Positions 1 through 64,000 of a stretch of DNA of 64,000 bases are shown here, piece after piece. This stretch comes from Pectinatus haikarae (GTDB taxonomy: Bacteria; Bacillota; Negativicutes; Selenomonadales; Selenomonadaceae): assembly GCF_015732185.1 (NCBI RefSeq), contig NZ_WIQM01000014.1, forward strand, positions 124,001 to 188,000, in the 5' to 3' direction. The position numbers and the translations under genes were made by a program. Position 1 is the stretch's first letter, and each line of letters begins with the position of its first letter. The notes below the pieces were generated by a model. The model had not been told where the DNA came from, ran no database searches, and worked only from the letters and a program-made list of their open reading frames with translations.

Positions 1-650
1 CTATAAGAAAAATTCTTAAAAGCGACAGTACATCATTACAAAAAATACAGTGCGCCATCCCTGACAGCTGTTATTTTTATATGCAAAGCATATTAAAAAA
101 TACCGACAACATTTCTTTTACAGAAAATCTGGCGCGCAGTATGATGGCAAAGATCCGTACGTCCTCTGCTGACAGGCTCAGACAATTCAGCGGCATTGGC
201 AGCGGTCTTGAATATAGAATACTCAAGGCAGCCTGCACCGCCGACAGCATTGACGCTATGCTCAGTATGATGAAAAGCAAACACCTGCATTACAGCAGAC
301 TGCAGCGCAGTCTGCTGCATATTTTGATGGATCTGGATAAAGCTTCTTTAACTGACTTTGACATATTTGGTGCAGCCTATGCACGCGTACTGGCATTTAA
401 TGCAAATGGAAGAAAAATATTAAAAAAAATAAAAACAGATTCTTCCATCCCTCCCATCTTAAAAACGACCAAATTCTTTTCACAAAGACAATTTTGGCAG
501 AATTCAGATGACAAACTGCAGAGCCTGCTGCATTACGATATACTCGCTACAGACCTGCACGCTCTTTCCTTCAATAAAGTAGCACCGGCCGGAAAAGATT
601 TTTATCTATCCCCTGTCTATATAGATACCGATAATGTAAGTCCGCTATAA
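1..650 (+). CDS. tmcAL: tRNA(Met) cytidine acetate ligase, C-terminal part (5' end outside window)
   Basis: The reading frame is open from base 3 to the stop at 650 with no start needed inside the window, so this is the last 215 residues of a longer protein. The segment GLEYRILKAA, the block SIDAMLSMMKSKH, and the later RVLAFNANGRKILKKIK match the C-terminal half of the TmcAL/YlbM (DUF795) nucleotidyltransferase family, which uses ATP and acetate to acetylate the wobble cytidine of elongator tRNA(Met). The catalytic N-terminal nucleotidyltransferase motif is not in view. It faces the DUF1292 gene convergently; only 32 bases separate the two stops and no clear terminator is visible there. The family call rests on remembered motifs. 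Confidence 0.8.
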   Translation, partial: IRKILKSDSTSLQKIQCAIPDSCYFYMQSILKNTDNISFTENLARSMMAKIRTSSADRLRQFSGIGSGLEYRILKAACTADSIDAMLSMMKSKHLHYSRLQRSLLHILMDLDKASLTDFDIFGAAYARVLAFNANGRKILKKIKTDSSIPPILKTTKFFSQRQFWQNSDDKLQSLLHYDILATDLHALSFNKVAPAGKDFYLSPVYIDTDNVSPL

Positions 651-682
651 GTCAAGCATTACATCTATAATCATCGGTAATC

Positions 683-1006
683 TTATTCGAAATCACTTTC
701 TTCAATTTTTTCATAGACTTCTACAGCAGAGGTAAACTCTTCATCAGTAGGTGTTAGATATTCATCCTCACCGATTTTGTTTTTTACGACCTTGGCAATA
801 GTGGTATCATTCTCATGAAAAACTTCTTCGCTGCCATCTGAATCATCTTCATCTGTATTAAAAAAACTTAAGACAGCATATTGAGTTCCCTTCGCCATAA
901 ACTTCATTTCTTCATAAAAATAGTGGATATTGCCATCTTCGTCTGTCATTTCAATAATATTATCATCATTGAATTCTGCTTCTGTCTCTTTAAATTTATC
1001 GTTCAT
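683..1006 (-). CDS. DUF1292 family protein (YrzB-like)
   Basis: Small acidic protein of 107 residues with the DUF1292 signature: a run of the form IIEMTDEDGNIHYF near residue 18, then a segment ending YAVLSFF. The family is common in Firmicutes and has no established biochemical function. The start is supported by the SD AAAAGGAG ending a few bases before ATG at 1006; this SD overlaps the stop codon of the beta-CASP gene upstream, so the two are probably translationally coupled. It is the last gene of a dnaE / beta-CASP hydrolase / DUF1292 transcript. Confidence 0.85.
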   Translation of the reverse strand: MNDKFKETEAEFNDDNIIEMTDEDGNIHYFYEEMKFMAKGTQYAVLSFFNTDEDDSDGSEEVFHENDTTIAKVVKNKIGEDEYLTPTDEEFTSAVEVYEKIEESDFE

Positions 1007-1018
1007 TTTTTTCTCCTT

Positions 1019-2635
1019 TTAATTTATACCAAAATCTTTAAACATGCGCTTTACATATCGCCAGCCTTTTTCCGCCTGCCGTATTGCACTCTCCATAATT
1101 TGAGGATTTCTGACGACTGCCGAAAGCAGCTTTTTGCGCCAACGTCGATAATCTGCATCAAGCAGCTGCAAAAATTCTTCCATTTCTTTTTCGACAGCCA
1201 CTTGCGGTATATCTGCGGGAATTATTTTGCAGCCAGTCTCATTTATATCTGCGGTATCAGCATAAAAAGGTGCATATACATTGCATTCATATGCCGTTTT
1301 TATTTTATTCTCCAGAGACTTTATTGCCATTGATTCACCATGCACCAAAAATACCTGCCTTGGTCCTTTCAAATTGATATGCTCCATCCATTCAAGTATC
1401 TGATTGCAATCTCCATGCGCGGAAAATCCATCCAATTGCGCAATTCTAGCCCGTACAGCAATGTCTTCTCCCAATATTTTTACTCTTTTAACTCCGTCTG
1501 TGAGGCGTCGTCCTAATGATCCTTCAGCCTGGTAGCCAACAAAAAGCACTGTCGATTCCGGACGCCAGAGATTATGCTTTAAATGATGAAGTATTCTTCC
1601 TGCATCGCACATACCGCTGGCCGAAATAATTATAGCAGAACCTTCACTGCTGTTCAAAACCTTCGATTCTTCAGCAGTCCTGCACATCTTGATCTGCGGC
1701 ATCGCGGGAAGCTTCCCATTTTGCTGCAGCATAGCGATCGTTTCATCATCAAACAGCTTCATGTTTTCCGCAAAAACCTTTGTCGCCGCTATAGCAAGGG
1801 GACTGTCTATAATGATCGGCACATCATCAATGCGGTGCATTTTCCACAGACGATACAGATAATAAAGCAGCGTCTGTGTGCGCCCGACAGCAAATGCCGG
1901 AATAATAAGATTTCCGCCACGATCCATTGTATCATTAATTATTTCTGCAAGCGCAGTTTCCTTGTCATATATCTGATGGACTCTGTCACCATACGTTGAT
2001 TCGACAATCAAACAATCCGCATCATATATAGGCTCAGGATCTTTTATTATTGGCTGGCCCGGTTGACCGATATCACCCGAAAAAACAAATTTAACAGCTT
2101 TTTTGCCATTTTCATGCACGTATACTTCAATGAAGGATGAGCCCAGAATATGCCCCGCATCACGAAATACAGCACTTATTTCATTTGTAAGCCTAATTTC
2201 TTCACCATAATCAAGCGAAACAAACTGAGCAAGCGATTTTTGCGCATCTTCCACTGTATATAAAGGAGCAGTCGGCACTCTCCCTGTACGCATACCCTTG
2301 CGATTTATTATTTCGGCATCACTTTCCTGAATATGAGCACTGTCAGGCAGCATGATTCCCGCCAGATCACAAGTAGCTTTAGTGGCATATATACTTCCCT
2401 TAAAACCTTCTCTGCAAAGTTTCGGGATAAGACCGCAATGATCTATATGAGCATGTGTAAGTAATAATGCATCTATTTGCCTTGCCGAAAAAACAAACGG
2501 TTTATAATTCATTTCCCTCAGCTGACGGCCACCTTGAAACATTCTGCAGTCAATCAGTATTTTTTTCCCATTTGCTTCCAATAAGTAGCATGATCCTGTA
2601 ACAGTATGAGCCGCTCCCAAAAATTGTAAATTCAC
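1019..2635 (-). CDS. MBL-fold RNA metallo-hydrolase with beta-CASP domain
   Basis: Protein of 538 residues in the CPSF73-like metallo-beta-lactamase/beta-CASP family, whose members are mostly RNases. The zinc-binding motif HAHIDH is at residues 61-66, followed by DAGHILGSS (about 160) and SGDIG (about 188) as further metal ligands. The beta-CASP part contains VESTYGDR, then SASGMCDAGR, SAHGDC and VHGES, which supply the typical late His residues. All key residues are present, so it should be catalytically active. It lies 46 bases downstream of dnaE and 12 bases upstream of DUF1292 on the same strand. It is not RNase J, which is longer and has a different C-terminus. The exact RNA substrate cannot be read from sequence. 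Confidence 0.88.
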   Translation of the reverse strand: MNLQFLGAAHTVTGSCYLLEANGKKILIDCRMFQGGRQLREMNYKPFVFSARQIDALLLTHAHIDHCGLIPKLCREGFKGSIYATKATCDLAGIMLPDSAHIQESDAEIINRKGMRTGRVPTAPLYTVEDAQKSLAQFVSLDYGEEIRLTNEISAVFRDAGHILGSSFIEVYVHENGKKAVKFVFSGDIGQPGQPIIKDPEPIYDADCLIVESTYGDRVHQIYDKETALAEIINDTMDRGGNLIIPAFAVGRTQTLLYYLYRLWKMHRIDDVPIIIDSPLAIAATKVFAENMKLFDDETIAMLQQNGKLPAMPQIKMCRTAEESKVLNSSEGSAIIISASGMCDAGRILHHLKHNLWRPESTVLFVGYQAEGSLGRRLTDGVKRVKILGEDIAVRARIAQLDGFSAHGDCNQILEWMEHINLKGPRQVFLVHGESMAIKSLENKIKTAYECNVYAPFYADTADINETGCKIIPADIPQVAVEKEMEEFLQLLDADYRRWRKKLLSAVVRNPQIMESAIRQAEKGWRYVKRMFKDFGIN

Positions 2636-2681
2636 CTATATTCCCCCCTCGGCACATTATTTGATAAACTGACAATGAATA

Positions 2682-5600
2682 TCAGCTTACTCTGACAGAA
2701 TTTTTCCCCAGTAATCCCTCGATTTCACCGATTACTTCGTTACTGCCGTCGATCCAGTATTCTTCCTGTGCCTTTATTTTTTTATTATTAGTGACAAAAT
2801 AGAAACAAACCATATGATCGCCATGATGATCTACCAATATATCTTTTAAATTTTTCAACACTTCTTCCTTTTCCTGCATGGCATTTATTTGAATCCAGAA
2901 AGTCTCCTTATAATCGGCAAGCGCACATAATTTTCCTGCTATTATCTTAAAACCACTGTCTAGCAGATTTATTTTACCGGAAACAATAATTGCCGTTTCC
3001 GGCATTATAATATTTACCGCTTCATAAAAAACATTCGGAAAAACAACTACTTCTACGGTTTTAGTAAAGTCTTCAACTTGCAGCACACACATGGTATCCC
3101 CCTTGCGTGTGGTCATTTTTTTCACGTTTGCTATCAAACCGGCTATTTTTACATAAGTGTTGTCCCTGACATTTTCCTCTGTCAGCTGCGCAAGAGATTT
3201 TATATTTTTTAATTTTTCTCTGTACAGATCAAGCGGATGTCCCGTGATATAAAAACCTGTTATTTCTTTTTCCGAATTAAGCAGTTCCATTAATGGCAAT
3301 TCAGGAATATCAGGCAATATAATTTTTTCTGTGCCGGTAGTCTCACCAAACAATGACAGCTGACCACTGTCGGCATCTTTTCTTTTCAGCAGCGCTGTTT
3401 CTATAAACTGGTCAATAATTTTTAGCAGTTGTGATCTTTTATCTCCAAAAGAATCAAAAGCCCCCGCACGTATAAGATATTCAAGAACACGTTTATTGAC
3501 AACGCGGCTGTCAACACGGCAGCAAAAATCCATAACCGAAGAAAAGGGACCGTCATTTTTGCGTATCTCAATAATATCGATCATTGCTGCCTCACCAACA
3601 TTTTTTATAGCTGCCAAGCCAAATCTTATTCCATTTTTTTGGAGATCGGCGGTAAACCCCGCTCCGCTCAGATTTATATCAGGCGGCAGTATCTTTATCC
3701 CCATATGTTGGCATTGTTCTATATAATTTTTGATTTTATCAGAATTTGTCATGAAGCTGGTCAGCATGGCAGCCATATATTCATGCGGATAATGAGCCTT
3801 CAGATATGCCGTCTGATAAGCTACAAGCGCATATGCGGCGCTGTGGGATTTATTGAAACCATAATCAGCAAAATTAACCAGCAAATCAAAGATCTTTTCG
3901 GCAAGATTTTTATCTATATCTTTTTCAGCCGTACCGAGCAGAAAATTTTCTTTCTGAGCCATAAGAACATCATGCTTTTTCTTGCCCATTGCCCTGCGCA
4001 GTATGTCAGCCTGTCCAAGAGTGAATCCTGCCAGAACCTGTACTACCTGCATGACCTGTTCCTGATACAGGACGACACCAAATGTTTCTTTCAAAATAGG
4101 CTCCAGCAATGGATGCATATAGCTTACCTTTTTTTTCCCACGGCGGCCATCTATAAAATCCGTTACCATGCCGCTGCCCAAAGGTCCCGGCCGGTACAAT
4201 GCTACAAGCGGAATAAGATCCACGAATCCATCCGGCTGCAAATCTCTTACCAAGGCAGTCATGCCCGGCGATTCCATCTGAAATACACCGCAGGTATCAC
4301 CGGTGCGAAGCATTTTTGCGGTTGCCGCATCATTCAGCGGAATATCTCCTATATCGATATTATTTCCTGTATTTTCTCTTATATTCTTTACCGCATCACT
4401 TATTACCGTCAGAGTACGCAGACCCAAAAAATCCATTTTCAGCAGCCCAAGCTGTTCAACATAATCTTTATCATACTGTGTAACCAGTGTACCTTCAGAT
4501 ATCTGTACAGGCACATAATCAGTCAGTGGCTGTCTCGCAATCACTATGCCGGCAGCATGAGTTGACGAATGCCGCGGCATGCCCTCGATATCTCTGGCAA
4601 AATCTATCATCCGATGTATAACAGCATCATTTTCATAAATATGGTGCAGTTCCTTTGAATTTTTCAAAGCTTTATCAAGTGTCATCCCAAGTTCTGTCGG
4701 CACCATTTTTGCTACTTTATCAACATCATTGTAAGGTATATCCAGCACACGCCCTACGTCACGTATAGCGCCGCGTGCTGCCATTGTACCAAAAGTGATT
4801 ATTTGCGCAACGTGATCTTCTCCATAGCGGCGTTTGACATATTCAATGACTTCTTCCCGTCTTATATAGCAGAAATCAATATCAATATCAGGCATTGTTA
4901 CTCTTTCCGGATTTAAAAACCTTTCAAAAAGCAAATCATATGCCAGCGGATCGATATCCGTTATACTTAGTAAAAACGCTACTATGCTGCCGGCAGCCGA
5001 GCCTCGGCCCGGTCCGACTACTATCTTATTATTGCGGGCAAAGTTGATAAAATCCCAGACTATGAGGAAGTAGCTGTCATATCCCATGCGGTTAATTATG
5101 CTCAATTCATAGTCCAGCCGTTTCCGCACTTCATCAGTTATATCGCTATAGCGCAAGGGAAGATTTTTTTCACATAGATCACGCAAATACTGTTTGTCAC
5201 TGACTCCCTCAGGCAAGGGAAATTGCGGTAAATGCAAATGACCGAATTCAAAATCGACGTTGCATCGCTCCGCTATTTTGAGAGAATTACAAATAGCTGA
5301 CGGTACAGACGGAAAAAGTGCATTCATCTCCTCTGCCGATTTCAAATAATATTCATCACTCGAAAATTTCATACGATCGGTATCCGTTAAAATTTTTCCC
5401 ATTTGAATACACAGCAATACATCATGAAATTCGCTGTCTTTTTTTTCCAAATAGTGAATATCATTTGTAGCTATAAGCTCCAAACCCTTTTTTTGAGCCA
5501 ATTCAATCAATACTGCATTGACTTTTTGTTCTTCTGCAAGACCATGATTTTGCAATTCAAGAAAAAAATTATTCTTGCCGAAAATTTCTACATACTCATT

Positions 5601-6095
5601 TAAAATTTTTTCCGTATCATCCGGTTCGCCATACAATATAGCGTGAGGAATTTCACCGGCTATGCATGCGCTTAATGCTATTATCCCTGTATGATATTCA
5701 CGCAGCAGATCTTTATCAACCCTCGGTTTATAATACATCCCCTCTATATTGGCCAGAGACACCAGCTTGACCAAATTTTTATAGCCTGTATCATTTTCTG
5801 CCAGTAAAATCAAATGATGATATCTCACACCATTTACTTCAAAATTATCATGGCGGTCATGCGGTGCCACATAAACCTCACACCCGATAACAGGTTTTAT
5901 TCCCACAGCTTTGGCTGCCTTATAAAATTCCACTGCACCGTACATATTGCCGTGATCCGTTATAGCAACTGCAGGCATGCCCATTTTTTTTGCTTTTTCC
6001 ACCAATTTCTTTATGCGGCTCGCACCGTCTAACAGGCTGTACTCCGTATGTACATGAAGATGTACAAATTGATCCTGTTCTTTTATTTCCTGCAT
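2682..6095 (-). CDS. dnaE: DNA polymerase III subunit alpha (DnaE)
   Basis: Replicative polymerase of 1137 residues, close to the usual DnaE length. The N-terminal PHP domain starts with HVHTEYSLLDGA (13-24) and ITDHGNMYG. GPGRGSAAGS (about 360) and the catalytic acidic motif PDIDIDF (about 401-407) mark the polymerase palm. The C-terminal part has the helix-hairpin-helix region and an OB-fold segment beginning VKIAGLIANVKKM near residue 985. There is no proofreading exonuclease insertion, so this is DnaE and not PolC. It is divergent from leuS and first in a run with the beta-CASP and DUF1292 genes. Confidence 0.97.
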   Translation of the reverse strand: MQEIKEQDQFVHLHVHTEYSLLDGASRIKKLVEKAKKMGMPAVAITDHGNMYGAVEFYKAAKAVGIKPVIGCEVYVAPHDRHDNFEVNGVRYHHLILLAENDTGYKNLVKLVSLANIEGMYYKPRVDKDLLREYHTGIIALSACIAGEIPHAILYGEPDDTEKILNEYVEIFGKNNFFLELQNHGLAEEQKVNAVLIELAQKKGLELIATNDIHYLEKKDSEFHDVLLCIQMGKILTDTDRMKFSSDEYYLKSAEEMNALFPSVPSAICNSLKIAERCNVDFEFGHLHLPQFPLPEGVSDKQYLRDLCEKNLPLRYSDITDEVRKRLDYELSIINRMGYDSYFLIVWDFINFARNNKIVVGPGRGSAAGSIVAFLLSITDIDPLAYDLLFERFLNPERVTMPDIDIDFCYIRREEVIEYVKRRYGEDHVAQIITFGTMAARGAIRDVGRVLDIPYNDVDKVAKMVPTELGMTLDKALKNSKELHHIYENDAVIHRMIDFARDIEGMPRHSSTHAAGIVIARQPLTDYVPVQISEGTLVTQYDKDYVEQLGLLKMDFLGLRTLTVISDAVKNIRENTGNNIDIGDIPLNDAATAKMLRTGDTCGVFQMESPGMTALVRDLQPDGFVDLIPLVALYRPGPLGSGMVTDFIDGRRGKKKVSYMHPLLEPILKETFGVVLYQEQVMQVVQVLAGFTLGQADILRRAMGKKKHDVLMAQKENFLLGTAEKDIDKNLAEKIFDLLVNFADYGFNKSHSAAYALVAYQTAYLKAHYPHEYMAAMLTSFMTNSDKIKNYIEQCQHMGIKILPPDINLSGAGFTADLQKNGIRFGLAAIKNVGEAAMIDIIEIRKNDGPFSSVMDFCCRVDSRVVNKRVLEYLIRAGAFDSFGDKRSQLLKIIDQFIETALLKRKDADSGQLSLFGETTGTEKIILPDIPELPLMELLNSEKEITGFYITGHPLDLYREKLKNIKSLAQLTEENVRDNTYVKIAGLIANVKKMTTRKGDTMCVLQVEDFTKTVEVVVFPNVFYEAVNIIMPETAIIVSGKINLLDSGFKIIAGKLCALADYKETFWIQINAMQEKEEVLKNLKDILVDHHGDHMVCFYFVTNNKKIKAQEEYWIDGSNEVIGEIEGLLGKNSVRVS

Positions 6096-6181
6096 TTACC
6101 CTATTACCTCTGATTCATTTATTGTCTGTATAAACATTTTATCATATCCCTTCATATTATAAAACTGCCTTTACAGTTATC

Positions 6182-6210
6182 TTGACTTTAGCAGAGTGAA
6201 CCCTTATAAT
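6182..6210 (+). promoter_or_regulatory. sigma-70 type promoter of leuS T-box leader
   Basis: The -35 hexamer TTGACT (6182-6187) and -10 hexamer TATAAT (6205-6210) are separated by 17 bases. Transcription should start near 6217, just before T-box stem I. Confidence 0.85.
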
Positions 6211-6214
6211 AGGG

Positions 6215-6454
6215 ACCAGTTTTAAAAAATAACATTTAGCAGTCTATGATGCAGAATAGTAGACTCAGGTATATTTTACAGAAAGCCGATGGTTGATGCA
6301 AATCGGTATATATCTGTTTTGAACTCACTGTTGAGACTTCCGATAAAATCGGCGTTGATAGCGTTAATATTTTGAGTGGGCAGCACTGCTGCCAATCAGG
6401 GTGGTACCGCGATATTATCGTCCTTGGCTTTTGCGCCAGGGGCTTTTTTATTTT
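6215..6454 (+). ncRNA. T-box leader RNA, leucine specifier, upstream of leuS
   Basis: The T-box core AGGGTGGTACCGCG is at 6398-6411. Stem I carries AGTA (5' side, about 6268) and GAACTCA on the 3' side, which places the specifier codon CTC (Leu) at 6324-6326, in agreement with the downstream leuS. The antiterminator pairs GCGAT with ATCGT behind the UGGUACC bulge. The competing terminator is the stem CCTTGGC/GCCAGGG (about 6422-6442) followed by a T run at 6444-6454. Uncharged tRNA-Leu should stabilise the antiterminator and allow leuS expression. Confidence 0.95.
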
Positions 6455-6468
6455 AAGGAGGATTTTCA

Positions 6469-8940
6469 ATGGAAAAATATTGCCCCCAGGAAATTGAAAA
6501 AAAATGGCAGACTCAATGGGATAAGGATGGTATCTATACTACTGTTGATAATGTGCCGGATAAGAAAAAATATTATGTTCTCGAAATGTTTCCTTACCCA
6601 TCAGGAAATTTGCATATGGGCCATGTTAGAAATTATTCCATAGGCGATGTACTAGCACGCTTCAAAAAAATGCAAGGGTTCAATGTTCTTCATCCAATGG
6701 GCTTTGACGCATTTGGTATGCCCGCAGAAAATGCTGCGATCAAGCACGGTGTAAAACCGGCTGACTGGACTTATGACAACATGGACAATATGATCCGTCA
6801 GCAAAAACAGATGGGACTTTCCTATGATTGGAACAGACTTGTCCAAACCTGCCATCCCGATTATTACCGATGGACTCAATACTTATTCGAGGTTTTCTAT
6901 AAAAAAGGACTTGCCTACAGAAAAAAGGCTACCGCCAATTGGTGCGATTCCTGCAAAACAGTTCTTGCCAATGAGCAGGTAATCGAGGGCCGCTGCTGGC
7001 GCTGTGACTCCCCTGTAGTAAAAAAAGATCTCACTCAGTGGTTTCTTAAAATAACAGATTATGCCGATACTCTGCTTAAAGATCTGGATAAGCTGCCCGG
7101 CTGGCCAAACCGTGTCAAAACAATGCAGGATAACTGGATAGGGCGCAGTGAAGGCGCGGAAATCATTTTTGAAATTCCTGATTTCGCTGAGCAGGTCACT
7201 GTATATACAACACGTCCCGATACAGCGTTTGGTATAAGTTATATGGTTTTAGCGGCAGAACATCCGCTTGTAGATAAATTGATCAAAGGACGCAATGACG
7301 AATCTCTGATACGCAGCTTCATTGAACGTGTACATAATCAAAGTGAGCTTGACCGTACTTCGGACAAATCAGAAAAGGAAGGCGTGTTCACCGGCGCTTA
7401 TGCGATCAATCCGTTCAACGGTGAAAAAGTTCCTATCTGGATAGCAAATTATGTGCTGTTTGAATACGGCACGGGCGCAGTAATGGGTGTCCCCACACAT
7501 GACAGCCGTGACTGGATGTTCGCCGGCAAGTATAAACTCGGCAAAAAAATAGTCATAACTGATGCTGAAAATCAGCTGACCCTGGATAGAATGACAGATG
7601 CCTATGTGGATGACGGTATATTAGTAAATTCCGGTGAATTTACCGGAATGAATAATCGCAAGGCTATTCCTGCCATGATCGACTGGCTGGAAAAGAACGG
7701 CTGCGGAAAACGGCGTATAAACTATCGTCTGCGCGATTGGCTCATATCCCGCCAGCGTTATTGGGGCGCGCCGATACCTGTTATTTATTGTGAAAAGTGC
7801 GGCACCGTTCTGGTTCCCGAAAAAGACCTGCCCGTGAAACTGCCGGAGGACGTGAAATTCGATCCGGGTGTTGTATCCCCGCTTGCCCACAGCGAAGCAT
7901 TTGTAAATTGCACCTGTCCTCAATGCGGCGGTCCCGCTAAGCGTGAAACGGATACCATGGATACATTTATATGCTCATCATGGTATTATATGCGTTATGC
8001 AGATGCCAAAAACACCAAAGCTCCCTTTGACAGAGCTCTGGTCAACAGCTGGCTTCCTGTTGACCAATATATCGGCGGTATCGAGCATGCCATTTTACAT
8101 CTTTTATATTCAAGATTTTTTACTAAAGTATTGAAGGATGCCGGTCTTGTGGACTTTGATGAACCTTTCACAAACCTCCTAACACAGGGCATGGTCATAA
8201 AGGATGGCTCAAAAATGAGCAAATCAATCGGCAATGTAGTTTCACCTGAGGAAATAATAGGTAAATACGGCGCCGATACAGCCCGTCTTTTTATCCTATT
8301 TGCTGCCCCGCCGGAGCGTGATCTTGAATGGAGCGATCAAGGCGTTGAAGGAGCCTGGAGGTTTTTAAATCGCATTTGGCGTATAGTCCTCCATTTCTCA
8401 ACAGAAATAAAAGAAAACAAACAAACTGATATTTCGCTTCTCACGGTAAAAGAAAAAGAATTGCGCCGCATTCTCCATGTTACAATAAAAAAAGTCACCG
8501 AAGATATAGCGGAACGTTCCAATTTCAACACAGCTATAAGTTCTATCATGGAACTCGTCAATGCATTTTATGCCGCCAGAGATGAATCTCTGCAGGCTGG
8601 TCTGATCAACGAAACAGCTACTGATCTTTTACTGCTGCTGGCACCTTTTTCACCCCATATAACAGAAGAACTCTGGCAGAAACTCGGAAAATCCGACAGT
8701 ATTCATAAAGCTGCCTGGCCAGTGTATGATGTTGAAGCAACCATTGCCGATGAAGTTGAAATAGTAGTGCAGTTAAATGGTAAAGTGCGCGAAAAAATTA
8801 CGGTAGCTTCACAAATAACCGCAGATGAACTCAAAAAACAAGCTCTTGAACTTCCGCGCATTAAGGAATTGACTGAAGGAAAAACTATTATTAAAACCAT
8901 TTGTGTTCCAAAAAAACTTGTAAATATCGTCGTAAAATAA
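6469..8940 (+). CDS. leuS: leucyl-tRNA synthetase
   Basis: Class I synthetase of 823 residues that charges tRNA-Leu in the cytoplasm. The HIGH motif appears as HMGH at residues 49-52 (in [11 protein letters not shown]) and KMSKS at about 582-586. A zinc-ribbon segment (WCDSCKTVL and later CWRCDSP) and the editing domain with TTRPDT around 245 are visible, so post-transfer editing is expected. The ATG at 6469 has the SD AAGGAGGA (6455-6462) placed directly after the T-box terminator. Expression is expected to respond to uncharged tRNA-Leu through that leader. Confidence 0.98.
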
Positions 8941-8977
8941 TTTTATCCGGTTTTGAATCGCTTTTTCTTAAATAAAA

Positions 8978-9057
8978 CTCCGGAGGTATGAACTCACTTC
9001 ATAAATCAGATTTATAGCCGATTTATAAAAGTTTTTTCATGCCTCCGGAGCTTTTTT
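8978..9057 (+). terminator. Terminator after leuS, probably bidirectional
   Basis: Arms 8978-8992 and 9036-9050 form a 15-bp stem (one G:U) starting CTCCGGAGG, followed by TTTTTT at 9052-9057. The large loop holds an inner stem ATAAATC/GATTTAT. On the minus strand the stem is followed by TTTTATT, so it may also stop read-through from the convergent asparaginase gene. Confidence 0.8.
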
Positions 9058-9194
9058 ATGCACAGAATCAAGTATTAGTTGTGCTTTTTACAGCAGTGCC
9101 CATTTTTTATATCGGCATTGCCGATGATAAAAATATTATCGGTGTATTAATATACGTCATTAATCACTGATTTCTGAAAAATTATACATCTGCA

Positions 9195-10169
9195 TTAATC
9201 AGTAAAATAGGCCTGCAGTTCAGCATTATTTTTAGAGGCTTTTAATGCCAGCATCAATTTGATGCGCGCCTTTTGTCCGCTGCTTTCCTCTGCCAGAATG
9301 ACCCCCGAAGAAAGCAGTGAGCCAGCGCTTCCCTCATAGCTATATATCGGTGCCACCCGTCCTGCAGTTACCCGTGTCGCCAAAATCACGGGAATATCAT
9401 GGCTGCGGGCAATTTCCATTGCTTTTTTTACGGCAGGTGGCACATTCCCGCAGCCGAAGGCTTCCACCACAATTCCTTTGACACCTTTCTTGATCAAACA
9501 TTCTATGAGAAAACCATCCATTCCTGCGGCTGTTTTTAATAAATAAACATCATTTTCCAATGAATCAGTATAAATTTTCTGTTGAATAGCGCGATGCCGT
9601 TTTACAACTACCTGATCACCATAAACATAGCCTATCGGACCCCACCACGGAGAAGCAAACGTCGCCATATTTACTGAATGAGTCTTTGTAACTTCGCTTG
9701 CCGCATGTATCTGATCATTTAAAACCACCGTGACACCTTGACCAAACATCTTCTGACTTATCGCTGCCTGAACTGCAGCCAGAATATTTCCCGGCCCATC
9801 CCAGCTCATATCAGAAGCACCGCGCATTGCCCCGGTCAAGCAAACCGGTTTTTGTGTATGCGTTGCCAAATCAAGCATATAAGCCGTTTCTTCAATAGTA
9901 TCTGTTCCATGCGTTATGACAATGCCTGCAACTTCATCATCGGCAGCTTTTTTATCGACCAGCTTGGCAAGTTCAAACATCATTGCCGGAGTTATGTGTC
10001 CGCTTGGCACATTTGAATATTCAACAACTTCTACCTGCGCTATACCTTTAAGCGGAGGTACCGCTTCTAAAAGATCTTCACCACTGACCGCCGGAACAAG
10101 CCCGTCCTTTTCTCTGTCATATTTCATGGCAATAGTTCCGCCGGTAGTGATAGCTATAACTTTTTTCAT
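9195..10169 (-). CDS. L-asparaginase (cytoplasmic)
   Basis: Protein of 324 residues that hydrolyses asparagine to aspartate and ammonia. The first catalytic motif TTGGTIA is at residues 8-14 with the nucleophilic Thr12, and the second, ITHGTDTIEETAY, carries the Thr/Asp pair near residue 90. No signal peptide precedes TTGGT, so it should be cytoplasmic. The sequence resembles the AnsB-type (type II) fold more than AnsA in its body, but the choice between types is not certain and no symbol is given. Convergent with leuS. A candidate promoter and palindrome lie upstream (10285-10313). Confidence 0.92.
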   Translation of the reverse strand: MKKVIAITTGGTIAMKYDREKDGLVPAVSGEDLLEAVPPLKGIAQVEVVEYSNVPSGHITPAMMFELAKLVDKKAADDEVAGIVITHGTDTIEETAYMLDLATHTQKPVCLTGAMRGASDMSWDGPGNILAAVQAAISQKMFGQGVTVVLNDQIHAASEVTKTHSVNMATFASPWWGPIGYVYGDQVVVKRHRAIQQKIYTDSLENDVYLLKTAAGMDGFLIECLIKKGVKGIVVEAFGCGNVPPAVKKAMEIARSHDIPVILATRVTAGRVAPIYSYEGSAGSLLSSGVILAEESSGQKARIKLMLALKASKNNAELQAYFTD

Positions 10170-10284
10170 TGTAACTTTACCTTCTTGTTTTCAACATTTT
10201 TAATACACCTTTTATCCAAAACTATTTTCTATTTATAAATTTCGTTTTTAACATTTCTTATATGTTAAAGTAAAAATTACTCTT

Positions 10285-10313
10285 ATTATACAAAAATTGT
10301 ATCTTTATGTATA
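10285..10313 (-). promoter_or_regulatory. Candidate promoter and palindrome for the asparaginase gene
   Basis: On the minus strand a -10 TATAAT (10290-10285) sits 17 bases from TATACA (10313-10308). A 15-bp palindrome ATACAA-AAA-TTGTAT (10288-10302) overlaps the -10, so a regulator binding there would block the promoter. The -35 is weak. Confidence 0.45.
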
Positions 10314-10353
10314 GAAATTGTTTGCAATTTATAATTATTGGCATCTATAAAGA

Positions 10354-10665
10354 ATGACTTGTTTTGTATCCGCTTTATTAGCTATACTTCTGATCATGTT
10401 CTCGTATGATATAAAAAATTCTTCTAAATTAATAAATATTGACAGTACTTTGTTCAGCAATAGCAAAAATTTCCGTTATATAATAAAGCTCGCCGCTATA
10501 AATATTAATAAGTGGAAATATACAGTTCGGCAAATTGATTGCGGAGAGTTGGCGGTTAATGATCTTATTACACATCGCGCACCACTGACGAAACTCAAAC
10601 AACTGTTCGATCCAGTAGCCATAGAAAAAACACCGCCAGTCCTTGTAAGTACAATACAGGATTAG
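10354..10665 (+). pseudogene. Possible 3' remnant of a zinc-type alcohol dehydrogenase gene
   Basis: A 103-codon open frame whose residues about 64-87 (GELAVNDLITHRAPLTKLKQ and the following LFD) resemble the C-terminal segment of medium-chain dehydrogenases, which typically reads G-K-[IV]-x3-LITHRFPL. The preceding 55 residues match nothing recognisable, there is no SD before the first ATG, and the last codons lie inside a terminator hairpin. It looks like a gene tail left by decay, but chance resemblance cannot be excluded. This is the only coding signal I see in the 560 bases between the asparaginase and ABM-like genes. Confidence 0.3.
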
Positions 10666-10676
10666 CGGTATTTTTT
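10624..10676. terminator. Bidirectional terminator hairpin
   Basis: An imperfect stem from ACCGC (10632-10636) to GCGGT (10665-10669) is flanked by AAAAAA on the left and TTTTTTT (10670-10676) on the right, so it can act on both strands. The minus-strand user is the ABM-like gene ending at 10729. Confidence 0.65.
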
Positions 10677-10728
10677 CTATACACTGTTTGATTGTTTACG
10701 ATGCACAGATTAGTAAGAGAGTTTGTGA

Positions 10729-11019
10729 TTATGCTACACCATAAATTTTTACGTCCGGATCAGTACTCCAAAGTGGTTTAAGGCCGGCGAATACATCATT
10801 CTGGAACATCTCGCTGGATAAGTAAGCCTTGGCATGTTCTACACCGTCAAAACCGTGAAGAACCTGAACATCTTCATCGCGAACCAAAAGATCCTTTGTC
10901 AAAGCACCTTCAATTGTGTCCAGGAATGAATCACGATAATCGTTATAAACCTCAGCTGCAGCCGGACGATTGCTTTTTGCAATTTTCATTGTGATTTCCA
11001 AATAAGCGTTTACTTTCAT
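10729..11019 (-). CDS. Small ABM-fold-like protein (antibiotic biosynthesis monooxygenase type), function unknown
   Basis: Protein of 96 residues. The pattern of an N-terminal strand (VNAYLEITMKI), a helix ending in a Phe-Leu pair, the segment EDVQVLHGFDGVEHAKAYL, and a late strand VKIYGVA is what dimeric alpha+beta-barrel (ABM/quinol monooxygenase) proteins show. No catalytic residue can be assigned with confidence. It is transcribed divergently from a decayed LysE gene and an HxlR regulator, with a perfect palindrome between them. In Firmicutes, HxlR/DUF24 regulators often control quinone- or electrophile-detoxifying genes, so a similar role here is an inference from context. Confidence 0.6.
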   Translation of the reverse strand: MKVNAYLEITMKIAKSNRPAAAEVYNDYRDSFLDTIEGALTKDLLVRDEDVQVLHGFDGVEHAKAYLSSEMFQNDVFAGLKPLWSTDPDVKIYGVA

Positions 11020-11111
11020 GGTATTACCTCCAAATTTTTATGTGATTCTTTTCGTTTATTTGAGTCTGCTATCATTATATTTTAAATGCTCTAAGAGGAA
11101 TAGATATCAAT

Positions 11112-11136
11112 AAAATTATTAGTCACTAATAATTTT
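11112..11136. promoter_or_regulatory. Perfect palindrome, candidate HxlR operator
   Basis: Arms AAAATTATTAG (11112-11122) and CTAATAATTTT (11126-11136) are separated by TCA. It lies between the divergent ABM-like gene and the LysE/HxlR/GNAT genes, 9 bases upstream of the plus-strand -35. Confidence 0.55.
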
Positions 11137-11145
11137 CATAGTTAC

Positions 11146-11174
11146 TTGTTGGCATAGGGATTGCCGTCTATAAT
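11146..11174 (+). promoter_or_regulatory. Promoter of the LysE remnant / HxlR / GNAT transcript
   Basis: The -35 TTGTTG (11146-11151) and -10 TATAAT (11169-11174) are separated by 17 bases. Confidence 0.6.
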
Positions 11175-11208
11175 AGGGATAAACTTGTTTCATGTTAGAG
11201 GGGATAAA

Positions 11209-11565
11209 ATGTCAATATCGGTATTTACAACAATGTTAGGCTATATGATCGTATGTTCTTTTAAACCTGGTCCGGGAAATATTCTGGCGCTGAACACGAC
11301 AATACAATTGGGTTGGAAAAAAGGAAAACGATTAATTTGGGGTATTTGTACAGGTTATGCTGGTGTGCAAGTCCTTTGCACATTAGTGGTATATGAATTA
11401 AATGATTTTTTTTCACCCATGATTATTATTATGAAATATATAGTTGGAATGAAAATACAATGCATTTATCAACACTACTATAAAATAATCAATTTTGTAT
11501 TAAGCTTGTTTTTGTTATATTTCGCTTTCAATATTATAAGGGGAGAGTTTAATGTATCAACATAA
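11209..11565 (+). pseudogene. LysE-family exporter gene with internal deletion
   Basis: The frame starts at ATG 11209 after the SD GAGGGG and begins like a LysE/RhtB exporter (FKPGPGNILALNTTIQLG, then GICTGYAGVQ). After about 80 residues the sequence jumps to KIINFVLSLFLLYFAFNIIRG, which corresponds to the last membrane helix of the family. The protein is only 118 residues against about 200 in intact members, so two or three central helices are missing. A functional transporter is unlikely, but the reading frame through the junction is still open. Its end overlaps the HxlR start by 14 bases. Confidence 0.65.
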
Positions 11566-11947
11566 ACTAGACGAGGATATTCGATGTCCGCTTGAATATG
11601 GGCTTGAAATTTTTGGTGGGAAATGGAAATCAAGAATTATATGTGTTTTAGCTGAAAAAGGCACTTTGAGATATAGTATTCTTCGCAAAGAAATGAGCAA
11701 TATAACAGATGCCGTTTTAGCCGCTACATTAAAAAACTTAATTTTGGATGAGATTATACAAAGGAAGTCATTTGATGAAATTCCTCCTAAAGTAGAATAT
11801 TGCCTTACCAAAAAAGGAATGTCTGTAATTCCAGTTTTACAAAGTATTTGTCGATGGTCTGGGGCTTATCATAGGGAAGATAATGAAAATACAATGACAC
11901 AATGTAAAAAATGTGATTATAAAGAAGGATACGGTGATAATTTATGA
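11552..11947 (+). CDS. HxlR-family winged-helix transcriptional regulator
   Basis: Protein of 131 residues with the HxlR/DUF24 layout: a conserved Cys in RCPLEYGLEIFGGKW (residues 11-25), then LAEKGTLRYSILRKEM, the recognition region, and VEYCLTKKGMSVIPVL. The N-terminal Cys is the redox- or electrophile-sensing residue in characterised relatives such as YodB and HypR. A CxxC (CKKC) near the C-terminus is an additional feature. It is probably cotranscribed with the LysE remnant and GNAT gene (4-base ATGA overlap). The palindrome at 11112-11136 is its likely operator. The region is more AT-rich than its surroundings, which fits acquisition. Confidence 0.88.
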   Translation: MYQHKLDEDIRCPLEYGLEIFGGKWKSRIICVLAEKGTLRYSILRKEMSNITDAVLAATLKNLILDEIIQRKSFDEIPPKVEYCLTKKGMSVIPVLQSICRWSGAYHREDNENTMTQCKKCDYKEGYGDNL

Positions 11948-12360
11948 TGGAGATTACCTATACAGAAGAAAAAATTTTTACCCAAGATAAAATACAAGAA
12001 TTGTTTTTATCTGTTGACTGGGTATCAGGACAGTACCCTGCTCGCTTATATAAAGCATTAAAGAATTCTTCTACTGTTTTGACTGCTTGGGATAAAGAGC
12101 GGTTAGTGGGGCTTGTTCGAGTATTAGATGATAGTGAAATGGTAGCTTATATTCATTACGTTTTAGTAAATCCAGCGTATCAAGGAAAGAAAATTGCTGC
12201 AACTATGATTAGAATGATTAAGGAAAAATATAAAGACTATTTATATATTGAAATTATGCCGGAGGAAAGAAAAAATGCGGGTTTTTACAAAAAATTTGGG
12301 TTTGAAATTATGGAAGATGGTATAGCGATGCAACTATGCAATTTTAATAATAAATATTAA
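11944..12360 (+). CDS. GNAT-family N-acetyltransferase
   Basis: Protein of 138 residues with a compact single GNAT domain. The acetyl-CoA loop is represented by LVNPAYQGKKIAATMI (residues 77-92), and the closing strand/helix is ERKNAGFYKKFGFEIM. The substrate cannot be inferred. The start ATG at 11944 overlaps the HxlR stop (ATGA); a second ATG follows immediately at 11947. It ends before a strong terminator at 12536-12579. Confidence 0.85.
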   Translation: MMEITYTEEKIFTQDKIQELFLSVDWVSGQYPARLYKALKNSSTVLTAWDKERLVGLVRVLDDSEMVAYIHYVLVNPAYQGKKIAATMIRMIKEKYKDYLYIEIMPEERKNAGFYKKFGFEIMEDGIAMQLCNFNNKY

Positions 12361-12535
12361 ATATTTATATATTTAGGAATAGATAGATCATGAAAAACGG
12401 ATTAATTCAATATTGCTTTTAAATGTAATTTGTCGGGAGTAGGTCATAGATGCTGTTCCATAAAAGTAAGAATAATCTGCATTTTTATAGGTTATAGTTT
12501 TGCAATATGTCCACTTACTCGACGGTGTTCCAGAA

Positions 12536-12579
12536 AAAAATTTTGCCGGTAATAATATATTATTACCGACAAAATTTTT
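12536..12579. terminator. Bidirectional terminator between GNAT and ABC ATPase genes
   Basis: A 22-bp stem with one mismatch whose core CGGTAATAATA (12547-12557) pairs with the adjacent TATTATTACCG (12558-12568). A- and T-runs at the base serve both convergent genes. Confidence 0.75.
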
Positions 12580-12590
12580 ATCCTCTTTAA

Positions 12591-13868
12591 TTACACAGAT
12601 TGCTCCAGGTATACTATTTCCTTATTATCGTCATATTCGATAAGTTCAGCATATCTTTCCCAGCCGATAAGCAGCTCAAGCTGCTTTTGTCCTATTTCTT
12701 CTCCAAAGGTTTGACTCTGCAGTTCTTCAAAAAATTCAATATTCATTTGTTTATTGGATTTTGACCGCAGGATGTTTATCATTTTCTGAACGAAGGGAAT
12801 ATGTTCCAAAAGCTGCTGCCTGAAAAGTTTTTTTCTTTCCAGAACTGTTGCTCTGGCAAATTCTACTCCATGCTCGGTAAGTTCAATATCGCCTTCTGTG
12901 ACCTTTGTAAAATGCAGTAGAGCGGATGCTTCTATCAAAGGCAAGAAATCTTCCATATCCATGAGAAATCGATCAGCAAGTTTATACAGATCTATTTTTT
13001 CATTGAGATCTTCCAGCAGCTCCAGAAAACCTGTCAACGCACCTGCCGAAACTGATGGAATGATCAAATCTTTCTTTGTCTGCACGAGCATTTCTGTCAT
13101 CGGTATTTTTTTCTTTGTCATTATCGAATATATCTCATCTACATAAGACAAAAATTCCGGTGATTTTCTGTCTCGCCAGCGCGGCAGAGATATATCTATA
13201 TTTTTAATTATTGTTGCCGGACCGGAAGATAAAATTATGGCTCTGTCGGCCATATAAACGGCTTCCTCTATTCCATGCGTGATCAATACTATTGATTTTG
13301 TCGGTATTTTTTTATCAAGCCACAGTTCCAAAAGATCGCGCCGCAAATTTTCTGCCGTCAGTACATCAAGCGCCGAAAAAGCTTCATCCATGAGCAGTAT
13401 ATCAGGTTCACTGACAAGTGCTCTGCCTATTCCAACACGCTGCCTCATACCACCGGAAAGTTCTTTCGGATAAGCATTTTCAAATCCATCCAAACCAACA
13501 ATATCCAAGACCTGCATTGATTTTTCTCTTTTATACTCCACAGATATTTTTTTTCGTTCCAGCCCCAGCATAACATTTTCTAATACAGTCAGCCATGGGA
13601 ATAAGGCAAAAGACTGAAAAACCATTGCCACTCCCGGATTAACGCCTTTAATTTCCTTGCCCAGATAGGAAACGGTACCGCTGGAGCTCGGAATAAGTCC
13701 TGCAATAATTCTCAAAAGAGTTGATTTTCCGGAACCAGAAGGTCCAAGAACAGCCAAAAATTCGCCTTCTTTTACATGCAGATTTATATTTTCTAAAATT
13801 GTAGAATCAGATGTACCTTTTATTTTAAAAGTTTTATTTATTTCTTTTAATTCCAATAAATTTTTCAT
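12591..13868 (-). CDS. ABC transporter ATP-binding protein with C-terminal AAA-associated domain
   Basis: ATPase of 425 residues: an ABC domain of about 255 residues (Walker A GPSGSGKS, signature LSGGMRQRVG, Walker B ILLMDEAFSALD, H-loop LITHGIEEAVY) of the nitrate/sulfonate/taurine type, then about 150 residues matching the AAA-associated extension (COG4754-like) with DRFLMDMEDFLPLIEA. The ATG at 13868 is chosen because AGGGGTG sits 6 bases before it. An upstream in-frame ATG at 13892 lies inside the permease gene, before that SD. It pairs with the duplicated permease directly upstream. No substrate-binding protein gene is nearby. The M-box leader further upstream links the pair to magnesium status. 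Confidence 0.9.
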   Translation of the reverse strand: MKNLLELKEINKTFKIKGTSDSTILENINLHVKEGEFLAVLGPSGSGKSTLLRIIAGLIPSSSGTVSYLGKEIKGVNPGVAMVFQSFALFPWLTVLENVMLGLERKKISVEYKREKSMQVLDIVGLDGFENAYPKELSGGMRQRVGIGRALVSEPDILLMDEAFSALDVLTAENLRRDLLELWLDKKIPTKSIVLITHGIEEAVYMADRAIILSSGPATIIKNIDISLPRWRDRKSPEFLSYVDEIYSIMTKKKIPMTEMLVQTKKDLIIPSVSAGALTGFLELLEDLNEKIDLYKLADRFLMDMEDFLPLIEASALLHFTKVTEGDIELTEHGVEFARATVLERKKLFRQQLLEHIPFVQKMINILRSKSNKQMNIEFFEELQSQTFGEEIGQKQLELLIGWERYAELIEYDDNKEIVYLEQSV

Positions 13869-13881
13869 TGCTTCACCCCTT

Positions 13882-15624
13882 TTAATCAACATGATATTTT
13901 GTCTGTGCCATATAATACAATCGATGCCATATAAAACGATTTATCAGCACTACTAAAATGCACATGACAGCTATCCCCACCAAAATCCCATTCCAGTCAC
14001 CGGCAGAGGTTGCTGTGCTGATATATGCGCCTATACCTGAAGCAGTGAGTGTATATTTTTTCCAACTGACAAGCTCAGAGATTATACTCGCGTTCCATGC
14101 TCCTCCTGACGCGGTTATAAAACCTGTTACCAAATGCGGAAAAATACTCGGCAATATCAGTGATTTCCACTTTTTCCAGCCGCTCAATTCAAAAATCTCC
14201 GTAGCTTCGATCAAATCATTTGGTATACTCATTGCCCCGGCAATAACATTAAAAAGAATATACCATTGCGTCCCCATCATCATTAACAAAATAGAACCGT
14301 ATTCAAAATTGACATGGTATTCAACAAATAATATTGTAAAGAAGGGAAAAAGCATATTGGCTGGAAAAGAAGCGGCTATCTGCACCAAAGGCTGCATTTT
14401 CGCAGAAAGTCTGGGATTAAGTCCTATTTTAACACCCACCGGTATAGTCCAGAGTGCACCCAGGAAAAGTGCTGCCAATACGCGTCCTCCTGTATATAAT
14501 CCCATGATAAATGCCTGATACAGATCATTGAAGCCTATGTCATACAGCATAAATACAGCCTCTTTTGCCGGTGCATAAAGCTCATACAAAAGAAATAGTG
14601 CAATAAATACTTTACATCCCCTTTGCACAAAATAGCCGGCATTTATACTCACATATGTATGCGGTGCTTTTTCCAACCTATCAAAGAACCACAATATACA
14701 TCTGTTAAAAAAAATACCAATTGGTGCAAATATATGACTGTACAGCCAGTACATTATGAAAGACCTGTATAAAACATTATAGACAAAAGAATCCGGCTGC
14801 TCTTTAGCCTCAGAAAACTCAAGTTTAAAGCGCTGCCCCCATACGATAAGCGGCCGCCAAAAAAGTTGATCCACCAAAAGTATCATAACAAGCATGACCA
14901 GCATAGCATACAGCATTGCCTGTACATTGCCGGATTCGACTGCAACAGCGAGATAAGAACCTATACCCGGTAAATGAATATCTTCACCTAAAACACTGAT
15001 TGCCTCACTGGCTGCCAAAAAAAACCAGCCGCCGCCGAATGACATCATCCCATTCCATATAAGGCCGATAGCAGAAATAGGCAGCTCCAGGCTGATGAAT
15101 CTGCGCCAGGGGTTAAAATGCAGCATTTGCCCGGCTTCTTCCAGATCCTTAGGAATAGTCATCAAGGAATGATAAAAACTAAATGTCATATTCCATGCCT
15201 GTCCTGTAAAAATAGCAAAAATGGAAGCACATTCAACCCCCATCAGGCTATTGGGAAAAGCCGCCATAAAAGCTATTATAGTGGCTGATAAAAAACCCAG
15301 AACAGGAATAGATTGCAAAATATCCAAAACAGGAACCATTACAGATCCTGCCGTTTTCACCTTTGCCGCTATATATCCGTATATAAAAGTAAATAAGAGA
15401 GAAAAGAAAAATGCTATAAACATGCGCAGCAAGGATCTTCCCGCATAATAAGGAAGCATCAGCGGGGAAAGGTCTATATTCAGATGATCTCCCTGAACAA
15501 AAGGAATATTCATCCCCGAACTGAGTTTTAGTATAATATACAGAATTATAAAAATAACAGCAATTATTATTATGTCTGTAAAGGAAAATCTTCTCTTAGT
15601 TAAAGATTTGGTAAATATTTCCAT
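13882..15624 (-). CDS. ABC transporter permease with two fused BPD-type domains
   Basis: Membrane protein of 580 residues made of two homologous permease halves. Each has an EAA-type loop facing the ATPase: EEAGQMLHFNPWRRF in the first half and IEATEIFELSGWKKWKS in the second. About 10 to 12 hydrophobic segments are visible. This is the duplicated permease of COG4986, named for anion transport by homology only. The SD AGGAGG lies 5 bases before ATG 15624 and falls inside a 28-codon ORF that starts upstream. The M-box riboswitch (15771-15930) precedes the transcript. The transported ion is unknown. Confidence 0.88.
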   Translation of the reverse strand: MEIFTKSLTKRRFSFTDIIIIAVIFIILYIILKLSSGMNIPFVQGDHLNIDLSPLMLPYYAGRSLLRMFIAFFFSLLFTFIYGYIAAKVKTAGSVMVPVLDILQSIPVLGFLSATIIAFMAAFPNSLMGVECASIFAIFTGQAWNMTFSFYHSLMTIPKDLEEAGQMLHFNPWRRFISLELPISAIGLIWNGMMSFGGGWFFLAASEAISVLGEDIHLPGIGSYLAVAVESGNVQAMLYAMLVMLVMILLVDQLFWRPLIVWGQRFKLEFSEAKEQPDSFVYNVLYRSFIMYWLYSHIFAPIGIFFNRCILWFFDRLEKAPHTYVSINAGYFVQRGCKVFIALFLLYELYAPAKEAVFMLYDIGFNDLYQAFIMGLYTGGRVLAALFLGALWTIPVGVKIGLNPRLSAKMQPLVQIAASFPANMLFPFFTILFVEYHVNFEYGSILLMMMGTQWYILFNVIAGAMSIPNDLIEATEIFELSGWKKWKSLILPSIFPHLVTGFITASGGAWNASIISELVSWKKYTLTASGIGAYISTATSAGDWNGILVGIAVMCILVVLINRFIWHRLYYMAQTKYHVD

Positions 15625-15682
15625 GGTTTCCTCCTAAAGCTGATTTTATTATTTTTTTTACTATACTCTCGCCATCGTCCAT
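15596..15682 (-). CDS. 28-codon leader ORF overlapping the permease start
   Basis: This short frame was found by reading the leader. It encodes 28 residues (MDDGESIVKKIIKSALGGNH and eight more), starts at ATG 15682 with the strong SD GGAGGTGG (15695-15688, 5-base spacing), and stops at 15596, 29 bases inside the permease gene in another frame. Its codons TTA GGA GGA form the permease SD, so translation of the two should be coupled. It lies between the M-box terminator and the permease. Whether the peptide itself has a role is unknown. Confidence 0.5.
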   Translation of the reverse strand: MDDGESIVKKIIKSALGGNHGNIYQIFN

Positions 15683-15716
15683 ATTTACCACCTCCATAAA
15701 TACTGCTTCATAACTA

Positions 15717-15748
15717 AAATAAACCCTCCTAAGAAAGGCAGGAGGGTT
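15717..15748 (-). terminator. Expression-platform terminator of the M-box
   Basis: Stem AACCCTCCT (15748-15740) / AGGAGGGTT (15730-15722) is followed by TATTTTAG. It lies directly after the aptamer's 3' strand, so it is the likely Mg2+-dependent stop. The U-run is interrupted. Confidence 0.7.
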
Positions 15749-15770
15749 CGCAAGCGCAAAATATAAGCAT

Positions 15771-15930
15771 ATTTTAATCGTCCAAGCTTTAGCACTGCAT
15801 AACGTAGAGTAAAATACTCAGCTATTTCGGGTAATACCTTATTTCGATAAAACCTGTCCTACCCATTGGCATCTCTCGATGTTTCCGGGCAATAGCCTAT
15901 GTTTATTGCAGGAACCTCACCTAACAAAAC
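15771..15930 (-). ncRNA. M-box (ykoK) magnesium riboswitch
   Basis: Read on the minus strand, the segment contains GTTAGGTGAGG (from 15925), TGCCCGGAAACATCGAGAG, ATGCCAATGGGT, and near the end CAGTGCTAAAGCTTGG and CGATTAAAAT. These blocks occur in the same order in the Mg2+-binding M-box aptamer of mgtE leaders. The 3' strand flows into the terminator at 15717-15748. Here it precedes an ABC transporter and not mgtE or corA. It fills most of the 370 bases between the permease and zur. Confidence 0.9.
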
Positions 15931-16050
15931 TATATATAATTATTTACTGGAATATATTATCACTTAAAAATATAAAATGCAATGGTAATTCTCGTTTCAT
16001 CAAAACATTAATATAAGTTTAACAAAAGTATGTTTTTTAATTTGATGCTT

Positions 16051-16488
16051 TTACCCCATGGCAATAATTTTTTGACATTGCCGACAATAACCATAAAGCT
16101 CCAAACGATGATTCACAACAGAGAAGTGTGTAGATTCTTCAACACTTTTTTCAAAATCCTCCAAAGGACAATGTTCAAGCAAAACGATTTTTTTGCAGCG
16201 CATACAAATAAGCTGATGCTGATGCGTTTTCGGATAAAGGGAATACACAGACTTGTCATCCAAAAAAGATGTTCGTATCGTTATATTTTTTTCTGTAAAT
16301 TTTTCAAGAACTCTGTACACTGTGGACAGATTTATGGAAGAATCACTTTTTATAGCTTGCAAATAAAGTTTCTCTGCAGTCTGAGGAGTCTGAATTTTCG
16401 CGAGAATAGACAGCAGTAAATTCCGCTGTTTTGTACTTTTCATACCATGTTCATTTAAATAATTTTTATAATTACCGCAATCATCCAC
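16051..16488 (-). CDS. zur: Fur-family zinc uptake regulator (Zur)
   Basis: Fur-family repressor of 145 residues. The N-terminal winged helix includes TKQRNLLLSIL and INLSTVYRVLEKF. The dimerisation domain has HQHQLICMRCKKI and CRQCQK, two CxxC pairs that form the structural zinc site. It starts one base after the znuB stop, as the third gene of znuC-znuB-zur, and faces away from znuA. This context makes Zur more likely than Fur or PerR. The presumed operator is the palindrome at 18057-18077, so the operon is probably autoregulated. Confidence 0.88.
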   Translation of the reverse strand: MDDCGNYKNYLNEHGMKSTKQRNLLLSILAKIQTPQTAEKLYLQAIKSDSSINLSTVYRVLEKFTEKNITIRTSFLDDKSVYSLYPKTHQHQLICMRCKKIVLLEHCPLEDFEKSVEESTHFSVVNHRLELYGYCRQCQKIIAMG

Positions 16489-16489
16489 T

Positions 16490-17296
16490 TTAAATAACCC
16501 TCCCAGATCTTACTATGCGTTTATAAGAGAGAACACAAAGCAGCAGCAGTACTGCATTTATTGCTATTATTCCTCCTGGTGCGGCATTTATCCAATAGGA
16601 AATGATTATCCCGGAAAAAATGTCTATATAACTGAATATTACACCAAAAAGAAGCGTTTTTCTAAAACCCATTTCCAATTGAAGAGCTGCTGCAATAGGC
16701 AGCGCAATCAACGAGCTGATAACTAAAATACCGACAATGCGTATTGAGATAGAAATAGTAGCGGCCACTATAATAGCAAATAAATAGTTTATAAGCCTTA
16801 CATTGACTCCGGCAATAGCCGCTCCCTCTTCATCAAAAACCATAAACATAAGCGCCGAATAAAATTTATAGACCAAAAATAAAGAGACAACACTAAAGAA
16901 CAGTACCCAGTAAAAATCTGTAAGTGTAACAGTCAAAATACTGCCGAACATCAATGAATCAATATTAGCATGCACTAGCCCTGAGCTTAAAAGTGTAATA
17001 GCTATGCCGATGGAAAGAGAAAGAATAATAACAAGTATCAATTCTGCATACGTGCGAAAATGTTTTCTCAACCATTCAATAATAATACTAAAAAGAGAAA
17101 CCATTAAAAAGGCACTCAAAACAGGATTTTGCTCAAAAAGCATCCCCACAGAAATACCGGCCAATGACGCATGTGACAATGTATCCCCCATCATTGAATA
17201 TCGCCGCAAAACGAGAAACATGCCAATAACAGGACATAATGCCGCAATAAAAATAGAAATTAAAAATGCATTCTGCATAAAACTATAGGTAAACAT
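16490..17296 (-). CDS. znuB: Zinc ABC transporter permease
   Basis: Permease of 268 residues of the ABC-3 (manganese/zinc) family with about eight hydrophobic helices. The segment MMGDTLSHASLAGISVGM is the family hallmark, and YLFAIIVAATISISIRIVGILV follows in the second half in two adjacent helices. It overlaps the znuC end by 14 bases and is followed by zur, so uptake of zinc rather than manganese is favoured. Start ATG at 17296 is kept; a second ATG at 17278 is possible. Confidence 0.92.
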   Translation of the reverse strand: MFTYSFMQNAFLISIFIAALCPVIGMFLVLRRYSMMGDTLSHASLAGISVGMLFEQNPVLSAFLMVSLFSIIIEWLRKHFRTYAELILVIILSLSIGIAITLLSSGLVHANIDSLMFGSILTVTLTDFYWVLFFSVVSLFLVYKFYSALMFMVFDEEGAAIAGVNVRLINYLFAIIVAATISISIRIVGILVISSLIALPIAAALQLEMGFRKTLLFGVIFSYIDIFSGIIISYWINAAPGGIIAINAVLLLLCVLSYKRIVRSGRVI

Positions 17297-17966
17297 TTCC
17301 TTTATTCTCTCCTAAATCACTTTTAATATATTCCTTTACATATTGCTCCGGCAGACAGATGTGGCCTTTACCCTTTTCTATGTGATAAAACGCTGTAGAA
17401 TTTTTCAATGCTGCCTGTAGATTATGTTCAACACAAATGACTGTTGTTTTATCCTGTCGATTAAGATGCAAAAGGAAATTATATATCTCAGCCTGACTTT
17501 GTCTGTCTATCCCATTGGAAGGTTCATCTAAAATAAGCAGCTCAGGGTCGCTTAAAAGTGCTCTTGCGATGAATACTTTTTGACATTGTCCCCCGGAAAG
17601 CTGACCAATTAAAGTATTTTCTTCGTTTTCCATATGCAGTAAAGTCAAAACATCGTTTATTTTTTTATTGACATATTTCCTCCTCACATTTTTATAGCAA
17701 TACAATATTTCTTTTACTGTTATGGGGAAGTGTGTATTAAGTTGATTAAAGCGCTGCGGTACGTAAGCCATATTGGCAAAAGAATTCTCTATCGTCCCCG
17801 ATGATGGTTGTAATAATCCTAATATCAAACGTACCAGCGTACTTTTTCCTGATCCATTAGCCCCTATTATTGATATATAATCCCCTGTATTCACCGAAAA
17901 ATTTATATCTTGCAGCAAATTGGGTTTATTGCTGTAAGAAAAATATAAATGCTCTATATTTAGCAT
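17283..17966 (-). CDS. znuC: Zinc ABC transporter ATP-binding protein
   Basis: ATPase of 227 residues with Walker A GANGSGKS, Q-loop VPQRFNQ, signature LSGGQCQKV and Walker B LLILDEPSNGID. The ATG at 17966 is preferred because the SD GGAGG is 5 bases ahead of it; an ATG at 17978 would overlap that SD. First gene of znuC-znuB-zur, transcribed from a promoter whose -35 lies inside the putative Zur operator. Confidence 0.92.
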   Translation of the reverse strand: MLNIEHLYFSYSNKPNLLQDINFSVNTGDYISIIGANGSGKSTLVRLILGLLQPSSGTIENSFANMAYVPQRFNQLNTHFPITVKEILYCYKNVRRKYVNKKINDVLTLLHMENEENTLIGQLSGGQCQKVFIARALLSDPELLILDEPSNGIDRQSQAEIYNFLLHLNRQDKTTVICVEHNLQAALKNSTAFYHIEKGKGHICLPEQYVKEYIKSDLGENKGNVYL

Positions 17967-18035
17967 TGCGTCCTCCATATTTTTTCATATCGACAATATA
18001 CTCTTTTATATTATACTTGACATTTTCCTTTTCTT

Positions 18036-18064
18036 ATTATATCTTTATATTGTCTTAAATGCAA
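18036..18064 (-). promoter_or_regulatory. Promoter of znuC-znuB-zur
   Basis: On the minus strand -35 TTGCAT (18064-18059) and -10 TATAAT (18041-18036) are 17 bases apart. The -35 is inside the palindrome 18057-18077, so bound repressor would block it. Confidence 0.75.
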
Positions 18065-18077
18065 ATAGTTTGCATTT
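18057..18077. promoter_or_regulatory. Putative Zur operator
   Basis: Perfect 9-3-9 palindrome, AAATGCAAA-TAG-TTTGCATTT, centred between divergent znuA and znuC-znuB-zur. It covers the -35 of the latter and lies 27 bases upstream of the znuA -10. Confidence 0.75.
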
Positions 18078-18101
18078 GCATATCACAAAATAAATCTATA
18101 T

Positions 18102-18110
18102 TGGTATAAT
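18102..18110 (+). promoter_or_regulatory. Extended -10 promoter of znuA
   Basis: TGG directly before TATAAT (18105-18110) forms an extended -10; no good -35 is visible, which fits an extended -10 element. Confidence 0.6.
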
Positions 18111-18142
18111 AACATTATCTATTTGAAAAGGATGGCGTTTTT

Positions 18143-19060
18143 ATGAAAAGAATTTTTCTTATTCAGATTTTTTTATTGATTGCTTTATTATCCATGACCG
18201 GTTGCAAGACCGGCAGCGAAGAACAGCAAAGTGCCGGTGAACCAGCAAAAATAAAAATTGCTGCCTCATTTGAAGCTGTCAAAGCCATCACTGAAGCTGT
18301 CGGCGGTGAACACGTCGAAGTTTATTCTATCATCCCTGATGGCACTGAGCCTCACAATTTTGAACCCACTGCCAAGGACCTGATGAATCTGCAAAATGCC
18401 GACTTATTTGTTTATAACGGATTTGGACTGGAAAGTTCGTGGCTTGATAAAGCGCTTTCCTCAACAAATGAAGAAAAAAAACTTACTGTAGTAGAAGCCT
18501 CAAAAGGAGCTGACCCCTTACTTCTTGATGAAAAATCTGATGACGGCAAAGCTGTTACCGATCCTCATATATGGCTGAGCATCAACGGAGCTGAACTTGA
18601 AGCAGAAAACATAAAGAACGCCTTAAATAATGCAGATCCTGCTCATAAAGATGATTATGAGAAAAATTTTCAAGCCTTTAAAAATAGTCTAGATGGATTG
18701 AAAAAAGAATATACTGCTAAATTTGCTGATTCTCAAAGAAAAGATTTCGTAACAGGACACGCTGCATTCGGTTATTTGGCAAAGGATTTTGGCTTAAAGC
18801 AAAACAGCGTTTCAGATGCGCTGCTTTCTGGTGAACCGAGTGCAAAAAAATTGAAAGAGCTCACAGATTATTGCAAAGAAAACAATGTTACTACTATTTT
18901 TGTTGAAGATATGGTAAGCCCTAAAGTTTCTGAGACATTAGCCCGTGAAGTTGGTGCTAAAGCCGTCGAAATATATACACTGGAAAGCCTTCCTGAGGGT
19001 ATGGACTACATTTCAGCACTGAAATACGATCTTGAAAAAATATACGAAAGTCTTAACTGA
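18143..19060 (+). CDS. znuA: Zinc ABC transporter substrate-binding lipoprotein
   Basis: Protein of 305 residues of the cluster A-I metal-binding family. It has a lipoprotein signal peptide with lipobox MTGC (Cys21), so it should be anchored outside the cytoplasmic membrane. Metal-ligand His residues are in EPHNFEPTAKD, DPHIWLS and TGHAAFGYLAKDF, and the fourth ligand is probably the acidic residue in FVEDMVSP. The His-rich loop of classical ZnuA is short here (only DEKSDDGK-like acidic sequence). SD AAAGGATG precedes ATG 18143. Divergent from znuC-znuB-zur with a shared operator. Confidence 0.92.
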   Translation: MKRIFLIQIFLLIALLSMTGCKTGSEEQQSAGEPAKIKIAASFEAVKAITEAVGGEHVEVYSIIPDGTEPHNFEPTAKDLMNLQNADLFVYNGFGLESSWLDKALSSTNEEKKLTVVEASKGADPLLLDEKSDDGKAVTDPHIWLSINGAELEAENIKNALNNADPAHKDDYEKNFQAFKNSLDGLKKEYTAKFADSQRKDFVTGHAAFGYLAKDFGLKQNSVSDALLSGEPSAKKLKELTDYCKENNVTTIFVEDMVSPKVSETLAREVGAKAVEIYTLESLPEGMDYISALKYDLEKIYESLN

Positions 19061-19075
19061 TTAAAGTTATCACTG

Positions 19076-19130
19076 ATCAACAAAGATGAAGGCTGGTATT
19101 TTGTCCAGTCTTCATTTTTGTTGATTTTTT
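19076..19130 (+). terminator. Terminator after znuA
   Basis: Long stem from ATCAACAA (19076) to TTGTTGAT (ends 19125) enclosing GATGAAG/CTTCATT and CTGG/CCAG segments, followed by a T run to 19130. Confidence 0.75.
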
Positions 19131-19146
19131 CTGTTCTCTTTTTAAT

Positions 19147-19653
19147 TCAGAAAATTTTCTGCCGATATTTTTGTACAGCCTTATAAACCACACTAAAAAA
19201 AATAATATTGATTGGCAGAAAGATAAGTCCTTTTATAAACCGGCTCAGTAAAAAAGTCATTGCTGCTTTATGATAAAGCATACTAAGCCAAAGGGTGTTA
19301 AAAAATAAATCAACAATAACGAATAAAAATATAAAAGTACAGAATATTCGTTTCATTGAAATATTTTTATTATAAAAGCAATAACCGTATACATATCCGC
19401 TAAAAAAAGCACTGAGAGTGAATCCCGGAAAATAAAATCCCGGAGAAAAAAGCATACAGCCGAGTAAATCGGCAGCAGCTCCTACCATACCTCCGTGTAA
19501 AGGTCCGCAAATAGCTGCGTAAACAGCCAATGGTAAAAAGCCAAAACTTATCCGCAGAAATGGTGTTTGCACCGCGAATATATGTGTAAAAAGAATTATC
19601 AAAGCAACAAATATACCATTCAGAACAACCATTTTAGCTTTAAAGTGATACAA
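19147..19653 (-). CDS. folT: ECF transporter S component, folate type (FolT)
   Basis: Small membrane protein of about 168 residues with five or six helices. The segments IRISFGFLPLAVYA (in the first third, actually read LRISFGFLPLAVYA) and GGMVGAAADLLGCM are typical of the folate-specific S component. It binds the vitamin and works with shared EcfA/A'/T units, which are not in this window. The start is placed at TTG 19653: GGAGGTG (19666-19660) lies 6 bases ahead of it, while longer versions would start inside the leader. The THF riboswitch upstream independently supports the folate substrate. Confidence 0.85.
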   Translation of the reverse strand: MYHFKAKMVVLNGIFVALIILFTHIFAVQTPFLRISFGFLPLAVYAAICGPLHGGMVGAAADLLGCMLFSPGFYFPGFTLSAFFSGYVYGYCFYNKNISMKRIFCTFIFLFVIVDLFFNTLWLSMLYHKAAMTFLLSRFIKGLIFLPINIIFFSVVYKAVQKYRQKIF

Positions 19654-19718
19654 AAAAAACACCTCCATATATTTTAGCATGACGTCACTGCATATCAAGA
19701 TGTTTTTCTTTTGATGCA

Positions 19719-19817
19719 GCAGCGGGATGCAATGAATGTACCGCAAGCTTAAAAGCTTTTCGTTCGAATGACAACTCCCCGTTCATCCGACACTTAACGC
19801 ACAGTCACTTACTCTGC
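19719..19817 (-). ncRNA. Tetrahydrofolate (THF) riboswitch
   Basis: On the minus strand the segment opens GCAGAGTAAG, contains GCGTTAAGTG (19800-19791), continues GGATGAACGGGGAG, CGAACGAAAAGC, and closes with ATTCATTGCATCCCGCTGC. These are the conserved blocks of the folT/folE THF aptamer, with GCAG and CTGC as the closing stem. A possible expression-platform hairpin TGCATCAA/TTGATATGCA lies between the aptamer and the SD. Confidence 0.9.
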
Positions 19818-19852
19818 TAAATATTGATTTTTTATAAAGCCATAGTTTAAAT

Positions 19853-20332
19853 TTAGAGATATTCTTGTTCTATTTTTTTTATAATTAACTGAAATGCCCT
19901 TTCACACAGCTTATTCAGTCGTACCGTGTTATCTGTCAGCTGCAGATAGCCAATAATTGCCTCAATACCCGTGCTGGTATGATAATCAGCAATACTTGCC
20001 GCACGCGGAGCGTGCGACTTTGCATTATAGGCTCTGCGAAAGATATCCCTTTCCTGTAAAGTGAGCTCTTCTTTTAAATTTTTATATGCATAAGCCTGAT
20101 ATACTGCCGATACTATTTTTGCTCCAAAGTCGTTAAGAACCTGAACTTTATTTTTCTCAAAGAGAAGAAGTCTGGTACGCACAAAAAGATGAAAATATGC
20201 ATCGCCTATATAAGCCAGAACAAGCGGTGGCAGCAGCTCAGCTTCAACACTGTTATAATGCTGCCTTATATTACCGGTATCATCTGTTTCAAACATATGT
20301 CTGCACAAATATTGATACTGAGAAAAACGCAT
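19853..20332 (-). CDS. mrnC: Mini-ribonuclease III (MrnC)
   Basis: RNase III-like catalytic domain without a dsRNA-binding domain, about 159 residues, the MrnC type that matures 23S rRNA. LAYIGDAYFHLFVR holds the catalytic Asp, and YNAKSHAPRAA and STGIEAIIGYL hold the other conserved residues including the second acidic cluster. Position after cysS is the conserved Firmicutes order. ATG 20332 overlaps the cysS stop (TAATG) and is preferred; an in-frame GTG at 20344 is an alternative. Confidence 0.92.
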   Translation of the reverse strand: MRFSQYQYLCRHMFETDDTGNIRQHYNSVEAELLPPLVLAYIGDAYFHLFVRTRLLLFEKNKVQVLNDFGAKIVSAVYQAYAYKNLKEELTLQERDIFRRAYNAKSHAPRAASIADYHTSTGIEAIIGYLQLTDNTVRLNKLCERAFQLIIKKIEQEYL

Positions 20333-21762
20333 TATTTTTTCCACCGCGCCCCTGTGGGCGAATCTTCAATGATAATGCCTATTTTTTTCAATTCATCTCT
20401 CAATTTATCGGCAACGGCCCAATTTTTATCTTTCCGGGCGTCCTGACGAATTGAGATTATTATGTTCATCAATGAGTCAACAAGACGGCTGCTTCCTTCA
20501 TCATCAGACTGTATCTGCAAAATCCCCAGAATATCCGTCATATCCGTATAGACAGATAAAACCTCGTTCAGATTTTTCCTGTCAGCAGCTACTTCCCCTG
20601 CTGCCACAGCCTGGTAATACACATTTATTTTTTTTGCCAGATCAAACATATCGGCAAGCGCAAGAGCCGTATTAAAATCATCCTCCATTGCAGCATAAAA
20701 ACTTTCTTTTGCTTTTTGGGCAAACTGTGCTAAAGAAGCTGCACTGTCAGAATCAGCTCCTGCCGCCGACAACAATTCTTTCAGTGTGTTTTTAGCATTA
20801 CTCAGACGGGAAAGTCCTGCTTCTGCCTCCTTCAACCGTTCATCGCTGAAATCAAGCGGACTGCGGTAATGAGTTGCCACAAGGAAATAGCGAAGTACCT
20901 CTGCGGGATATTTTGCCAAAATGTCTTTCACGGTAAAGAAATTATTTAAAGATTTACTCATTTTTTCCTGATTTATGGTAATAAAACCATTATGCAGCCA
21001 GTATCTGGCAAAGGAATGTTCATCACAGCAGTAGGACTGTGACTGAGCTATCTCATTTTCATGGTGCGGAAATATAAGATCACTGCCGCCGCCATGAAAG
21101 TCAAAGGTTTTTCCTAAGTATTTCAAAGACATAGTAGAACATTCAATATGCCAGCCCGGACGGCCTTTTCCCCACGGGCTTTCCCATGATGGTTCACCAG
21201 GTTTTGCAGACTTCCATAAGGCAAAATCCATAGGGTGATGCTTTCTGTTATCTATTTCGACACGCGCACCCGCCTGCATATCGTCAAGCTTACGACCGCT
21301 CAGCTTACCGTAACCAGCAAATTTTTCCACGCTGAAATAAACATCGCCATCCAGAGGATAAGCTGCACCTTTTTCTACAAGACCTGTGATCATTTTTATA
21401 ATATCTTCCATATTTTCCGAAACACGCGGATATACATCAGCTCGTCCAATATTGAGCTTATCCATAACATCAAAATAACTTGCTATGTATTTGTCAGAAA
21501 CCTCCTTCCACGTGCGGCGGCTTTCATTGGCAGAGCGAATTATCTTATCATCTACATCAGTAAAATTCTGGATATGTTTCACCTTATATCCAAGTTTGTG
21601 GAAAAAACGTTTTATGACATCCCAGGTAACAAACGGACGGGCATTGCCAATGTGAGTATCATTGTACGGTGTTATACCACAGACGTAAATACTCACCTGC
21701 CCCGGAATGACTGGTTTAAACTCTTCTTTTGTTTTAGTTAATGTATTATATACTTTTAGCAT
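20332..21762 (-). CDS. cysS: cysteinyl-tRNA synthetase
   Basis: Class I synthetase of 476 residues. The first zinc ligand is in [10 protein letters not shown] (Cys28), HIGN is at 37-40, [10 protein letters not shown] and HHENEIAQS give the other zinc ligands near 207-238, and KMSKSLNNF is near 268. Overlaps the cysE end by 17 bases and mrnC begins at its stop, so these three genes form one translationally coupled unit. Confidence 0.97.
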
Positions 21763-22495
21763 TTTTCGTATTCACTTCTTTTTCTAGATTTATTACCTTT
21801 TCTTCGAGATTTTTAACTTTCTCCAAAAGCCCTTTTATCATATCGAGCTCGGGATCAGGCAGTTTATCATGCGCTAAATCTACATCCAGTTCTTCAGCCA
21901 GTTCTTTTTTCAATGCTTCAGAAACAGCCTGATTTTTCGCATTATCAACTAAGGTATATTTGTCTACACGCCTTCCCTTCATCAGCACAACACGCCCTGG
22001 AATACCAACCACAGTCGCATACGCCGGGACCTCTTTAAGGACTACAGACCCCGCCCCTATTTTTGCATGATCGCCGACCGAAAAAGAGCCAAGGATCTTT
22101 GCTCCCGAGGATACTACTACATTATTGCCAATGGTAGGATGACGCTTTCCCTTTTCTTTTCCCGTACCACCAAGTGTAACCCCCTGATACAGGGTAACAT
22201 TGCGCCCAAGTTCAGCAGTTTCACCTATAACAATGCCGGTACCATGATCAATAAAAAGACCTGGCCCAATGGTAGCACCCGGATGAATTTCAACACCAGT
22301 TAAAAAACGGGCAAAATTAGATATAAGACGAGGAAAAAGTACAAAATTACGGCAATAAAACCAGTGAGCAATACGATAGAACCAAATAGCATGAAGCCCC
22401 TGATAGCATAAAACAACTTCCAGCACGCTCCTGGCAGCAGGATCGCGTTCAAAAACCACTCTAATATCTTTTTTTAATATATGCAATAATTTCAT
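21746..22495 (-). CDS. cysE: serine O-acetyltransferase
   Basis: Protein of 249 residues that makes O-acetylserine, the cysteine precursor. A left-handed beta-helix of hexapeptide repeats spans about residues 70-170, with the active site segment [15 protein letters not shown] (His/Asp) and [17 protein letters not shown] coiled-coil-like acidic tail of about 60 residues follows. Gene order gltX-cysE-cysS is the Firmicutes order. It has its own promoter (22617-22645) and a structured leader; the SD TTTAGGAG (22509-22502) is complementary to two leader segments. Confidence 0.95.
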
Positions 22496-22502
22496 AGCAT
22501 TC

Positions 22503-22559
22503 TCCTAAAGAAAAAGGTGTGCAAAAAAACACTGTAACCTGTTTTTAGGACACACCTTT
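22503..22559 (-). promoter_or_regulatory. Structured leader of cysE with potential SD sequestration
   Basis: On the minus strand AAAGGTGTG (22559-22551) pairs with CACACCTTT (22521-22513), followed by TT and then C. TCCTAAA (22550-22544) in the loop is perfectly complementary to TTTAGGA (22509-22503), the SD core of cysE. The structures may compete, acting as terminator or as translation switch. No T-box core sequence is present. Confidence 0.5.
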
Positions 22560-22616
22560 AGGTTTCCACTAAAATAAATGAAAAACTACCATCGCTTCTT
22601 AACAATACCCATCTTT

Positions 22617-22645
22617 ATAATATCCCGTATTAATGAGCCCAGCAA
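22617..22645 (-). promoter_or_regulatory. Promoter of cysE-cysS-mrnC
   Basis: On the minus strand -35 TTGCTG (22645-22640) and -10 TATTAT (22622-22617), 17-base spacer. Confidence 0.6.
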
Positions 22646-22694
22646 TAAAATCATACAAATACATTATCGCATCAGAATACAAAAACCGTAATAA

Positions 22695-24158
22695 TCATAA
22701 AGCGGGCAGTACTTTTTCAATACGGTCAAAAACTCTTTCACGTCCGAGCACTTCAATGATTCCCGCTAAATCCGGTCCATGCATCTGACCCGTCACAGAG
22801 ATTCTCACCGGCATATATACTTTCTTACCGCCTACTTTTAATTCTTTTGTTATCTGTTTAAATATAGGCTGTATATGCTCCGCATCAAAATCAGCGATTC
22901 CGTTCAATTTTTCTTTAAAAAGACCTATGACGGAAGGCACTGTCTCATCAGTCAGGATTTGTTTAGATTCAGCATCTTCGACAACAATATCATCATTAAA
23001 ATAAAGATCTGCAAAATCCAGAAATTGTGCACCGTAGCTCAGATGGTCACGAATGATTTCAGTGAACCGCACTAGTTTTGCCATTTCATCAGCGGCTATA
23101 GGTTCATTCAAATATCCTTTTTCCAACAAATGCGGCACAGCCATCATTGTAATTTTTTTTGTACTTAATTTTTTCATATACTGGGCATTGAGCCAATTCA
23201 ATTTATCTATGTCAAATACTGCAGGATTTTTTGCTACATGGTCCATTGAAAAAGCTTTTATTAATTCATCTATGGAAAAAATTTCTTTTTCATCCTGAGG
23301 TGCCCATCCCAAAAGAGCCAGAAAATTCACTAGCGCTTCAGGCAGATAACCCAGATTTTTATACTGTTCAACAGAAGTAGCACCATGACGTTTGCTCATT
23401 TTCGAATGATCTTTGCCAAGTATAAGAGAAATGTGGGCAAATACAGGTACAGTAAAGCCAAGTGCATCATATAACACTACTTGCCGCGGTGTATTGGATA
23501 AATGTTCTTCTGCTCTTATAACATGAGTGATATTCATCAACGCATCATCTATGACCACCGCAAAGTTATATACAGGAATGCCATCTGCCTTAACAATAAC
23601 AAAATCGCCCACTCCGTTTGAGTCAAACTGCATATGTCCCCGCACCATATCATCAAACTCAACTGTTTCATTTTCCGGTGTACGAAATCTTATCGTCGGT
23701 TTTCTGCCTTCAGATTTATATTTTTCTATTTGATCAGCTGTAAGATGTCTGCAGTGCCCTTGATAAATAGGCATTTTATTTTCTTTCATCAAGGCTTCGC
23801 GTTCTGCAGCAATTTCTTCTTCTGTACAATAGCAGTAGTACGCTTTCCCTTCATCTACAAGCTGCTGTGCATATTTTTTGTAAAGTTCAAGGCGCTCCAT
23901 CTGATGATACGGTCCATATTCACCGCCTACATCGACACCTTCATCCCAATCAAGACCGAGCCATTTTAAAGATGCCTTTATATTTTCTTCCGACTCTTTG
24001 CTTGATCTTACTCTATCGGTGTCTTCTACACGCAGTACAAATTTCCCATTAGAGTACTTTCTTGCGAGCAGCCAGTTAAAAAGTGCACTGCGTGCCCCTC
24101 CGATATGAAAAGGACCTGTTGGGCTCGGAGCGAATCGAACCCGGATTTGTTCTGACAT
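22695..24158 (-). CDS. gltX: glutamyl-tRNA synthetase
   Basis: Class I synthetase of 487 residues. The HIGH motif is HIGG at 18-21 within FAPSPTGPFHIGGARSAL, and KMSKR lies near residue 252 in KDHSKMSKRHGA. A Cys cluster YYCYCTEEE around 107 resembles the zinc-site region. In many Firmicutes GltX also charges tRNA-Gln for GatCAB, which is not in view. Follows ispF by 58 bases. Confidence 0.97.
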   Translation of the reverse strand: MSEQIRVRFAPSPTGPFHIGGARSALFNWLLARKYSNGKFVLRVEDTDRVRSSKESEENIKASLKWLGLDWDEGVDVGGEYGPYHQMERLELYKKYAQQLVDEGKAYYCYCTEEEIAAEREALMKENKMPIYQGHCRHLTADQIEKYKSEGRKPTIRFRTPENETVEFDDMVRGHMQFDSNGVGDFVIVKADGIPVYNFAVVIDDALMNITHVIRAEEHLSNTPRQVVLYDALGFTVPVFAHISLILGKDHSKMSKRHGATSVEQYKNLGYLPEALVNFLALLGWAPQDEKEIFSIDELIKAFSMDHVAKNPAVFDIDKLNWLNAQYMKKLSTKKITMMAVPHLLEKGYLNEPIAADEMAKLVRFTEIIRDHLSYGAQFLDFADLYFNDDIVVEDAESKQILTDETVPSVIGLFKEKLNGIADFDAEHIQPIFKQITKELKVGGKKVYMPVRISVTGQMHGPDLAGIIEVLGRERVFDRIEKVLPAL

Positions 24159-24216
24159 TTAACTATTACCTCCAAATAATACTTGTACAGTATATTTTAG
24201 CAGAAATACCATTACA

Positions 24217-24705
24217 CTACAACGTCTTTCCGCCAGTTTCAATAAGTGCCACGGCGTTCGAAGATATTCCCTCACCCTTTCCCGTAACTCCTAATTTTTC
24301 TTCCGTAGTTGCCTTTACATTGATCTGGTCTTTGCCGATTTTTAAGACATTGGCAATATTGCTGCGCATCTCTTCAATATACGGCGCCATTTTAGGAGCC
24401 TGAGCCACTATAGTAGAATCAATATTGGAAATAGCGAATCCGTTTTCTCTTAAAAGTTCTCCCACTCTGCGCAAGAGAACCATGCTTGAAATGCCTTCAT
24501 ATTTTTTGTCATTATCAGGAAAATGATAACCTATATCACCAAGTGCAGCCGCTCCCAGCAAAGAGTCAGCAATAGCATGCAGTAAAACATCAGCGTCCGA
24601 GTGACCAAGCAATCCCTTTTCAAAAGGAATATCCACTCCGCCTATGATCAGCCTGCGATTATCGACTAACCTATGTACATCATAACCGGATCCTATTCTT
24701 ATCAT
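24217..24705 (-). CDS. ispF: 2-C-methyl-D-erythritol 2,4-cyclodiphosphate synthase
   Basis: MEP-pathway enzyme of 162 residues. The start [13 protein letters not shown] with the metal-binding DxH pair (D8, H10), [14 protein letters not shown] near 33-46 (third ligand His), and the late motif [15 protein letters not shown] are diagnostic. One base separates it from the end of ispD. Makes MEcPP in isoprenoid synthesis. Confidence 0.97.
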
Positions 24706-24706
24706 T

Positions 24707-25474
24707 TCAAATCCTCGTTTTGAATATTTTTGCTTTCATTTCTTCAAGCGCATTGGAGATGGCAACAGATACTCCATTTTTCACTTTTGAAACAGCCTTT
24801 TTGCCAAGAACAGCTTCCGCATATATAAGATCGTCGGGCGATGTTATTTTTATATTTTTGTAATCTCCCATGACAACCCTCACCGGATGTCCAATATGCT
24901 CGACCAGGCTGGCATCATCAGTGCCAAAATATTTATCCAGTCTGGCTCTTTCATGCGCTTCAAGCAGTAAATCTTTTCTAAATCCCTGAGGTGTCTGCAT
25001 CATCCATAATTTATTTCTGTCCGGTGTATTCACGACTGTATTATCATCACCAATCACCTTTATCGTGTTTGTTACCGGGACAGCAGCCACAGCCGCACCT
25101 GAACACTTCACTTCATCTATAACATTTTTTATTACACCAGATGTAATAAGAGGTCTGGCAGCATCATGAACAAGAACTATATCTGTATCGGCAGAAACTT
25201 CCATCAAACCATTATAGACAGAGTATTGACGTTCCGTTCCTCCTGCCACCACCTTGCAAGGTTTTATTCCCGGCAGAGAATTCAATACCTTGGATACTGG
25301 TTCTACTTCTCCCGGTGCAGCCACAATAATAAAATTATCCACTAAATTACAGCGTGAAAAACTCAAAAGAGTATGTATAAGGATTGGTTTATCAGATAAA
25401 GCGGCAAAGACTTTATTGAAAGAGGCTCCCATACGCCTTCCCTTCCCTGCGGCCGGAAAAATAGCCGTGATCAC
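24707..25474 (-). CDS. ispD: 2-C-methyl-D-erythritol 4-phosphate cytidylyltransferase
   Basis: Enzyme of 255 residues with the CTP-binding loop [16 protein letters not shown] (6-21), the conserved VHDAARPL (about 102-109), and [12 protein letters not shown]. Directly precedes ispF in the transcript. A C-terminal extension of about 20 residues after [10 protein letters not shown] is a little longer than usual. Catalyses the third step of the MEP pathway. Confidence 0.96.
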
Positions 25475-25500
25475 TTCATATCACCCTTCTTATGCTTCCT

Positions 25501-25531
25501 AAATAGGCTGCGGTATCACCGCAGCCTATTT
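25501..25531. terminator. Palindromic hairpin between yacL and ispD
   Basis: Perfect 14-bp arms, AAATAGGCTGCGGT (25501-25514) and ACCGCAGCCTATTT (25518-25531), three-base loop. The T run is short, so termination may be partial. Confidence 0.6.
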
Positions 25532-25615
25532 AATTCATGATATCATATAACAAAATCCTATTTTTACTAAAATGTATAAACTCCATAATTTTATATTTCC
25601 GAACAATTGTGCCGC

Positions 25616-26731
25616 TCACTTTGGTTTCGCAAAGATCATCCGACCTGCTGCTGTCTGCAAAACTGACGTCACTGCTACCGGAAGAGTAGTATTTATATAT
25701 TTCCTACCCCCTTCAACAACAATCATTGTACCGTCATCAAGATATGCCACTCCCTGCCCTTGTTCCTTGCCATCCTTCACTATTGTAACAGTCATAGCTT
25801 CACCGGGTATTACCACTGGTTTCAGCGCATTAGCCAACTCATTGATATTTAGAACAGAGACTCCCTGTAAATCTGCTACCTTATTTAAATTATAATCATT
25901 AGTTATAATCTTCCCGCCGGCTACCTGAGCAAGTTTGATCAGCTTGGAATCCACTTCACTTATTTCGTCAAAATCACGTTCATCTATTTGAACAAACATA
26001 TCAAACTCTGTCTGTATCCTTTTTAAGACGTCAAGACCGCGACGGCCACGAGTCCTTTTTAAAAGATCAGAAGAATCAGCAATATGCTGAAGCTCTTCCA
26101 AAACGAATACAGGAATAAGCAGCGTACCTTCAATGAAGCCGCTCTGACATATATCAGCAATACGTCCGTCAATTATCACACTTGTGTCAAGCAATTTATA
26201 ATCTGTTCTTAATGCTGATTTTTCCTCTGCATTCTTTTTATCTTTTGGTTGTTCTCTAAACAGACGAGGAAATAACGCAACTATCTCATTACGTTTTTTT
26301 ATTGTTATATGTATACCCAGATATCCCAATACTATACTAAATATGATAGGCAAATAACTGCCGACGATAGGTACTCCAGAAAAAGCAGCTCCCAAAAGAT
26401 TGGCGATAACAAGACCAATTGCCAATCCGCACACTCCAGCAATAACATCATGAATCTTCATTTTATTAAGCTGCGTTTCCACCCACATGGAAAATCTTTT
26501 TAATAAAATCAATAAATATGGTGAAACCACGTAACCGACAATTCCACCACCGACTATACCGCACAAACCTATTATCAAATGTGCCAGAGTAATACCAAAA
26601 ACATTGAGATTGATATTGAGATATTCAGAACTTATCACCAAAGCAATCAGCGGACTGACCAGCTGCATGAGTGCCAATCCGAATATAGCAGCAAGAAGAA
26701 CTATCAAAACACGCAATATCTTTTCTAACAC
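25616..26731 (-). CDS. PIN/TRAM domain membrane protein (YacL-like)
   Basis: Protein of about 371 residues with four N-terminal membrane helices, then a PIN nuclease domain starting LLDTSVIIDGRIADI and continuing LEELQHIADSS and RGRRGLDVL, then a TRAM-like C-terminus (GEAMTVTIVKDGKEQGQGV). Conserved neighbour of radA and ispD in Firmicutes. The start is taken as GTG 26731, 9 bases after GGAG, giving MLEKILRVL as in relatives; ATG 26737 is an alternative. RNase activity is expected but not shown for most members. Confidence 0.9.
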   Translation of the reverse strand: MLEKILRVLIVLLAAIFGLALMQLVSPLIALVISSEYLNINLNVFGITLAHLIIGLCGIVGGGIVGYVVSPYLLILLKRFSMWVETQLNKMKIHDVIAGVCGLAIGLVIANLLGAAFSGVPIVGSYLPIIFSIVLGYLGIHITIKKRNEIVALFPRLFREQPKDKKNAEEKSALRTDYKLLDTSVIIDGRIADICQSGFIEGTLLIPVFVLEELQHIADSSDLLKRTRGRRGLDVLKRIQTEFDMFVQIDERDFDEISEVDSKLIKLAQVAGGKIITNDYNLNKVADLQGVSVLNINELANALKPVVIPGEAMTVTIVKDGKEQGQGVAYLDDGTMIVVEGGRKYINTTLPVAVTSVLQTAAGRMIFAKPK

Positions 26732-26763
26732 AGACATCATCTCCAAAATAATAAAATATAATT

Positions 26764-26802
26764 GCAAAAATTTAGATCCGTTATTTACTCGAAGAACGGA
26801 TC
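26764..26802 (-). terminator. Weak terminator hairpin after the small ORF
   Basis: Stem GATCCGTT/AACGGATC (26775-26802) followed on the minus strand by TAAATTTTTG. The stop of the 60-codon ORF lies in it. Confidence 0.4.
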
Positions 26803-26967
26803 CAGAGCGGCATCTGTAAAAAATGCCGATATAATTATGAATATAAGGACTAAACTAAAATCAAAAGGATTATAAAATATATGAATTAATAGACTTATAA
26901 TACTAAATGAAAAAGCTTTTGTCAAAATAAATGCCTTTATAGTATTTTGATTCTGTTCATAAAACAT
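26785..26967 (-). CDS. Possible 60-residue membrane protein in the disA position
   Basis: An AT-rich frame of 60 codons with two predicted membrane segments (SFSIISLLIHIFYN and FSLVLIFIIISAFF), ending FFTDAALDPFFE. It lies between radA and yacL where disA sits in Bacillus. No convincing SD precedes ATG 26967, and I do not recognise the sequence, so it may not be translated. The hairpin at its stop fits a real transcript end. Confidence 0.35.
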   Translation of the reverse strand: MFYEQNQNTIKAFILTKAFSFSIISLLIHIFYNPFDFSLVLIFIIISAFFTDAALDPFFE

Positions 26968-26992
26968 AAATTTTTCAAGCCGTCTGTTCCTA

Positions 26993-27030
26993 TAAAAAAG
27001 TTAAAGGCAGTATTTCAAAATACTGCCTTT
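26993..27030 (-). terminator. Terminator of radA
   Basis: Perfect 13-bp stem AAAGGCAGTATTT/AAATACTGCCTTT (27003-27030) overlapping the radA stop, followed on the minus strand by AACTTTTTTA. Confidence 0.75.
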
Positions 27031-28385
27031 AATGCTTCTTTTACAGTAGTAACTCCGATTACAGATACATTTTTCATATGACCTATTGAGCTGATGTTCT
27101 TTTGAGGTATGATAATATTTTTAAAGCCGAGCTTGCAGGCCTCCTTAATGCGTATATCCGCACCGTTAACTGCCCGTACCTCACCCGTCAATCCCACCTC
27201 GCCAAAAACAACGGTTCTTTCTTTTACAATCTTATTAGTAAAACTTGAGGCAAGTGCTATGCATAATGCCAAATCACAAGCCGGTTCATCTATTTTTATT
27301 CCGCCTGCTACTTTGACATAAACATCACAAGCTCCCATACTCAAATTTATTCTTTTTTCCAGTACAGCCAATAACAGTTGTATACGCTTGATATCCACAG
27401 AATCGGCTGTCCGCCGCGGTGGAATATAAGGTGTCGCAGCAACAAGGGCTTGTATTTCCACCAACAAGGGCCGTGTTCCTTCGACTGTAGGAACTATTAC
27501 AATACCCGGACCAAGCACCGTCTCCGATAAAAATAAGCTAGAGGCATCAGGAACATCTTTAAGCCCTGTATCACGCATCTCAAATAAACCCAGTTCATTT
27601 GTGCTGCCAAACCGATTTTTAATGGCACGTAAGATCCGATACTGAGCATTGCGTTCACCCTCAAAATAAAGCACGGTGTCAACAATATGTTCCAAAACAC
27701 GCGGCCCAGCCAGAGTTCCGTCCTTGGTGACATGCCCGATTATGAAAACTGCTATTCCTCTGCTTTTAGCTATACGCAAAAGCTCAACCGCACACTCGCG
27801 CACCTGGCTCACACTGCCCGGAGCACTCTGCACATCAGGCCGGAAAATGGTCTGTATAGAATCCACTATGAGCAGCTCGGGCTTTTCCGCATCCACATGT
27901 ATTCCGATACGTTCCATATCTGTTTCGCTGAGCACTTTCATTGTATCAGACAGCGCATTTATTCTTTCGGCACGCATACGTATCTGCTGCAGACTCTCTT
28001 CACCTGTTATATAAAGAACTTTTTTGCTTTTGGAAACACAGGAGCACACCTGCAGATTAAGGCTGGACTTGCCGACACCAGGATCACCGACAACCAGCAC
28101 CAGACTGCCAGGAATAATACCACCACCCAGAACCCGGTCTAGTTCGGAAGAACCTGTGGAAAAACGGGGCATTTTTGCCAGAGAAATATCCGAAAGGAGC
28201 TGTGCAGATTGCGGACGATCAGTCAGGCCAAGTGATAAACCGTGTCTCACATCAGTTTTTACCGTTTCCTCCACCATAGTATTCCAGGAGCCGCATCCCG
28301 GACATTTTCCCATCCATTTGGGTGAATCATATCCGCAGCTTTGACAAACAAATACATTTTTCTTTTTAGGCAACAACATCACCAT
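27015..28385 (-). CDS. radA: DNA repair protein RadA (Sms)
   Basis: RecA-like branch migration helicase of 456 residues. The N-terminal zinc finger has CQSC and CPGCGSW (residues 14-34), Walker A is GDPGVGKSS at 100-108, the RadA-specific KNRFGSTNE near 252, and a Lon-protease-like C-terminal domain (VYVKVAGGIKIDEPACDLA and so on). Downstream of clpC as in other Firmicutes. Starts include ATG 28385 and an ATG two codons later, which has the better spacing from AGGA. Confidence 0.96.
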   Translation of the reverse strand: MVMLLPKKKNVFVCQSCGYDSPKWMGKCPGCGSWNTMVEETVKTDVRHGLSLGLTDRPQSAQLLSDISLAKMPRFSTGSSELDRVLGGGIIPGSLVLVVGDPGVGKSSLNLQVCSCVSKSKKVLYITGEESLQQIRMRAERINALSDTMKVLSETDMERIGIHVDAEKPELLIVDSIQTIFRPDVQSAPGSVSQVRECAVELLRIAKSRGIAVFIIGHVTKDGTLAGPRVLEHIVDTVLYFEGERNAQYRILRAIKNRFGSTNELGLFEMRDTGLKDVPDASSLFLSETVLGPGIVIVPTVEGTRPLLVEIQALVAATPYIPPRRTADSVDIKRIQLLLAVLEKRINLSMGACDVYVKVAGGIKIDEPACDLALCIALASSFTNKIVKERTVVFGEVGLTGEVRAVNGADIRIKEACKLGFKNIIIPQKNISSIGHMKNVSVIGVTTVKEALKAVF

Positions 28386-28419
28386 TTCCTATTTCTAATA
28401 AAGCGTGAAATGATTTTAT

Positions 28420-28500
28420 AAAATGACCGGCCAAGCCAGAGGACAGCAATCAGAAAATTCAATAGAAAATTCATCATCCTCTTTATGACCGGTTCATTTT
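28420..28500 (-). terminator. Terminator region after clpC
   Basis: On the minus strand an AAATGAACCGG arm (to 28490) pairs with CCGGTCATTTT (28430-28420, one bulge) around an inner AGAGGA/TCCTCT stem; followed by ATAAAATC. Weak U-run. Confidence 0.45.
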
Positions 28501-28521
28501 TTTGTAAAAAATTCCTGTGCT

Positions 28522-31068
28522 TCATTCATCCTGCAGCTTTGCAGCACCGCTGCCAGTCGCAACATCAGCTGCAGCAGTCTTTGCTGGTTCATTTGACTCA
28601 TTTATAGGCTCTGTTTCCTGCAATGAAAAAGAAAGCTTGTCATTTTTTTTATCATATGAAACTTTTATCGTATCTCCATCAGCAAACTGTTTTTGCAAGA
28701 GACTTTCTGCCAGTTCGTCTTCAAGATGTTTCTGAATAGCTCTTTTTAAAGGGCGAGCTCCAAATTTTATATCTGTCCCTTTATCAAGAAGAAATTTTTT
28801 TGACTCATTATCAACATTTATACTTATACCAATGTTTTTTAATCTTTTTGTCACATCCAGCAGAAGAATATCCACTATTTTCATCAAGCTGTCCTTATCA
28901 AGCGGGCTGAAAACAATCATTTCATCAATACGATTCAAGAACTCCGGTTTAAAAAGATTCTTTACTTCTTCCATTATCTTTTTTGAACGGACAGCAAAAT
29001 CTTCTGATGCGGCAGATCCCGTATTAAAGCCCATGGTTGAGGTGTTTTTTCTCAGTAATGATGCTCCGACATTCGATGTCATGATAATGACCGTATTTTT
29101 AAAATCCACCGTTCTTCCCTGTCCATCAGTAAGACGTCCGTCTTCAAGTATCTGCAGCAGCAAATTGAAAACGTCGGGATGTGCTTTTTCAATTTCATCA
29201 AGTAAAATTACTGAATATGGCTTTCTCCTGACAACATCAGTCAGCTGACCGCCTTCCTCATATCCCACATAGCCGGGAGGCGCACCGACCATACGTGACA
29301 CAGTATGTTTTTCCATGTACTCAGACATATCAAAACGGACCATGGCATTTTCATCTCCGAACAGCACTTCAGCCAGTGAACGGGCCAATTCTGTTTTACC
29401 GACGCCTGTGGGCCCCAAAAACATAAACGAACCAATTGGTCTTTTGGCATCTTTAAGCCCTGCCCGAGCCCTGCGCACTGCCTTTGCTACAGCGATAACA
29501 GCAGTATCCTGTCCGACTATGCGTTTATGGATTGTTTCTTCCATATGAAGGAGCCGCTTTGCCTCTTTATCAGCCATGCGTCTTGCAGGAATGCCAGTCC
29601 ATGATGATAGTACATCTGCTATATCATCATCTGTAACAAGGATTTGTTTCTCTTCTTTTGCTTTCAACTCATCATTGGATTTTTTCAGAGCATCTTTTAT
29701 TTTACTTTCTTCATCACGTATATTGGCCGCTTGTTCAAAATTCTGAGCATCTATAGCGGTCTTTTTCTCAGTATCCAATTTATCCAGTTGTTCTTTGAGC
29801 TGCTTTAATTCTTCAGGATAAGAAATAGTTGCCAGTCTTACTTTGGAGGCAGCTTCATCCATCAAATCTATTGCCTTGTCAGGAAGAAAACGGTCATTAA
29901 TATAACGCGATGACAGTTTTACTGCCGCCTTGACAGCTTCATCCGTTATTTTTGCCTGATGAAACTCTTCATATTTACTGCGCAAACCAAGCAAAATACT
30001 TATGGCATCTTCTTCAGACGGTTCATCAAGCAAAATCGGCTGAAAACGTCTTTCGAGAGCGGTATCTTTTTCTATATATTTTTTATATTCATTAAGTGTA
30101 GTAGCACCTATAACCTGTATTTCGCCACGTGATAAAGCCGGCTTCAGAATATTAGCGGCATCAATTGACCCTTCGGCAGCACCTGCACCAATAAGAGTGT
30201 GCAATTCATCTATGAACAAAATAATATTGCCGGCCTGCATGATTTCATCAATAATATTCTTTAAACGTTCCTCAAATTCACCGCGATATTTAGCGCCGGC
30301 AACCAAAGAACTCATGCTCAGACTCATAATACGCTTATTAGCAAGTATTTTTGGCATTACACCTTCAGTCATTCTTTTTGCCAGACCTTCGGCAACAGCA
30401 GTTTTGCCGACACCGGGTTCGCCTATGAGAACAGGATTATTTTTTGTGCGCCGCAGCAAAATTTGAATGACCCGCTCTATTTCTTTAGCCCGGCCGATAA
30501 CCGGATCTATCTTATTTTTGAGGACAAGATCTTTGAGATCACGGCAATATCGATTTAGAAAGGGAGTTTTCTTCACAGCATCGGCCTCACTGCCCGAAGT
30601 GCTGCCGTCATTTCCCTCTGTATCATGCTGTCCATTATTGATCATGTCCATTATGGTAGAATGGATTATGTCAAGATCGACTCCCAAGGATACAAGTATC
30701 TTCGATGCTATTGCCTCATCCTGCCGAATAAGTCCAAGTAAAATATGTTCAGTGCCGATATAATTATGCCCCAGCGCCGCCGCCTCATCTTCCGCAAAAT
30801 TCATGACCATTTTGGCCAAGGGAGTATAAGACAATGGATCTCCTGCCATAATAGGCGGAATAATAATAATGTTGTTGAGCCTGCTTTTCACCATATCTCT
30901 GGTTATACCGAGAGATGTCAGCGCTTTTGCTGCCAACCCTTTTTCTTCTCTGGACAGACCAAGCAGAATATGCTCCGTACCTATATAACCGCAACGCTGT
31001 TTATTCGCTTCATAATTAGCAAGTTCCAATACCTTTTCAGCACTGAAAGTCAATTTATTGTTATTCAT
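28522..31068 (-). CDS. clpC: ClpC, AAA+ unfoldase of the Clp protease
   Basis: Class I Clp ATPase of 848 residues. Two N-terminal repeats (YIGTEHILLGL occurs twice, about residues 29 and 104), first AAA domain with GEPGVGKTA (about 220), the UVR/M middle domain (about 430-480) and second AAA domain with GPTGVGKTE (about 555) and a closing C-terminal domain. The pattern is ClpC and not ClpB. Starts by a 4-base overlap with mcsB; SD AAGGAAG is good. It unfolds proteins, including McsB-phosphorylated ones, for ClpP. Confidence 0.96.
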   Translation of the reverse strand: MNNNKLTFSAEKVLELANYEANKQRCGYIGTEHILLGLSREEKGLAAKALTSLGITRDMVKSRLNNIIIIPPIMAGDPLSYTPLAKMVMNFAEDEAAALGHNYIGTEHILLGLIRQDEAIASKILVSLGVDLDIIHSTIMDMINNGQHDTEGNDGSTSGSEADAVKKTPFLNRYCRDLKDLVLKNKIDPVIGRAKEIERVIQILLRRTKNNPVLIGEPGVGKTAVAEGLAKRMTEGVMPKILANKRIMSLSMSSLVAGAKYRGEFEERLKNIIDEIMQAGNIILFIDELHTLIGAGAAEGSIDAANILKPALSRGEIQVIGATTLNEYKKYIEKDTALERRFQPILLDEPSEEDAISILLGLRSKYEEFHQAKITDEAVKAAVKLSSRYINDRFLPDKAIDLMDEAASKVRLATISYPEELKQLKEQLDKLDTEKKTAIDAQNFEQAANIRDEESKIKDALKKSNDELKAKEEKQILVTDDDIADVLSSWTGIPARRMADKEAKRLLHMEETIHKRIVGQDTAVIAVAKAVRRARAGLKDAKRPIGSFMFLGPTGVGKTELARSLAEVLFGDENAMVRFDMSEYMEKHTVSRMVGAPPGYVGYEEGGQLTDVVRRKPYSVILLDEIEKAHPDVFNLLLQILEDGRLTDGQGRTVDFKNTVIIMTSNVGASLLRKNTSTMGFNTGSAASEDFAVRSKKIMEEVKNLFKPEFLNRIDEMIVFSPLDKDSLMKIVDILLLDVTKRLKNIGISINVDNESKKFLLDKGTDIKFGARPLKRAIQKHLEDELAESLLQKQFADGDTIKVSYDKKNDKLSFSLQETEPINESNEPAKTAAADVATGSGAAKLQDE

Positions 31069-32147
31069 GAGATCACTTCCTTATCAGATGAGCTGTCAGA
31101 AATTATTTCGCGTGCAATGTCAGCTCTTTTTTTATCAATTTCCCTTTGTGACATGTTTTCCTTTTCCTGCAAATTTGTTAAATAATTTGTTCTACCAGCA
31201 ATGATGAGTTTATTGAAAACATCAACATCAATACTTGTAATTATCTTTTCGTCAATTCCTATGCGGACATTGCTGACCAAGGATAAAAGTTCTCTTTCTG
31301 AAAGGCTGCGTGCGTATTTCAAAATGCCTAATGCTCTCCAGGCCTGATCACACACCTTATCTTCGGCATATGCTAAAAGTGCCCGTCTCGCCTCACGTTC
31401 ATGAGATACGATTTCCTGAACTGCCCTTGAAAGATTTTCCGTTAATTCCTTTTCATTGAAGCCAAGTGAAAGTTGATTCGCAATCTGAAAAAGATTGCCC
31501 GGAGCATTACTGCCATAAAACCCCCGCACTGCCAGTCCCAACTGCGGAGATATGTTTATAATTTTAGCGATCTGATTAGTTGCTGCCAATCCCGGCAGGT
31601 GGAGCAGCACAGAGGCTCTCAATCCTGTCCCAAGATTTGTCGGACATGCTGTTAAATATCCCATATTATCATCAAAAGCTATATCATATTCTTCTTCAAT
31701 GCAATTATCAGTATCAAAAGCCGTCATCATCGGATCTGAAAGATCAAGGCCGCTCTTCATGCATTGAATCCGAAGATGATCATCTTCATTGACCATTATT
31801 GATATGTCACTGTCAGCATTTACAATTAATGATCTTGAATCTGAATGCTTTGTAAAATTACCGCTTATAAGATGTTTTTCAACAAGCACTCTTTTTTGGA
31901 GATCAGTAAGTTTATCCATATCAAGGCATATATAATTAGTTTTGGTAGTTGCTGATATTTTATCTAGAACACTCAAAAGTCTGCTTCTGGCATCAGCCAA
32001 TTGCTCTGTTGATGCCCTGTTTGGAAAAGGAAGATCTTTAAAATTTCTGGCAAGACGTATGCGGCTCAATAGAACGATGTCACTGTCTGTCCCCTTACCG
32101 TCCATCCATGTAATATTATTGTCTGTAAAAATATTCTGCAGCATCAT
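31065..32147 (-). CDS. mcsB: Protein arginine kinase McsB
   Basis: Phosphagen-kinase-like enzyme of about 360 residues with the ATP-binding and arginine-binding segments SDIVLLSRIRLARNFKDLPFP, VNEDDHLRIQ, LTACPTNLGTGLRASVLLHL and GFYGSNAPGNLFQIANQL. It phosphorylates arginine residues of proteins and of CtsR, marking them for ClpCP. Start at ATG 32147 rather than 32165: GGGAGG lies 7 bases before it and the mcsA stop ends one base earlier. Confidence 0.95.
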   Translation of the reverse strand: MMLQNIFTDNNITWMDGKGTDSDIVLLSRIRLARNFKDLPFPNRASTEQLADARSRLLSVLDKISATTKTNYICLDMDKLTDLQKRVLVEKHLISGNFTKHSDSRSLIVNADSDISIMVNEDDHLRIQCMKSGLDLSDPMMTAFDTDNCIEEEYDIAFDDNMGYLTACPTNLGTGLRASVLLHLPGLAATNQIAKIINISPQLGLAVRGFYGSNAPGNLFQIANQLSLGFNEKELTENLSRAVQEIVSHEREARRALLAYAEDKVCDQAWRALGILKYARSLSERELLSLVSNVRIGIDEKIITSIDVDVFNKLIIAGRTNYLTNLQEKENMSQREIDKKRADIAREIISDSSSDKEVIS

Positions 32148-32148
32148 C

Positions 32149-32706
32149 CTAAGACCTCCCTTCATTCAGATTCAATTCTTTTTCAAGCCTTCGAATACAG
32201 TCACGCACCTGAGCAGCCTTTTCATATTCTTCGCTGTCCACATATGTTTCTATCTGCTTACGAAGTAAAGCAAGTTCCTGCTGTATATTTAATGTTTTTC
32301 CTGCACGATGAGGAATTTTTCCTGTATGTTTACTTGAACCGTGGATACGTCTAAGCAAAGGTTCAAGTCTGTTTCTGAATGTATTATAACACGTGCCGCA
32401 GCCTATTTTCCCCGATCGTGTAAAATCCATATATGTCATACCGCAGGAAGGACAGGCATATTCTTCTCCCGCCGGAGGTGCATTAGCCGGCGTGGTCTGC
32501 TGATCATTAGGAGAATTATTAAAAATTCCAGAAAGGAAATCATTGACAGAGAATATTTCCGGCTGGTTCTCAGAATGCTCCTGCATTATAAAGTCACCAT
32601 ATTTAGCAGCACATTCCTCACAAAGATAACGGTCAATTTTATTATTGCCATTTATCTGAGTAATATGCATACAAGCATCATTTTTCTTGCAGTTATCACA
32701 TAACAT
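32149..32706 (-). CDS. mcsA: McsA, activator of McsB, zinc-binding
   Basis: Protein of 185 residues with two CxxC zinc fingers at the N-terminus (CDNCKKNDAC, CEEC), another pair (CPSCGMTYMDF and CGTCYNTF at about 84-105), and a C-terminal UVR motif (EYEKAAQVRDCIRRLEKEL). The layout is that of McsA, which binds and stimulates McsB and modulates CtsR. Three bases separate it from ctsR. Confidence 0.94.
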   Translation of the reverse strand: MLCDNCKKNDACMHITQINGNNKIDRYLCEECAAKYGDFIMQEHSENQPEIFSVNDFLSGIFNNSPNDQQTTPANAPPAGEEYACPSCGMTYMDFTRSGKIGCGTCYNTFRNRLEPLLRRIHGSSKHTGKIPHRAGKTLNIQQELALLRKQIETYVDSEEYEKAAQVRDCIRRLEKELNLNEGRS

Positions 32707-32709
32707 TTT

Positions 32710-33165
32710 TTATTCCTCCTCTGCAAAATCAGCCAAAGTTATAAATAAGGAACGGAGAAACTTTACCCTGTCTGATGACGAAAGTTTATCGTAAATATTA
32801 TTGAATGCTTGATAAATCAATGCAGCCTCTCTGTTTTTTAGCAGATCATGCCTTAACATATAATCTATCATATTATGGAGGTCTTTTATAGTAGTTTCTC
32901 CATTTATTTTGTCGATCAGATCATTATAAACCAGCTCTTGCAGCGGTACCCGCGTTATTCTTATAAATCCGCCGAGGCCTCTGCGCGATTCCACCACAAA
33001 CCCCTTATCAGAAGTAAAGCGTGTATTCAAAACGTAGCTTATCTGTGAAGGGGCACATTCTATAACACCAGCAATATCAGCACGTTTCAATATTACATTG
33101 CTATTCTGTTGTGCAGCTAAACGCTGCAATATATAATGTTCAATAAGATCCGCTATATTACTCAT
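32710..33165 (-). CDS. ctsR: CtsR transcriptional repressor of class III heat-shock genes
   Basis: Protein of about 151 residues with the CtsR DNA-binding region (LKRADIAGVIECAPSQISYV, then RFTSDKGFVVESRRGLGGFI with the basic wing) and a C-terminal region RDGLL-type replaced by RHDLLKNREAALIYQAF. ATG 33165 is preferred over the upstream GTG 33171 because AAGGTGAG spaces better. First gene of ctsR-mcsA-mcsB-clpC. A direct repeat of AAAGTCAA with an 8-base period lies in the promoter. Confidence 0.94.
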   Translation of the reverse strand: MSNIADLIEHYILQRLAAQQNSNVILKRADIAGVIECAPSQISYVLNTRFTSDKGFVVESRRGLGGFIRITRVPLQELVYNDLIDKINGETTIKDLHNMIDYMLRHDLLKNREAALIYQAFNNIYDKLSSSDRVKFLRSLFITLADFAEEE

Positions 33166-33202
33166 AATCACTCACCTTCAAATCTTACTTATATTATAGT
33201 AT

Positions 33203-33231
33203 ATTATATTTGACTTTTTGACTTTTTGCAA
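33203..33231 (-). promoter_or_regulatory. ctsR operon promoter with probable CtsR-type repeats
   Basis: On the minus strand -35 TTGCAA (33231-33226) and -10 TATAAT (33208-33203), 17-base spacer. The spacer holds two AGTCAAA heptads whose GTC triplets are 8 bases apart. The published CtsR operator has two heptads separated by three bases (period 10), so spacing here is atypical. Confidence 0.65.
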
Positions 33232-33324
33232 GCATTTATTTCTTTTTTCTAAGTAATTATTTGCCGCTTTGAATTAATTATTTTGAGTAACATCACTATA
33301 TATTTCAATGCTCATTCCTAAATA

Positions 33325-33368
33325 AAAACAGTGCTGCCCGTCATTTAACAGGCAGCACTGTTTTTATT
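33325..33368 (-). terminator. Terminator of ileS
   Basis: Perfect 14-bp stem AAAACAGTGCTGCC (33325-33338) / GGCAGCACTGTTTT (33351-33364) with a T tract on the minus strand at its left side. Confidence 0.8.
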
Positions 33369-36300
33369 TCACATACAAAATAACCTTTTCACCATTTATA
33401 TTCCATTCTTTAGAAAATCCTTCCAATTTACCGGATTCAATGGAATCAGCCAAGACTATTTTTTGTATATCAGTACAATTTCTTTTAAGAATGGAAGCAA
33501 TTTTTTCATTGCCGTCCACACAAACTTTTATTCTATCTGTGACTTCAAAACCGTTTTCCTTGCGCATAGTCTGTATTTTGCTGATTATTTCACGCACAAA
33601 GCCTTCTTCAATCAGCTCAGGAGTGAGTGTCGTTTCAATGGCAACCACAACCTTATTATAAGTTTCAGTTGCGAATCCCTCAGTCTGTGTCACAGAAATT
33701 TCAACATCCTCACGAACAAGAGTGAAAGCTCCACCAGACAATGATATTTTCAGGCTGCCATTTTTATCCAGTTCTTCTTTTGCCGCATGTCCATTAAGCG
33801 ATGCAAGGACTTTTTTTATTTCATTAATCTGTCTACCGGCTTTTGGTCCAAGAATTTTAAACTGAGGTTTAAAGCTATATGCCAAATATTTTTCCATATC
33901 ATCTTTAAAATCTACATTTTTTATGTTAAGCTCATCAGCAACAATAGCTTTATAGAAAGCATCCAGCACAAAAGGAGCTTTTACAAACATCTGCCCTATA
34001 GGCTGACGATTTTTTATATTTGCCGTGTTGCGTGCAGCGCGTCCCAAAGAAACAATTTCCAGCACAAGCTGCATATTTTTTTCTAACTCTTCATCTATAT
34101 ATGCTTCATTGGCAGTAGGAAAATCGCATAGATGGACACTTTCATTAGCATCTGTATAAGAGTTTCTCACTAAATTTTGATAAATAGTATCCGTTATAAA
34201 AGGAATCATTGGCGCCGCAAGTTTTATAAATGTAGACAAAGCCATATAAAGCGTCATATAGGCATTAATTTTATCTTCGGTCATATCCTTGCCCCAGAAG
34301 CGTTCACGGCTGCGGCGAACATACCAGTTGGATAATTCATCCACAAAATCCTGCAGTGATTTGGCTGTCTCCGTTACACGATAAGCCGATAAATTTGCAT
34401 CAACGGATTTTATCAGACTATTAAGACGTGAAAGCAGCCACTTGTCCATCACCGGCAGGTTTTCATAGTCCAGTTCATATTTTGAAGGATTAAATTTATC
34501 AATATTAGCATAAAGAATATAAAACGCATACGTATTCCATAATGTTCCCAGGAATTTCCGCTGTCCTTCCTGAACGGCATCATCATGAAAGCGATTTGGC
34601 AGCCACGGTGCGCTGTTTTCATAAAAATACCAGCGGATAGCATCTGCCCCATGCTTCTGCAAAGCTTCCATCGGTTCTACGGCATTGCCTTTTGACTTGC
34701 TCATTTTTTGGCCATTCTTGTCCTGAACATGACCGAGAACAATTACATTTTTATATGCCGGTTTATCAAAAAGCAATGTAGATATAGCAATCAAAGAATA
34801 AAACCAGCCGCGAGTCTGATCCACCGCTTCAGAAATAAAATCAGCCGGAAATGTTTTTTCAAACAGTTCCTTATTTTCAAACGGGTAATGCCACTGGGCA
34901 AACGGCATTGCTCCAGAGTCAAACCAACAGTCTATTACTTCTGGCACACGATGCATTTTCCCTCCGCACTTAGGACATTTTATGGTAACTGTGTCAAGAA
35001 ACGGACGATGCAGTTCTATATTGTCAGGACAATTATCAGACATAGCTTTCAACTCATCTATTGAACCGATTGAATGTTGATGACCGCATTCACATTCCCA
35101 AATATTAAGAGGTGTCCCCCAATAACGATTACGACTGATGCCCCAATCCTGAACATGCTCGATCCAATCACCAAACCGGCCTTTTCCGATAGTCGGCGGT
35201 ATCCAGTTGACTTTGTCGTTATTCCTTATCAACTTTTCACGCACAGCTGTCATTCTTATGAACCATGATTCGCGCGCATAATAAATCAGCGGTGTATCAC
35301 AGCGCCAGCAATGAGGATAACTATGCTCAAAATTTGGTGCATCAAAAAGAAGTCCTTTTTCAGCAAGATCCTTCAAAATAAGAGGATCCGCTTTTTTGAC
35401 AAAAACACCCGCCCAATCGGTTTCCTCTGTCAGACAACCCTTTGCATCAACGAACTGTACAAAGCCAATATCATATTTGCGGCAGACGCGGGAATCGTCT
35501 TCACCAAATGCCGGCGCCATATGAACAATACCTGTGCCATCTGCTGTGGTCACATAATCATCACATGTAACATAGAATGATTTTTTCTTTATCTTCCCAA
35601 TGGCAAATGGATACAGCGGTTCATATTCCTTGTATTCCAGTTCTTTACCGGGAAGTTTTTCAAGAACAGAAAAATCTTCGCCGAGGACCTTAGATGCAAG
35701 TGTTTCAGCCAAATAATATGTGTAATCACCACTTTTGGCTTTTACATACATTACTTCCGGATTTACGCATAAAGCCAGATTTGAAGGCAGCGTCCATGGT
35801 GTTGTGGTCCATGCGAGAAAATAAGCGTTCTCTCCCTTGACTTTGAATCGAACTATTGCTGAACGTTCTTTTACATCCTTATAACCCTGTGCCACTTCAT
35901 GTGAAGAAAGTGGTGTTCCGCATCGTGGACAATAGGGAACAATCTTATGCCCCTGATATAATAGGTCTTTTTCCCAGATGGTTTTCAATGCCCACCATAC
36001 AGATTCAATATATTTGTTGTCATAGGTAACATAGGGATCATCCATATCTGCCCAATAACCGACAGTTCGTGAAAATTCCTCCCACATCCCCTTATATTTC
36101 CATACACTTTCTTTGCATTTCTTTACAAATGGCTCTATACCATATTTTTCGATCTGCTCCTTGCCGTCAAGACCCAACAGTTTTTCCACTTCCAGTTCCA
36201 CCGGCAGACCGTGAGTATCCCAGCCTGCCTTGCGAACGGTTTGATATCCTTTCATTGCTTGAAAACGAGGTATCATATCTTTGATAACACGGGTCAAAAC

Positions 36301-36474
36301 ATGACCTATATGCGGTTTGCCGTTAGCCGTAGGCGGTCCATCATAGAAAGTGAACATATTATTTTTTTCGCGCTGGTCTATACTTTTTTGAAAAATATTG
36401 TTTTCCTGCCAAAATTTTTCAATATTCTTTTCTCGCTGCGTAAAGTTCAAACTTGTTTCCACTTTTTCATACAT
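33364..36474 (-). CDS. ileS: isoleucyl-tRNA synthetase (long type)
   Basis: Class I synthetase of 1036 residues. HIGH is at 55-58 (GKPHIGHVL) after FYDGPPTANG, and KMSKS is near 589 in NGQKMSKSKGN. The size and the HIGH context YDGPPTANGKPHIGH indicate the longer, eukaryote-like type 2 form, which is often associated with mupirocin tolerance; that property is inference. SD GGAGGA is 8 bases from ATG 36474. Preceded by an Ile T-box. Confidence 0.97.
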   Translation of the reverse strand: MYEKVETSLNFTQREKNIEKFWQENNIFQKSIDQREKNNMFTFYDGPPTANGKPHIGHVLTRVIKDMIPRFQAMKGYQTVRKAGWDTHGLPVELEVEKLLGLDGKEQIEKYGIEPFVKKCKESVWKYKGMWEEFSRTVGYWADMDDPYVTYDNKYIESVWWALKTIWEKDLLYQGHKIVPYCPRCGTPLSSHEVAQGYKDVKERSAIVRFKVKGENAYFLAWTTTPWTLPSNLALCVNPEVMYVKAKSGDYTYYLAETLASKVLGEDFSVLEKLPGKELEYKEYEPLYPFAIGKIKKKSFYVTCDDYVTTADGTGIVHMAPAFGEDDSRVCRKYDIGFVQFVDAKGCLTEETDWAGVFVKKADPLILKDLAEKGLLFDAPNFEHSYPHCWRCDTPLIYYARESWFIRMTAVREKLIRNNDKVNWIPPTIGKGRFGDWIEHVQDWGISRNRYWGTPLNIWECECGHQHSIGSIDELKAMSDNCPDNIELHRPFLDTVTIKCPKCGGKMHRVPEVIDCWFDSGAMPFAQWHYPFENKELFEKTFPADFISEAVDQTRGWFYSLIAISTLLFDKPAYKNVIVLGHVQDKNGQKMSKSKGNAVEPMEALQKHGADAIRWYFYENSAPWLPNRFHDDAVQEGQRKFLGTLWNTYAFYILYANIDKFNPSKYELDYENLPVMDKWLLSRLNSLIKSVDANLSAYRVTETAKSLQDFVDELSNWYVRRSRERFWGKDMTEDKINAYMTLYMALSTFIKLAAPMIPFITDTIYQNLVRNSYTDANESVHLCDFPTANEAYIDEELEKNMQLVLEIVSLGRAARNTANIKNRQPIGQMFVKAPFVLDAFYKAIVADELNIKNVDFKDDMEKYLAYSFKPQFKILGPKAGRQINEIKKVLASLNGHAAKEELDKNGSLKISLSGGAFTLVREDVEISVTQTEGFATETYNKVVVAIETTLTPELIEEGFVREIISKIQTMRKENGFEVTDRIKVCVDGNEKIASILKRNCTDIQKIVLADSIESGKLEGFSKEWNINGEKVILYVK

Positions 36475-36529
36475 ACGATAATTCCTCCAAAGTAAAAGTA
36501 ATATTTCGCCGGATTGCTGCTATTTGATA

Positions 36530-36815
36530 CAAAAAAAGCCCTCACCCTAAAACAGGATGAAGGCCGGACTGATCATCATACCACCTATTTCACATACCAC
36601 CATATGCAACCCTTTTAACGGCAGGACCCGGCATAAGCCTAATAATTACCGCAACCAAGTGCCGCATAAGCGCCCTTTTATTGAAGAAAATTTTCAGCCA
36701 GCGGCTCAGGAGTGATCTGCAAAAATATATATCGGCACCGATCTCACACTGTCATCGGCTCGCTGCAGCTGTCTATATTCCGCCCGTCTCCTTCAAAGCC
36801 TTTATTAATATTATG
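36530..36815 (-). ncRNA. T-box leader RNA, isoleucine specifier, upstream of ileS
   Basis: Minus-strand leader. Stem I has the GATGACAGTG and GATCGG/CCGAT elements, and ATC (Ile, in AGATCACT) is the apparent specifier. The antiterminator is AGG-[UGGUAUG]-AUGA pairing with UCAU-CCU (36586-36554), so the usual bulge ACC is AUG here and the common CCGCG is missing. The competing terminator is GCCTTCATCCT/AGGGTGAGGGC (36564-36538) followed by seven T. Uncharged tRNA-Ile should turn ileS on. Confidence 0.85.
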
Positions 36816-36821
36816 CTTGCT

Positions 36822-36850
36822 ATAATATCACAAAATTGTTTTAAATTCAA
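36822..36850 (-). promoter_or_regulatory. Promoter of the ileS leader
   Basis: On the minus strand -35 TTGAAT (36850-36845) and -10 TATTAT (36827-36822), 17-base spacer. Confidence 0.65.
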
Positions 36851-37029
36851 ACATGATCTTTTTTTATTTTTGAGCTATCCTCAAATTTAAAAATATTTTT
36901 TCATATAAATATTCACCTTTGATATCAAGGTAAAGACTTGAATGAAAAACAAATTATCAGATAAATGCATAAATTCCAGCTTGCTTTTTTTTACAAATAC
37001 TAGTAAAATATACAACATGAGTAAATTAA

Positions 37030-37160
37030 AAACCGAATCCAGCTCAGGAGCGGGGGAACCAATTTTGGGGTGAATGTTGTTTTTTACAAGGGCCGGTTTC
37101 TTCTTCTGTCCCTAATCCGACAGCTAACCTCGCAGGTAATAAAAAAAACAAAGAGAGGAG
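37030..37160 (+). ncRNA. Cyclic di-AMP riboswitch (ydaO-yuaA type)
   Basis: The plus strand shows GAGCGGGGGAACCAA, GGGGTGAAT, and the distal AATCCGACAGCTAACCTCGCAG, here written as AATCCGACAG and AGCTAACCTCG, ending at GAGAGG. These are the conserved blocks of the ydaO aptamer, which is usually an off-switch for cell-wall hydrolases and potassium transport genes. It directly precedes the SD of a NlpC/P60 gene, so translation control is possible. No independent terminator is visible. Confidence 0.9.
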
Positions 37161-37167
37161 TGGCCTT

Positions 37168-37830
37168 TTGAGTAAGATATTGCGATTGATTGCGTTATCG
37201 GCGTTATTTATGTGCTGGTTTTCAGTTGCCAGTGCGGATGCTTTTCGTGCGGGTGATCAAGGTACACAGGTAGCGGAGATTCAAGGGGAACTTGCAAACT
37301 TAGGTTATGATGTTGCTGCTGACGGGGACTTCGGTCCGGCAACACAGGAAGCTGTGAAAGAATTTCAGGCTTCAGCGGGAATTAGTGCAGACGGATTGGT
37401 AGGACCGCAGACCTATCAGGCACTTATGGGCAGAGCTATGCCTCAGGTAAGCCGCGGCTCGAATTATTACGCTCGGAGAATAATTCAAACATCGCTTCAA
37501 TACATAGGTGTTCCGTATGTATTTGGCGGTACCACACCGGGTGGATTTGACTGCTCGGGATTTACTCGTTACGTATTTGCCAACGCGGGCATTTCGCTGC
37601 CGCGCACGGCTGATGCACAATATGAATTAGGAACACCTGTCGCATATGACGATTTGATACCGGGTGATTTGGTATTCTTTTCAACTTATACGTATGGTGC
37701 CTCTCATGTAGGAGTTTATATGGGTGACGGTAAATTTATTGATGCCTCGACTAGTCGTGGTGTCACCATTGATTCGTTGAATAGCGGCTATTGGAGCTCT
37801 ACATATATTGGAGCTCGCAGAGTAATATAA
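37168..37830 (+). CDS. NlpC/P60 cell-wall endopeptidase with peptidoglycan-binding domain
   Basis: Secreted protein of 220 residues: signal peptide to about residue 23 (ASA), a PG_binding_1 domain at 27-88 (QVAEIQGELANLGYD, DGDFGPATQEAVKEFQ), and an NlpC/P60 catalytic domain with Cys129 in GGFDCSGF and His180 in GASHVGVYMGDG. It cleaves peptide stems of peptidoglycan. The start is TTG at 37168 with SD GAGGAG ahead of it. Controlled by the c-di-AMP riboswitch just upstream. Confidence 0.93.
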   Translation: MSKILRLIALSALFMCWFSVASADAFRAGDQGTQVAEIQGELANLGYDVAADGDFGPATQEAVKEFQASAGISADGLVGPQTYQALMGRAMPQVSRGSNYYARRIIQTSLQYIGVPYVFGGTTPGGFDCSGFTRYVFANAGISLPRTADAQYELGTPVAYDDLIPGDLVFFSTYTYGASHVGVYMGDGKFIDASTSRGVTIDSLNSGYWSSTYIGARRVI

Positions 37831-37846
37831 TGTATTTTTCTTAGGC

Positions 37847-37875
37847 AGGGGAAACTTCGGGTTTCCTCTTTTTTT
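37847..37875 (+). terminator. Terminator after the NlpC/P60 gene
   Basis: Stem GGGGAAAC/GTTTCCTC (loop TTCGG) followed by TTTTTTT. Confidence 0.85.
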
Positions 37876-37959
37876 ATTTGCTATGCAGATGATTTATTTG
37901 CTATAATGTTAAAAATAACATGACTTTAAAAATGAGCTGTTCCCCGGATAAAGGGAGCC

Positions 37960-39405
37960 TTGTTTGGAGCTGAAATTCAAAATATGACAGACAATAATTT
38001 ACTTGAACTTTGCCGCACTAATACTAACCTTACCGCTATGCAGATAAATCTACTGCAGCGCATCAAAATGGCATTGCCGTTTACAGCCGATTTAGTTATG
38101 GCAAATATCGGTTTATATGTCTATGCAAAACAGAAAACTGAATTTTTAATAATAGATCATATCAAGCCCCACACGGCATATACACCTTTCAAGCACAGTA
38201 AAGCGGGCCGCCTGAGAAAAATTCAAGAAGAGCCGCTCATAAAATATACCATTGAAACAGGAAAAAGCATGAGCGGCAAACGGGAATGGAGCTGGGGGAA
38301 ATTCATAGAAATGCACACAGAGGCAATTTTTGATTCTTCCGGTATTGTTGCTGTGGCAAGCTTTGAAATGCAGCCGGGTGTGTCAAAAGTAGAGGGATAT
38401 TCATATCTTTATCGAACAGCCTGTTCTCTGCTCACATACTCCCACAAAAATCTTGATGCATACATGTTCAGAGCATTGACATCCAGTGATGGAATAATAA
38501 TCGCTGACAAGAACAACCGCATCGTATTTGCCAATACCGCGGCCATGCGTATTTATAATATTTTAGGTGTTATAAATCTGATAGGCTATCACCTATTTGA
38601 TCACCAGTTGTCGCGGCGAATAACAAAAGAAACCATTTCTATTGATAAACCTTACGAAAAAGAATTGACCGCTGACAGTATCACTATAGTCAGACGAGAC
38701 ATTCCTATAAAAGTAGGAGGTAGTCTCTTATACAGGATAATTATCGTATCTGATGTTACTGAAGTCAGAAAAAAGGATAAAGAACTTTTGATAAAATCAG
38801 CTGTTATACAAGAAATTCATCACAGAGTAAAAAATAATCTGCAAACAATAGCAAGTCTGCTGCGTTTACAGGCACGCCGCAGCCAATCACAAGAAGTAAA
38901 AGCAGCTCTTAAAGAAAGTGTCAACAGAATTCTCAGCATATCAGTTGTACACGAATTTTTATCGCAGCAGCAAGAAGAAATTATTGACGTAACTAAAGTA
39001 ACAAGAAATATATTAAACCTTATTTCCCAGAATATGCTGCCTCCCGACTTTAAGCTGACAACAAAATTTTCCGGCGGCACTGTGATCCTGCCTTCGCAGC
39101 AAGCCAGCAATTTGGCGCTTATTGTAAATGAACTTATATTGAATTCACTTGAGCATGCTTTTGAAAATACCGCTTCGGGAACCATAGGTCTTACAATAAC
39201 CAAAACCAGAGAAAAATATATATTAGACCTATATGATGACGGACCCGGTTTACCAATAGGTTTTGAAAAGCGGCAGTCCCGTTCGCTTGGTCTTCAAATA
39301 GTACGAACTTTGATAGAAGATGATATGGACGGAAAATTTGAATTGTACAATAATAACGGCACGCATGCCAGAATAACTATTCCGCGGGATATTAGGGGTG
39401 AATGA
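37960..39405 (+). CDS. Sensor histidine kinase (GAF-like and PAS, HisKA_2 type)
   Basis: Protein of 481 residues with no membrane segment. An N-terminal GAF-like module (about 1-150), a PAS domain (about 180-280), an HisKA_2 dimerisation domain whose phosphoacceptor is in EIHHRVKNNLQTI (about 286-298), and a HATPase domain (NELILNSLEHAF, DDGPGLP, SRSLGLQIV). The layout matches PdtaS/EutW-type kinases that partner ANTAR regulators. The response regulator starts 4 bases after its stop. The start TTG 37960 is uncertain; an ATG lies 24 bases later at 37984. The signal sensed is unknown. Confidence 0.85.
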   Translation: MFGAEIQNMTDNNLLELCRTNTNLTAMQINLLQRIKMALPFTADLVMANIGLYVYAKQKTEFLIIDHIKPHTAYTPFKHSKAGRLRKIQEEPLIKYTIETGKSMSGKREWSWGKFIEMHTEAIFDSSGIVAVASFEMQPGVSKVEGYSYLYRTACSLLTYSHKNLDAYMFRALTSSDGIIIADKNNRIVFANTAAMRIYNILGVINLIGYHLFDHQLSRRITKETISIDKPYEKELTADSITIVRRDIPIKVGGSLLYRIIIVSDVTEVRKKDKELLIKSAVIQEIHHRVKNNLQTIASLLRLQARRSQSQEVKAALKESVNRILSISVVHEFLSQQQEEIIDVTKVTRNILNLISQNMLPPDFKLTTKFSGGTVILPSQQASNLALIVNELILNSLEHAFENTASGTIGLTITKTREKYILDLYDDGPGLPIGFEKRQSRSLGLQIVRTLIEDDMDGKFELYNNNGTHARITIPRDIRGE

Positions 39406-39409
39406 TTAG

Positions 39410-39994
39410 ATGGATAAGTTAAAAATAGTCATAGCAGACAATGAGTCGATTATAAGAATGGACCTCAAGGAAATACTGGAAGAAGCAGGTCATGATGTAG
39501 TGGGTGAGGCTATAAATGGTAAAAAAGCTGTAGAATTGGCTAGAAAATACCATCCTGATCTTGTTATTATGGATATAAAAATGCCGGAAATGGATGGAAT
39601 AGCAGCCGCCAAAATAATTGATGATGAAAAAATCGCACCTGTACTTCTGCTCACCGCATTCAGCCAGGCTGATATTGTAGAAAAAGCAAAACATTCCGGT
39701 GTTCTTGCTTATCTTGTAAAACCGGTACGCGAAGATAATCTTTTTCCAGCCATGGAAATTGCTTTAACACGCTTCCGGGAAATACAACAGCTTGAACTTG
39801 AATTGAATGACGCAAAAAACTCTCTGGAAATGCGTAAATTACTGGATCGGGCAAAGGGAATTTTGATGGATGCATACAGCTTAAGTGAATCAGAAGCTTA
39901 TCGCCGCATTCAACAATACAGTATGGCAAAACGCAGAACAATCAAGGATGTTGCCGAAGCGATAATACGCTCTACATTGAAAAATAAACCATAA
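39410..39994 (+). CDS. ANTAR-domain response regulator (RNA-binding antiterminator type)
   Basis: Protein of 194 residues: a receiver domain with the phosphoacceptor Asp in LVIMDIKMPEMDG (about 55) and the Thr/Lys positions in LLTAFS and LVKPVRE, then an ANTAR domain (LLDRAKGILMDAYSLSESEAY and IKDVAEAII). ANTAR proteins bind paired RNA hairpins with hexanucleotide loops and prevent termination. It is in an operon with the histidine kinase. No matching RNA target was found by eye in this window. Confidence 0.92.
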   Translation: MDKLKIVIADNESIIRMDLKEILEEAGHDVVGEAINGKKAVELARKYHPDLVIMDIKMPEMDGIAAAKIIDDEKIAPVLLLTAFSQADIVEKAKHSGVLAYLVKPVREDNLFPAMEIALTRFREIQQLELELNDAKNSLEMRKLLDRAKGILMDAYSLSESEAYRRIQQYSMAKRRTIKDVAEAIIRSTLKNKP

Positions 39995-40022
39995 TATTAT
40001 TGCTCGTAATTATTGCACAACT

Positions 40023-40051
40023 CGATACAATAAATAGTATTTATTGTATCG
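40023..40051. terminator. Hairpin after the ANTAR regulator
   Basis: Perfect 13-bp inverted repeat CGATACAATAAAT/ATTTATTGTATCG with a three-base loop. No T run follows, so termination is uncertain; it could be an operator. Confidence 0.4.
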
Positions 40052-40083
40052 ATAAATATTGTTAAAAAAATCACATTAACCAA

Positions 40084-40112
40084 TTGACAAGACAAATAAT
40101 AAAATCTATACT
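40084..40112 (+). promoter_or_regulatory. Distal promoter upstream of the carboxyltransferase gene
   Basis: TTGACA (40084-40089), 17-base spacer, TATACT (40107-40112). A near-consensus promoter 243 bases before the gene. Confidence 0.75.
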
Positions 40113-40190
40113 ATATTTAGATTAATTCGTAAAAATTATTCTATTCGATCGTTGTTTTTGATGTCGGTTATTTTTCAAATAAATAATATC

Positions 40191-40221
40191 ATGCAGCAGC
40201 TTTTTGATGCTGGCATTTTTA
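40191..40221 (+). terminator. Terminator-like hairpin between two promoters
   Basis: ATGCAGCA (40191-40198) pairs with TGCTGGCAT (40208-40216, one bulge), followed by TTTTT. Transcripts from 40084 would stop here, leaving an RNA of about 100 bases. A second hairpin GCTTTCG/CGAAGGC is at 40259-40279. Confidence 0.5.
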
Positions 40222-40225
40222 TGTC

Positions 40226-40254
40226 TTGACATCTGATCGGATTTCTGATTAAAT
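40226..40254 (+). promoter_or_regulatory. Proximal promoter of the carboxyltransferase gene
   Basis: TTGACA (40226-40231), 17-base spacer, TTAAAT (40249-40254), with a TG before the -10. Confidence 0.5.
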
Positions 40255-40354
40255 GAAAGCTTTCGCTCATAACGAAGGCAATGTTTTTGCGGATAAATAA
40301 CAATGCTTATCACACTTTTAATTGCATATCATAAAAGGAGTTGTTTTATTAATT

Positions 40355-41818
40355 ATGGCAAAAAAAGTTAAAATTACTGAAACAGTATTGCGCGATGGAC
40401 ATCAGTCTCTTTTAGCTACTCGTATGCGTCTTTCTCAGATGCTTCCCCAATTGGAAGCTCTTGATGCGATTGGTTACAAATCTCTTGAAGCATGGGGAGG
40501 AGCTACATTTGACAGCTGTCTCCGTTTTCTTGGTGAAGATCCGTGGGAACGTCTTGATACGCTGAAAGCTCATCTTAAAACACCGATCCAAATGTTGCTG
40601 CGTGGTCAGAATCTTTTAGGCTATAATCATTATCCCGACGATGTTGTACGTGCTTTTGTAAAAAAAGCGGCTCAGCACGGTATAGGCGTTTTCCGTATTT
40701 TTGATGCACTCAATGATACGCGTAATCTCAAGACTGCTATTGATGCAGCTAAAAAAGCAAAAAGTGAAGTAAAACATTCTGTCGAAGTGCAGGGCTGTTT
40801 GGTATATACCATCGGTGGCCCGCACACTACCAAAGAATTTGCAAATCTTGCTGTAGAACTTGATAAAATGGGTGTAGATTCTATTTGCATCAAGGATATG
40901 TCAGGTCTGCTGAAACCCTATACAGCTTCTGAACTTGTAAAAGAACTCAAAGCGGCAACCAAGCTTCCTATTCAACTTCATACACATTGTACCAGTGGTT
41001 TTGGCTTTATGACATATTTAAAAGCAATCGAAGCTGGAGTTGATGTTGTTGACTGTGCACTGTCGCCTTTCTCCATGGATACATCTCAGCCTTGTACTGA
41101 AACCATGGTAGCCACTCTTGAAGACACTGAGTATAACACTGGACTTGACCGCAAGGCAATGACACCTATTGCTAAACATTTTCTTGGCGTTAAAAAGGAA
41201 ATTATTGACGAATTTGGTCTTAAAGGATATTTTGATGTCAATCCTAATGTGCTTGATTTCCAGATTCCGGGCGGAATGCTTTCTAATCTTGTTAATCAGC
41301 TGAAAGAACAAGGAATGGAAGATAAATACCAGGATTTGCTTGACGAAATGCCTAGAGTTCGTGCTGATGTCGGTTATCCGCCTCTCGTAACTCCATCCAG
41401 CCAAATAGTTGGTACTATGGCTACGATGAATGTTATGACGGGAGAACGTTACAAAATGGTCCCTAAAGAATTCAAAGATCTCGCCCGCGGCAAATTCGGA
41501 CGTACACCTGCACCTGTCAGCCAGGAAATGCTTGACAAGATAGGCATAAAGAAAGAAGATCTTATCACCGGTCGTCCTGCAGATCAGCTTGAACCGGGTA
41601 TGGATAAATTTAAGGCAGAACTTGCAGGAATAGGTTATCCTAATGCCAGCGAAGAAGATATTTTATCTTATGCTTTATTCCCTCAGGTTGCGGAAGAATT
41701 CTTCAAAAAACGTACCATAAAGAAACTTGCTGAACTTGGACGTGCTAATGCAAGCGATGAAGATGTATTGCTTTATAATCTCAATCCGCAGATAGCAGAA
41801 AAATTTTTCAAGGGTTAA
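40355..41818 (+). CDS. oadA: Biotin-dependent carboxyltransferase subunit (oxaloacetate decarboxylase alpha / transcarboxylase 5S-like)
   Basis: Protein of 487 residues. The HMGL-like carboxyltransferase barrel starts at KVKITETVLRDGHQSL, with CIKDMSGLLKPYTA (active-site Lys) and LPIQLHTHCTSGFG (metal-binding HTH). The conserved carboxylase region (PYC_OADA) follows, ending about residue 487. The C-terminal biotinyl domain of OadA/PycB is missing, so biotin must be on a separate subunit, as in transcarboxylase 5S. None of the partner genes is adjacent; an IS element follows 69 bases after the stop. ATG 40355 is chosen; AGGAG is about 14 bases ahead, longer than usual. Confidence 0.88.
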   Translation: MAKKVKITETVLRDGHQSLLATRMRLSQMLPQLEALDAIGYKSLEAWGGATFDSCLRFLGEDPWERLDTLKAHLKTPIQMLLRGQNLLGYNHYPDDVVRAFVKKAAQHGIGVFRIFDALNDTRNLKTAIDAAKKAKSEVKHSVEVQGCLVYTIGGPHTTKEFANLAVELDKMGVDSICIKDMSGLLKPYTASELVKELKAATKLPIQLHTHCTSGFGFMTYLKAIEAGVDVVDCALSPFSMDTSQPCTETMVATLEDTEYNTGLDRKAMTPIAKHFLGVKKEIIDEFGLKGYFDVNPNVLDFQIPGGMLSNLVNQLKEQGMEDKYQDLLDEMPRVRADVGYPPLVTPSSQIVGTMATMNVMTGERYKMVPKEFKDLARGKFGRTPAPVSQEMLDKIGIKKEDLITGRPADQLEPGMDKFKAELAGIGYPNASEEDILSYALFPQVAEEFFKKRTIKKLAELGRANASDEDVLLYNLNPQIAEKFFKG

Positions 41819-41887
41819 TTAGTTTAAATGATTTATAGCAGAATTGCTTTACTATCCAATAGTCAATAATTCTCTATATGATATTTA

Positions 41888-41902
41888 TAAAAGGGGCTGT
41901 GA
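41888..41902 (+). repeat. Left terminal inverted repeat of the IS
   Basis: TAAAAGGGGCTGTGA; matches the complement of 43683-43697 exactly. Confidence 0.85.
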
Positions 41903-41987
41903 AATAACACTCCTATAAAAACAAAAGAGGATCGCTGGCTCGAAAGAGCCGGTGATCCTCTTTTTGTGGTAAAATTTTACGTGTCTA

Positions 41988-43562
41988 ATGAAAAATTCAA
42001 CCATCAATTATTTTAAAACAAAACAGGCAGTTTTGCCACTATTTATTTCGGATTTTCTGGATATTTGTGATCCTGTGCTGGTTTTCGACAGATTCATGGA
42101 GGGAATCGACTTGGAGAAGTACCTGAAAAATGTTCCGGAACACGTTACCGGACGCATCAGGTACAACCCGACCAGCATGTTGAAAACAATCTTATTTGGA
42201 TTTATGACAAATGGATATATCTCGCTTCGCGAACTCGAAGATTGCTGTAAAGTCAATCTTCGCTTTATGTATCTCATGGAACACGAGACTCCATCTTATC
42301 GCACGTTCGGCTATTTTATCGAAACTATGCTCAAACCATCGGTTGAGGAATTGTTCAGCGAGATCAACAATAAAATTTTTGCCAAAGATCATGTGGATTT
42401 GAGCCATCTGTATATTGACGGTTCGAAATTTGAGGCAAATGCTAATAAATATAGCTGGGTATGGAAGAAAGCGACTGAAAAATCTAGATATAGACTTTTT
42501 GAAAAAGTCACGGGATTACTCGATGAAATCAACGACGATCTTGCCAGCTTTGGCATCAAAATTGATACGAATTCCGAATACGTTCCTGAGTACCTAAGTG
42601 AAGTAACGGATCGGTATGCCAAAATCTATGAAATAGATGAAACAAAATTTGTCCATGGAAAAGGCCATCGAAAAACACCCCAGCAGAGCTATTACGAACG
42701 GCTTCAGGAATATACAGCGAAACTCAAAGAATATGTTGAAAAGATAACCATTTGTGGTCCAGACCGGAACAGTTATTCCAAAACAGATCACTGTGCGACA
42801 TTCATGCGGATCAAGACAGATTATATGGGCAACGACCAGCTCCTGCCAGCCTACAACATTCAATTTGGTATTGCAGATGAATACATAGCTGTAGCTGATG
42901 TAAATCAATACCGTGCAGACATGGATTGTTTTGTTCCCTTACTGGAGAAATTTCATAATACCTACGGATTTTATCCAAAGTATCCAGTTGCTGATGCAGG
43001 ATATGGTTCATACAACAATTATATTTACTGTGAGCAACACGGTATGGAAAAGTATATGAAATTTACTATGTACAAGAAAGAAACTACTGACGCAAAGTAT
43101 CGAGATAATCCGTTTCGGGCAGTGAATTTCAAGATTGACGAAAAAGGCACACTGCGTTGTCCGGCCGGACAGGCATTTCATCTGCAATACAGACAAAATG
43201 TAAAAGGGAATCGATACGGACGTCAGGAAGAAGTTTACCAGTGTGAAAATTGCAGGGATTGTCCGTATGCCTCCGAGTGCAAGACGACAGATAAAAATAG
43301 GACGATACGAGTTAATCAGGAACTAACTTCTATACACCAAGAAGTTGTGGATAACCTAGAAAGCATTCAAGGCGCGCTTCTTCGAATGAATCGCTCGATT
43401 CAATCTGAAGGCACTTTTGGCATCATGAAAAATAACCGCTGGTATAAAAGAATCGTTCGAAAAGGCATGAAACAAGTACGTTTAGAGATTTTCCTGGTTT
43501 CCATCGGGCACAATCTTTATAAATACCACAATAAAAGACTACGTTTGAAGAAAGCCGCATAA
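41988..43562 (+). CDS. IS1182-family transposase (DDE type)
   Basis: Protein of 524 residues. A DUF772-type N-terminal helical domain (PTSMLKTILFGFMTNGYISL) precedes a DDE catalytic domain. The Asp motifs are YIDGSKFEANAN and PVADAGYGSYNNY, and the late Glu is in EGTFGIMKNNRWYKRIVRKG. A Cys-rich stretch CENCRDCPYASEC lies near residue 420. There is no internal stop or frameshift, so the element may be active. ATG 41988 follows the left-end hairpin. Confidence 0.93.
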   Translation: MKNSTINYFKTKQAVLPLFISDFLDICDPVLVFDRFMEGIDLEKYLKNVPEHVTGRIRYNPTSMLKTILFGFMTNGYISLRELEDCCKVNLRFMYLMEHETPSYRTFGYFIETMLKPSVEELFSEINNKIFAKDHVDLSHLYIDGSKFEANANKYSWVWKKATEKSRYRLFEKVTGLLDEINDDLASFGIKIDTNSEYVPEYLSEVTDRYAKIYEIDETKFVHGKGHRKTPQQSYYERLQEYTAKLKEYVEKITICGPDRNSYSKTDHCATFMRIKTDYMGNDQLLPAYNIQFGIADEYIAVADVNQYRADMDCFVPLLEKFHNTYGFYPKYPVADAGYGSYNNYIYCEQHGMEKYMKFTMYKKETTDAKYRDNPFRAVNFKIDEKGTLRCPAGQAFHLQYRQNVKGNRYGRQEEVYQCENCRDCPYASECKTTDKNRTIRVNQELTSIHQEVVDNLESIQGALLRMNRSIQSEGTFGIMKNNRWYKRIVRKGMKQVRLEIFLVSIGHNLYKYHNKRLRLKKAA

Positions 43563-43682
43563 ACTGTAGAAAAGCAGTTTTTATGGGGAAAGGGGTTGTA
43601 TGCCCTTTTTTCAGTAATTGCCCGCTTGTTGCCTCAAACTGTGTAGAAAAAGAGGCTGTGGACAAAATGATTTCTCATTTTG

Positions 43683-43697
43683 TCACAGCCCCTTTTA
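43683..43697 (-). repeat. Right terminal inverted repeat of the IS
   Basis: Reads TAAAAGGGGCTGTGA on the minus strand. Part of it also forms the right-end hairpin with 43654-43660. Confidence 0.85.
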
Positions 43698-43749
43698 TTT
43701 TTACATTTTACTTATAATCTATCTTTTATAGAACATTTTTCATATAAAA

Positions 43750-43793
43750 TAAAAAAGCCTGCCAGCTTGAAAAATACTTTTCCAAGTGACAGA
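43750..43793 (-). terminator. Terminator of ftsH
   Basis: On the minus strand CTGTCA-CTTG pairs with CAAG-CTGGCAG (one bulge) around GAAAA/TTTTT, and TTTTTTATTTT follows. Lies between ftsH and the IS right end. Confidence 0.75.
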
Positions 43794-43823
43794 CCCCTTT
43801 ATCAGCATCTTTATGAGAATATG

Positions 43824-45818
43824 CTACTTTCCGTTAGATGTCAAATTATAATCAAACTTTGGTTTCGGATTTACCGGACTTTCTTCAGTAGCAGTATCAT
43901 CTGTTTTATCATGGGTTCCTACTGTTGATTCAGAAGAAGCTGTCTGTTCATCGGTAGTTTCTCCGGCAGATGATGGATTGTTATTATCACCATCGCTGCT
44001 ATCATTATCTTCGCTGAGACCGCCCTTCTCCATAAGTTCCTTTAACTGTGATGCAGTCAACGTTTCATGTTCGATAAGTTTTGCAGCCAATAAATGAAGT
44101 CTATCAATATTTTCAATAATAAGTGTACGACATTCTTCATATGCCTCTTCAATATAACGGCGTACTTCCTTATCTATCTCACAGGCCACTTCTTCGCTGT
44201 AATTTCTTTGATTATTGAGATCCCGGCCGAGGAATACCTGATGATCATTGCCCTCGCCAAAGGAAATAGGCCCTAACACATCACTCATACCATATTGCAT
44301 AATCATGTCACGAACAATACGTGAAGCCTGCTTAATATCATTTTGAGCACCTGTGCTGATTTCTTTTAAAATAACCTCTTCAGCAACACGTCCGCCGAGC
44401 GTGACCTTTAATTGATCAATCAATTCGCTGCGTGTGTGATAGGAGCGATCTTCTTTAGGAAGGCTAAGCGTATATCCCCCCGCACGGCCACGCGGTATAA
44501 TCGTCACCTTATGAACAGGATCTGCATTTTTTAGCAGCAGCCCGGCCAGAGCGTGTCCGCCCTCATGATAAGCTGTCAAACGTTTATCTTTATCACTGAT
44601 GACTTTTGATTTTCTTTCCGGTCCGACCATTACACGTTCAATAGATTCTTCAAGCTCCGTCATTCCAATGGTTTTCTTATCACGCCGTGCAGACAACAAA
44701 GCCCCCTCATTTATCAGATTGCTCAAATCAGCACCGGTGAATCCGGGAGTCTGTCTTGCCAATATCCCCAAATCAACGGACTTATCAATGGGCTTATTTT
44801 TAGCATGTACATTCAATATAGCTGTCCTTCCCTTAATATCGGGGCGGTCAACTACGATCTGCCGGTCAAAACGACCGGGACGCAAAAGCGCCGGATCTAG
44901 GATATCAGGACGATTGGTAGCGGCTATGATAATTATTCCTTCATTGGCAGCAAAACCATCCATTTCTACAAGCAACTGATTAAGTGTTTGTTCACGTTCA
45001 TCGTGTCCGCCGCCAAGTCCTGCACCACGCTGCCTGCCAACAGCATCTATTTCATCAATAAATACTATGCATGGTGCATTTTTCTTTGCCTGATCAAACA
45101 GATCACGGACGCGCGAAGCACCCACGCCCACAAACATTTCCACAAAATCAGAACCGCTTATTGTGAAAAAAGGAACACCTGCTTCCCCAGCTACAGCTTT
45201 AGCCAAAAGAGTTTTGCCCGTGCCGGGAGGGCCAAAGAGCAAAACCCCCTTAGGGATACGAGCACCCAAGTCATTAAATTTCTTAGGATGTTTAAGGAAT
45301 TCGACAACTTCTTCCAATTCCTGTTTGGCTTCATCGGCTCCGGCCACATCTTCAAAGGTAACCTTAACCTTATTAGTATTCATTTTTGCACGGCTTTTAC
45401 CGAAAGACATAACACGATTGCCGCCGCCTTGAGTCTGCTGCATAATAAAAAACCAAACACCAATAAGCAGAATAATCGGCAGAATAGAAGTAAAGATACT
45501 TGTCCACAGAGGTGGGTCTGGAGGATTTTCTGCCTTTATTTCCACACCATTAGTTTGCAGTTTTGACAACAGTGAGGTGTCGTTATTTGGATAAGTAGGA
45601 GCAATGGTCGTAAATTCTGTTCCATCAGATAATGTGCCGCTTATAGTATTGTCAATGATAGTTACCTTTGAAATATTCTTCGCATCTACCTGTTGCAAAA
45701 ACGCAGTATAGTTAATCTCTGGTTTTTTAGATGAGTTATTATAAAAATGATCTATCAACGAAACTGCTATCAGTATGATTAATACATAAAAGCCGGCATT
45801 TCGTAGAAATTTATTCAA
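43824..45818 (-). CDS. ftsH: ATP-dependent zinc metalloprotease FtsH
   Basis: Membrane AAA+ protease of 664 residues with two N-terminal membrane helices (about 8-25 and 108-125) around a periplasmic/extracellular segment. Walker A is GPPGTGKT near 197, the second region of homology has [19 protein letters not shown], and the zinc site is HEGGH near 427. The start is TTG 45818 with SD AAGGAGG 8 bases ahead. The C-terminal 60 residues are low-complexity Ser/Thr/Asp. It degrades membrane and short-lived cytosolic proteins. In the divIC-tilS-hpt-ftsH order. Confidence 0.97.
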
Positions 45819-45908
45819 TATTTAATCCTCCTTATTGTAGTGCCATATTATGTAAAGCCTATGAGACAACATTATATCATCAAATATGGAAATTCTCAAT
45901 TGCCAGGC

Positions 45909-46445
45909 TCAGGCATACACTGACTTTTTCAAAATACCTATGTAAGGAATATTGCGATATGTACTAGCATAATCCAGTCCATAGCCGACAATAAATTCAT
46001 CAGGAACATCAAAACCTATATAATCGCCTTTAATATCAGTCCGTCTGCCTTCCGGTTTATTCAGCATTGCACACAGCTTCACACTTGCAGCTTTCCTATG
46101 TTCAAAATTTTCCTTCAGATACTTTAACGTAAGCCCAGAATCTATTATATCCTCAACTATTATTACATGTTTATTCTCTATATCTGTATCAATATCCTTC
46201 AATATTCTCACTGTTCCGCTGGTTTTTGTGCTGGCACCATAGCTGGATGCTGCCATGAAGTCAAATTTCACAGGAAGTTTTATTTCACGCACAAGATCAG
46301 CAAAAAACACTATAGCGCCTTTCAATATTCCAACAGCCACTATTTCTTTGCCGTCATAATCAGCTGTTATTTGTTTTCCTAATGCAACTACACGCTCGCG
46401 AATCTGTTCCTCAGTAAATAAAATTCTTTCTAAATCCTTATGCAT
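45909..46445 (-). CDS. hpt: hypoxanthine phosphoribosyltransferase
   Basis: Purine salvage enzyme of 178 residues. The PRPP-binding motif VIIVEDIIDSGLTLKYL (about 95-111) and the hydrophobic closing segment GFDVPDEFIVGYGLDYA are diagnostic. Located between tilS and ftsH as in Bacillus. ATG 46445 has AAAGGCGG ahead. Confidence 0.95.
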   Translation of the reverse strand: MHKDLERILFTEEQIRERVVALGKQITADYDGKEIVAVGILKGAIVFFADLVREIKLPVKFDFMAASSYGASTKTSGTVRILKDIDTDIENKHVIIVEDIIDSGLTLKYLKENFEHRKAASVKLCAMLNKPEGRRTDIKGDYIGFDVPDEFIVGYGLDYASTYRNIPYIGILKKSVYA

Positions 46446-46571
46446 AAAAAGAGCCGCCTTTCATTTTGGAACGTTTATTGTTTTATCCGATAATCCGGCT
46501 GCTCTAAATAATGATACCTTTCAAACGTTATTCAGATTTTACACCGTTGGATAATAATGCTGCTGAAAAAC

Positions 46572-47969
46572 TCAATTATTAAAATTCAATATACTGTTAT
46601 CATCTAACAATGAGAGCCTGATGAAAACTGTTGTCTTTTCGGTTGGGACACAGCGGCTGTCCTGTTGAATTCCTGCAACCCAGACAATACCACGATCATC
46701 AAAAAGCACAGGGATTTTATCACGGCTGGCACGGGGGATTTTATTATCAATAAATAAATCTTTCAATTTTTTATGTCCGTTCAATCCTTTAGGAGAAAAT
46801 ACATCGCCGTTTTTCCGCAAACGCACTTTCAATCGTCCCGCTAGTTTACTTTTGTCTATAAAGCACACTTTTCTTGTTTTAAGTTTCTGTGATGCATTTA
46901 CCACTTCCGCATTTATAGTGATACCCTTGTCAAATATCTCTGTATTGCCGGGAATCCGGAGCAAAACATATAGATCACTGTTCATGGTATCAATCTGTTC
47001 CAGGAAAATAATCAATTTGCCATATTCCACTGACGCTTTTAGTGAATTAGGCAGATCTATAACAGAACCTGTTTTATTTTTTAGAGATAATTTTATTATA
47101 TCATCAATATGTATGTTTTTTATGTCTTTTAGATCATTGCATAAATCTGATATGGCCAGACGGATGATTTTCCTCTTTATGGCAACATGCTGAAGCAAAA
47201 GCTCTTCTAGGGAAAATATACATTTATTGCCGCTCCTGACAGCAATTTTCCTGTAAATAATCTGTGAGTATGTTGTCAGAAAGTCGTTTTCCTCTGCGAG
47301 AAGATCAGCTGTTCGGCATAATGACGCTTCAACATTAAAATTATAATTTTTCAGATATGGCAGTAATTCTATTCTTATCCGATTGCGTGTATATGCAATA
47401 TCTCCATTAGTAGCATCATAGCGGGGATGTAAATCATAACTGACACAATAGTTTTCTATTTCAGCGCGTGTACAGTCAAGCAGAGGACGTATTATGTTAC
47501 CCGCTTTGGGACGAATACCGGAAAGTCCGTCAATTCCAGCACCGCGCAATATATGCATAAGAACCGTTTCCGCTTGATCTCCACGATGGTGTGCGACAGA
47601 AATAGCGGAACAACCAAGAAGCGCAGCTGTCTCCTGAAGAAAATCATACCGAAGCTCTCGTGCAGCGGTTTCAAGTGATATTTTATGTCTGTCGGCATAT
47701 GCACAGGCATCTACACTTTTGGAATAAAAAGGGACATGCTGTATACAGCAAAATTTTTCAACAAATTGCGCATCTTCCACAGAAGCTTTTCCTCTTATTC
47801 CATGTTCAACGTGCGCTGCAAATATTTGCAAATTGTACTCTTCTGCCAGCCGCATGAAAAGGTGTACCATGCATAAAGAATCCGGTCCTCCTGAACAAGC
47901 GAGAAGTATACGATCTTCTGCATGAAAAAGATGATATTTTTTATTGAATTCTATAACACGTGTTAACAT
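46572..47969 (-). CDS. tilS: tRNA(Ile)-lysidine synthase
   Basis: ATP-PPase of about 465 residues that converts the wobble C of tRNA-Ile(CAU) to lysidine. The PP-loop SGGPDSLCMVH starts near residue 26, with AHVEHGIRGKAS and VAHHRGDQAETVLM later in the catalytic domain. A C-terminal TilS domain follows (KVRLRKNGDVFSPKGLNGHK). Start ATG 47969 (MLTRVIEF) has GGGAG 4 bases ahead; the longer frame to 48008 overlaps the preceding terminator. Essential for AUA decoding. Confidence 0.95.
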   Translation of the reverse strand: MLTRVIEFNKKYHLFHAEDRILLACSGGPDSLCMVHLFMRLAEEYNLQIFAAHVEHGIRGKASVEDAQFVEKFCCIQHVPFYSKSVDACAYADRHKISLETAARELRYDFLQETAALLGCSAISVAHHRGDQAETVLMHILRGAGIDGLSGIRPKAGNIIRPLLDCTRAEIENYCVSYDLHPRYDATNGDIAYTRNRIRIELLPYLKNYNFNVEASLCRTADLLAEENDFLTTYSQIIYRKIAVRSGNKCIFSLEELLLQHVAIKRKIIRLAISDLCNDLKDIKNIHIDDIIKLSLKNKTGSVIDLPNSLKASVEYGKLIIFLEQIDTMNSDLYVLLRIPGNTEIFDKGITINAEVVNASQKLKTRKVCFIDKSKLAGRLKVRLRKNGDVFSPKGLNGHKKLKDLFIDNKIPRASRDKIPVLFDDRGIVWVAGIQQDSRCVPTEKTTVFIRLSLLDDNSILNFNN

Positions 47970-47999
47970 TGTTCTCCCTGCTTTTAGGCAGCTACATAC

Positions 48000-48029
48000 A
48001 AAAAGCACCCCTTTAATAGAGTGCTTTTG
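48000..48029 (-). terminator. Terminator between the S1 gene and tilS
   Basis: On the minus strand AAAAGCACTC pairs with GGGTGCTTTT, followed by a T run. Partial read-through would feed tilS. Confidence 0.65.
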
Positions 48030-48041
48030 GAAAATTATAAA

Positions 48042-48497
48042 TTATTCATAATGGCGTGAACCACGACCGCCGCGCTTTGAATCAGTTTTTTTCCGCAAGT
48101 CCGTAAGTTTTTCATCACTGTCTTTTAAGAATTTAGAGAGTTTGTCTTCAAAGGTCGGAGCCCCTATACTATTCTGCCGGCGAAAATCGGTATTAAAATT
48201 TTTTCGTGGGACAAATTTTACCGGAGCTGTATTTACCCTCGGTGCTACAGGCTGCGGAGGTTTTTTTTCTTGAAGTTGCTTTATAGATAGCCCGATTTTA
48301 TTGCCGTCTATGGTAAGAACTTTAACTTTTACCTTATCGCGCTCTTTAAGAAAATCCTTTACATCCTTAACATATACATCGGCAACCTCAGATATATGAA
48401 TCAGACCTACTTTACCCCCGGGCAGTTCAACAAATGCGCCAAAATTTGTTATTCCCGTCACTGTGCCTTCGAGTACATTGCCAACTTCAATTGACAT
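48042..48497 (-). CDS. S1 RNA-binding domain protein (YabR-like)
   Basis: Protein of 151 residues with one S1 domain (VLEGTVTGITNFGAFVEL, GLIHISEVAD and KVKVLTIDGNKIGLSIK, residues 8-72), then a basic, Arg-rich tail ending RGGRGSRHYE. The position between divIC and tilS is that of Bacillus yabR. Binds RNA or the ribosome; exact function unknown. A near-consensus promoter lies at 48540-48569. Confidence 0.88.
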   Translation of the reverse strand: MSIEVGNVLEGTVTGITNFGAFVELPGGKVGLIHISEVADVYVKDVKDFLKERDKVKVKVLTIDGNKIGLSIKQLQEKKPPQPVAPRVNTAPVKFVPRKNFNTDFRRQNSIGAPTFEDKLSKFLKDSDEKLTDLRKKTDSKRGGRGSRHYE

Positions 48498-48539
48498 AAA
48501 ATTATTGAATCCTCCTTAAAGTTAAGCCATTTTAATGGT

Positions 48540-48569
48540 ATTATACCCTTAGATTATCAACAGTGTCAA
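48540..48569 (-). promoter_or_regulatory. Promoter of the S1 gene
   Basis: On the minus strand TTGACA (48569-48564) and TATAAT (48545-48540), 18-base spacer. Confidence 0.7.
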
Positions 48570-48656
48570 GGGAATAAAAATCAAATAAGGCTGAGATATA
48601 ATTTATTTTAGGGTTTCTGCGCTAAACAGGATAGAATGATCGCGACGCCGTTCTCT

Positions 48657-48959
48657 TCACTTATCCGATGCGACATAGGGAATCTCATCTTTTCTTGTCA
48701 TCCCCAATTCTTCACGGGCAATCTTTTCAATATATGCCGGATCCTGCAATGCTTGTTTTTCTTCACTAAGCTCTTTATTCTTTGTCTGCTCTTCCTCAAA
48801 ACGCGTTTGAATAGCAGCACGTTCTTGTTCTATATTACTTATATATATCTGCTGATTTACCGCAATATAAATGAAATACCCCAGAGCTGCAAAAAGAATA
48901 ATAACAAAAATATCAAAACGACGTTTTTTGATACAGACCACTTCCTCGAAAATAAACAA
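48657..48959 (-). CDS. divIC: Septum formation initiator DivIC/FtsB-like protein
   Basis: Small bitopic protein of about 95-100 residues: one membrane helix (FDIFVIILFAALGYFIYIA), then a coiled coil (ISNIEQERAAIQTRFEEEQ to EKQALQ) and the tail PAYIEKIAREELGMTRKDE, which is the DivIC/FtsB hallmark. It is a divisome component. The start is ambiguous: the frame opens with TTG 48959 without SD; GTG 48941 is near GAGGA but very close. Neighbour of the S1 gene as in Firmicutes. Confidence 0.85.
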   Translation of the reverse strand: MFIFEEVVCIKKRRFDIFVIILFAALGYFIYIAVNQQIYISNIEQERAAIQTRFEEEQTKNKELSEEKQALQDPAYIEKIAREELGMTRKDEIPYVASDK

Positions 48960-49027
48960 AGATATTATATATTATTTCTCACAGACTCACACACTCTCTT
49001 GCCCGTATGTTTAATAAACAAAATATT

Positions 49028-50155
49028 TCAGTCCTCAGCCAAAAACCCAGACATTGCATCGACAATTTTTGAGGCAGCGTAAGGCTCTTTCAGATTTCTG
49101 GCATTTTGTTTCATCCATAAAAGCCTTTCCTTATCAGTGAGAATTTCTTTGACGGTCTCACTGATGTGCTCTTTTTTCTGTACCCATATGGCTACGCCGT
49201 TATCTGCCAGATAAGTAGCATTTTCCGATTCAGGTCCGGGAATAGGCGCATGCAATACCATTGGCAGCTCTCTTGCCATTGCTTCGCTGATAGTCAAAGC
49301 CCCCGGTTTGCTTATCAAGAGTGTAGAAATAGCCATTAATTCATTAATGTTGTGAGAATAACCCCAAACCTTTATCAAATGACGAGAGTGAGCAATATGG
49401 CAGTTCACCTCTGACCATAATGAAATATTGGCACCCGCCACCACAAGGATTTGCATGGGCATTGCCAGATTTTCCAAGGCCTCGAGAGCATATTTTACAC
49501 TGCCGAGCCCAAGACCGCCACCCATGATCAATATAATAGGCGTGTTATTGTTTAATTCAAATTTTGTGAGCAGTGCATTTTTATCAAATTGTTCACTGAA
49601 AACCTTATTTATCGGTATTCCGGTCACAGCTACACGCTCCGCACCTATACCGCGCTCAAGCAATTCCTGCTTAAGTCCCTCATGTGCGATAAAATACATG
49701 TCAACATTTTTGTATATCCATATCTGATGCAGACAAAAATCAGTGACCACCGTAAAAAGCATGGCATCAGTCTTTTTTTTGCTCTTTAAATATGATGCGG
49801 CAGCACAGGGAAAAGGATGTGTGCAAATTATAATGTCTGCACGATACTTTTCAATTATTGATGCCATATTGTGCTTCATAAAGTAAGCCAGCAGTACTTG
49901 AATAGAAGACCCCTTCATACGGCCTGATGTAAAATTGTAGAGAAATTCATAAAGTGCCGGTATAAAATCCAGCATTTTAAGATAAATCTCTTTCAGCAAG
50001 TCATTTAAATATGCTGTTTCAGGTGACATGAAGTCAACAACATTAATCTTTGCGGAAGGGTAGCGATTCTTTAATTCATTGTTGACAGCCGCAGCTGCTT
50101 TATTATGACCTGAACCAATAGATGCTGTAACAATAAGAATATTTTTCTGTGTCAT
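49028..50155 (-). CDS. GT28-family glycosyltransferase (MGDG synthase / UgtP-like)
   Basis: Protein of about 375 residues. The N-terminal segment ILIVTASIGSGHNKAAAAVNNEL is the MGDG synthase-type acceptor domain, and the C-terminal half has LIMGGGLGLGSVKYALEAL and SKPGALTISEAMA, the nucleotide-sugar site of GT28 enzymes. It is likely to glycosylate a lipid such as diacylglycerol. The ATG at 50155 is chosen from GGAGGA ahead of it; a longer frame to 50248 has no SD. It is cytoplasmic or peripheral to the membrane. Confidence 0.85.
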   Translation of the reverse strand: MTQKNILIVTASIGSGHNKAAAAVNNELKNRYPSAKINVVDFMSPETAYLNDLLKEIYLKMLDFIPALYEFLYNFTSGRMKGSSIQVLLAYFMKHNMASIIEKYRADIIICTHPFPCAAASYLKSKKKTDAMLFTVVTDFCLHQIWIYKNVDMYFIAHEGLKQELLERGIGAERVAVTGIPINKVFSEQFDKNALLTKFELNNNTPIILIMGGGLGLGSVKYALEALENLAMPMQILVVAGANISLWSEVNCHIAHSRHLIKVWGYSHNINELMAISTLLISKPGALTISEAMARELPMVLHAPIPGPESENATYLADNGVAIWVQKKEHISETVKEILTDKERLLWMKQNARNLKEPYAASKIVDAMSGFLAED

Positions 50156-50497
50156 GTCTGACTGTTCCTCCAACCTGCAAATAAAAGCAGAATTGACGTA
50201 TAGTAATTTTGATGAAAATTCTTTCTTTAGAAATAAAAAAGCATACATGCATATATAATGAAGTTGATTTATTTGCCCAAAGCCATTATATGCATTCTGT
50301 ATTTTATCATATACTTTTGGTTGTGTACAGCTTTCTGTAAATTCATCATACTTTTAGAATCATTATATAATGATTTCAGGCTGTTATGAAATTACCAATA
50401 TAGTCAAATTTATTTTTGAGATCCTCTTTAGAAAAAGGATTTTGGCAAATTTTAACGAAAATAAGAATTATACAAATATATTATGGGGGAAATTATT
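50156..50497. other. Intergenic stretch between divergent GT28 and usp genes
   Basis: AT-rich, 342 bases. The only structure I see is a short hairpin ATCCT/AGGAT with CTTTAGAAAA between (about 50421-50440). No clear promoter hexamer pair or RNA motif is recognised. Confidence 0.3.
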
Positions 50498-50878
50498 ATG
50501 AAAACGCTAAATAAAATAGTAGTTGCGGCTGACGGGTCTGTAGATGGCTGCAAAGCTGTGGATACGGCGATTCATCTTGCTGAAAAAAGCGGAGCACAGC
50601 TGGATTTTGTTTATATCTCCAGCCACATAAATAAAGACATCCCCAGTGATTTGGTCTTTAATGCGATATGGGACAAATTACCGGCAGGAGTAAGCGCAAG
50701 AAAACATGTTGAGACCGGCTCAGTTCATAAAGCTGTCATCGAGTTGGCCAGAAGAGAAAATGCTGATCTTATAATAATGGGAAGCAGAGGACTTGGTCTT
50801 TTCAAAGGAGCATTCATAGGCAGCAAAAGCCAAAAAGTGGTTGAATATTCAGACATCCCAGTCATGGTTGTAAAATAA
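50498..50878 (+). CDS. Universal stress protein (UspA family)
   Basis: Protein of 126 residues starting KIVVAADGSVDGCKAVDTAI and ending with the ATP-binding pattern LIIMGSRGLGLFKGAFIGS followed by QKVVEYSDIPVMVVK, both typical of UspA domains. The SD GGGGGA lies 7 bases before ATG 50498; an ATG at 50483 would sit on that SD. First of four closely spaced plus-strand genes (usp, gamma-CA, ndk, adenosyltransferase). Confidence 0.9.
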   Translation: MKTLNKIVVAADGSVDGCKAVDTAIHLAEKSGAQLDFVYISSHINKDIPSDLVFNAIWDKLPAGVSARKHVETGSVHKAVIELARRENADLIIMGSRGLGLFKGAFIGSKSQKVVEYSDIPVMVVK

Positions 50879-50891
50879 AGGAGGGAGCAAT

Positions 50892-51410
50892 ATGCCTATC
50901 ATTCCATACAAAGGTAAAAGACCGCAAATCGGCAAAAATGTTTTCATCGCGCCTACCGCTGTTATAATCGGTGATGTAACGATTGGGGATAACTCAAGTA
51001 TTTGGTATAATGCCGTATTGCGAGGCGATATGAACTCTATTATAATCGGCAGCTACACTAATATACAGGACAACACCACAATCCACGTAATGGAATGCAA
51101 ACCCACTATTGTCGGCAGTTATGTTACAGTAGGTCATAATGTAGTAATGCATTGCGATAAAATCGGTGATAATTGCCTTGTCGGAATGGGGTCAATATTG
51201 CTTGGCATGTGCACCGTCGGAGACAACAGCATTATCGGTGCCGGAACTTTGGTTCCACATAAGACCAGGCTGCCTTCCAATTCTATGATCTTAGGATCTC
51301 CTTATAAAGTAAAAAGAGAACTGCATGATGACGAAATAGAGGCCATCCATCAATCGGCCCTTAATTATCATCTTCTTGCCGAAAATTACACAGCTGAAAA
51401 GCAGGAGTGA
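50892..51410 (+). CDS. Gamma-class carbonic anhydrase family protein
   Basis: Protein of 172 residues with a left-handed beta-helix of hexapeptide repeats (VFIAPTAVIIGDVTIG, IQDNTTIHVM, VTVGHNVVMHCDKIG) and a C-terminal helix (HQSALNYHLLAENY). The His residues HVM and GHNVVMH line the metal site of gamma-CA proteins, but many homologues are not active carbonic anhydrases. 14 bases after usp; the stop overlaps the ndk upstream region. Confidence 0.88.
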   Translation: MPIIPYKGKRPQIGKNVFIAPTAVIIGDVTIGDNSSIWYNAVLRGDMNSIIIGSYTNIQDNTTIHVMECKPTIVGSYVTVGHNVVMHCDKIGDNCLVGMGSILLGMCTVGDNSIIGAGTLVPHKTRLPSNSMILGSPYKVKRELHDDEIEAIHQSALNYHLLAENYTAEKQE

Positions 51411-51421
51411 ATATAATAAAA

Positions 51422-51844
51422 ATGGCGGAAAAAACATTGATTTTAATAAAACCGGATGCTGTTAAAGTCGGTAACACAGGAAAGATTTTATCCATTTACG
51501 AAGCAAGCGGCTTAAAAATTGTTGCCCTGCGAATGCTTGTGATGACCAGAGAGCTGGCTGCAAAACATTATGAAGAGCACATCGGCAAGACCTTTTACAG
51601 CCGATTGGTTGATTTTATGACTTCCGGACCTCTGGCAGCTGCAGTGCTGGAAGGAGAAACCGCTGTTGCCAAGGCGCGTGCCGTCAACGGTGCCACCGAT
51701 CCTTTACAGGCCGAAGCCGGAACGATCCGCAAATTATTTGCAGAAGATAAAACGCACAATGCTGTACATGCTTCTGACAGCGTGAAAAACGCTGAGAGAG
51801 AAATATCCATATTTTTTTCAGAAGCAGAAATTTTTGATATTTGA
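51422..51844 (+). CDS. ndk: nucleoside diphosphate kinase
   Basis: Protein of about 140 residues starting KTLILIKPDAVKVG, with the phosphorylated His in NAVHASDSVKNAEREI. This is the standard NDPK signature. Exchanges phosphate between NTPs and NDPs. ATG 51422 is taken; the frame could begin at GTG 51407 in the gamma-CA stop region. Confidence 0.93.
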   Translation: MAEKTLILIKPDAVKVGNTGKILSIYEASGLKIVALRMLVMTRELAAKHYEEHIGKTFYSRLVDFMTSGPLAAAVLEGETAVAKARAVNGATDPLQAEAGTIRKLFAEDKTHNAVHASDSVKNAEREISIFFSEAEIFDI

Positions 51845-51858
51845 CTGGAGGAATTTAG

Positions 51859-52365
51859 ATGTCTATTTGCACAAAGACTGGTGATAAGGGTGAGACCAGT
51901 TTATATACGGGACAGCGTATTGCTAAAAACTCTCTGCGGGTAGAGAGCTACGGCAGTGTTGATGAAATAAACTCCGCTTTAGCGATGGCAAGAGCGTCAT
52001 CAGGCAAACCTAGAATCAAGAAAATCATCAAAGACCTGCAGCAGATGAATATGACCCTTATGGCTGATCTGGCAAGCATAGATGCAAAACCGCGAATCAC
52101 AGAAAAGGACGTCGGCATTTTAGAAGATTTGATTGCCGAGCTGGAAAAGGCTCTGCCGCCTCTGAAAGCTTTTATAATACCCGGTGATACATTGTGCGGT
52201 GCGTTCCTCGATTCGGCTCGTACAGCAGCAAGACGCGCCGAAAGGAGAGCATTGACATTATCCCAAAGTGATGAATCCGCTGTGGCTCTCCAAGACAAGC
52301 TATTTTTAAATAGATTATCCGATCTGTGTTTTTTATTAATGCGTTTTGAGGAAACAGAAAAATAA
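51859..52365 (+). CDS. Cob(I)yrinate a,c-diamide adenosyltransferase (PduO type)
   Basis: Protein of 168 residues. TKTGDKGETSLYTGQ at the start, SYGSVDEINSALAMARA, and RTAARRAERRAL with NRLSDLCFLLMR later are the conserved ATP- and corrinoid-binding segments of PduO/MMAB adenosyltransferases. It makes adenosylcobalamin from cob(I)alamin. Starts 14 bases after ndk with the SD GGAGGA. Fits a cobalamin-using anaerobe. Confidence 0.92.
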   Translation: MSICTKTGDKGETSLYTGQRIAKNSLRVESYGSVDEINSALAMARASSGKPRIKKIIKDLQQMNMTLMADLASIDAKPRITEKDVGILEDLIAELEKALPPLKAFIIPGDTLCGAFLDSARTAARRAERRALTLSQSDESAVALQDKLFLNRLSDLCFLLMRFEETEK

Positions 52366-52404
52366 TGGACTGCCGCGTTTAGCGCGGCAGTCCATTATTT
52401 TTTT
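52364..52404. terminator. Bidirectional terminator between the adenosyltransferase gene and tcdA
   Basis: Perfect 14-bp arms AATGGACTGCCGCG (52364-52377) and CGCGGCAGTCCATT (52383-52396) with T runs on both strands. Serves two convergent genes. Confidence 0.88.
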
Positions 52405-53159
52405 GTTTCTTCAACCAGTTCATTTATAATTTCACCAGCTATAATCATACCTACAATAGGCGGAATAAATGAATTACTGGACGGGATCTGACGCCGCTGC
52501 GTACATTTTCTGGCTGTTCCCGGTGGACATACACAATGCGACCGGCAGCTGTTCGCCGGGTCATCGATCGGCACAGAAGGTTTTTCTTTTGAAAAAACCA
52601 CTTTCAACTTTTCTATGCCTCGTTTTTTCAATTCCTTGCGCATCACCTTGGCAAGAGGACAAACAGAAGTTTTATATATATCTGTTATTTCAAAAAGCAG
52701 CGGATTTGTCTTGTTTCCCGCTCCCATTGCACTGATTATGTGAACATTGTTCTTCTGAGCTTGAACCGCAAGATCCACTTTCCCCGTCACAGTATCAATA
52801 GCATCAACTATATAATCAAATTCCTCAAAATTAAAATTCTCGGCACTCTGCGGCGAATAAAAGGTTTTTCTCGGTCTGACGACACATTCAGGATTTATCT
52901 GCCGAATCCTTTCAGCGGCAACGTCGACTTTATACCTTCCTATCGTCTCACGCAAAGCATAAATCTGACGATTTATGTTTGTCAGGCATATTTTATCATC
53001 ATCAACAAGCTCAAGAGTCCCTATTCCGGCTCTGGCAAGTGCTTCAACTGTGTAGCCGCCCACTCCGCCTATCCCAAAAACAGCGATTTTAGCATCAGCC
53101 AGCCTTTCCAAAGCCTTCCTTCCATATAAGAGCTCTGTTCGTGAAAATTGATTTAACAT
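52395..53159 (-). CDS. tcdA: tRNA threonylcarbamoyladenosine dehydratase
   Basis: ThiF/E1-like protein of 254 residues. LLYGRKALERLADAKIAVFG, then GIGGVGGYTVEALARAGIG (ATP-binding), DDDKICLTNINRQ and DAIDTVTGK define the TcdA/CsdL fold. The Cys-rich stretch CRSHCVCPPG near 212 and a C-terminal helix (PPIVGMIIAGEIINELV) complete it. It cyclises t6A to ct6A in tRNAs. Confidence 0.92.
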   Translation of the reverse strand: MLNQFSRTELLYGRKALERLADAKIAVFGIGGVGGYTVEALARAGIGTLELVDDDKICLTNINRQIYALRETIGRYKVDVAAERIRQINPECVVRPRKTFYSPQSAENFNFEEFDYIVDAIDTVTGKVDLAVQAQKNNVHIISAMGAGNKTNPLLFEITDIYKTSVCPLAKVMRKELKKRGIEKLKVVFSKEKPSVPIDDPANSCRSHCVCPPGTARKCTQRRQIPSSNSFIPPIVGMIIAGEIINELVEETKK

Positions 53160-53338
53160 AAGGTTGCTTCTGTCCTTTTCTTTGAAATTATAATCAGCAG
53201 GAAAATAAACATCCCTGCAATTCGTTTTTGTTTAGGAACGAATGCACTTTTTGAGTATGTCATTATTCCTGAAACTATAATAGCATAAGTAGACAAAATT
53301 CCCAAATATTTCTTACCGCTGTCTGTGAGATTATTCAT
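53153..53338 (-). CDS. Possible small membrane protein upstream of tcdA
   Basis: A 61-codon frame with two hydrophobic segments (LGILSTYAIIVSGIM and IAGMFIFLLIIIS) overlapping the tcdA start by 7 bases. I do not recognise it and no SD precedes ATG 53338, so it may be an untranslated frame. Confidence 0.3.
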   Translation of the reverse strand: MNNLTDSGKKYLGILSTYAIIVSGIMTYSKSAFVPKQKRIAGMFIFLLIIISKKRTEATLC

Positions 53339-53384
53339 TCAGGCTATAATAAAGACACATTTATCAAGCCCGCTCAAATAAATT

Positions 53385-54869
53385 TTATTCAGTTACGCCA
53401 TCTTTCATTATGGCTATTTCGTGGAAATCCATATCCTCCGATTTTGTTGTCTCACCTGAAGCAATTTGGAGTATCTGCTTAAAAAGGCTATCTCTCATAG
53501 TTTCCATAGGTATATCCTGCAGAAGCTTACCGGCGTCAAAATCTATCCAGTTGACCTTGTGCCGAGCCAGACGGGAATTGGTAGAGATTTTTAAAACCGG
53601 CACAATAGTTCCCCACGGTGTACCTCTTCCTGTGGAAAAAAGTATGAGCTGACAGCCCGCTGCCGCCAATGCTGTGGTCGAAACAGAATCGTTCCCCGGT
53701 GCGTCAAGCAGCTGCAGTCCTTTATTTTTTATAGTGTCAGCATAATCCAGGACGGCAGTTACGGCTGCCCGTCCGCCTTTTTGAACGCAGCCAAGAGATT
53801 TGTCTTCAAGAGTAGTTATCCCGCCTGCCTTGTTGCCGGGAGACGGATTATCCGATATTATCTGCCCATAGCGTTTAAAATAATTTTTAAAATTATTTAC
53901 CAGATCAACAATATCGTCAAAAACCTCTTTGGTTTCAGCACGATTCATCAAAAGTGTTTCAGCGCCAAACATTTCCGGTACCTCTGTCAAAAGTGCCGTA
54001 CCACCGCTGCCGATAAGCAGATCCGAAAGAGCTCCGATAAGCGGATTAGCTGTTATTCCTGACAATCCATCTGAACCGCCGCATTTTAGTCCTATCTTCA
54101 GTGCGCTTAACGGACATTCTGTCCTTTCAAATTCTGCGGCATATTTTACCAGCTGCCGCAGCAAGTTTTCCCCTTCCGCATTTTCATCCTGCACCTCCTG
54201 TGTAATAAGAAATCGTATACGTTTTTCATCATATTTTCCTAAAGCCTTTTTAAACTCTGCTATATTATTATTTTCGCAGCCAAGGCCCACTACCAATACG
54301 GCACCGGCATTAGGATGGTTTACTATATCTGCCAGAATACGCTGTGTTCTGAGATAATCATCTCCTATCTGCGAACATCCATACGGGTGGCTCACAGCTA
54401 TGCACCCGTCAATATTTGTATAATCCGCACATAATTTTCTGCCTATTTTCTCTAAAAAACGAATTGTGCCAGTGACACAATTTACTGTCGGTACAATAAA
54501 AACTTGGTTGCGGATGCCTACTGATCCATCATTGCGTTTAAATCCCATAAAGCTGCCTTGCGTCGAAGGCAGCTCGGATCGTATACCCGGCATATACTGA
54601 TAAGTCAAAATTTCGCCAAGATTTGTTTGCACATTATGCGTGTGGATATGGAAACCGGCAGATATATTTTCACTGGCATGGCCTATAGGAAATCCATATT
54701 TGATAATATTTTCATTCTTTGCTATATCTTTCAGCGCAAATTTATGACCAAAGTGAATATCATCATGCAAAATTATCTCTCTTCCGCCTGCTCTTACCGT
54801 GCTTCCGGCAGAGAGATCTTCTAACGCAACAGCGGCATTATCAATTTTATTTATTTGCAGTGCCTGCAT
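53385..54869 (-). CDS. uxaA: altronate dehydratase
   Basis: Protein of 494 residues: an N-terminal SAF domain (TVRAGGREIILHDDIHFGHKFALK region, HIHTHNVQTNL) and a GD_AH C-terminal domain (FMGFKRNDGSVGIRNQVFIV, HPYGCSQIG, LKCGGSDGLSGITANPLIG). Dehydrates D-altronate to 2-keto-3-deoxygluconate. Last gene of the dehydrogenase-uxaB-uxaA operon. Confidence 0.94.
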   Translation of the reverse strand: MQALQINKIDNAAVALEDLSAGSTVRAGGREIILHDDIHFGHKFALKDIAKNENIIKYGFPIGHASENISAGFHIHTHNVQTNLGEILTYQYMPGIRSELPSTQGSFMGFKRNDGSVGIRNQVFIVPTVNCVTGTIRFLEKIGRKLCADYTNIDGCIAVSHPYGCSQIGDDYLRTQRILADIVNHPNAGAVLVVGLGCENNNIAEFKKALGKYDEKRIRFLITQEVQDENAEGENLLRQLVKYAAEFERTECPLSALKIGLKCGGSDGLSGITANPLIGALSDLLIGSGGTALLTEVPEMFGAETLLMNRAETKEVFDDIVDLVNNFKNYFKRYGQIISDNPSPGNKAGGITTLEDKSLGCVQKGGRAAVTAVLDYADTIKNKGLQLLDAPGNDSVSTTALAAAGCQLILFSTGRGTPWGTIVPVLKISTNSRLARHKVNWIDFDAGKLLQDIPMETMRDSLFKQILQIASGETTKSEDMDFHEIAIMKDGVTE

Positions 54870-54881
54870 ATGCTACACCCC

Positions 54882-56366
54882 TCACAACAGCGATTCCATG
54901 ACGGAACGGCTGCCTTCCTTATCCAATCGATACAAATATGCGCCGACAGACTGAACAATATTAAGTTCTGCCAGATCTGCGTCCCAAAGGACAACGTCCT
55001 CTATAACAGCTGCTGCGGTTGCCTCAGCTCCTTCCGGGGTACCGTTATACAGCTTCCAGGCCGCATCAAGCTTTATTATATTCTCCTCATCATCTGTCAG
55101 TTCGTATTCTATACCATCACGTAGTCCATATAAATGATTCTTATCCACGCGCACAGGTTTATATACAAATATATAAGCCGCAAAAGCGAATAAAAGTTCC
55201 TGCGGAAATTCATCAAATTTACGGTGATAATCAAGCAGGGAAGGCAATACTCTGATTTTAAATTTAGATGTGGAATTTAGTAATATACTAAGCAAATAAT
55301 GTTTGATAAATGGATTTTGAAAACGCTCAATTACAGCTTCGGCAAAATCCTCAAGCATTTTTTTATCCATATCCACAGACGGAAGAATAATTTCTCTGAT
55401 AGTATGACAGGCAAAGCGGCCTGCTGTTTTATCCTGCATCATTTCTGCCACCGTATCCAATCCGGCCAGAAACGCAGCCGGTACATTGGCTGTGTGTCCG
55501 CCGTTCAAAAGCCGTACCTTTCTCTGTCTGTATTTTGTTATGTCACTTTCGACCGCAACATTCAGACCGACTTTTTGCAGCGGCAGCTTTTCCTTCAGAC
55601 AGTCATCACCCTCAATGGCAAAAAAATGAAACGGTTCTCCGCATACCAACAGCTCATCTGCGTAACCAAGTTCTTTATTGAATTCTTCCGCTTCATCTTT
55701 TGGATAACCGCTGACTACCCTGTCCACAAGCGTATTATAAAATTTATTATGTTCATTGAGCCATTCACAGAAGCTTGCCGGCAGATTCCATTGCCGGGCA
55801 TATTTCATAATAAGCTTTTTTAAAAGTATTCCGTTGTCTTCCAAAAGCTCACAGGGAATAATATACATACCCTTATCGGCGGCACCATTATAATACCTAT
55901 ATCTGTGATATAAATATAGTGTTAGTTTCCCCGGAAACGACTGCGGCGGTGTCATCTCTGCCTTATCTTCATTATTATAGGAAAGTCCTGCCTCAGTGGT
56001 GTTGGAAAAAACATATTCTATCGCTGGATCCTCTGCACATTTAAGTACCTTCTGCCAATCCGTATATGGATTTATCCCACGGCTGACCGAAGTAATGATT
56101 TCCTTTTCATTAACAGTCGCACCATTTTGTACACCTCTCAGCACAGTTGTATAAAGACCATCCTGCGCATTAAGTTTTCCTATCACGCGGCCATGCGGTG
56201 TCGGCTGTACTGCAACGATCCGTCCGTTAAAAATATTTTTTTTATTCAAACGATCGATCATCCAATCTATAAAACAACGTAAGAAATTTCCCTCACCAAA
56301 CTGAATTATTTTTTCCGGCAGATCATTTTTCAATTCCGGATGTAACATAAGATTCAGTGTCTGCAT
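54882..56366 (-). CDS. uxaB: tagaturonate reductase
   Basis: NAD-dependent polyol/mannitol dehydrogenase-type protein of about 494 residues. PEKIIQFGEGNFLRCFIDWM (NAD-binding start), VTSVSRGINPY, and ...VRLLNGGHTANVPAAFLAG are the characteristic segments. Reduces D-tagaturonate to D-altronate. ATG 56366 has AGGAG 8 bases ahead; the GTG at 56375 is less likely. 12 bases upstream of uxaA and 11 bases after the dehydrogenase gene. Confidence 0.93.
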   Translation of the reverse strand: MQTLNLMLHPELKNDLPEKIIQFGEGNFLRCFIDWMIDRLNKKNIFNGRIVAVQPTPHGRVIGKLNAQDGLYTTVLRGVQNGATVNEKEIITSVSRGINPYTDWQKVLKCAEDPAIEYVFSNTTEAGLSYNNEDKAEMTPPQSFPGKLTLYLYHRYRYYNGAADKGMYIIPCELLEDNGILLKKLIMKYARQWNLPASFCEWLNEHNKFYNTLVDRVVSGYPKDEAEEFNKELGYADELLVCGEPFHFFAIEGDDCLKEKLPLQKVGLNVAVESDITKYRQRKVRLLNGGHTANVPAAFLAGLDTVAEMMQDKTAGRFACHTIREIILPSVDMDKKMLEDFAEAVIERFQNPFIKHYLLSILLNSTSKFKIRVLPSLLDYHRKFDEFPQELLFAFAAYIFVYKPVRVDKNHLYGLRDGIEYELTDDEENIIKLDAAWKLYNGTPEGAEATAAAVIEDVVLWDADLAELNIVQSVGAYLYRLDKEGSRSVMESLL

Positions 56367-56377
56367 ATTGATCACTC

Positions 56378-57397
56378 CTAAAATTTTATTACTACTTTCA
56401 ACATGGATGCGGCATTTTTGCTGAAATCATAAAAAGCCTTATCCGCCTTATCAAAATCATAAGTATTGGTAACTATCTTTTCAAGATCTACTTCCCCTGC
56501 CTTGACTAAACCTATCAAGGCAAGAAAATCTTTTTTCAGCGCATTGCGTGATCCGAAGACATTAAGCTCCTTTTTCTGTAAAAGCGTAAAGTCAAAATCA
56601 TGCTTGTTTTTACCAACACCTATCTGGACCATGCGTCCGCCAAACGCAGCTGCATCAATGCAGTTTTGGAAAGTGGACGGCAGGCCCACTGCCTCGATCG
56701 TAACATCAAAAAGATTATTTGATGTTACATTGTTCACTTTTTTCAGAAAATCTTCCGGTCTGTCATTTAAAATACCGCCAGCCAAGTGAAATGTATTTAC
56801 AGCATAATTCATTTTTTGTTCCGAAATATCGGCAATATAGACATTTGCCCCTGCGGCCTTTGCCGCTATGGATGCCAAAACGCCTATGGTCCCCGCCCCG
56901 ACAACAAGGACATTGTCACCTTTTTTCACATGTGCACGGCTGACACCGTGATAGCTGATACAAAACGGTTCTATCAAAGCCAATGTTTTCGCTGGCAATC
57001 CTTTTCCATCATATATACGCTCCACCGGCATAGTTATATATTCTGAAAAAGCACCATCTCTTTGTGCTCCTAATGTTTCGTTCTCTGTACAGCAATTTAC
57101 CAGTCCACGCTGGCAGGAATAACATCTCCCGCAGTTAAAATACGGATTGCAGGTTACTGTCATGCCTGCTTTCAGATTTTGATCATTTTTATCAATTTCA
57201 ACTATTTCAGCAGAAAATTCATGACCGGGGATACGCGGATATGAGGCATAAGCAAAAGTCCCGCGATATGTCCCGAGATCACTGCCGCAGATTCCCCCGT
57301 AAAGTACTTTAAGCAGCGCTTCCCCCTGCCCGCGCATCGGTTTTGGCGTATCGATAATTTCTACCTGCCCCGGTGTAGGAATAATAATTGTTTTCAT
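56378..57397 (-). CDS. Zinc-dependent medium-chain dehydrogenase, probably L-galactonate 5-dehydrogenase-like
   Basis: MDR-family protein of 339 residues. The catalytic zinc ligands are in GGICGSDLGTY (Cys37) and GHEFSAEIVE (His/Glu about 60), the structural zinc Cys residues in CNPYFNCGRCYSC, and the Rossmann motif is VLVVGAGTIGVLAS. It directly precedes uxaB and uxaA; E. coli LgoD (YjjN) makes tagaturonate from L-galactonate and feeds the same two enzymes, and the segment FGSRNALKKDFLALI resembles LgoD's MGSRNATPEDFAKV. The substrate is an inference from this context. Confidence 0.85.
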   Translation of the reverse strand: MKTIIIPTPGQVEIIDTPKPMRGQGEALLKVLYGGICGSDLGTYRGTFAYASYPRIPGHEFSAEIVEIDKNDQNLKAGMTVTCNPYFNCGRCYSCQRGLVNCCTENETLGAQRDGAFSEYITMPVERIYDGKGLPAKTLALIEPFCISYHGVSRAHVKKGDNVLVVGAGTIGVLASIAAKAAGANVYIADISEQKMNYAVNTFHLAGGILNDRPEDFLKKVNNVTSNNLFDVTIEAVGLPSTFQNCIDAAAFGGRMVQIGVGKNKHDFDFTLLQKKELNVFGSRNALKKDFLALIGLVKAGEVDLEKIVTNTYDFDKADKAFYDFSKNAASMLKVVIKF

Positions 57398-57460
57398 AAA
57401 AAACGCACCTCTATATTTTTTCTATTTTTTCATTTATCATAGAAAGCAAAAACCATGCCA

Positions 57461-57500
57461 ATTATAGGTACTATATATAACAGCCGCAACAGATCGTCAA
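57461..57500 (-). promoter_or_regulatory. Promoter region of the dehydrogenase-uxaB-uxaA operon
   Basis: Two overlapping minus-strand options: TTGACG (57500-57495) with TATATA (57477-57472), and TTGCGG (57489-57484) with TATAAT (57466-57461), both with 17-base spacers. The 13-bp element at 57468-57480 overlaps them. Confidence 0.5.
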
Positions 57501-57581
57501 TAATGTCAATGCTGAATTTTTTTGCAGCTCTAAGAATAGGATGCAAACTCAATGAATATAAGATTTTATTATATATAGTAC
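57468..57581. repeat. 13-bp inverted repeat pair, candidate operators
   Basis: GTACTATATATAA (57468-57480) and its exact complement TTATATATAGTAC (57569-57581) are 88 bases apart in the leader region of the operon. An independent inverted repeat, TTTCATATTTG (57678-57688) / CAAATATGAAA (57703-57713), lies further upstream. I see no gene in the 460 bases 57398-57859. Confidence 0.45.
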
Positions 57582-57768
57582 AAGATAAATATATATAATG
57601 ATCTAATATAAAATTTATATAAAAATTTTTGCTCACTACAACAAATGGAAAAATCATACTCTTGATATACTTATTTATTTCATATTTGCATTTAATATTT
57701 TTCAAATATGAAATATTAATATTATGTCAAGCAATCTTCAGAATAATAAAATTACCACACAAACTTTA

Positions 57769-57777
57769 TGCTATACT
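57769..57777 (+). promoter_or_regulatory. Extended -10 promoter of recJ
   Basis: TGC followed by TATACT (57772-57777); no good -35. Confidence 0.4.
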
Positions 57778-57859
57778 ATTGTAATATCCTATATGCTAAA
57801 CGCAGAGGATAAAATTTTCCATCGGAGATTCTAGTGATGAGGAGCGCTGAAAAGCTTTT

Positions 57860-59821
57860 ATGAAAAAAAAATGGAACATTTCCCCTGCTGACGCTGCCGG
57901 ACAACGTCTTTGGGCTGAAAAATTAAATATATCTCCGGCAGCCGCGGGGGTTTTGCTAAAAAGAGGATGGACACTGCAAAATGCACAGGCATTTTTAAAT
58001 GTCCAAGAGCAAAATTTTTACGATCCCTTTTTGCTGCCTAATATGCAGGCGGCAGTCGCACGAATAAAAGCTGCTATCTTTAAAAAAGATCTTATAACTA
58101 TATTTGGTGATTATGATGTAGACGGCATAACAGCAACCGCCGTCCTGTATAAAACCTTAAAAGAGCTCGGTGCTCTGGTCGAATATTATTTGCCTGACAG
58201 GCAAAGTGAGGGCTACGGAGTACACAAACAATCCATCGACAAATTCATAGGACAGACAAATTTACTTATAACAGTGGATTGCGGTATCCGTTCGACGGAA
58301 GAAATGGAATATGCCGGAAATTACATGGATGTAATAGTAACCGATCATCATCTGCCGGGACCACAGCTGCCGGCAGCTGTGGCTGTCATAGATCCTAAAA
58401 GAGATGACAGCTGCTATCCCGATGAAAACCTTGCCGGAGTGGGCGTAGCCTTTAAGCTCTGCCAAGCTCTGTGGCAGAATGTAAAAAACGAAGAATTCAC
58501 CAAATATCTGGACATTGTCGCTTTGGGAACAGTAGCGGACATAGTGCCTCTTTTAAATGAAAACAGAAAAATAGTCAAATCCGGTTTAACTGCCATAGAA
58601 AATACCGGTCTTATAGAATTAATAAAATTATGCGGATTGAAAAAAGAAAATATCACGGCAGGGCATATAGGCTTCGTACTGGGTCCGCGGCTCAATGCCG
58701 CGGGACGTCTTAAGCATGCCGGTATCGGTGTAGAACTGCTTTTGACAGAAGATAGAGAAAAGGCCTCAGAGCTGGCCAAATATCTCGATGATGAAAATAA
58801 AATTCGGCAAAGTTTGGTAGAAAGCACTTTTGCCGAGGCGGTAAAAACAGTACACGCCAATAATTATGATAAAACAACCGCTATAGTAGCTGCCGGTCAA
58901 AATTGGCATCCAGGGATCATTGGTATTGTCGCATCACGCTTAGTAGAAGAATTCTATCGTCCGACCGTAGTGATCAGTCTCAATGAAGAAGCCATAGGAA
59001 AGGGATCATGCAGAAGCATCAGAGGATTCAATATATGTGATGCTTTGTCCGCATCAGATGATGTACTTGAATCCTTCGGCGGACATGCAATGGCTGCCGG
59101 ACTGACTATAAATAAAACCAAAGTAGAGCTTTTCCGAAAAAAATTCACACAATATGCCGACGACTTTTTGACGGAAGAAAATTTACAGCCTTTATTGGAA
59201 ATAGCAGAAGTTCTGCATCCGGAAGAGGTGACTAAAAAACTTATTACGGATATAGCACAGCTGGAACCGTTTGGTGTTGGAAATCCCGCACCCCTTTTCC
59301 TATGCGGCGGAGTACAGGCGAAAAATCCCAAAAGGCTAGGAAAAAATGGGGAACATCTTAAATTTGTATTTTCCGTAAAAGATAGGCTCTATACTGCTCT
59401 AGGCTGGGGATTCGGCGAGTTTGCCGACAAATTGGCAAATAAAAATGCGATCTTCGTTTTTCACCCCGAAATAAACATTTGGAATGGCAAAGAGCAAATT
59501 CAGTTTAACATAAAAGATATAAAAATGGATGAACGAAAATATCCTTCTCATGATGAAATAGGCTTGTTTTATATTTTCTTGAAAAAGACGTTATCTGCGG
59601 GAAAAACAGCAAGGCTGGACACTGATACTATCAGAAAAGCTTACACTCATTTTTCGGCAAAAGCCATTACTGCAGAAGAAATAGAATATTGTCTGCAGGT
59701 ATTATCGGAAATAAATATAATAAATTTTAACAAAACCGATCATAGCATAGAACTTTTACCCTTGCCAAAAGAGAAAAAAAATATAAATACATCAAAAACA
59801 TTTCTTCAGCAGTACATATGA
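57860..59821 (+). CDS. recJ: Single-stranded-DNA-specific exonuclease RecJ
   Basis: Protein of 653 residues. The DHH-family motifs GDYDVDGITATA (about 83) and VTDHHLPG (about 158), plus GTVADIVPL and FGGHAMAAG (DHHA1 domain), give a complete catalytic core. A C-terminal OB-like region follows. 5'-3' exonuclease in recombination and mismatch repair. The start is ATG 57860; the SD GAGGAG is 15 bases away, a long gap. Confidence 0.95.
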   Translation: MKKKWNISPADAAGQRLWAEKLNISPAAAGVLLKRGWTLQNAQAFLNVQEQNFYDPFLLPNMQAAVARIKAAIFKKDLITIFGDYDVDGITATAVLYKTLKELGALVEYYLPDRQSEGYGVHKQSIDKFIGQTNLLITVDCGIRSTEEMEYAGNYMDVIVTDHHLPGPQLPAAVAVIDPKRDDSCYPDENLAGVGVAFKLCQALWQNVKNEEFTKYLDIVALGTVADIVPLLNENRKIVKSGLTAIENTGLIELIKLCGLKKENITAGHIGFVLGPRLNAAGRLKHAGIGVELLLTEDREKASELAKYLDDENKIRQSLVESTFAEAVKTVHANNYDKTTAIVAAGQNWHPGIIGIVASRLVEEFYRPTVVISLNEEAIGKGSCRSIRGFNICDALSASDDVLESFGGHAMAAGLTINKTKVELFRKKFTQYADDFLTEENLQPLLEIAEVLHPEEVTKKLITDIAQLEPFGVGNPAPLFLCGGVQAKNPKRLGKNGEHLKFVFSVKDRLYTALGWGFGEFADKLANKNAIFVFHPEINIWNGKEQIQFNIKDIKMDERKYPSHDEIGLFYIFLKKTLSAGKTARLDTDTIRKAYTHFSAKAITAEEIEYCLQVLSEINIINFNKTDHSIELLPLPKEKKNINTSKTFLQQYI

Positions 59822-59890
59822 TAATTTGATCATCTATTTTAAACATTTTTGTCGAATACAGAGGGATATCTATACTTTTTAATATTGACG

Positions 59891-59919
59891 TTGACAACCA
59901 TTATCATTATCTGTATTAT
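59891..59919 (+). promoter_or_regulatory. Promoter and Fur box of feoA-feoB
   Basis: TTGACA (59891-59896), 17-base spacer, TATTAT (59914-59919). The segment 59893-59911 reads, on the minus strand, GATAATGATAATGGTTGTC, matching 15 of 19 of the classical Fur box, and it covers the -35 and spacer. Iron-bound Fur should repress. Confidence 0.75.
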
Positions 59920-60037
59920 ATTGATATAGCCAATATATGTATTATTTTAGGAAATACCAATCTAATAATAACCGACACGGTTGTTTTGACAGATTCAGTG
60001 TTCCTCAAGTGCTAATTCAACATTAATGGGAGTGATA

Positions 60038-60292
60038 ATGATGGCAGTTGTTGTTGGGCAGGATAAGATGACTCTGAATCGTGTTCACGCTGGTAGCAGT
60101 GTGAAAGTAGAATATCTGGAAACATCGCCTCTGAAAGAACGGCTTATGAGTATGGGATTAGTTCCCGGAACGATTATAAAAGTGCTGCGAAGCGCTCCGT
60201 TAGGCGACCCTATGGCAATCAGCGTACGGTCTTATAATCTGGCCTTGCGTCTTAATGACGCCGAAAAAATTGTGGTATCACCCACAGCATGA
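60038..60292 (+). CDS. feoA: Ferrous iron transport protein A
   Basis: Small SH3-like protein of about 84 residues with the FeoA pattern LKERLMSMGLVPGTIIKVLR and the late VSPTA-type end. It probably supports FeoB. ATG 60038 is preferred over 60026 because GGGAG is 5 bases ahead; ATG 60041 is also possible. Followed 79 bases later by feoB. Confidence 0.92.
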   Translation: MMAVVVGQDKMTLNRVHAGSSVKVEYLETSPLKERLMSMGLVPGTIIKVLRSAPLGDPMAISVRSYNLALRLNDAEKIVVSPTA

Positions 60293-60371
60293 TTTTCTGT
60301 GTGCTTTTGCATTTATATAGTGGAGTGCAATATTAATCAGAGAAAACAGTTTGATTATATGGAGGAATTAG

Positions 60372-62270
60372 ATGTCAACATTATCTGTAGCCTTAACAGG
60401 AAATCCGAACACGGGCAAATCTACAATATTCAATGAATTGACGGGCGCACGTCAGAAAATAGGCAATTGGCCCGGAGTTACAGTAGATAAAAAAATGGGA
60501 TATGTCAGTCACGACAACAGGGCAATTTCCATAGTCGATCTGCCAGGGACATATAGTATAAATGCGCGCTCACCGGAAGAACAGATAGTAATCGATTATC
60601 TGCTTAATGAAGGCCCCGATATCGTGGTAGATGTGGTCGATTCTTCAAATATAGAACGCAATCTTTTTTTGACGCTCCAACTCTTGGAACATCGCATCCC
60701 GGTTCTCATCGATCTTAACATGATGGACGAAGCGGCTGCACATGGTCTCAAAATTTCTTCCAAGAAGCTTTCAGAAGCTCTCGGTATGCCGGTAGTGGAA
60801 ACAGTGGGCAGGAGCAATAAAAGTACACGGAAGTTACTGGATATATTTACTTCTACAGTAATGAACAATTATAAAAACAGTGAACTTATCGAAAATCATA
60901 TCAAAACTGTTGAAGCTGTACGTACCGGTGATTTGAATGACGAGTTAAAAGAGGAAAAAATCATTTCTCTTCGCTATGAATTAATAGATAAGATCTCTGC
61001 TGATGTTCTGGTGAGAAATGATCCCAAAAAGAATTTTTCAGAACATCTCGACCGCATTCTTGCCAATGGTTTTTTGGCGCTTCCTTTACTCTTAGTGATA
61101 CTTTATCTGGTCTTTTCCATTTCTTTTACCTGGGTGGGCAAACCACTGCAGGATGCCTTGGGTGATTTTATCAGTGACACACTCTCTCCATGGGTAGCCG
61201 GCGGTTTGGAATCATTGCAGGTCGCCCCGTGGCTTGATTCACTGATATCCGATGGGATAATTAATGGTATGGGTTCCGTAATTGCCTTTGTACCGCTTAT
61301 TTTCACACTGTTTTTCTGTCTGAGTTTTCTTGACGGCACTGGCTATATGGCACGTATCGCTTTTGTCATGGATCCGATTATGCGGCGGGCAGGACTTACA
61401 GGCAAGGGCATAATGCCTTTAGTCATGGGTTTTGGCTGTGGTGTTCCTGCTATTATGGGCGCACGTGCACTCGATTCGGAAAAAGACAGACTGATATCAA
61501 TCCTTATTACACCATTTTTAACTTGCAGTGCAAAACTCCCCATTATGGCTTTGTTCGCTGCAATGTTTTTTCCCGATAATGCCGTGAATGTGGTATTCTC
61601 CATGTATATCGCCGGACTTGTCATGGCTATCGTCATGGCAAAAGTATTGAGTTTTACAACTTTTAAAAACGAACGTTCCAGCTTCTTTCTGGAATTGCCT
61701 CCATATCGCATGCCAGATATGAAAACCGTGCTTCTGGAAACTTGGGACAAGGGCAAGGGGTATCTGATAAAAGCTGGAACTATTATATTTTCAATGTCTA
61801 TACTCATTTGGTTTTTGAGCAATTACAATTTGAGCGGCCCCACAGAAGACATGGATCAAAGCTTATTGGCATCAGTCGGCTCCGCAATGTCTGCCTTATT
61901 TACTCTTCACGGTTTTTCCAGCTGGGAAAGTGGTGCCGCAATCGTTACGGGTATTTTGGCAAAGGAATCTGTCGTTTCGACAATGGGTATTATTTACGGA
62001 GTAAGCGGTGTTTCAACCGAAGCATCTGATGCCGCAGAAACAGCATCACAGCTTATAGGCAGCATGGGCGGAGCATTTACTGCACTTTCTGCATTAAGCT
62101 TCATGATATTTTCCCAGCTTTATACACCTTGTGTCACGGCACTAGGAACTATAAAAAAAGAAACCGGTAAATGGAAATGGGTTGCCTTTGCGGCTCTTTA
62201 TACTTTTGCGGCCGCCTGGATAGTCTCGCTTCTGGTTTACCAGGGCGGAAAATTATTGGGATTTGATTAA
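60372..62270 (+). CDS. feoB: Ferrous iron transporter FeoB
   Basis: Protein of 632 residues: an N-terminal G-protein domain (GNPNTGKS at 10-17, LPGTYS at 58, and NMMDEA near 117), a short helical spacer, and a membrane region with two Gate-type repeats (GFGCGVPAIMGAR and LTCSAKLPIMALF). Pumps Fe2+ into the cell, driven by GTP. SD GGAGGAA precedes ATG 60372. Shorter than E. coli FeoB, as in many Firmicutes. Confidence 0.97.
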   Translation: MSTLSVALTGNPNTGKSTIFNELTGARQKIGNWPGVTVDKKMGYVSHDNRAISIVDLPGTYSINARSPEEQIVIDYLLNEGPDIVVDVVDSSNIERNLFLTLQLLEHRIPVLIDLNMMDEAAAHGLKISSKKLSEALGMPVVETVGRSNKSTRKLLDIFTSTVMNNYKNSELIENHIKTVEAVRTGDLNDELKEEKIISLRYELIDKISADVLVRNDPKKNFSEHLDRILANGFLALPLLLVILYLVFSISFTWVGKPLQDALGDFISDTLSPWVAGGLESLQVAPWLDSLISDGIINGMGSVIAFVPLIFTLFFCLSFLDGTGYMARIAFVMDPIMRRAGLTGKGIMPLVMGFGCGVPAIMGARALDSEKDRLISILITPFLTCSAKLPIMALFAAMFFPDNAVNVVFSMYIAGLVMAIVMAKVLSFTTFKNERSSFFLELPPYRMPDMKTVLLETWDKGKGYLIKAGTIIFSMSILIWFLSNYNLSGPTEDMDQSLLASVGSAMSALFTLHGFSSWESGAAIVTGILAKESVVSTMGIIYGVSGVSTEASDAAETASQLIGSMGGAFTALSALSFMIFSQLYTPCVTALGTIKKETGKWKWVAFAALYTFAAAWIVSLLVYQGGKLLGFD

Positions 62271-62288
62271 TTACAGGAGGATTTGACA

Positions 62289-62477
62289 ATGACACTCACA
62301 GGAACAATATCAACGTATGTTATATCAGCTTTACTGCTGGCGGCTTTTCTGTACGGACTCTACCATATATACCGTAATTTTTTCAAGGGAGAAAGTTCCT
62401 GCTGCAGTGAAGGAAAATCATCTTCGTGCGGTTGTTGCAGCTGCCATGAGGAAAAAGCCGATCATAAAACAGTTTGA
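62289..62477 (+). CDS. FeoB-associated Cys-rich membrane protein
   Basis: Protein of 62 residues with one membrane helix (YVISALLLAAFLYGLYHIYRN) and a Cys-rich tail (SSCCSEGKSSSCGCCSC). This family follows feoB in many Firmicutes and has no shown function. ATG 62289 is 8 bases after AGGAGG (62275-62280). Last gene of the operon. Confidence 0.88.
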   Translation: MTLTGTISTYVISALLLAAFLYGLYHIYRNFFKGESSCCSEGKSSSCGCCSCHEEKADHKTV

Positions 62478-62540
62478 GAAAAAACAGATGCCGCATTAAT
62501 GCCCCTGTGGCAATAATGACGTTTGCAGGTTTTAATAGTT

Positions 62541-62569
62541 GCCGTAGGATTTTAAGTCCTACGGCTTTT
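62541..62569 (+). terminator. Terminator of the feo operon
   Basis: Stem GCCGTAGGA (62541-62549) / TCCTACGGC (62557-62565) followed by TTTT. Confidence 0.75.
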
Positions 62570-62577
62570 CTCTTAGC

Positions 62578-62870
62578 CTAAACCTTGCCCACAAAGTTGA
62601 AATAGATATCGTCTTGGGTACAGTTTTTCTTCTTTCACGGCTCGGAACATTCATGTACTACGATCTTCTCGACAAACTCACGTACAATTTTTGGGGGTCA
62701 GCTTCTGAATATAGATGTACCTGTACCTGTCCATAACTGCCAGAAAGCGGTCGGCATTCAACATAGTGTCTTTTAGGACGGATTTCCTGCTTCAGCTTGC
62801 CCAAACGCTGGGTAAGTTTCTGCCGTTCTATTGTCATAGCTTCCAGTCAATGCCTTGGTCGTAGCAGGCA
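62578..62870 (-). pseudogene. Remnant of a large serine recombinase (3' end, frameshifted)
   Basis: On the minus strand three pieces in different frames match the C-terminus of large serine recombinases of conjugative transposons: LEAMTIERQKLTQRLGKLKQ, then NADRFLAVMDRYRYIYIQKL, then IVREFVEKIVVHE, and after an in-frame stop, DDIYFNFVGKV. The gene is broken by at least two frame changes and a stop, and the N-terminal resolvase domain is missing. It fills most of the stretch between the feo terminator and hsdR (62478-62971). Confidence 0.75.
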
Positions 62871-62971
62871 AAGAAAAAGCATGATGAATGCCACGAAAGT
62901 ATCATCACGCTTAAGGAGTTGGAGAGATAAAAAGGATGACTACTTGTTGTAACAAAGTCGCCACAGTTAGC

Positions 62972-64000
62972 TTACAATATGCCACCCACACCTTTAAATT
63001 TTTCTATAAAAGCAGATATTTTTTGAAAAACGGTTTGTTTTTTCATTAAATATTTAGGGTTAAGTGGGCTCATTTTAGGAAGTACTTCATTTAGTTCTGT
63101 TCCGTTTTCGCTGGCGTATTCTTTTTTTAATGAAGTGAGGAGGTACCGCTTTGCGGCATCTTGGTTAAGCTCTTCGGCATGAATTAATTCTTCCGCCTCT
63201 CGTTTTTGTTCAGCTTGAGCAAACGAGAAAAAGGCATCTATGATACTTACCTTGTCTGAAAATTTATCTAAGTCTGTTTGATTAATAAAATCGACCATCA
63301 AACTTTCTTTTGCACGATTACCTACACTGGAGCGAATCAAACGACGAACATCTTCCACCAAGGTTTCTTTGTCTTGTGATTTTTTATTTTTCTCAAATAT
63401 CAGTTCTAGAATATAATCCAGATTTATCTCTTGTGATTTTAAAAGATCAACCTCAAAGACAACATCATCCCAATCAACCGAAGATGTTTCCTTTTGCTTC
63501 CCGGCGCTTTCCCTGCGGAGCCAGTCACGAATATCATTATAGGTGGAACGATAATCTTGAATTGTTCTTTCTTCCGGCATTGCTATTTCTTGCATAGCGG
63601 CGATTTCTTCATCGCTTACATAGCGGGTAGCTTTGAATGTTTCAACGGCTTGAGGGTCTTCTAAATTAACCGATTGCAAAGCTTTCAAACTCGCAAACTC
63701 ATCATAGTTTTGTAGTATGTTCTCAACTCGCAAATACTCTCCAAATAGCTTAGAAAAGTCTTTTTTATCCTTTTCAGTTACGATTTTATCAATATTAGGA
63801 AAACGTGTGCTTAACTCCTTGACCACTTCTACATAGCCGCGACGGGCTTCACCAGTGGTAATGTCGGTAAAACCTTGCATATACTCTTTATAGCTTTTTT
63901 CCAACACAACATTTTTTGTATTTGTATCTCCAAAGAGCGTAATGGCGTCAACAGTTGCTTTTTCCAAATCCCTAAAGGTAACAATGTTCCCAAAAGTCTT
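62972..64000 (-). CDS. hsdR: Type I restriction enzyme R subunit, C-terminal part (5' end outside window)
   Basis: The frame is open to the window edge (upstream codons read [15 protein letters not shown]), so only the last 342 residues are seen. The segment HGNIVTF-like start, [43 protein letters not shown], and [20 protein letters not shown] match the helical C-terminal domain of HsdR. The ATPase/nuclease motor lies outside the window. Its end is 100 bases from the recombinase remnant, suggesting a mobile defence cluster. Confidence 0.88.

Follow-up and report, generated by a model that had tools for sequence, protein, structure and literature searches.

Import of Mg2+ into bacteria is credited, in the available text of PMC4072509, to CorA, MgtE, MgtA/MgtB and NrmT. 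The Nramp-related NrmT was assigned to Mg2+ through the M-box, as is the locus described here, but it has no ABC ATPase and was tested experimentally by its authors (PMC4072509, available text). No importer class corresponding to a primary-active ABC Mg2+ pump that lacks a substrate-binding protein (SBP) is described in the literature that we searched. A related arrangement has been reported in Bifidobacterium breve UCC2003, where an M-box lies in the 5' UTR of the ABC transporter Bbr_0406-07, for which the authors suggest a role in metal-ion homeostasis; the assignment to COG4986 concerns the Bbr permease only (PMC5746004, available text). As far as its available text goes, that account covers one locus in one species, without a comparative test or a leader ORF, and it provided the only link between COG4986 and the M-box in our literature search, whose scope excluded most subscription journals (PMC5746004).

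Short leader ORFs are also found in front of Mg2+-related genes. The short ORF mgtQ of Salmonella has a strong ribosome site and precedes the Mg2+ transporter gene mgtB; its codons 2 and 5 encode acidic residues, and it takes part in an alternative pairing with the downstream start. Unlike the leader described below, it has 8 codons, does not overlap the next gene and depends on a PhoP-dependent promoter, and the available text of the account mentions no M-box (PMC8092293). In Mycobacterium tuberculosis, the M-box of the pe20 operon is followed by a conserved small ORF, Rv1805A, whose peptide is mycobacteria-specific according to the authors and can be likened to our leader by description only (PMC12810186, available text). 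No account of a leader peptide shared by M-boxes across phyla was found in the literature searched, most subscription journals again being outside its scope.

We analysed a 64,000-nucleotide stretch of Pectinatus haikarae DNA (hereafter the window), in which an M-box precedes a permease gene and an ATPase gene (Table 1). The aptamer matches RF00380 over model positions 1-169, scoring 150.4 bits where the gathering score is 44 (E 2.9e-34); this score, together with conservation in relatives, rules out a chance M-box. The terminator sits between aptamer and gene (folding z -3.9), so that the riboswitch of the original prediction is confirmed in both its parts. The span first given to the system, 13868-15930, takes in the permease and the M-box, but the ATPase gene lies outside it. 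The ATPase probably starts at 13868 rather than at the called 13892, given an in-frame ATG and a ribosome-site-like stretch identified there by eye. No SBP gene was found in the operon by an ORF and Pfam survey of the locus; next to it, on the M-box side, lies an ABC operon of the Zn type that has a ZnuA of its own and a Fur-family regulator. This M-box is the sole one found in the whole P. haikarae genome, which carries one CorA; in a whole-genome search MgtE was not found and no MgtA reached the cut-off.

Table 1. Coordinates of the operon and its leader in the window
Feature	Position	Strand	Basis
M-box (ykoK) Mg2+ riboswitch aptamer, RF00380	15766..15935	-	Covariance-model match, full length
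Intrinsic terminator, 11-pair stem then T-rich tail	15721..15749	-	Folding
Shine-Dalgarno of leader ORF, GGAGGTGG	15688..15695	-	Read from sequence, compared across loci
Leader ORF, 28 codons, MDDGESIVKKIIKSALGGNHGNIYQIFN	15596..15682	-	ORF comparison across class loci
Arm 1, leader ORF start region, predicted partner of arm 2	15680..15689	-	Folding, duplex test
Arm 2, first permease codons, predicted partner of arm 1	15610..15619	-	Folding, duplex test
Two-half ABC permease, 2 x BPD_transp_1, 580 aa	13882..15624	-	Pfam; type-I importer fold
ABC ATPase, ABC_tran and C-terminal AAA_assoc_C, 433 aa as called	12591..13892	-	Pfam, structure matches

The domain composition first described, a two-domain permease and an ATPase with a C-terminal AAA-associated domain, holds: BPD_transp_1, present twice, is the only Pfam match of the permease, and the families matched by the ATPase are of the ABC and AAA types. 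Residues D101, E131, E207 and E517 are identical in every sequence compared. Structure matches, which for the ATPase span residues 10-263 only, place both proteins in the type-I importer fold. Over the whole length, the structure is matched best by FbpBC, the ferric importer of Thermus (9j4r; Z 20.3, rmsd 6.3, 421 aligned); like our permease, it has both halves in one chain, but identity is 11%. Two sequence relatives have solved structures, the CmpB (bicarbonate) and NrtB (nitrate) permeases; the CmpBCD/NrtBCD systems are related to our permease and ATPase in sequence and fold, but their permeases are half-size (chains of 246-265 residues). Type-I importers normally need an SBP, and both FbpBC, in Fe3+ uptake, and CmpBCD/NrtBCD, in the uptake of bicarbonate and nitrate, are SBP-dependent. 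The NtrB and TauC equivalog cut-offs were not reached (62.9 against 209.05 bits and 40.3 against 342, respectively), and a search with Pfam and curated-family profiles found no homology of permease or ATPase to CorA, MgtE, MgtA or NrmT. For the AAA_assoc_C tail, two weak sequence matches in the PDB (E 0.002 and 0.04) were judged implausible.

The linkage between M-box and permease recurs in relatives. Within the class of P. haikarae, an M-box lies upstream of the permease at 18 of 26 loci drawn from 380 genomes; in a sample of 200 class genomes, 11 of the 15 that encode the permease have a same-strand M-box at a gap of 141-204 nt. An M-box occurs anywhere in the genome in 12 of these 15, against 30 of the 185 genomes without permease (Fisher p 5e-7, uncorrected for kinship). 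Both permease genomes found among 391 Clostridia have an M-box ahead of the permease. The first ORFs behind 30 of the 52 M-boxes of the class sample include MgtE (18), Nramp (5), this permease (5) and a P-type ATPase (1), Nramp homologs thus standing behind M-boxes in the same class. At the remaining 8 of the 26 class loci the M-box is absent, and five permease genomes (G064, G065, G075, G091, G277) have one elsewhere, not at the pair. A second set of 80 loci, partly overlapping the first, shows an upstream M-box in 10 cases (Paenibacillus, Chloroflexota, Nocardia and others). At 61 of these loci, including all those of Cyanobacteria, Legionella and Burkholderiales, there is no M-box upstream and no Mg-transport neighbour; a search of the genomes of these three groups found no M-box anywhere, so the transporter cargo there could differ. 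A search for other riboswitches at 10 loci with M-box-less copies returned only an opposite-strand SAM riboswitch (L020).

Gene neighbourhoods provide support that the original prediction did not have. In Actinomycetota, mgtA, mgtC or Nramp genes adjoin the pair at 11 of 19 loci, and over all 80 loci mgtA and mgtC do so in 6 each. Two of the adjoining MgtA score 924.6 and 919.1 with TIGR01524, whose cut-off is 610.75, Pfam confirms the MgtC of L071 and the Nramp of L049 and L060, and two Nocardia share the gene order M-box, mgtC, permease, ATPase. Same-strand ORFs within 500 nt of the 80 loci numbered 77, of which 71 were tallied after dropping six that were overlapping, likely miscalled or examined separately (L041:7604-7969, L071:6999-7724, L078:5155-7803, L086:6485-7807, L090:7374-7781, L095:2455-5697); longer ones were additionally Pfam-scanned one by one. 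No recurrent third gene emerged, no Pfam family occurring in more than two of the 71 flanking ORFs among the 25 of 116 families listed, and no recurrent biosynthetic or catabolic partner was found among the 71. SBP_bac_3 appeared in two of them, in L017 and in L036, where the same ORF also has an ion-channel domain. The original prediction thus passes the refuting condition set for it: class relatives mostly keep the M-box (18 of 26 loci), and no SBP, for an anion or otherwise, is a regular partner of the pair. A cytochrome c and DsbA cluster by the Legionella and Magnetospirillum loci was followed up and had no Mg2+ link. A search for viral carriage gave 21 pattern matches, with no relative among them.

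Between terminator and permease start, a short ORF is present at 23 of the 26 class loci, 21 by a ribosome-site rule and two (G027, G340) by a relaxed rule; at 20 of 26, at least two residues at positions 2-6 are acidic (D/E). In the window it shares 29 nt with the start of the permease gene, in a different frame. This leader is newly described here and resembles Salmonella mgtQ. Leader ORFs whose first residues are related also stand behind M-boxes before mgtE in the class, a likeness that adds support for the original prediction, and behind M-boxes in other phyla; under a strict rule, however, an acidic leader ORF is present at only 7 of 79 loci of the 80-locus set, against 23 of 660 controls. 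The start region of the leader is predicted to pair with the first permease codons: over 22 related loci, the duplex with the locus's own partner has a mean of -15.8, against -13.9 with partners from other loci and -12.0 after shuffling, and the test falls singly below 0.05 in 12 of the 22, the window stretch itself folding at z -1.7. A rule by which every leader would use AGU codons was discarded, as it fails in the window's own genus: the near relatives G002, G003 and G004 have no AGT in codons 3-10, where the window leader has one.

With an M-box and an acidic leader gene upstream, and with some relatives in other phyla adjoining known magnesium genes, we consider that the operon rather probably encodes an ABC-type Mg2+ importer with no extracytoplasmic binding protein of its own. 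This is in line with the original proposal of SBP-free import of Mg2+, another divalent ion related to it or an Mg-linked solute; the transported ion would be Mg2+ itself, a simple Mg2+ complex being less likely, and presumably no SBP acts in trans on the pair. Both halves of the membrane part would come from one polypeptide, with two ATPase subunits powering transport. At high cell Mg2+, the folded M-box would let the terminator form and turn the operon off; at low Mg2+, transcription would read through. The leader may add a second layer, as a translational Mg2+ device: its start region would pair with the permease start and, in analogy to Salmonella mgtQ, low Mg2+ would slow or destabilise ribosomes at its acidic codons, which would keep this pairing open and allow more permease translation. 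A tentative, wider proposal, to which we give distinctly less credence, joins these elements into an SBP-free, primary-active ABC Mg2+ pump doubly controlled by M-box and leader-peptide ribosome sensor, with such leaders also serving unrelated Mg2+ transporter families in several phyla, some without an M-box. Position 2 of the sensor leader so defined is Asp or Glu, with AGU serine codons preferred in most lineages.

The cargo could be another solute needed when Mg2+ is scarce, such as an anion, a polyamine or an Mg-chelate, with Mg2+ as the regulatory signal only. The closest solved sequence relatives, being nitrate and bicarbonate transporters, point this way, as do the adjoining mgtC genes, mgtC itself being, to our knowledge, not an established Mg2+ transporter. 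The pe20 M-box operon likewise has, in place of a classic transporter, mgtC and PE/PPE genes, although its authors propose a role in Mg2+ transport (PMC12810186, available text). Against such a solute, the remaining M-box targets in the class belong to Mg2+-transporter families and neither a metabolic partner nor an SBP recurs beside the pair, which leaves this reading fairly improbable. Some ABC importers work with unlinked SBPs, and an orphan SBP could make the pair an ordinary SBP-dependent importer of an Mg-linked ligand, which overlaps the preceding reading; in L017, a locus without M-box, a same-strand SBP_bac_3 gene indeed lies two genes downstream. But a further permease-sized ORF and a second ATPase follow this gene, which therefore probably serves its own system, and permease and ATPase genes occur together in different phyla with no third gene as a regular companion, so we regard an orphan SBP as quite unlikely. 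Transport of Mn2+, Fe2+, Co2+ or Zn2+, with an M-box variant that senses or tolerates that cation, seems more improbable still: the adjacent Zn-type uptake operon and the fused-permease layout shared with FbpBC favour it, yet the aptamer matches the model over its full length with a high score, the metal genes linked in relatives are mgtA, mgtC and Nramp, and M-box regulated Nramp homologs are proven Mg2+ carriers (PMC4072509, available text).

As to the leader, the ORFs might be by-products, either chance ORFs behind a strong ribosome site or parts of a purely RNA-level element. Testing of the motif began only after it had been spotted, leader start regions double as partners in the predicted RNA pairing, and control upstream ORFs also favour in-frame AGT (71 of 151 triplets). 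The peptide-level signal nevertheless makes this explanation improbable: M[DE].[GSD][PSG] occurs at 47 of 100 M-box loci, where 40 shuffles gave a mean of 0.7; leader AGT triplets are in frame in 85 cases and out of frame in 10, encoding 85 of 125 leader serines where 15.9 were expected; Asp or Glu at residue 2 combined with an in-frame AGT is seen at 57 of 101 M-box loci but in 3 of 664 control stretches; and Asp2 is written by GAT as well as GAC.

The pair thus probably represents an unrecognised kind of bacterial magnesium importer, and in P. haikarae no other gene pair was found downstream of an M-box. If our reading is correct, an ABC-type Mg2+ importer present in many phyla would add a further importer class, and a cargo would be assigned to a family whose solved relatives move nitrate or bicarbonate. 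Should the leader ORF prove common to M-boxes in front of unrelated genes, the Mg2+ riboswitch would often be coupled to a second, translational device.

Read 5' to 3' on the minus strand, the operon runs from an M-box through a terminator and a short acidic leader ORF to the permease and ATPase genes. The original observation of an M-box in front of an ABC pair is borne out by the aptamer (150.4 bits, threshold 44), the terminator and the two genes on the same strand. The leader ORF overlaps the permease start by 29 nt. A whole-genome search of the 3.1 Mb found this M-box and no other; in the same genome MgtE gave no match, no P-type ATPase exceeded the Mg2+ cut-off of 610.75 bits (60.9 for the highest-scoring piece), and the single CorA gene has no M-box 5' of it. 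An acidic leader ORF of 14 codons, MDADHPRRCFYTIE, which has a ribosome-site-like stretch, precedes that CorA gene 122 nt from its called start; this is a single case. Adjoining the M-box operon is a Zn-type uptake operon that includes a Fur-family regulator and a divergent ZnuA. Elsewhere in the window are a THF riboswitch immediately 5' of an ECF S component, which is probably for folate transport, and two further RNA elements, a T-box leader and a c-di-AMP riboswitch.

Coordinates of the M-box operon, of other elements in the window and of elements at compared loci
Feature	Sequence	Position	Strand	Remark
M-box aptamer (RF00380)	window	15935-15766	-	
Terminator	window	15749-15721	-	11 pairs, 3' of aptamer
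Ribosome site of leader ORF	window	15688-15695	-	read from sequence
Leader ORF	window	15682-15596	-	28 codons, ATG at 15682
Predicted pairing arms	window	15680-15689 and 15610-15619		
Permease	window	15624-13882	-	580 residues, two BPD_transp_1 halves
ATPase	window	13892-12591	-	C-terminal AAA_assoc_C domain; start probably 13868
Zn-type operon, regulator, ZnuA	window	16051-19060		
THF riboswitch and ECF S component	window	19147-19818		
T-box leader	window	6237-6428	+	
c-di-AMP riboswitch	window	37021-37153	+	
Acidic leader ORF at CorA	L015 (genome G000, contig C6)	~1310-1432		
Genes 3' of M-box-less copy	L017	11210-15462		
H+-pyrophosphatase gene	L076	5777-7747		
H+-pyrophosphatase gene	L079	11147-13117		

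Both proteins match type-I importers. In structure comparisons the permease model (pLDDT 77) aligned with FbpBC (Z 20.3, rmsd 6.3, 421 residues) and with the CmpBCD permease chain (Z 16.6, rmsd 3.5, 226 residues), and the core of the ATPase model (pLDDT 92) with the CmpBCD and NrtBCD ATPases (Z ~31); on these models, the fold suggests import. A sequence search with the permease passed CmpB and nitrate permease alone, and the pair falls far short of the nitrate and taurine equivalog cut-offs. Permease residues D101, E131, E207 and E517 are invariant in all rows compared out of 99, E517 not being Mg-specific because CmpB and NrtB have a Glu at the aligned position.

The association with the M-box recurs in relatives. 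The permease was found in 11 of 59 relatives, with an M-box over threshold at eight of the 11 loci, and in 15 of 200 sampled genomes of the host's class, Negativicutes, with a same-strand M-box at 11 and a gap from M-box end to permease of 141-204 nt (coordinates read by eye). A fuller class set gave 26 of 380 genomes and an M-box at 18 of the 26 loci; the other eight are G018, G026, G056, G214, G230, G239, G277 and G458, G277 having an M-box on a different contig. Among 391 genomes of a Clostridium's class, two carry the permease, both with an M-box, one of them being the Clostridium also counted in a collection of named genomes. From that collection, which overlaps the class sample, the best 80 loci were taken, more existing, and 10 have an upstream M-box: Pelosinus, two Paenibacillus, Alicyclobacillaceae, another member of the Bacillota, Clostridium, Anaerolineae, Ktedonobacteria and two Nocardia. 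M-boxes flank a Streptomyces locus (L060) on either side. Under stricter filters, by which weak ones may be lost, 15 of 79 named genomes had any M-box (13/50 and 2/29), sited at the permease locus in 11 and elsewhere in G064, G065, G075 and G091. In a tree of the 99 permeases, built by a quick method with an arbitrary root, M-box rows fall in a mainly Bacillota group, Anaerolineae and Nocardia. At L007 and L014 (G002) the permease behind the M-box is split into two overlapping ORFs, by frameshift or assembly error.

Viewed from the riboswitch, the class sample lists 52 M-boxes, and at the 30 obtained as loci the first ORF is MgtE (18), Nramp (5), the pair's permease (5), a P-type ATPase (1) or, at L125, by reading, probably miscalled. 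Tandem M-boxes precede mgtE-type genes at L123, L124, L126 and L127, all of one genus (g35), the leader ORF there sitting ~400 nt after the first aptamer.

BLAST placed Mg2+ genes next to the pair at 11 of the 80 best loci, all among the 19 actinobacterial tree rows: mgtA (L061, L066, L068, L069, L078, L090), mgtC (L061, L068, L071, L075, L080, L090) and Nramp (L049, L060), weak P-type matches in L018 and L047 (22 and 26% identity) being left out of the count. The majority are immediate neighbours on the pair's strand, those of L090 being on the opposite strand; the Nramp genes lie ~600 nt from the pair, one behind its own M-box, and the Nocardia order is M-box, mgtC, permease, ATPase. Two neighbouring MgtA exceed the curated cut-off for Mg2+ P-type ATPases, the L071 MgtC and both Nramp pass Pfam cut-offs, the L061 MgtC hits MgtC models at 200.6, under the equivalog cut-off of 255, and the remainder are identified by BLAST. 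Counting against an Mg2+ link, 61 of the 80 loci have neither an upstream M-box nor an Mg2+-gene neighbour. No third gene recurs, no Pfam family occurring in more than two of 71 flanking ORFs. SBP_bac_3, a substrate-binding protein (SBP) family, appears in two, one (L036) also carrying an ion-channel domain and the other (L017) lying two genes downstream of the pair beside another ABC system. That M-box-less L017 copy is followed by a URO-D-like gene, the SBP_bac_3 gene, a permease-sized ORF and a second ABC ATPase; in both Candidatus Cryosericum genomes an H+-pyrophosphatase gene follows the pair. The SBP-free uptake of Mg2+, a related divalent ion or an Mg-linked solute that was originally proposed gains support from M-box conservation together with the Mg2+-gene neighbours.

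A leader ORF was present at 23 of the 26 class loci, 21 by a ribosome-site rule and two near-identical ones (G027 and G340) under a relaxed rule, and absent at G056, G214 and G239; all 23 extend past the permease start, and five stand at the eight loci lacking an M-box. At least two acidic residues occupy positions 2-6 at 20 of the 26, with one in G018 and G026 and none in G052. Outside the class its occurrence at the pair is patchy (an acidic leader at 7/79 named-genome loci by a strict rule, control 23/660). Related first residues recur ahead of mgtE, an unrelated gene: an ORF starting MD[SDT][GD]P is present at 16 of 18 M-box mgtE loci, several being near-copies and five using GTG, and all but one of the 16 stop within 30 nt of where mgtE is called to begin. 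This type was not found at Nramp-like loci L129, L130, L133, L137 and L138; L137 has an ORF starting METQGT.

Across M-boxes generally, such patterns were noticed first and tested after, on related loci, so that the following numbers are descriptive. M[DE].[GSD][PSG] occurs 3' of the aptamer at 47 of 100 loci from several phyla (40 shuffles: mean 0.7, maximum 4), and M[DE].[GSDN] at 14 of 30 Bacilli loci retrieved once the pattern had been noticed, some near-copies. At 74 of 101 loci there is an ORF whose second residue is Asp or Glu, a few probably by chance. In the first 12 codons of 55 distinct leaders AGT stands in frame 85 times and out of frame 10 times, encoding 85 of 125 serines where downstream genes predict 15.9; at 13 high-GC loci it encodes 35 of 42 (2.0 expected). 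In-frame AGT in codons 3-10 marks 63/101 M-box loci against 34/664 control stretches, and its combination with Asp/Glu at position 2, 57/101 against 3/664; control ORFs also favour in-frame AGT (71/151 triplets). This codon bias would point to translation of the leader. AGU, rare in downstream genes, writes nearly all early leader serines in high-GC genomes (L168, L171, L181, L183, L185, L189, L193, L224, L226, L231, L240).

The leader start region is predicted to pair with the first permease codons (stretch z -1.7). In 22 of the 23 ORF-bearing loci, near-copy G027 being left out, own-partner duplexes averaged -15.8, against -13.9 with other loci's partners and -12.0 shuffled. The codons that contain the partner site differ from group to group, which may speak for upkeep of the pairing; taken singly, 12 of 22 loci fall below 0.05 and ten do not. 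In Salmonella mgtQ, acidic codons 2 and 5 lower the ORF's own translation and raise that of mgtB through an alternative-pairing switch (PMC8092293). By analogy, acidic codons would reduce leader translation and increase permease translation, though the opposite sign is also possible. MgtL, with intrinsic ribosome destabilisation, is a further parallel. The leader ORF may be a translational Mg2+ device, a reading we place somewhat short of probable.

In the portions of the sources available, an M-box 5' of an ABC transporter whose permease belongs to COG4986 is described in Bifidobacterium breve, with metal homeostasis proposed (PMC5746004); an M-box/Nramp study covers CorA, MgtE, MgtA/MgtB and an added NrmT, the term ABC being absent (PMC4072509), as it is from a 2022 review of Mg2+ transporters (PMC9276622); and a conserved uORF after an M-box in M. 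tuberculosis is called mycobacteria-specific (PMC12810186). The literature searched, mostly at listing level, yielded nothing beyond PMC5746004 on an ABC importer of Mg2+ preceded by an M-box, and no report of a cross-phylum M-box leader peptide. An importer that an M-box turns on when Mg2+ is low would be expected to carry Mg2+ or an Mg2+-sparing cargo. We consider some Mg-linked uptake role for the pair highly likely, and its identity as an SBP-free ABC Mg2+ importer reasonably so.
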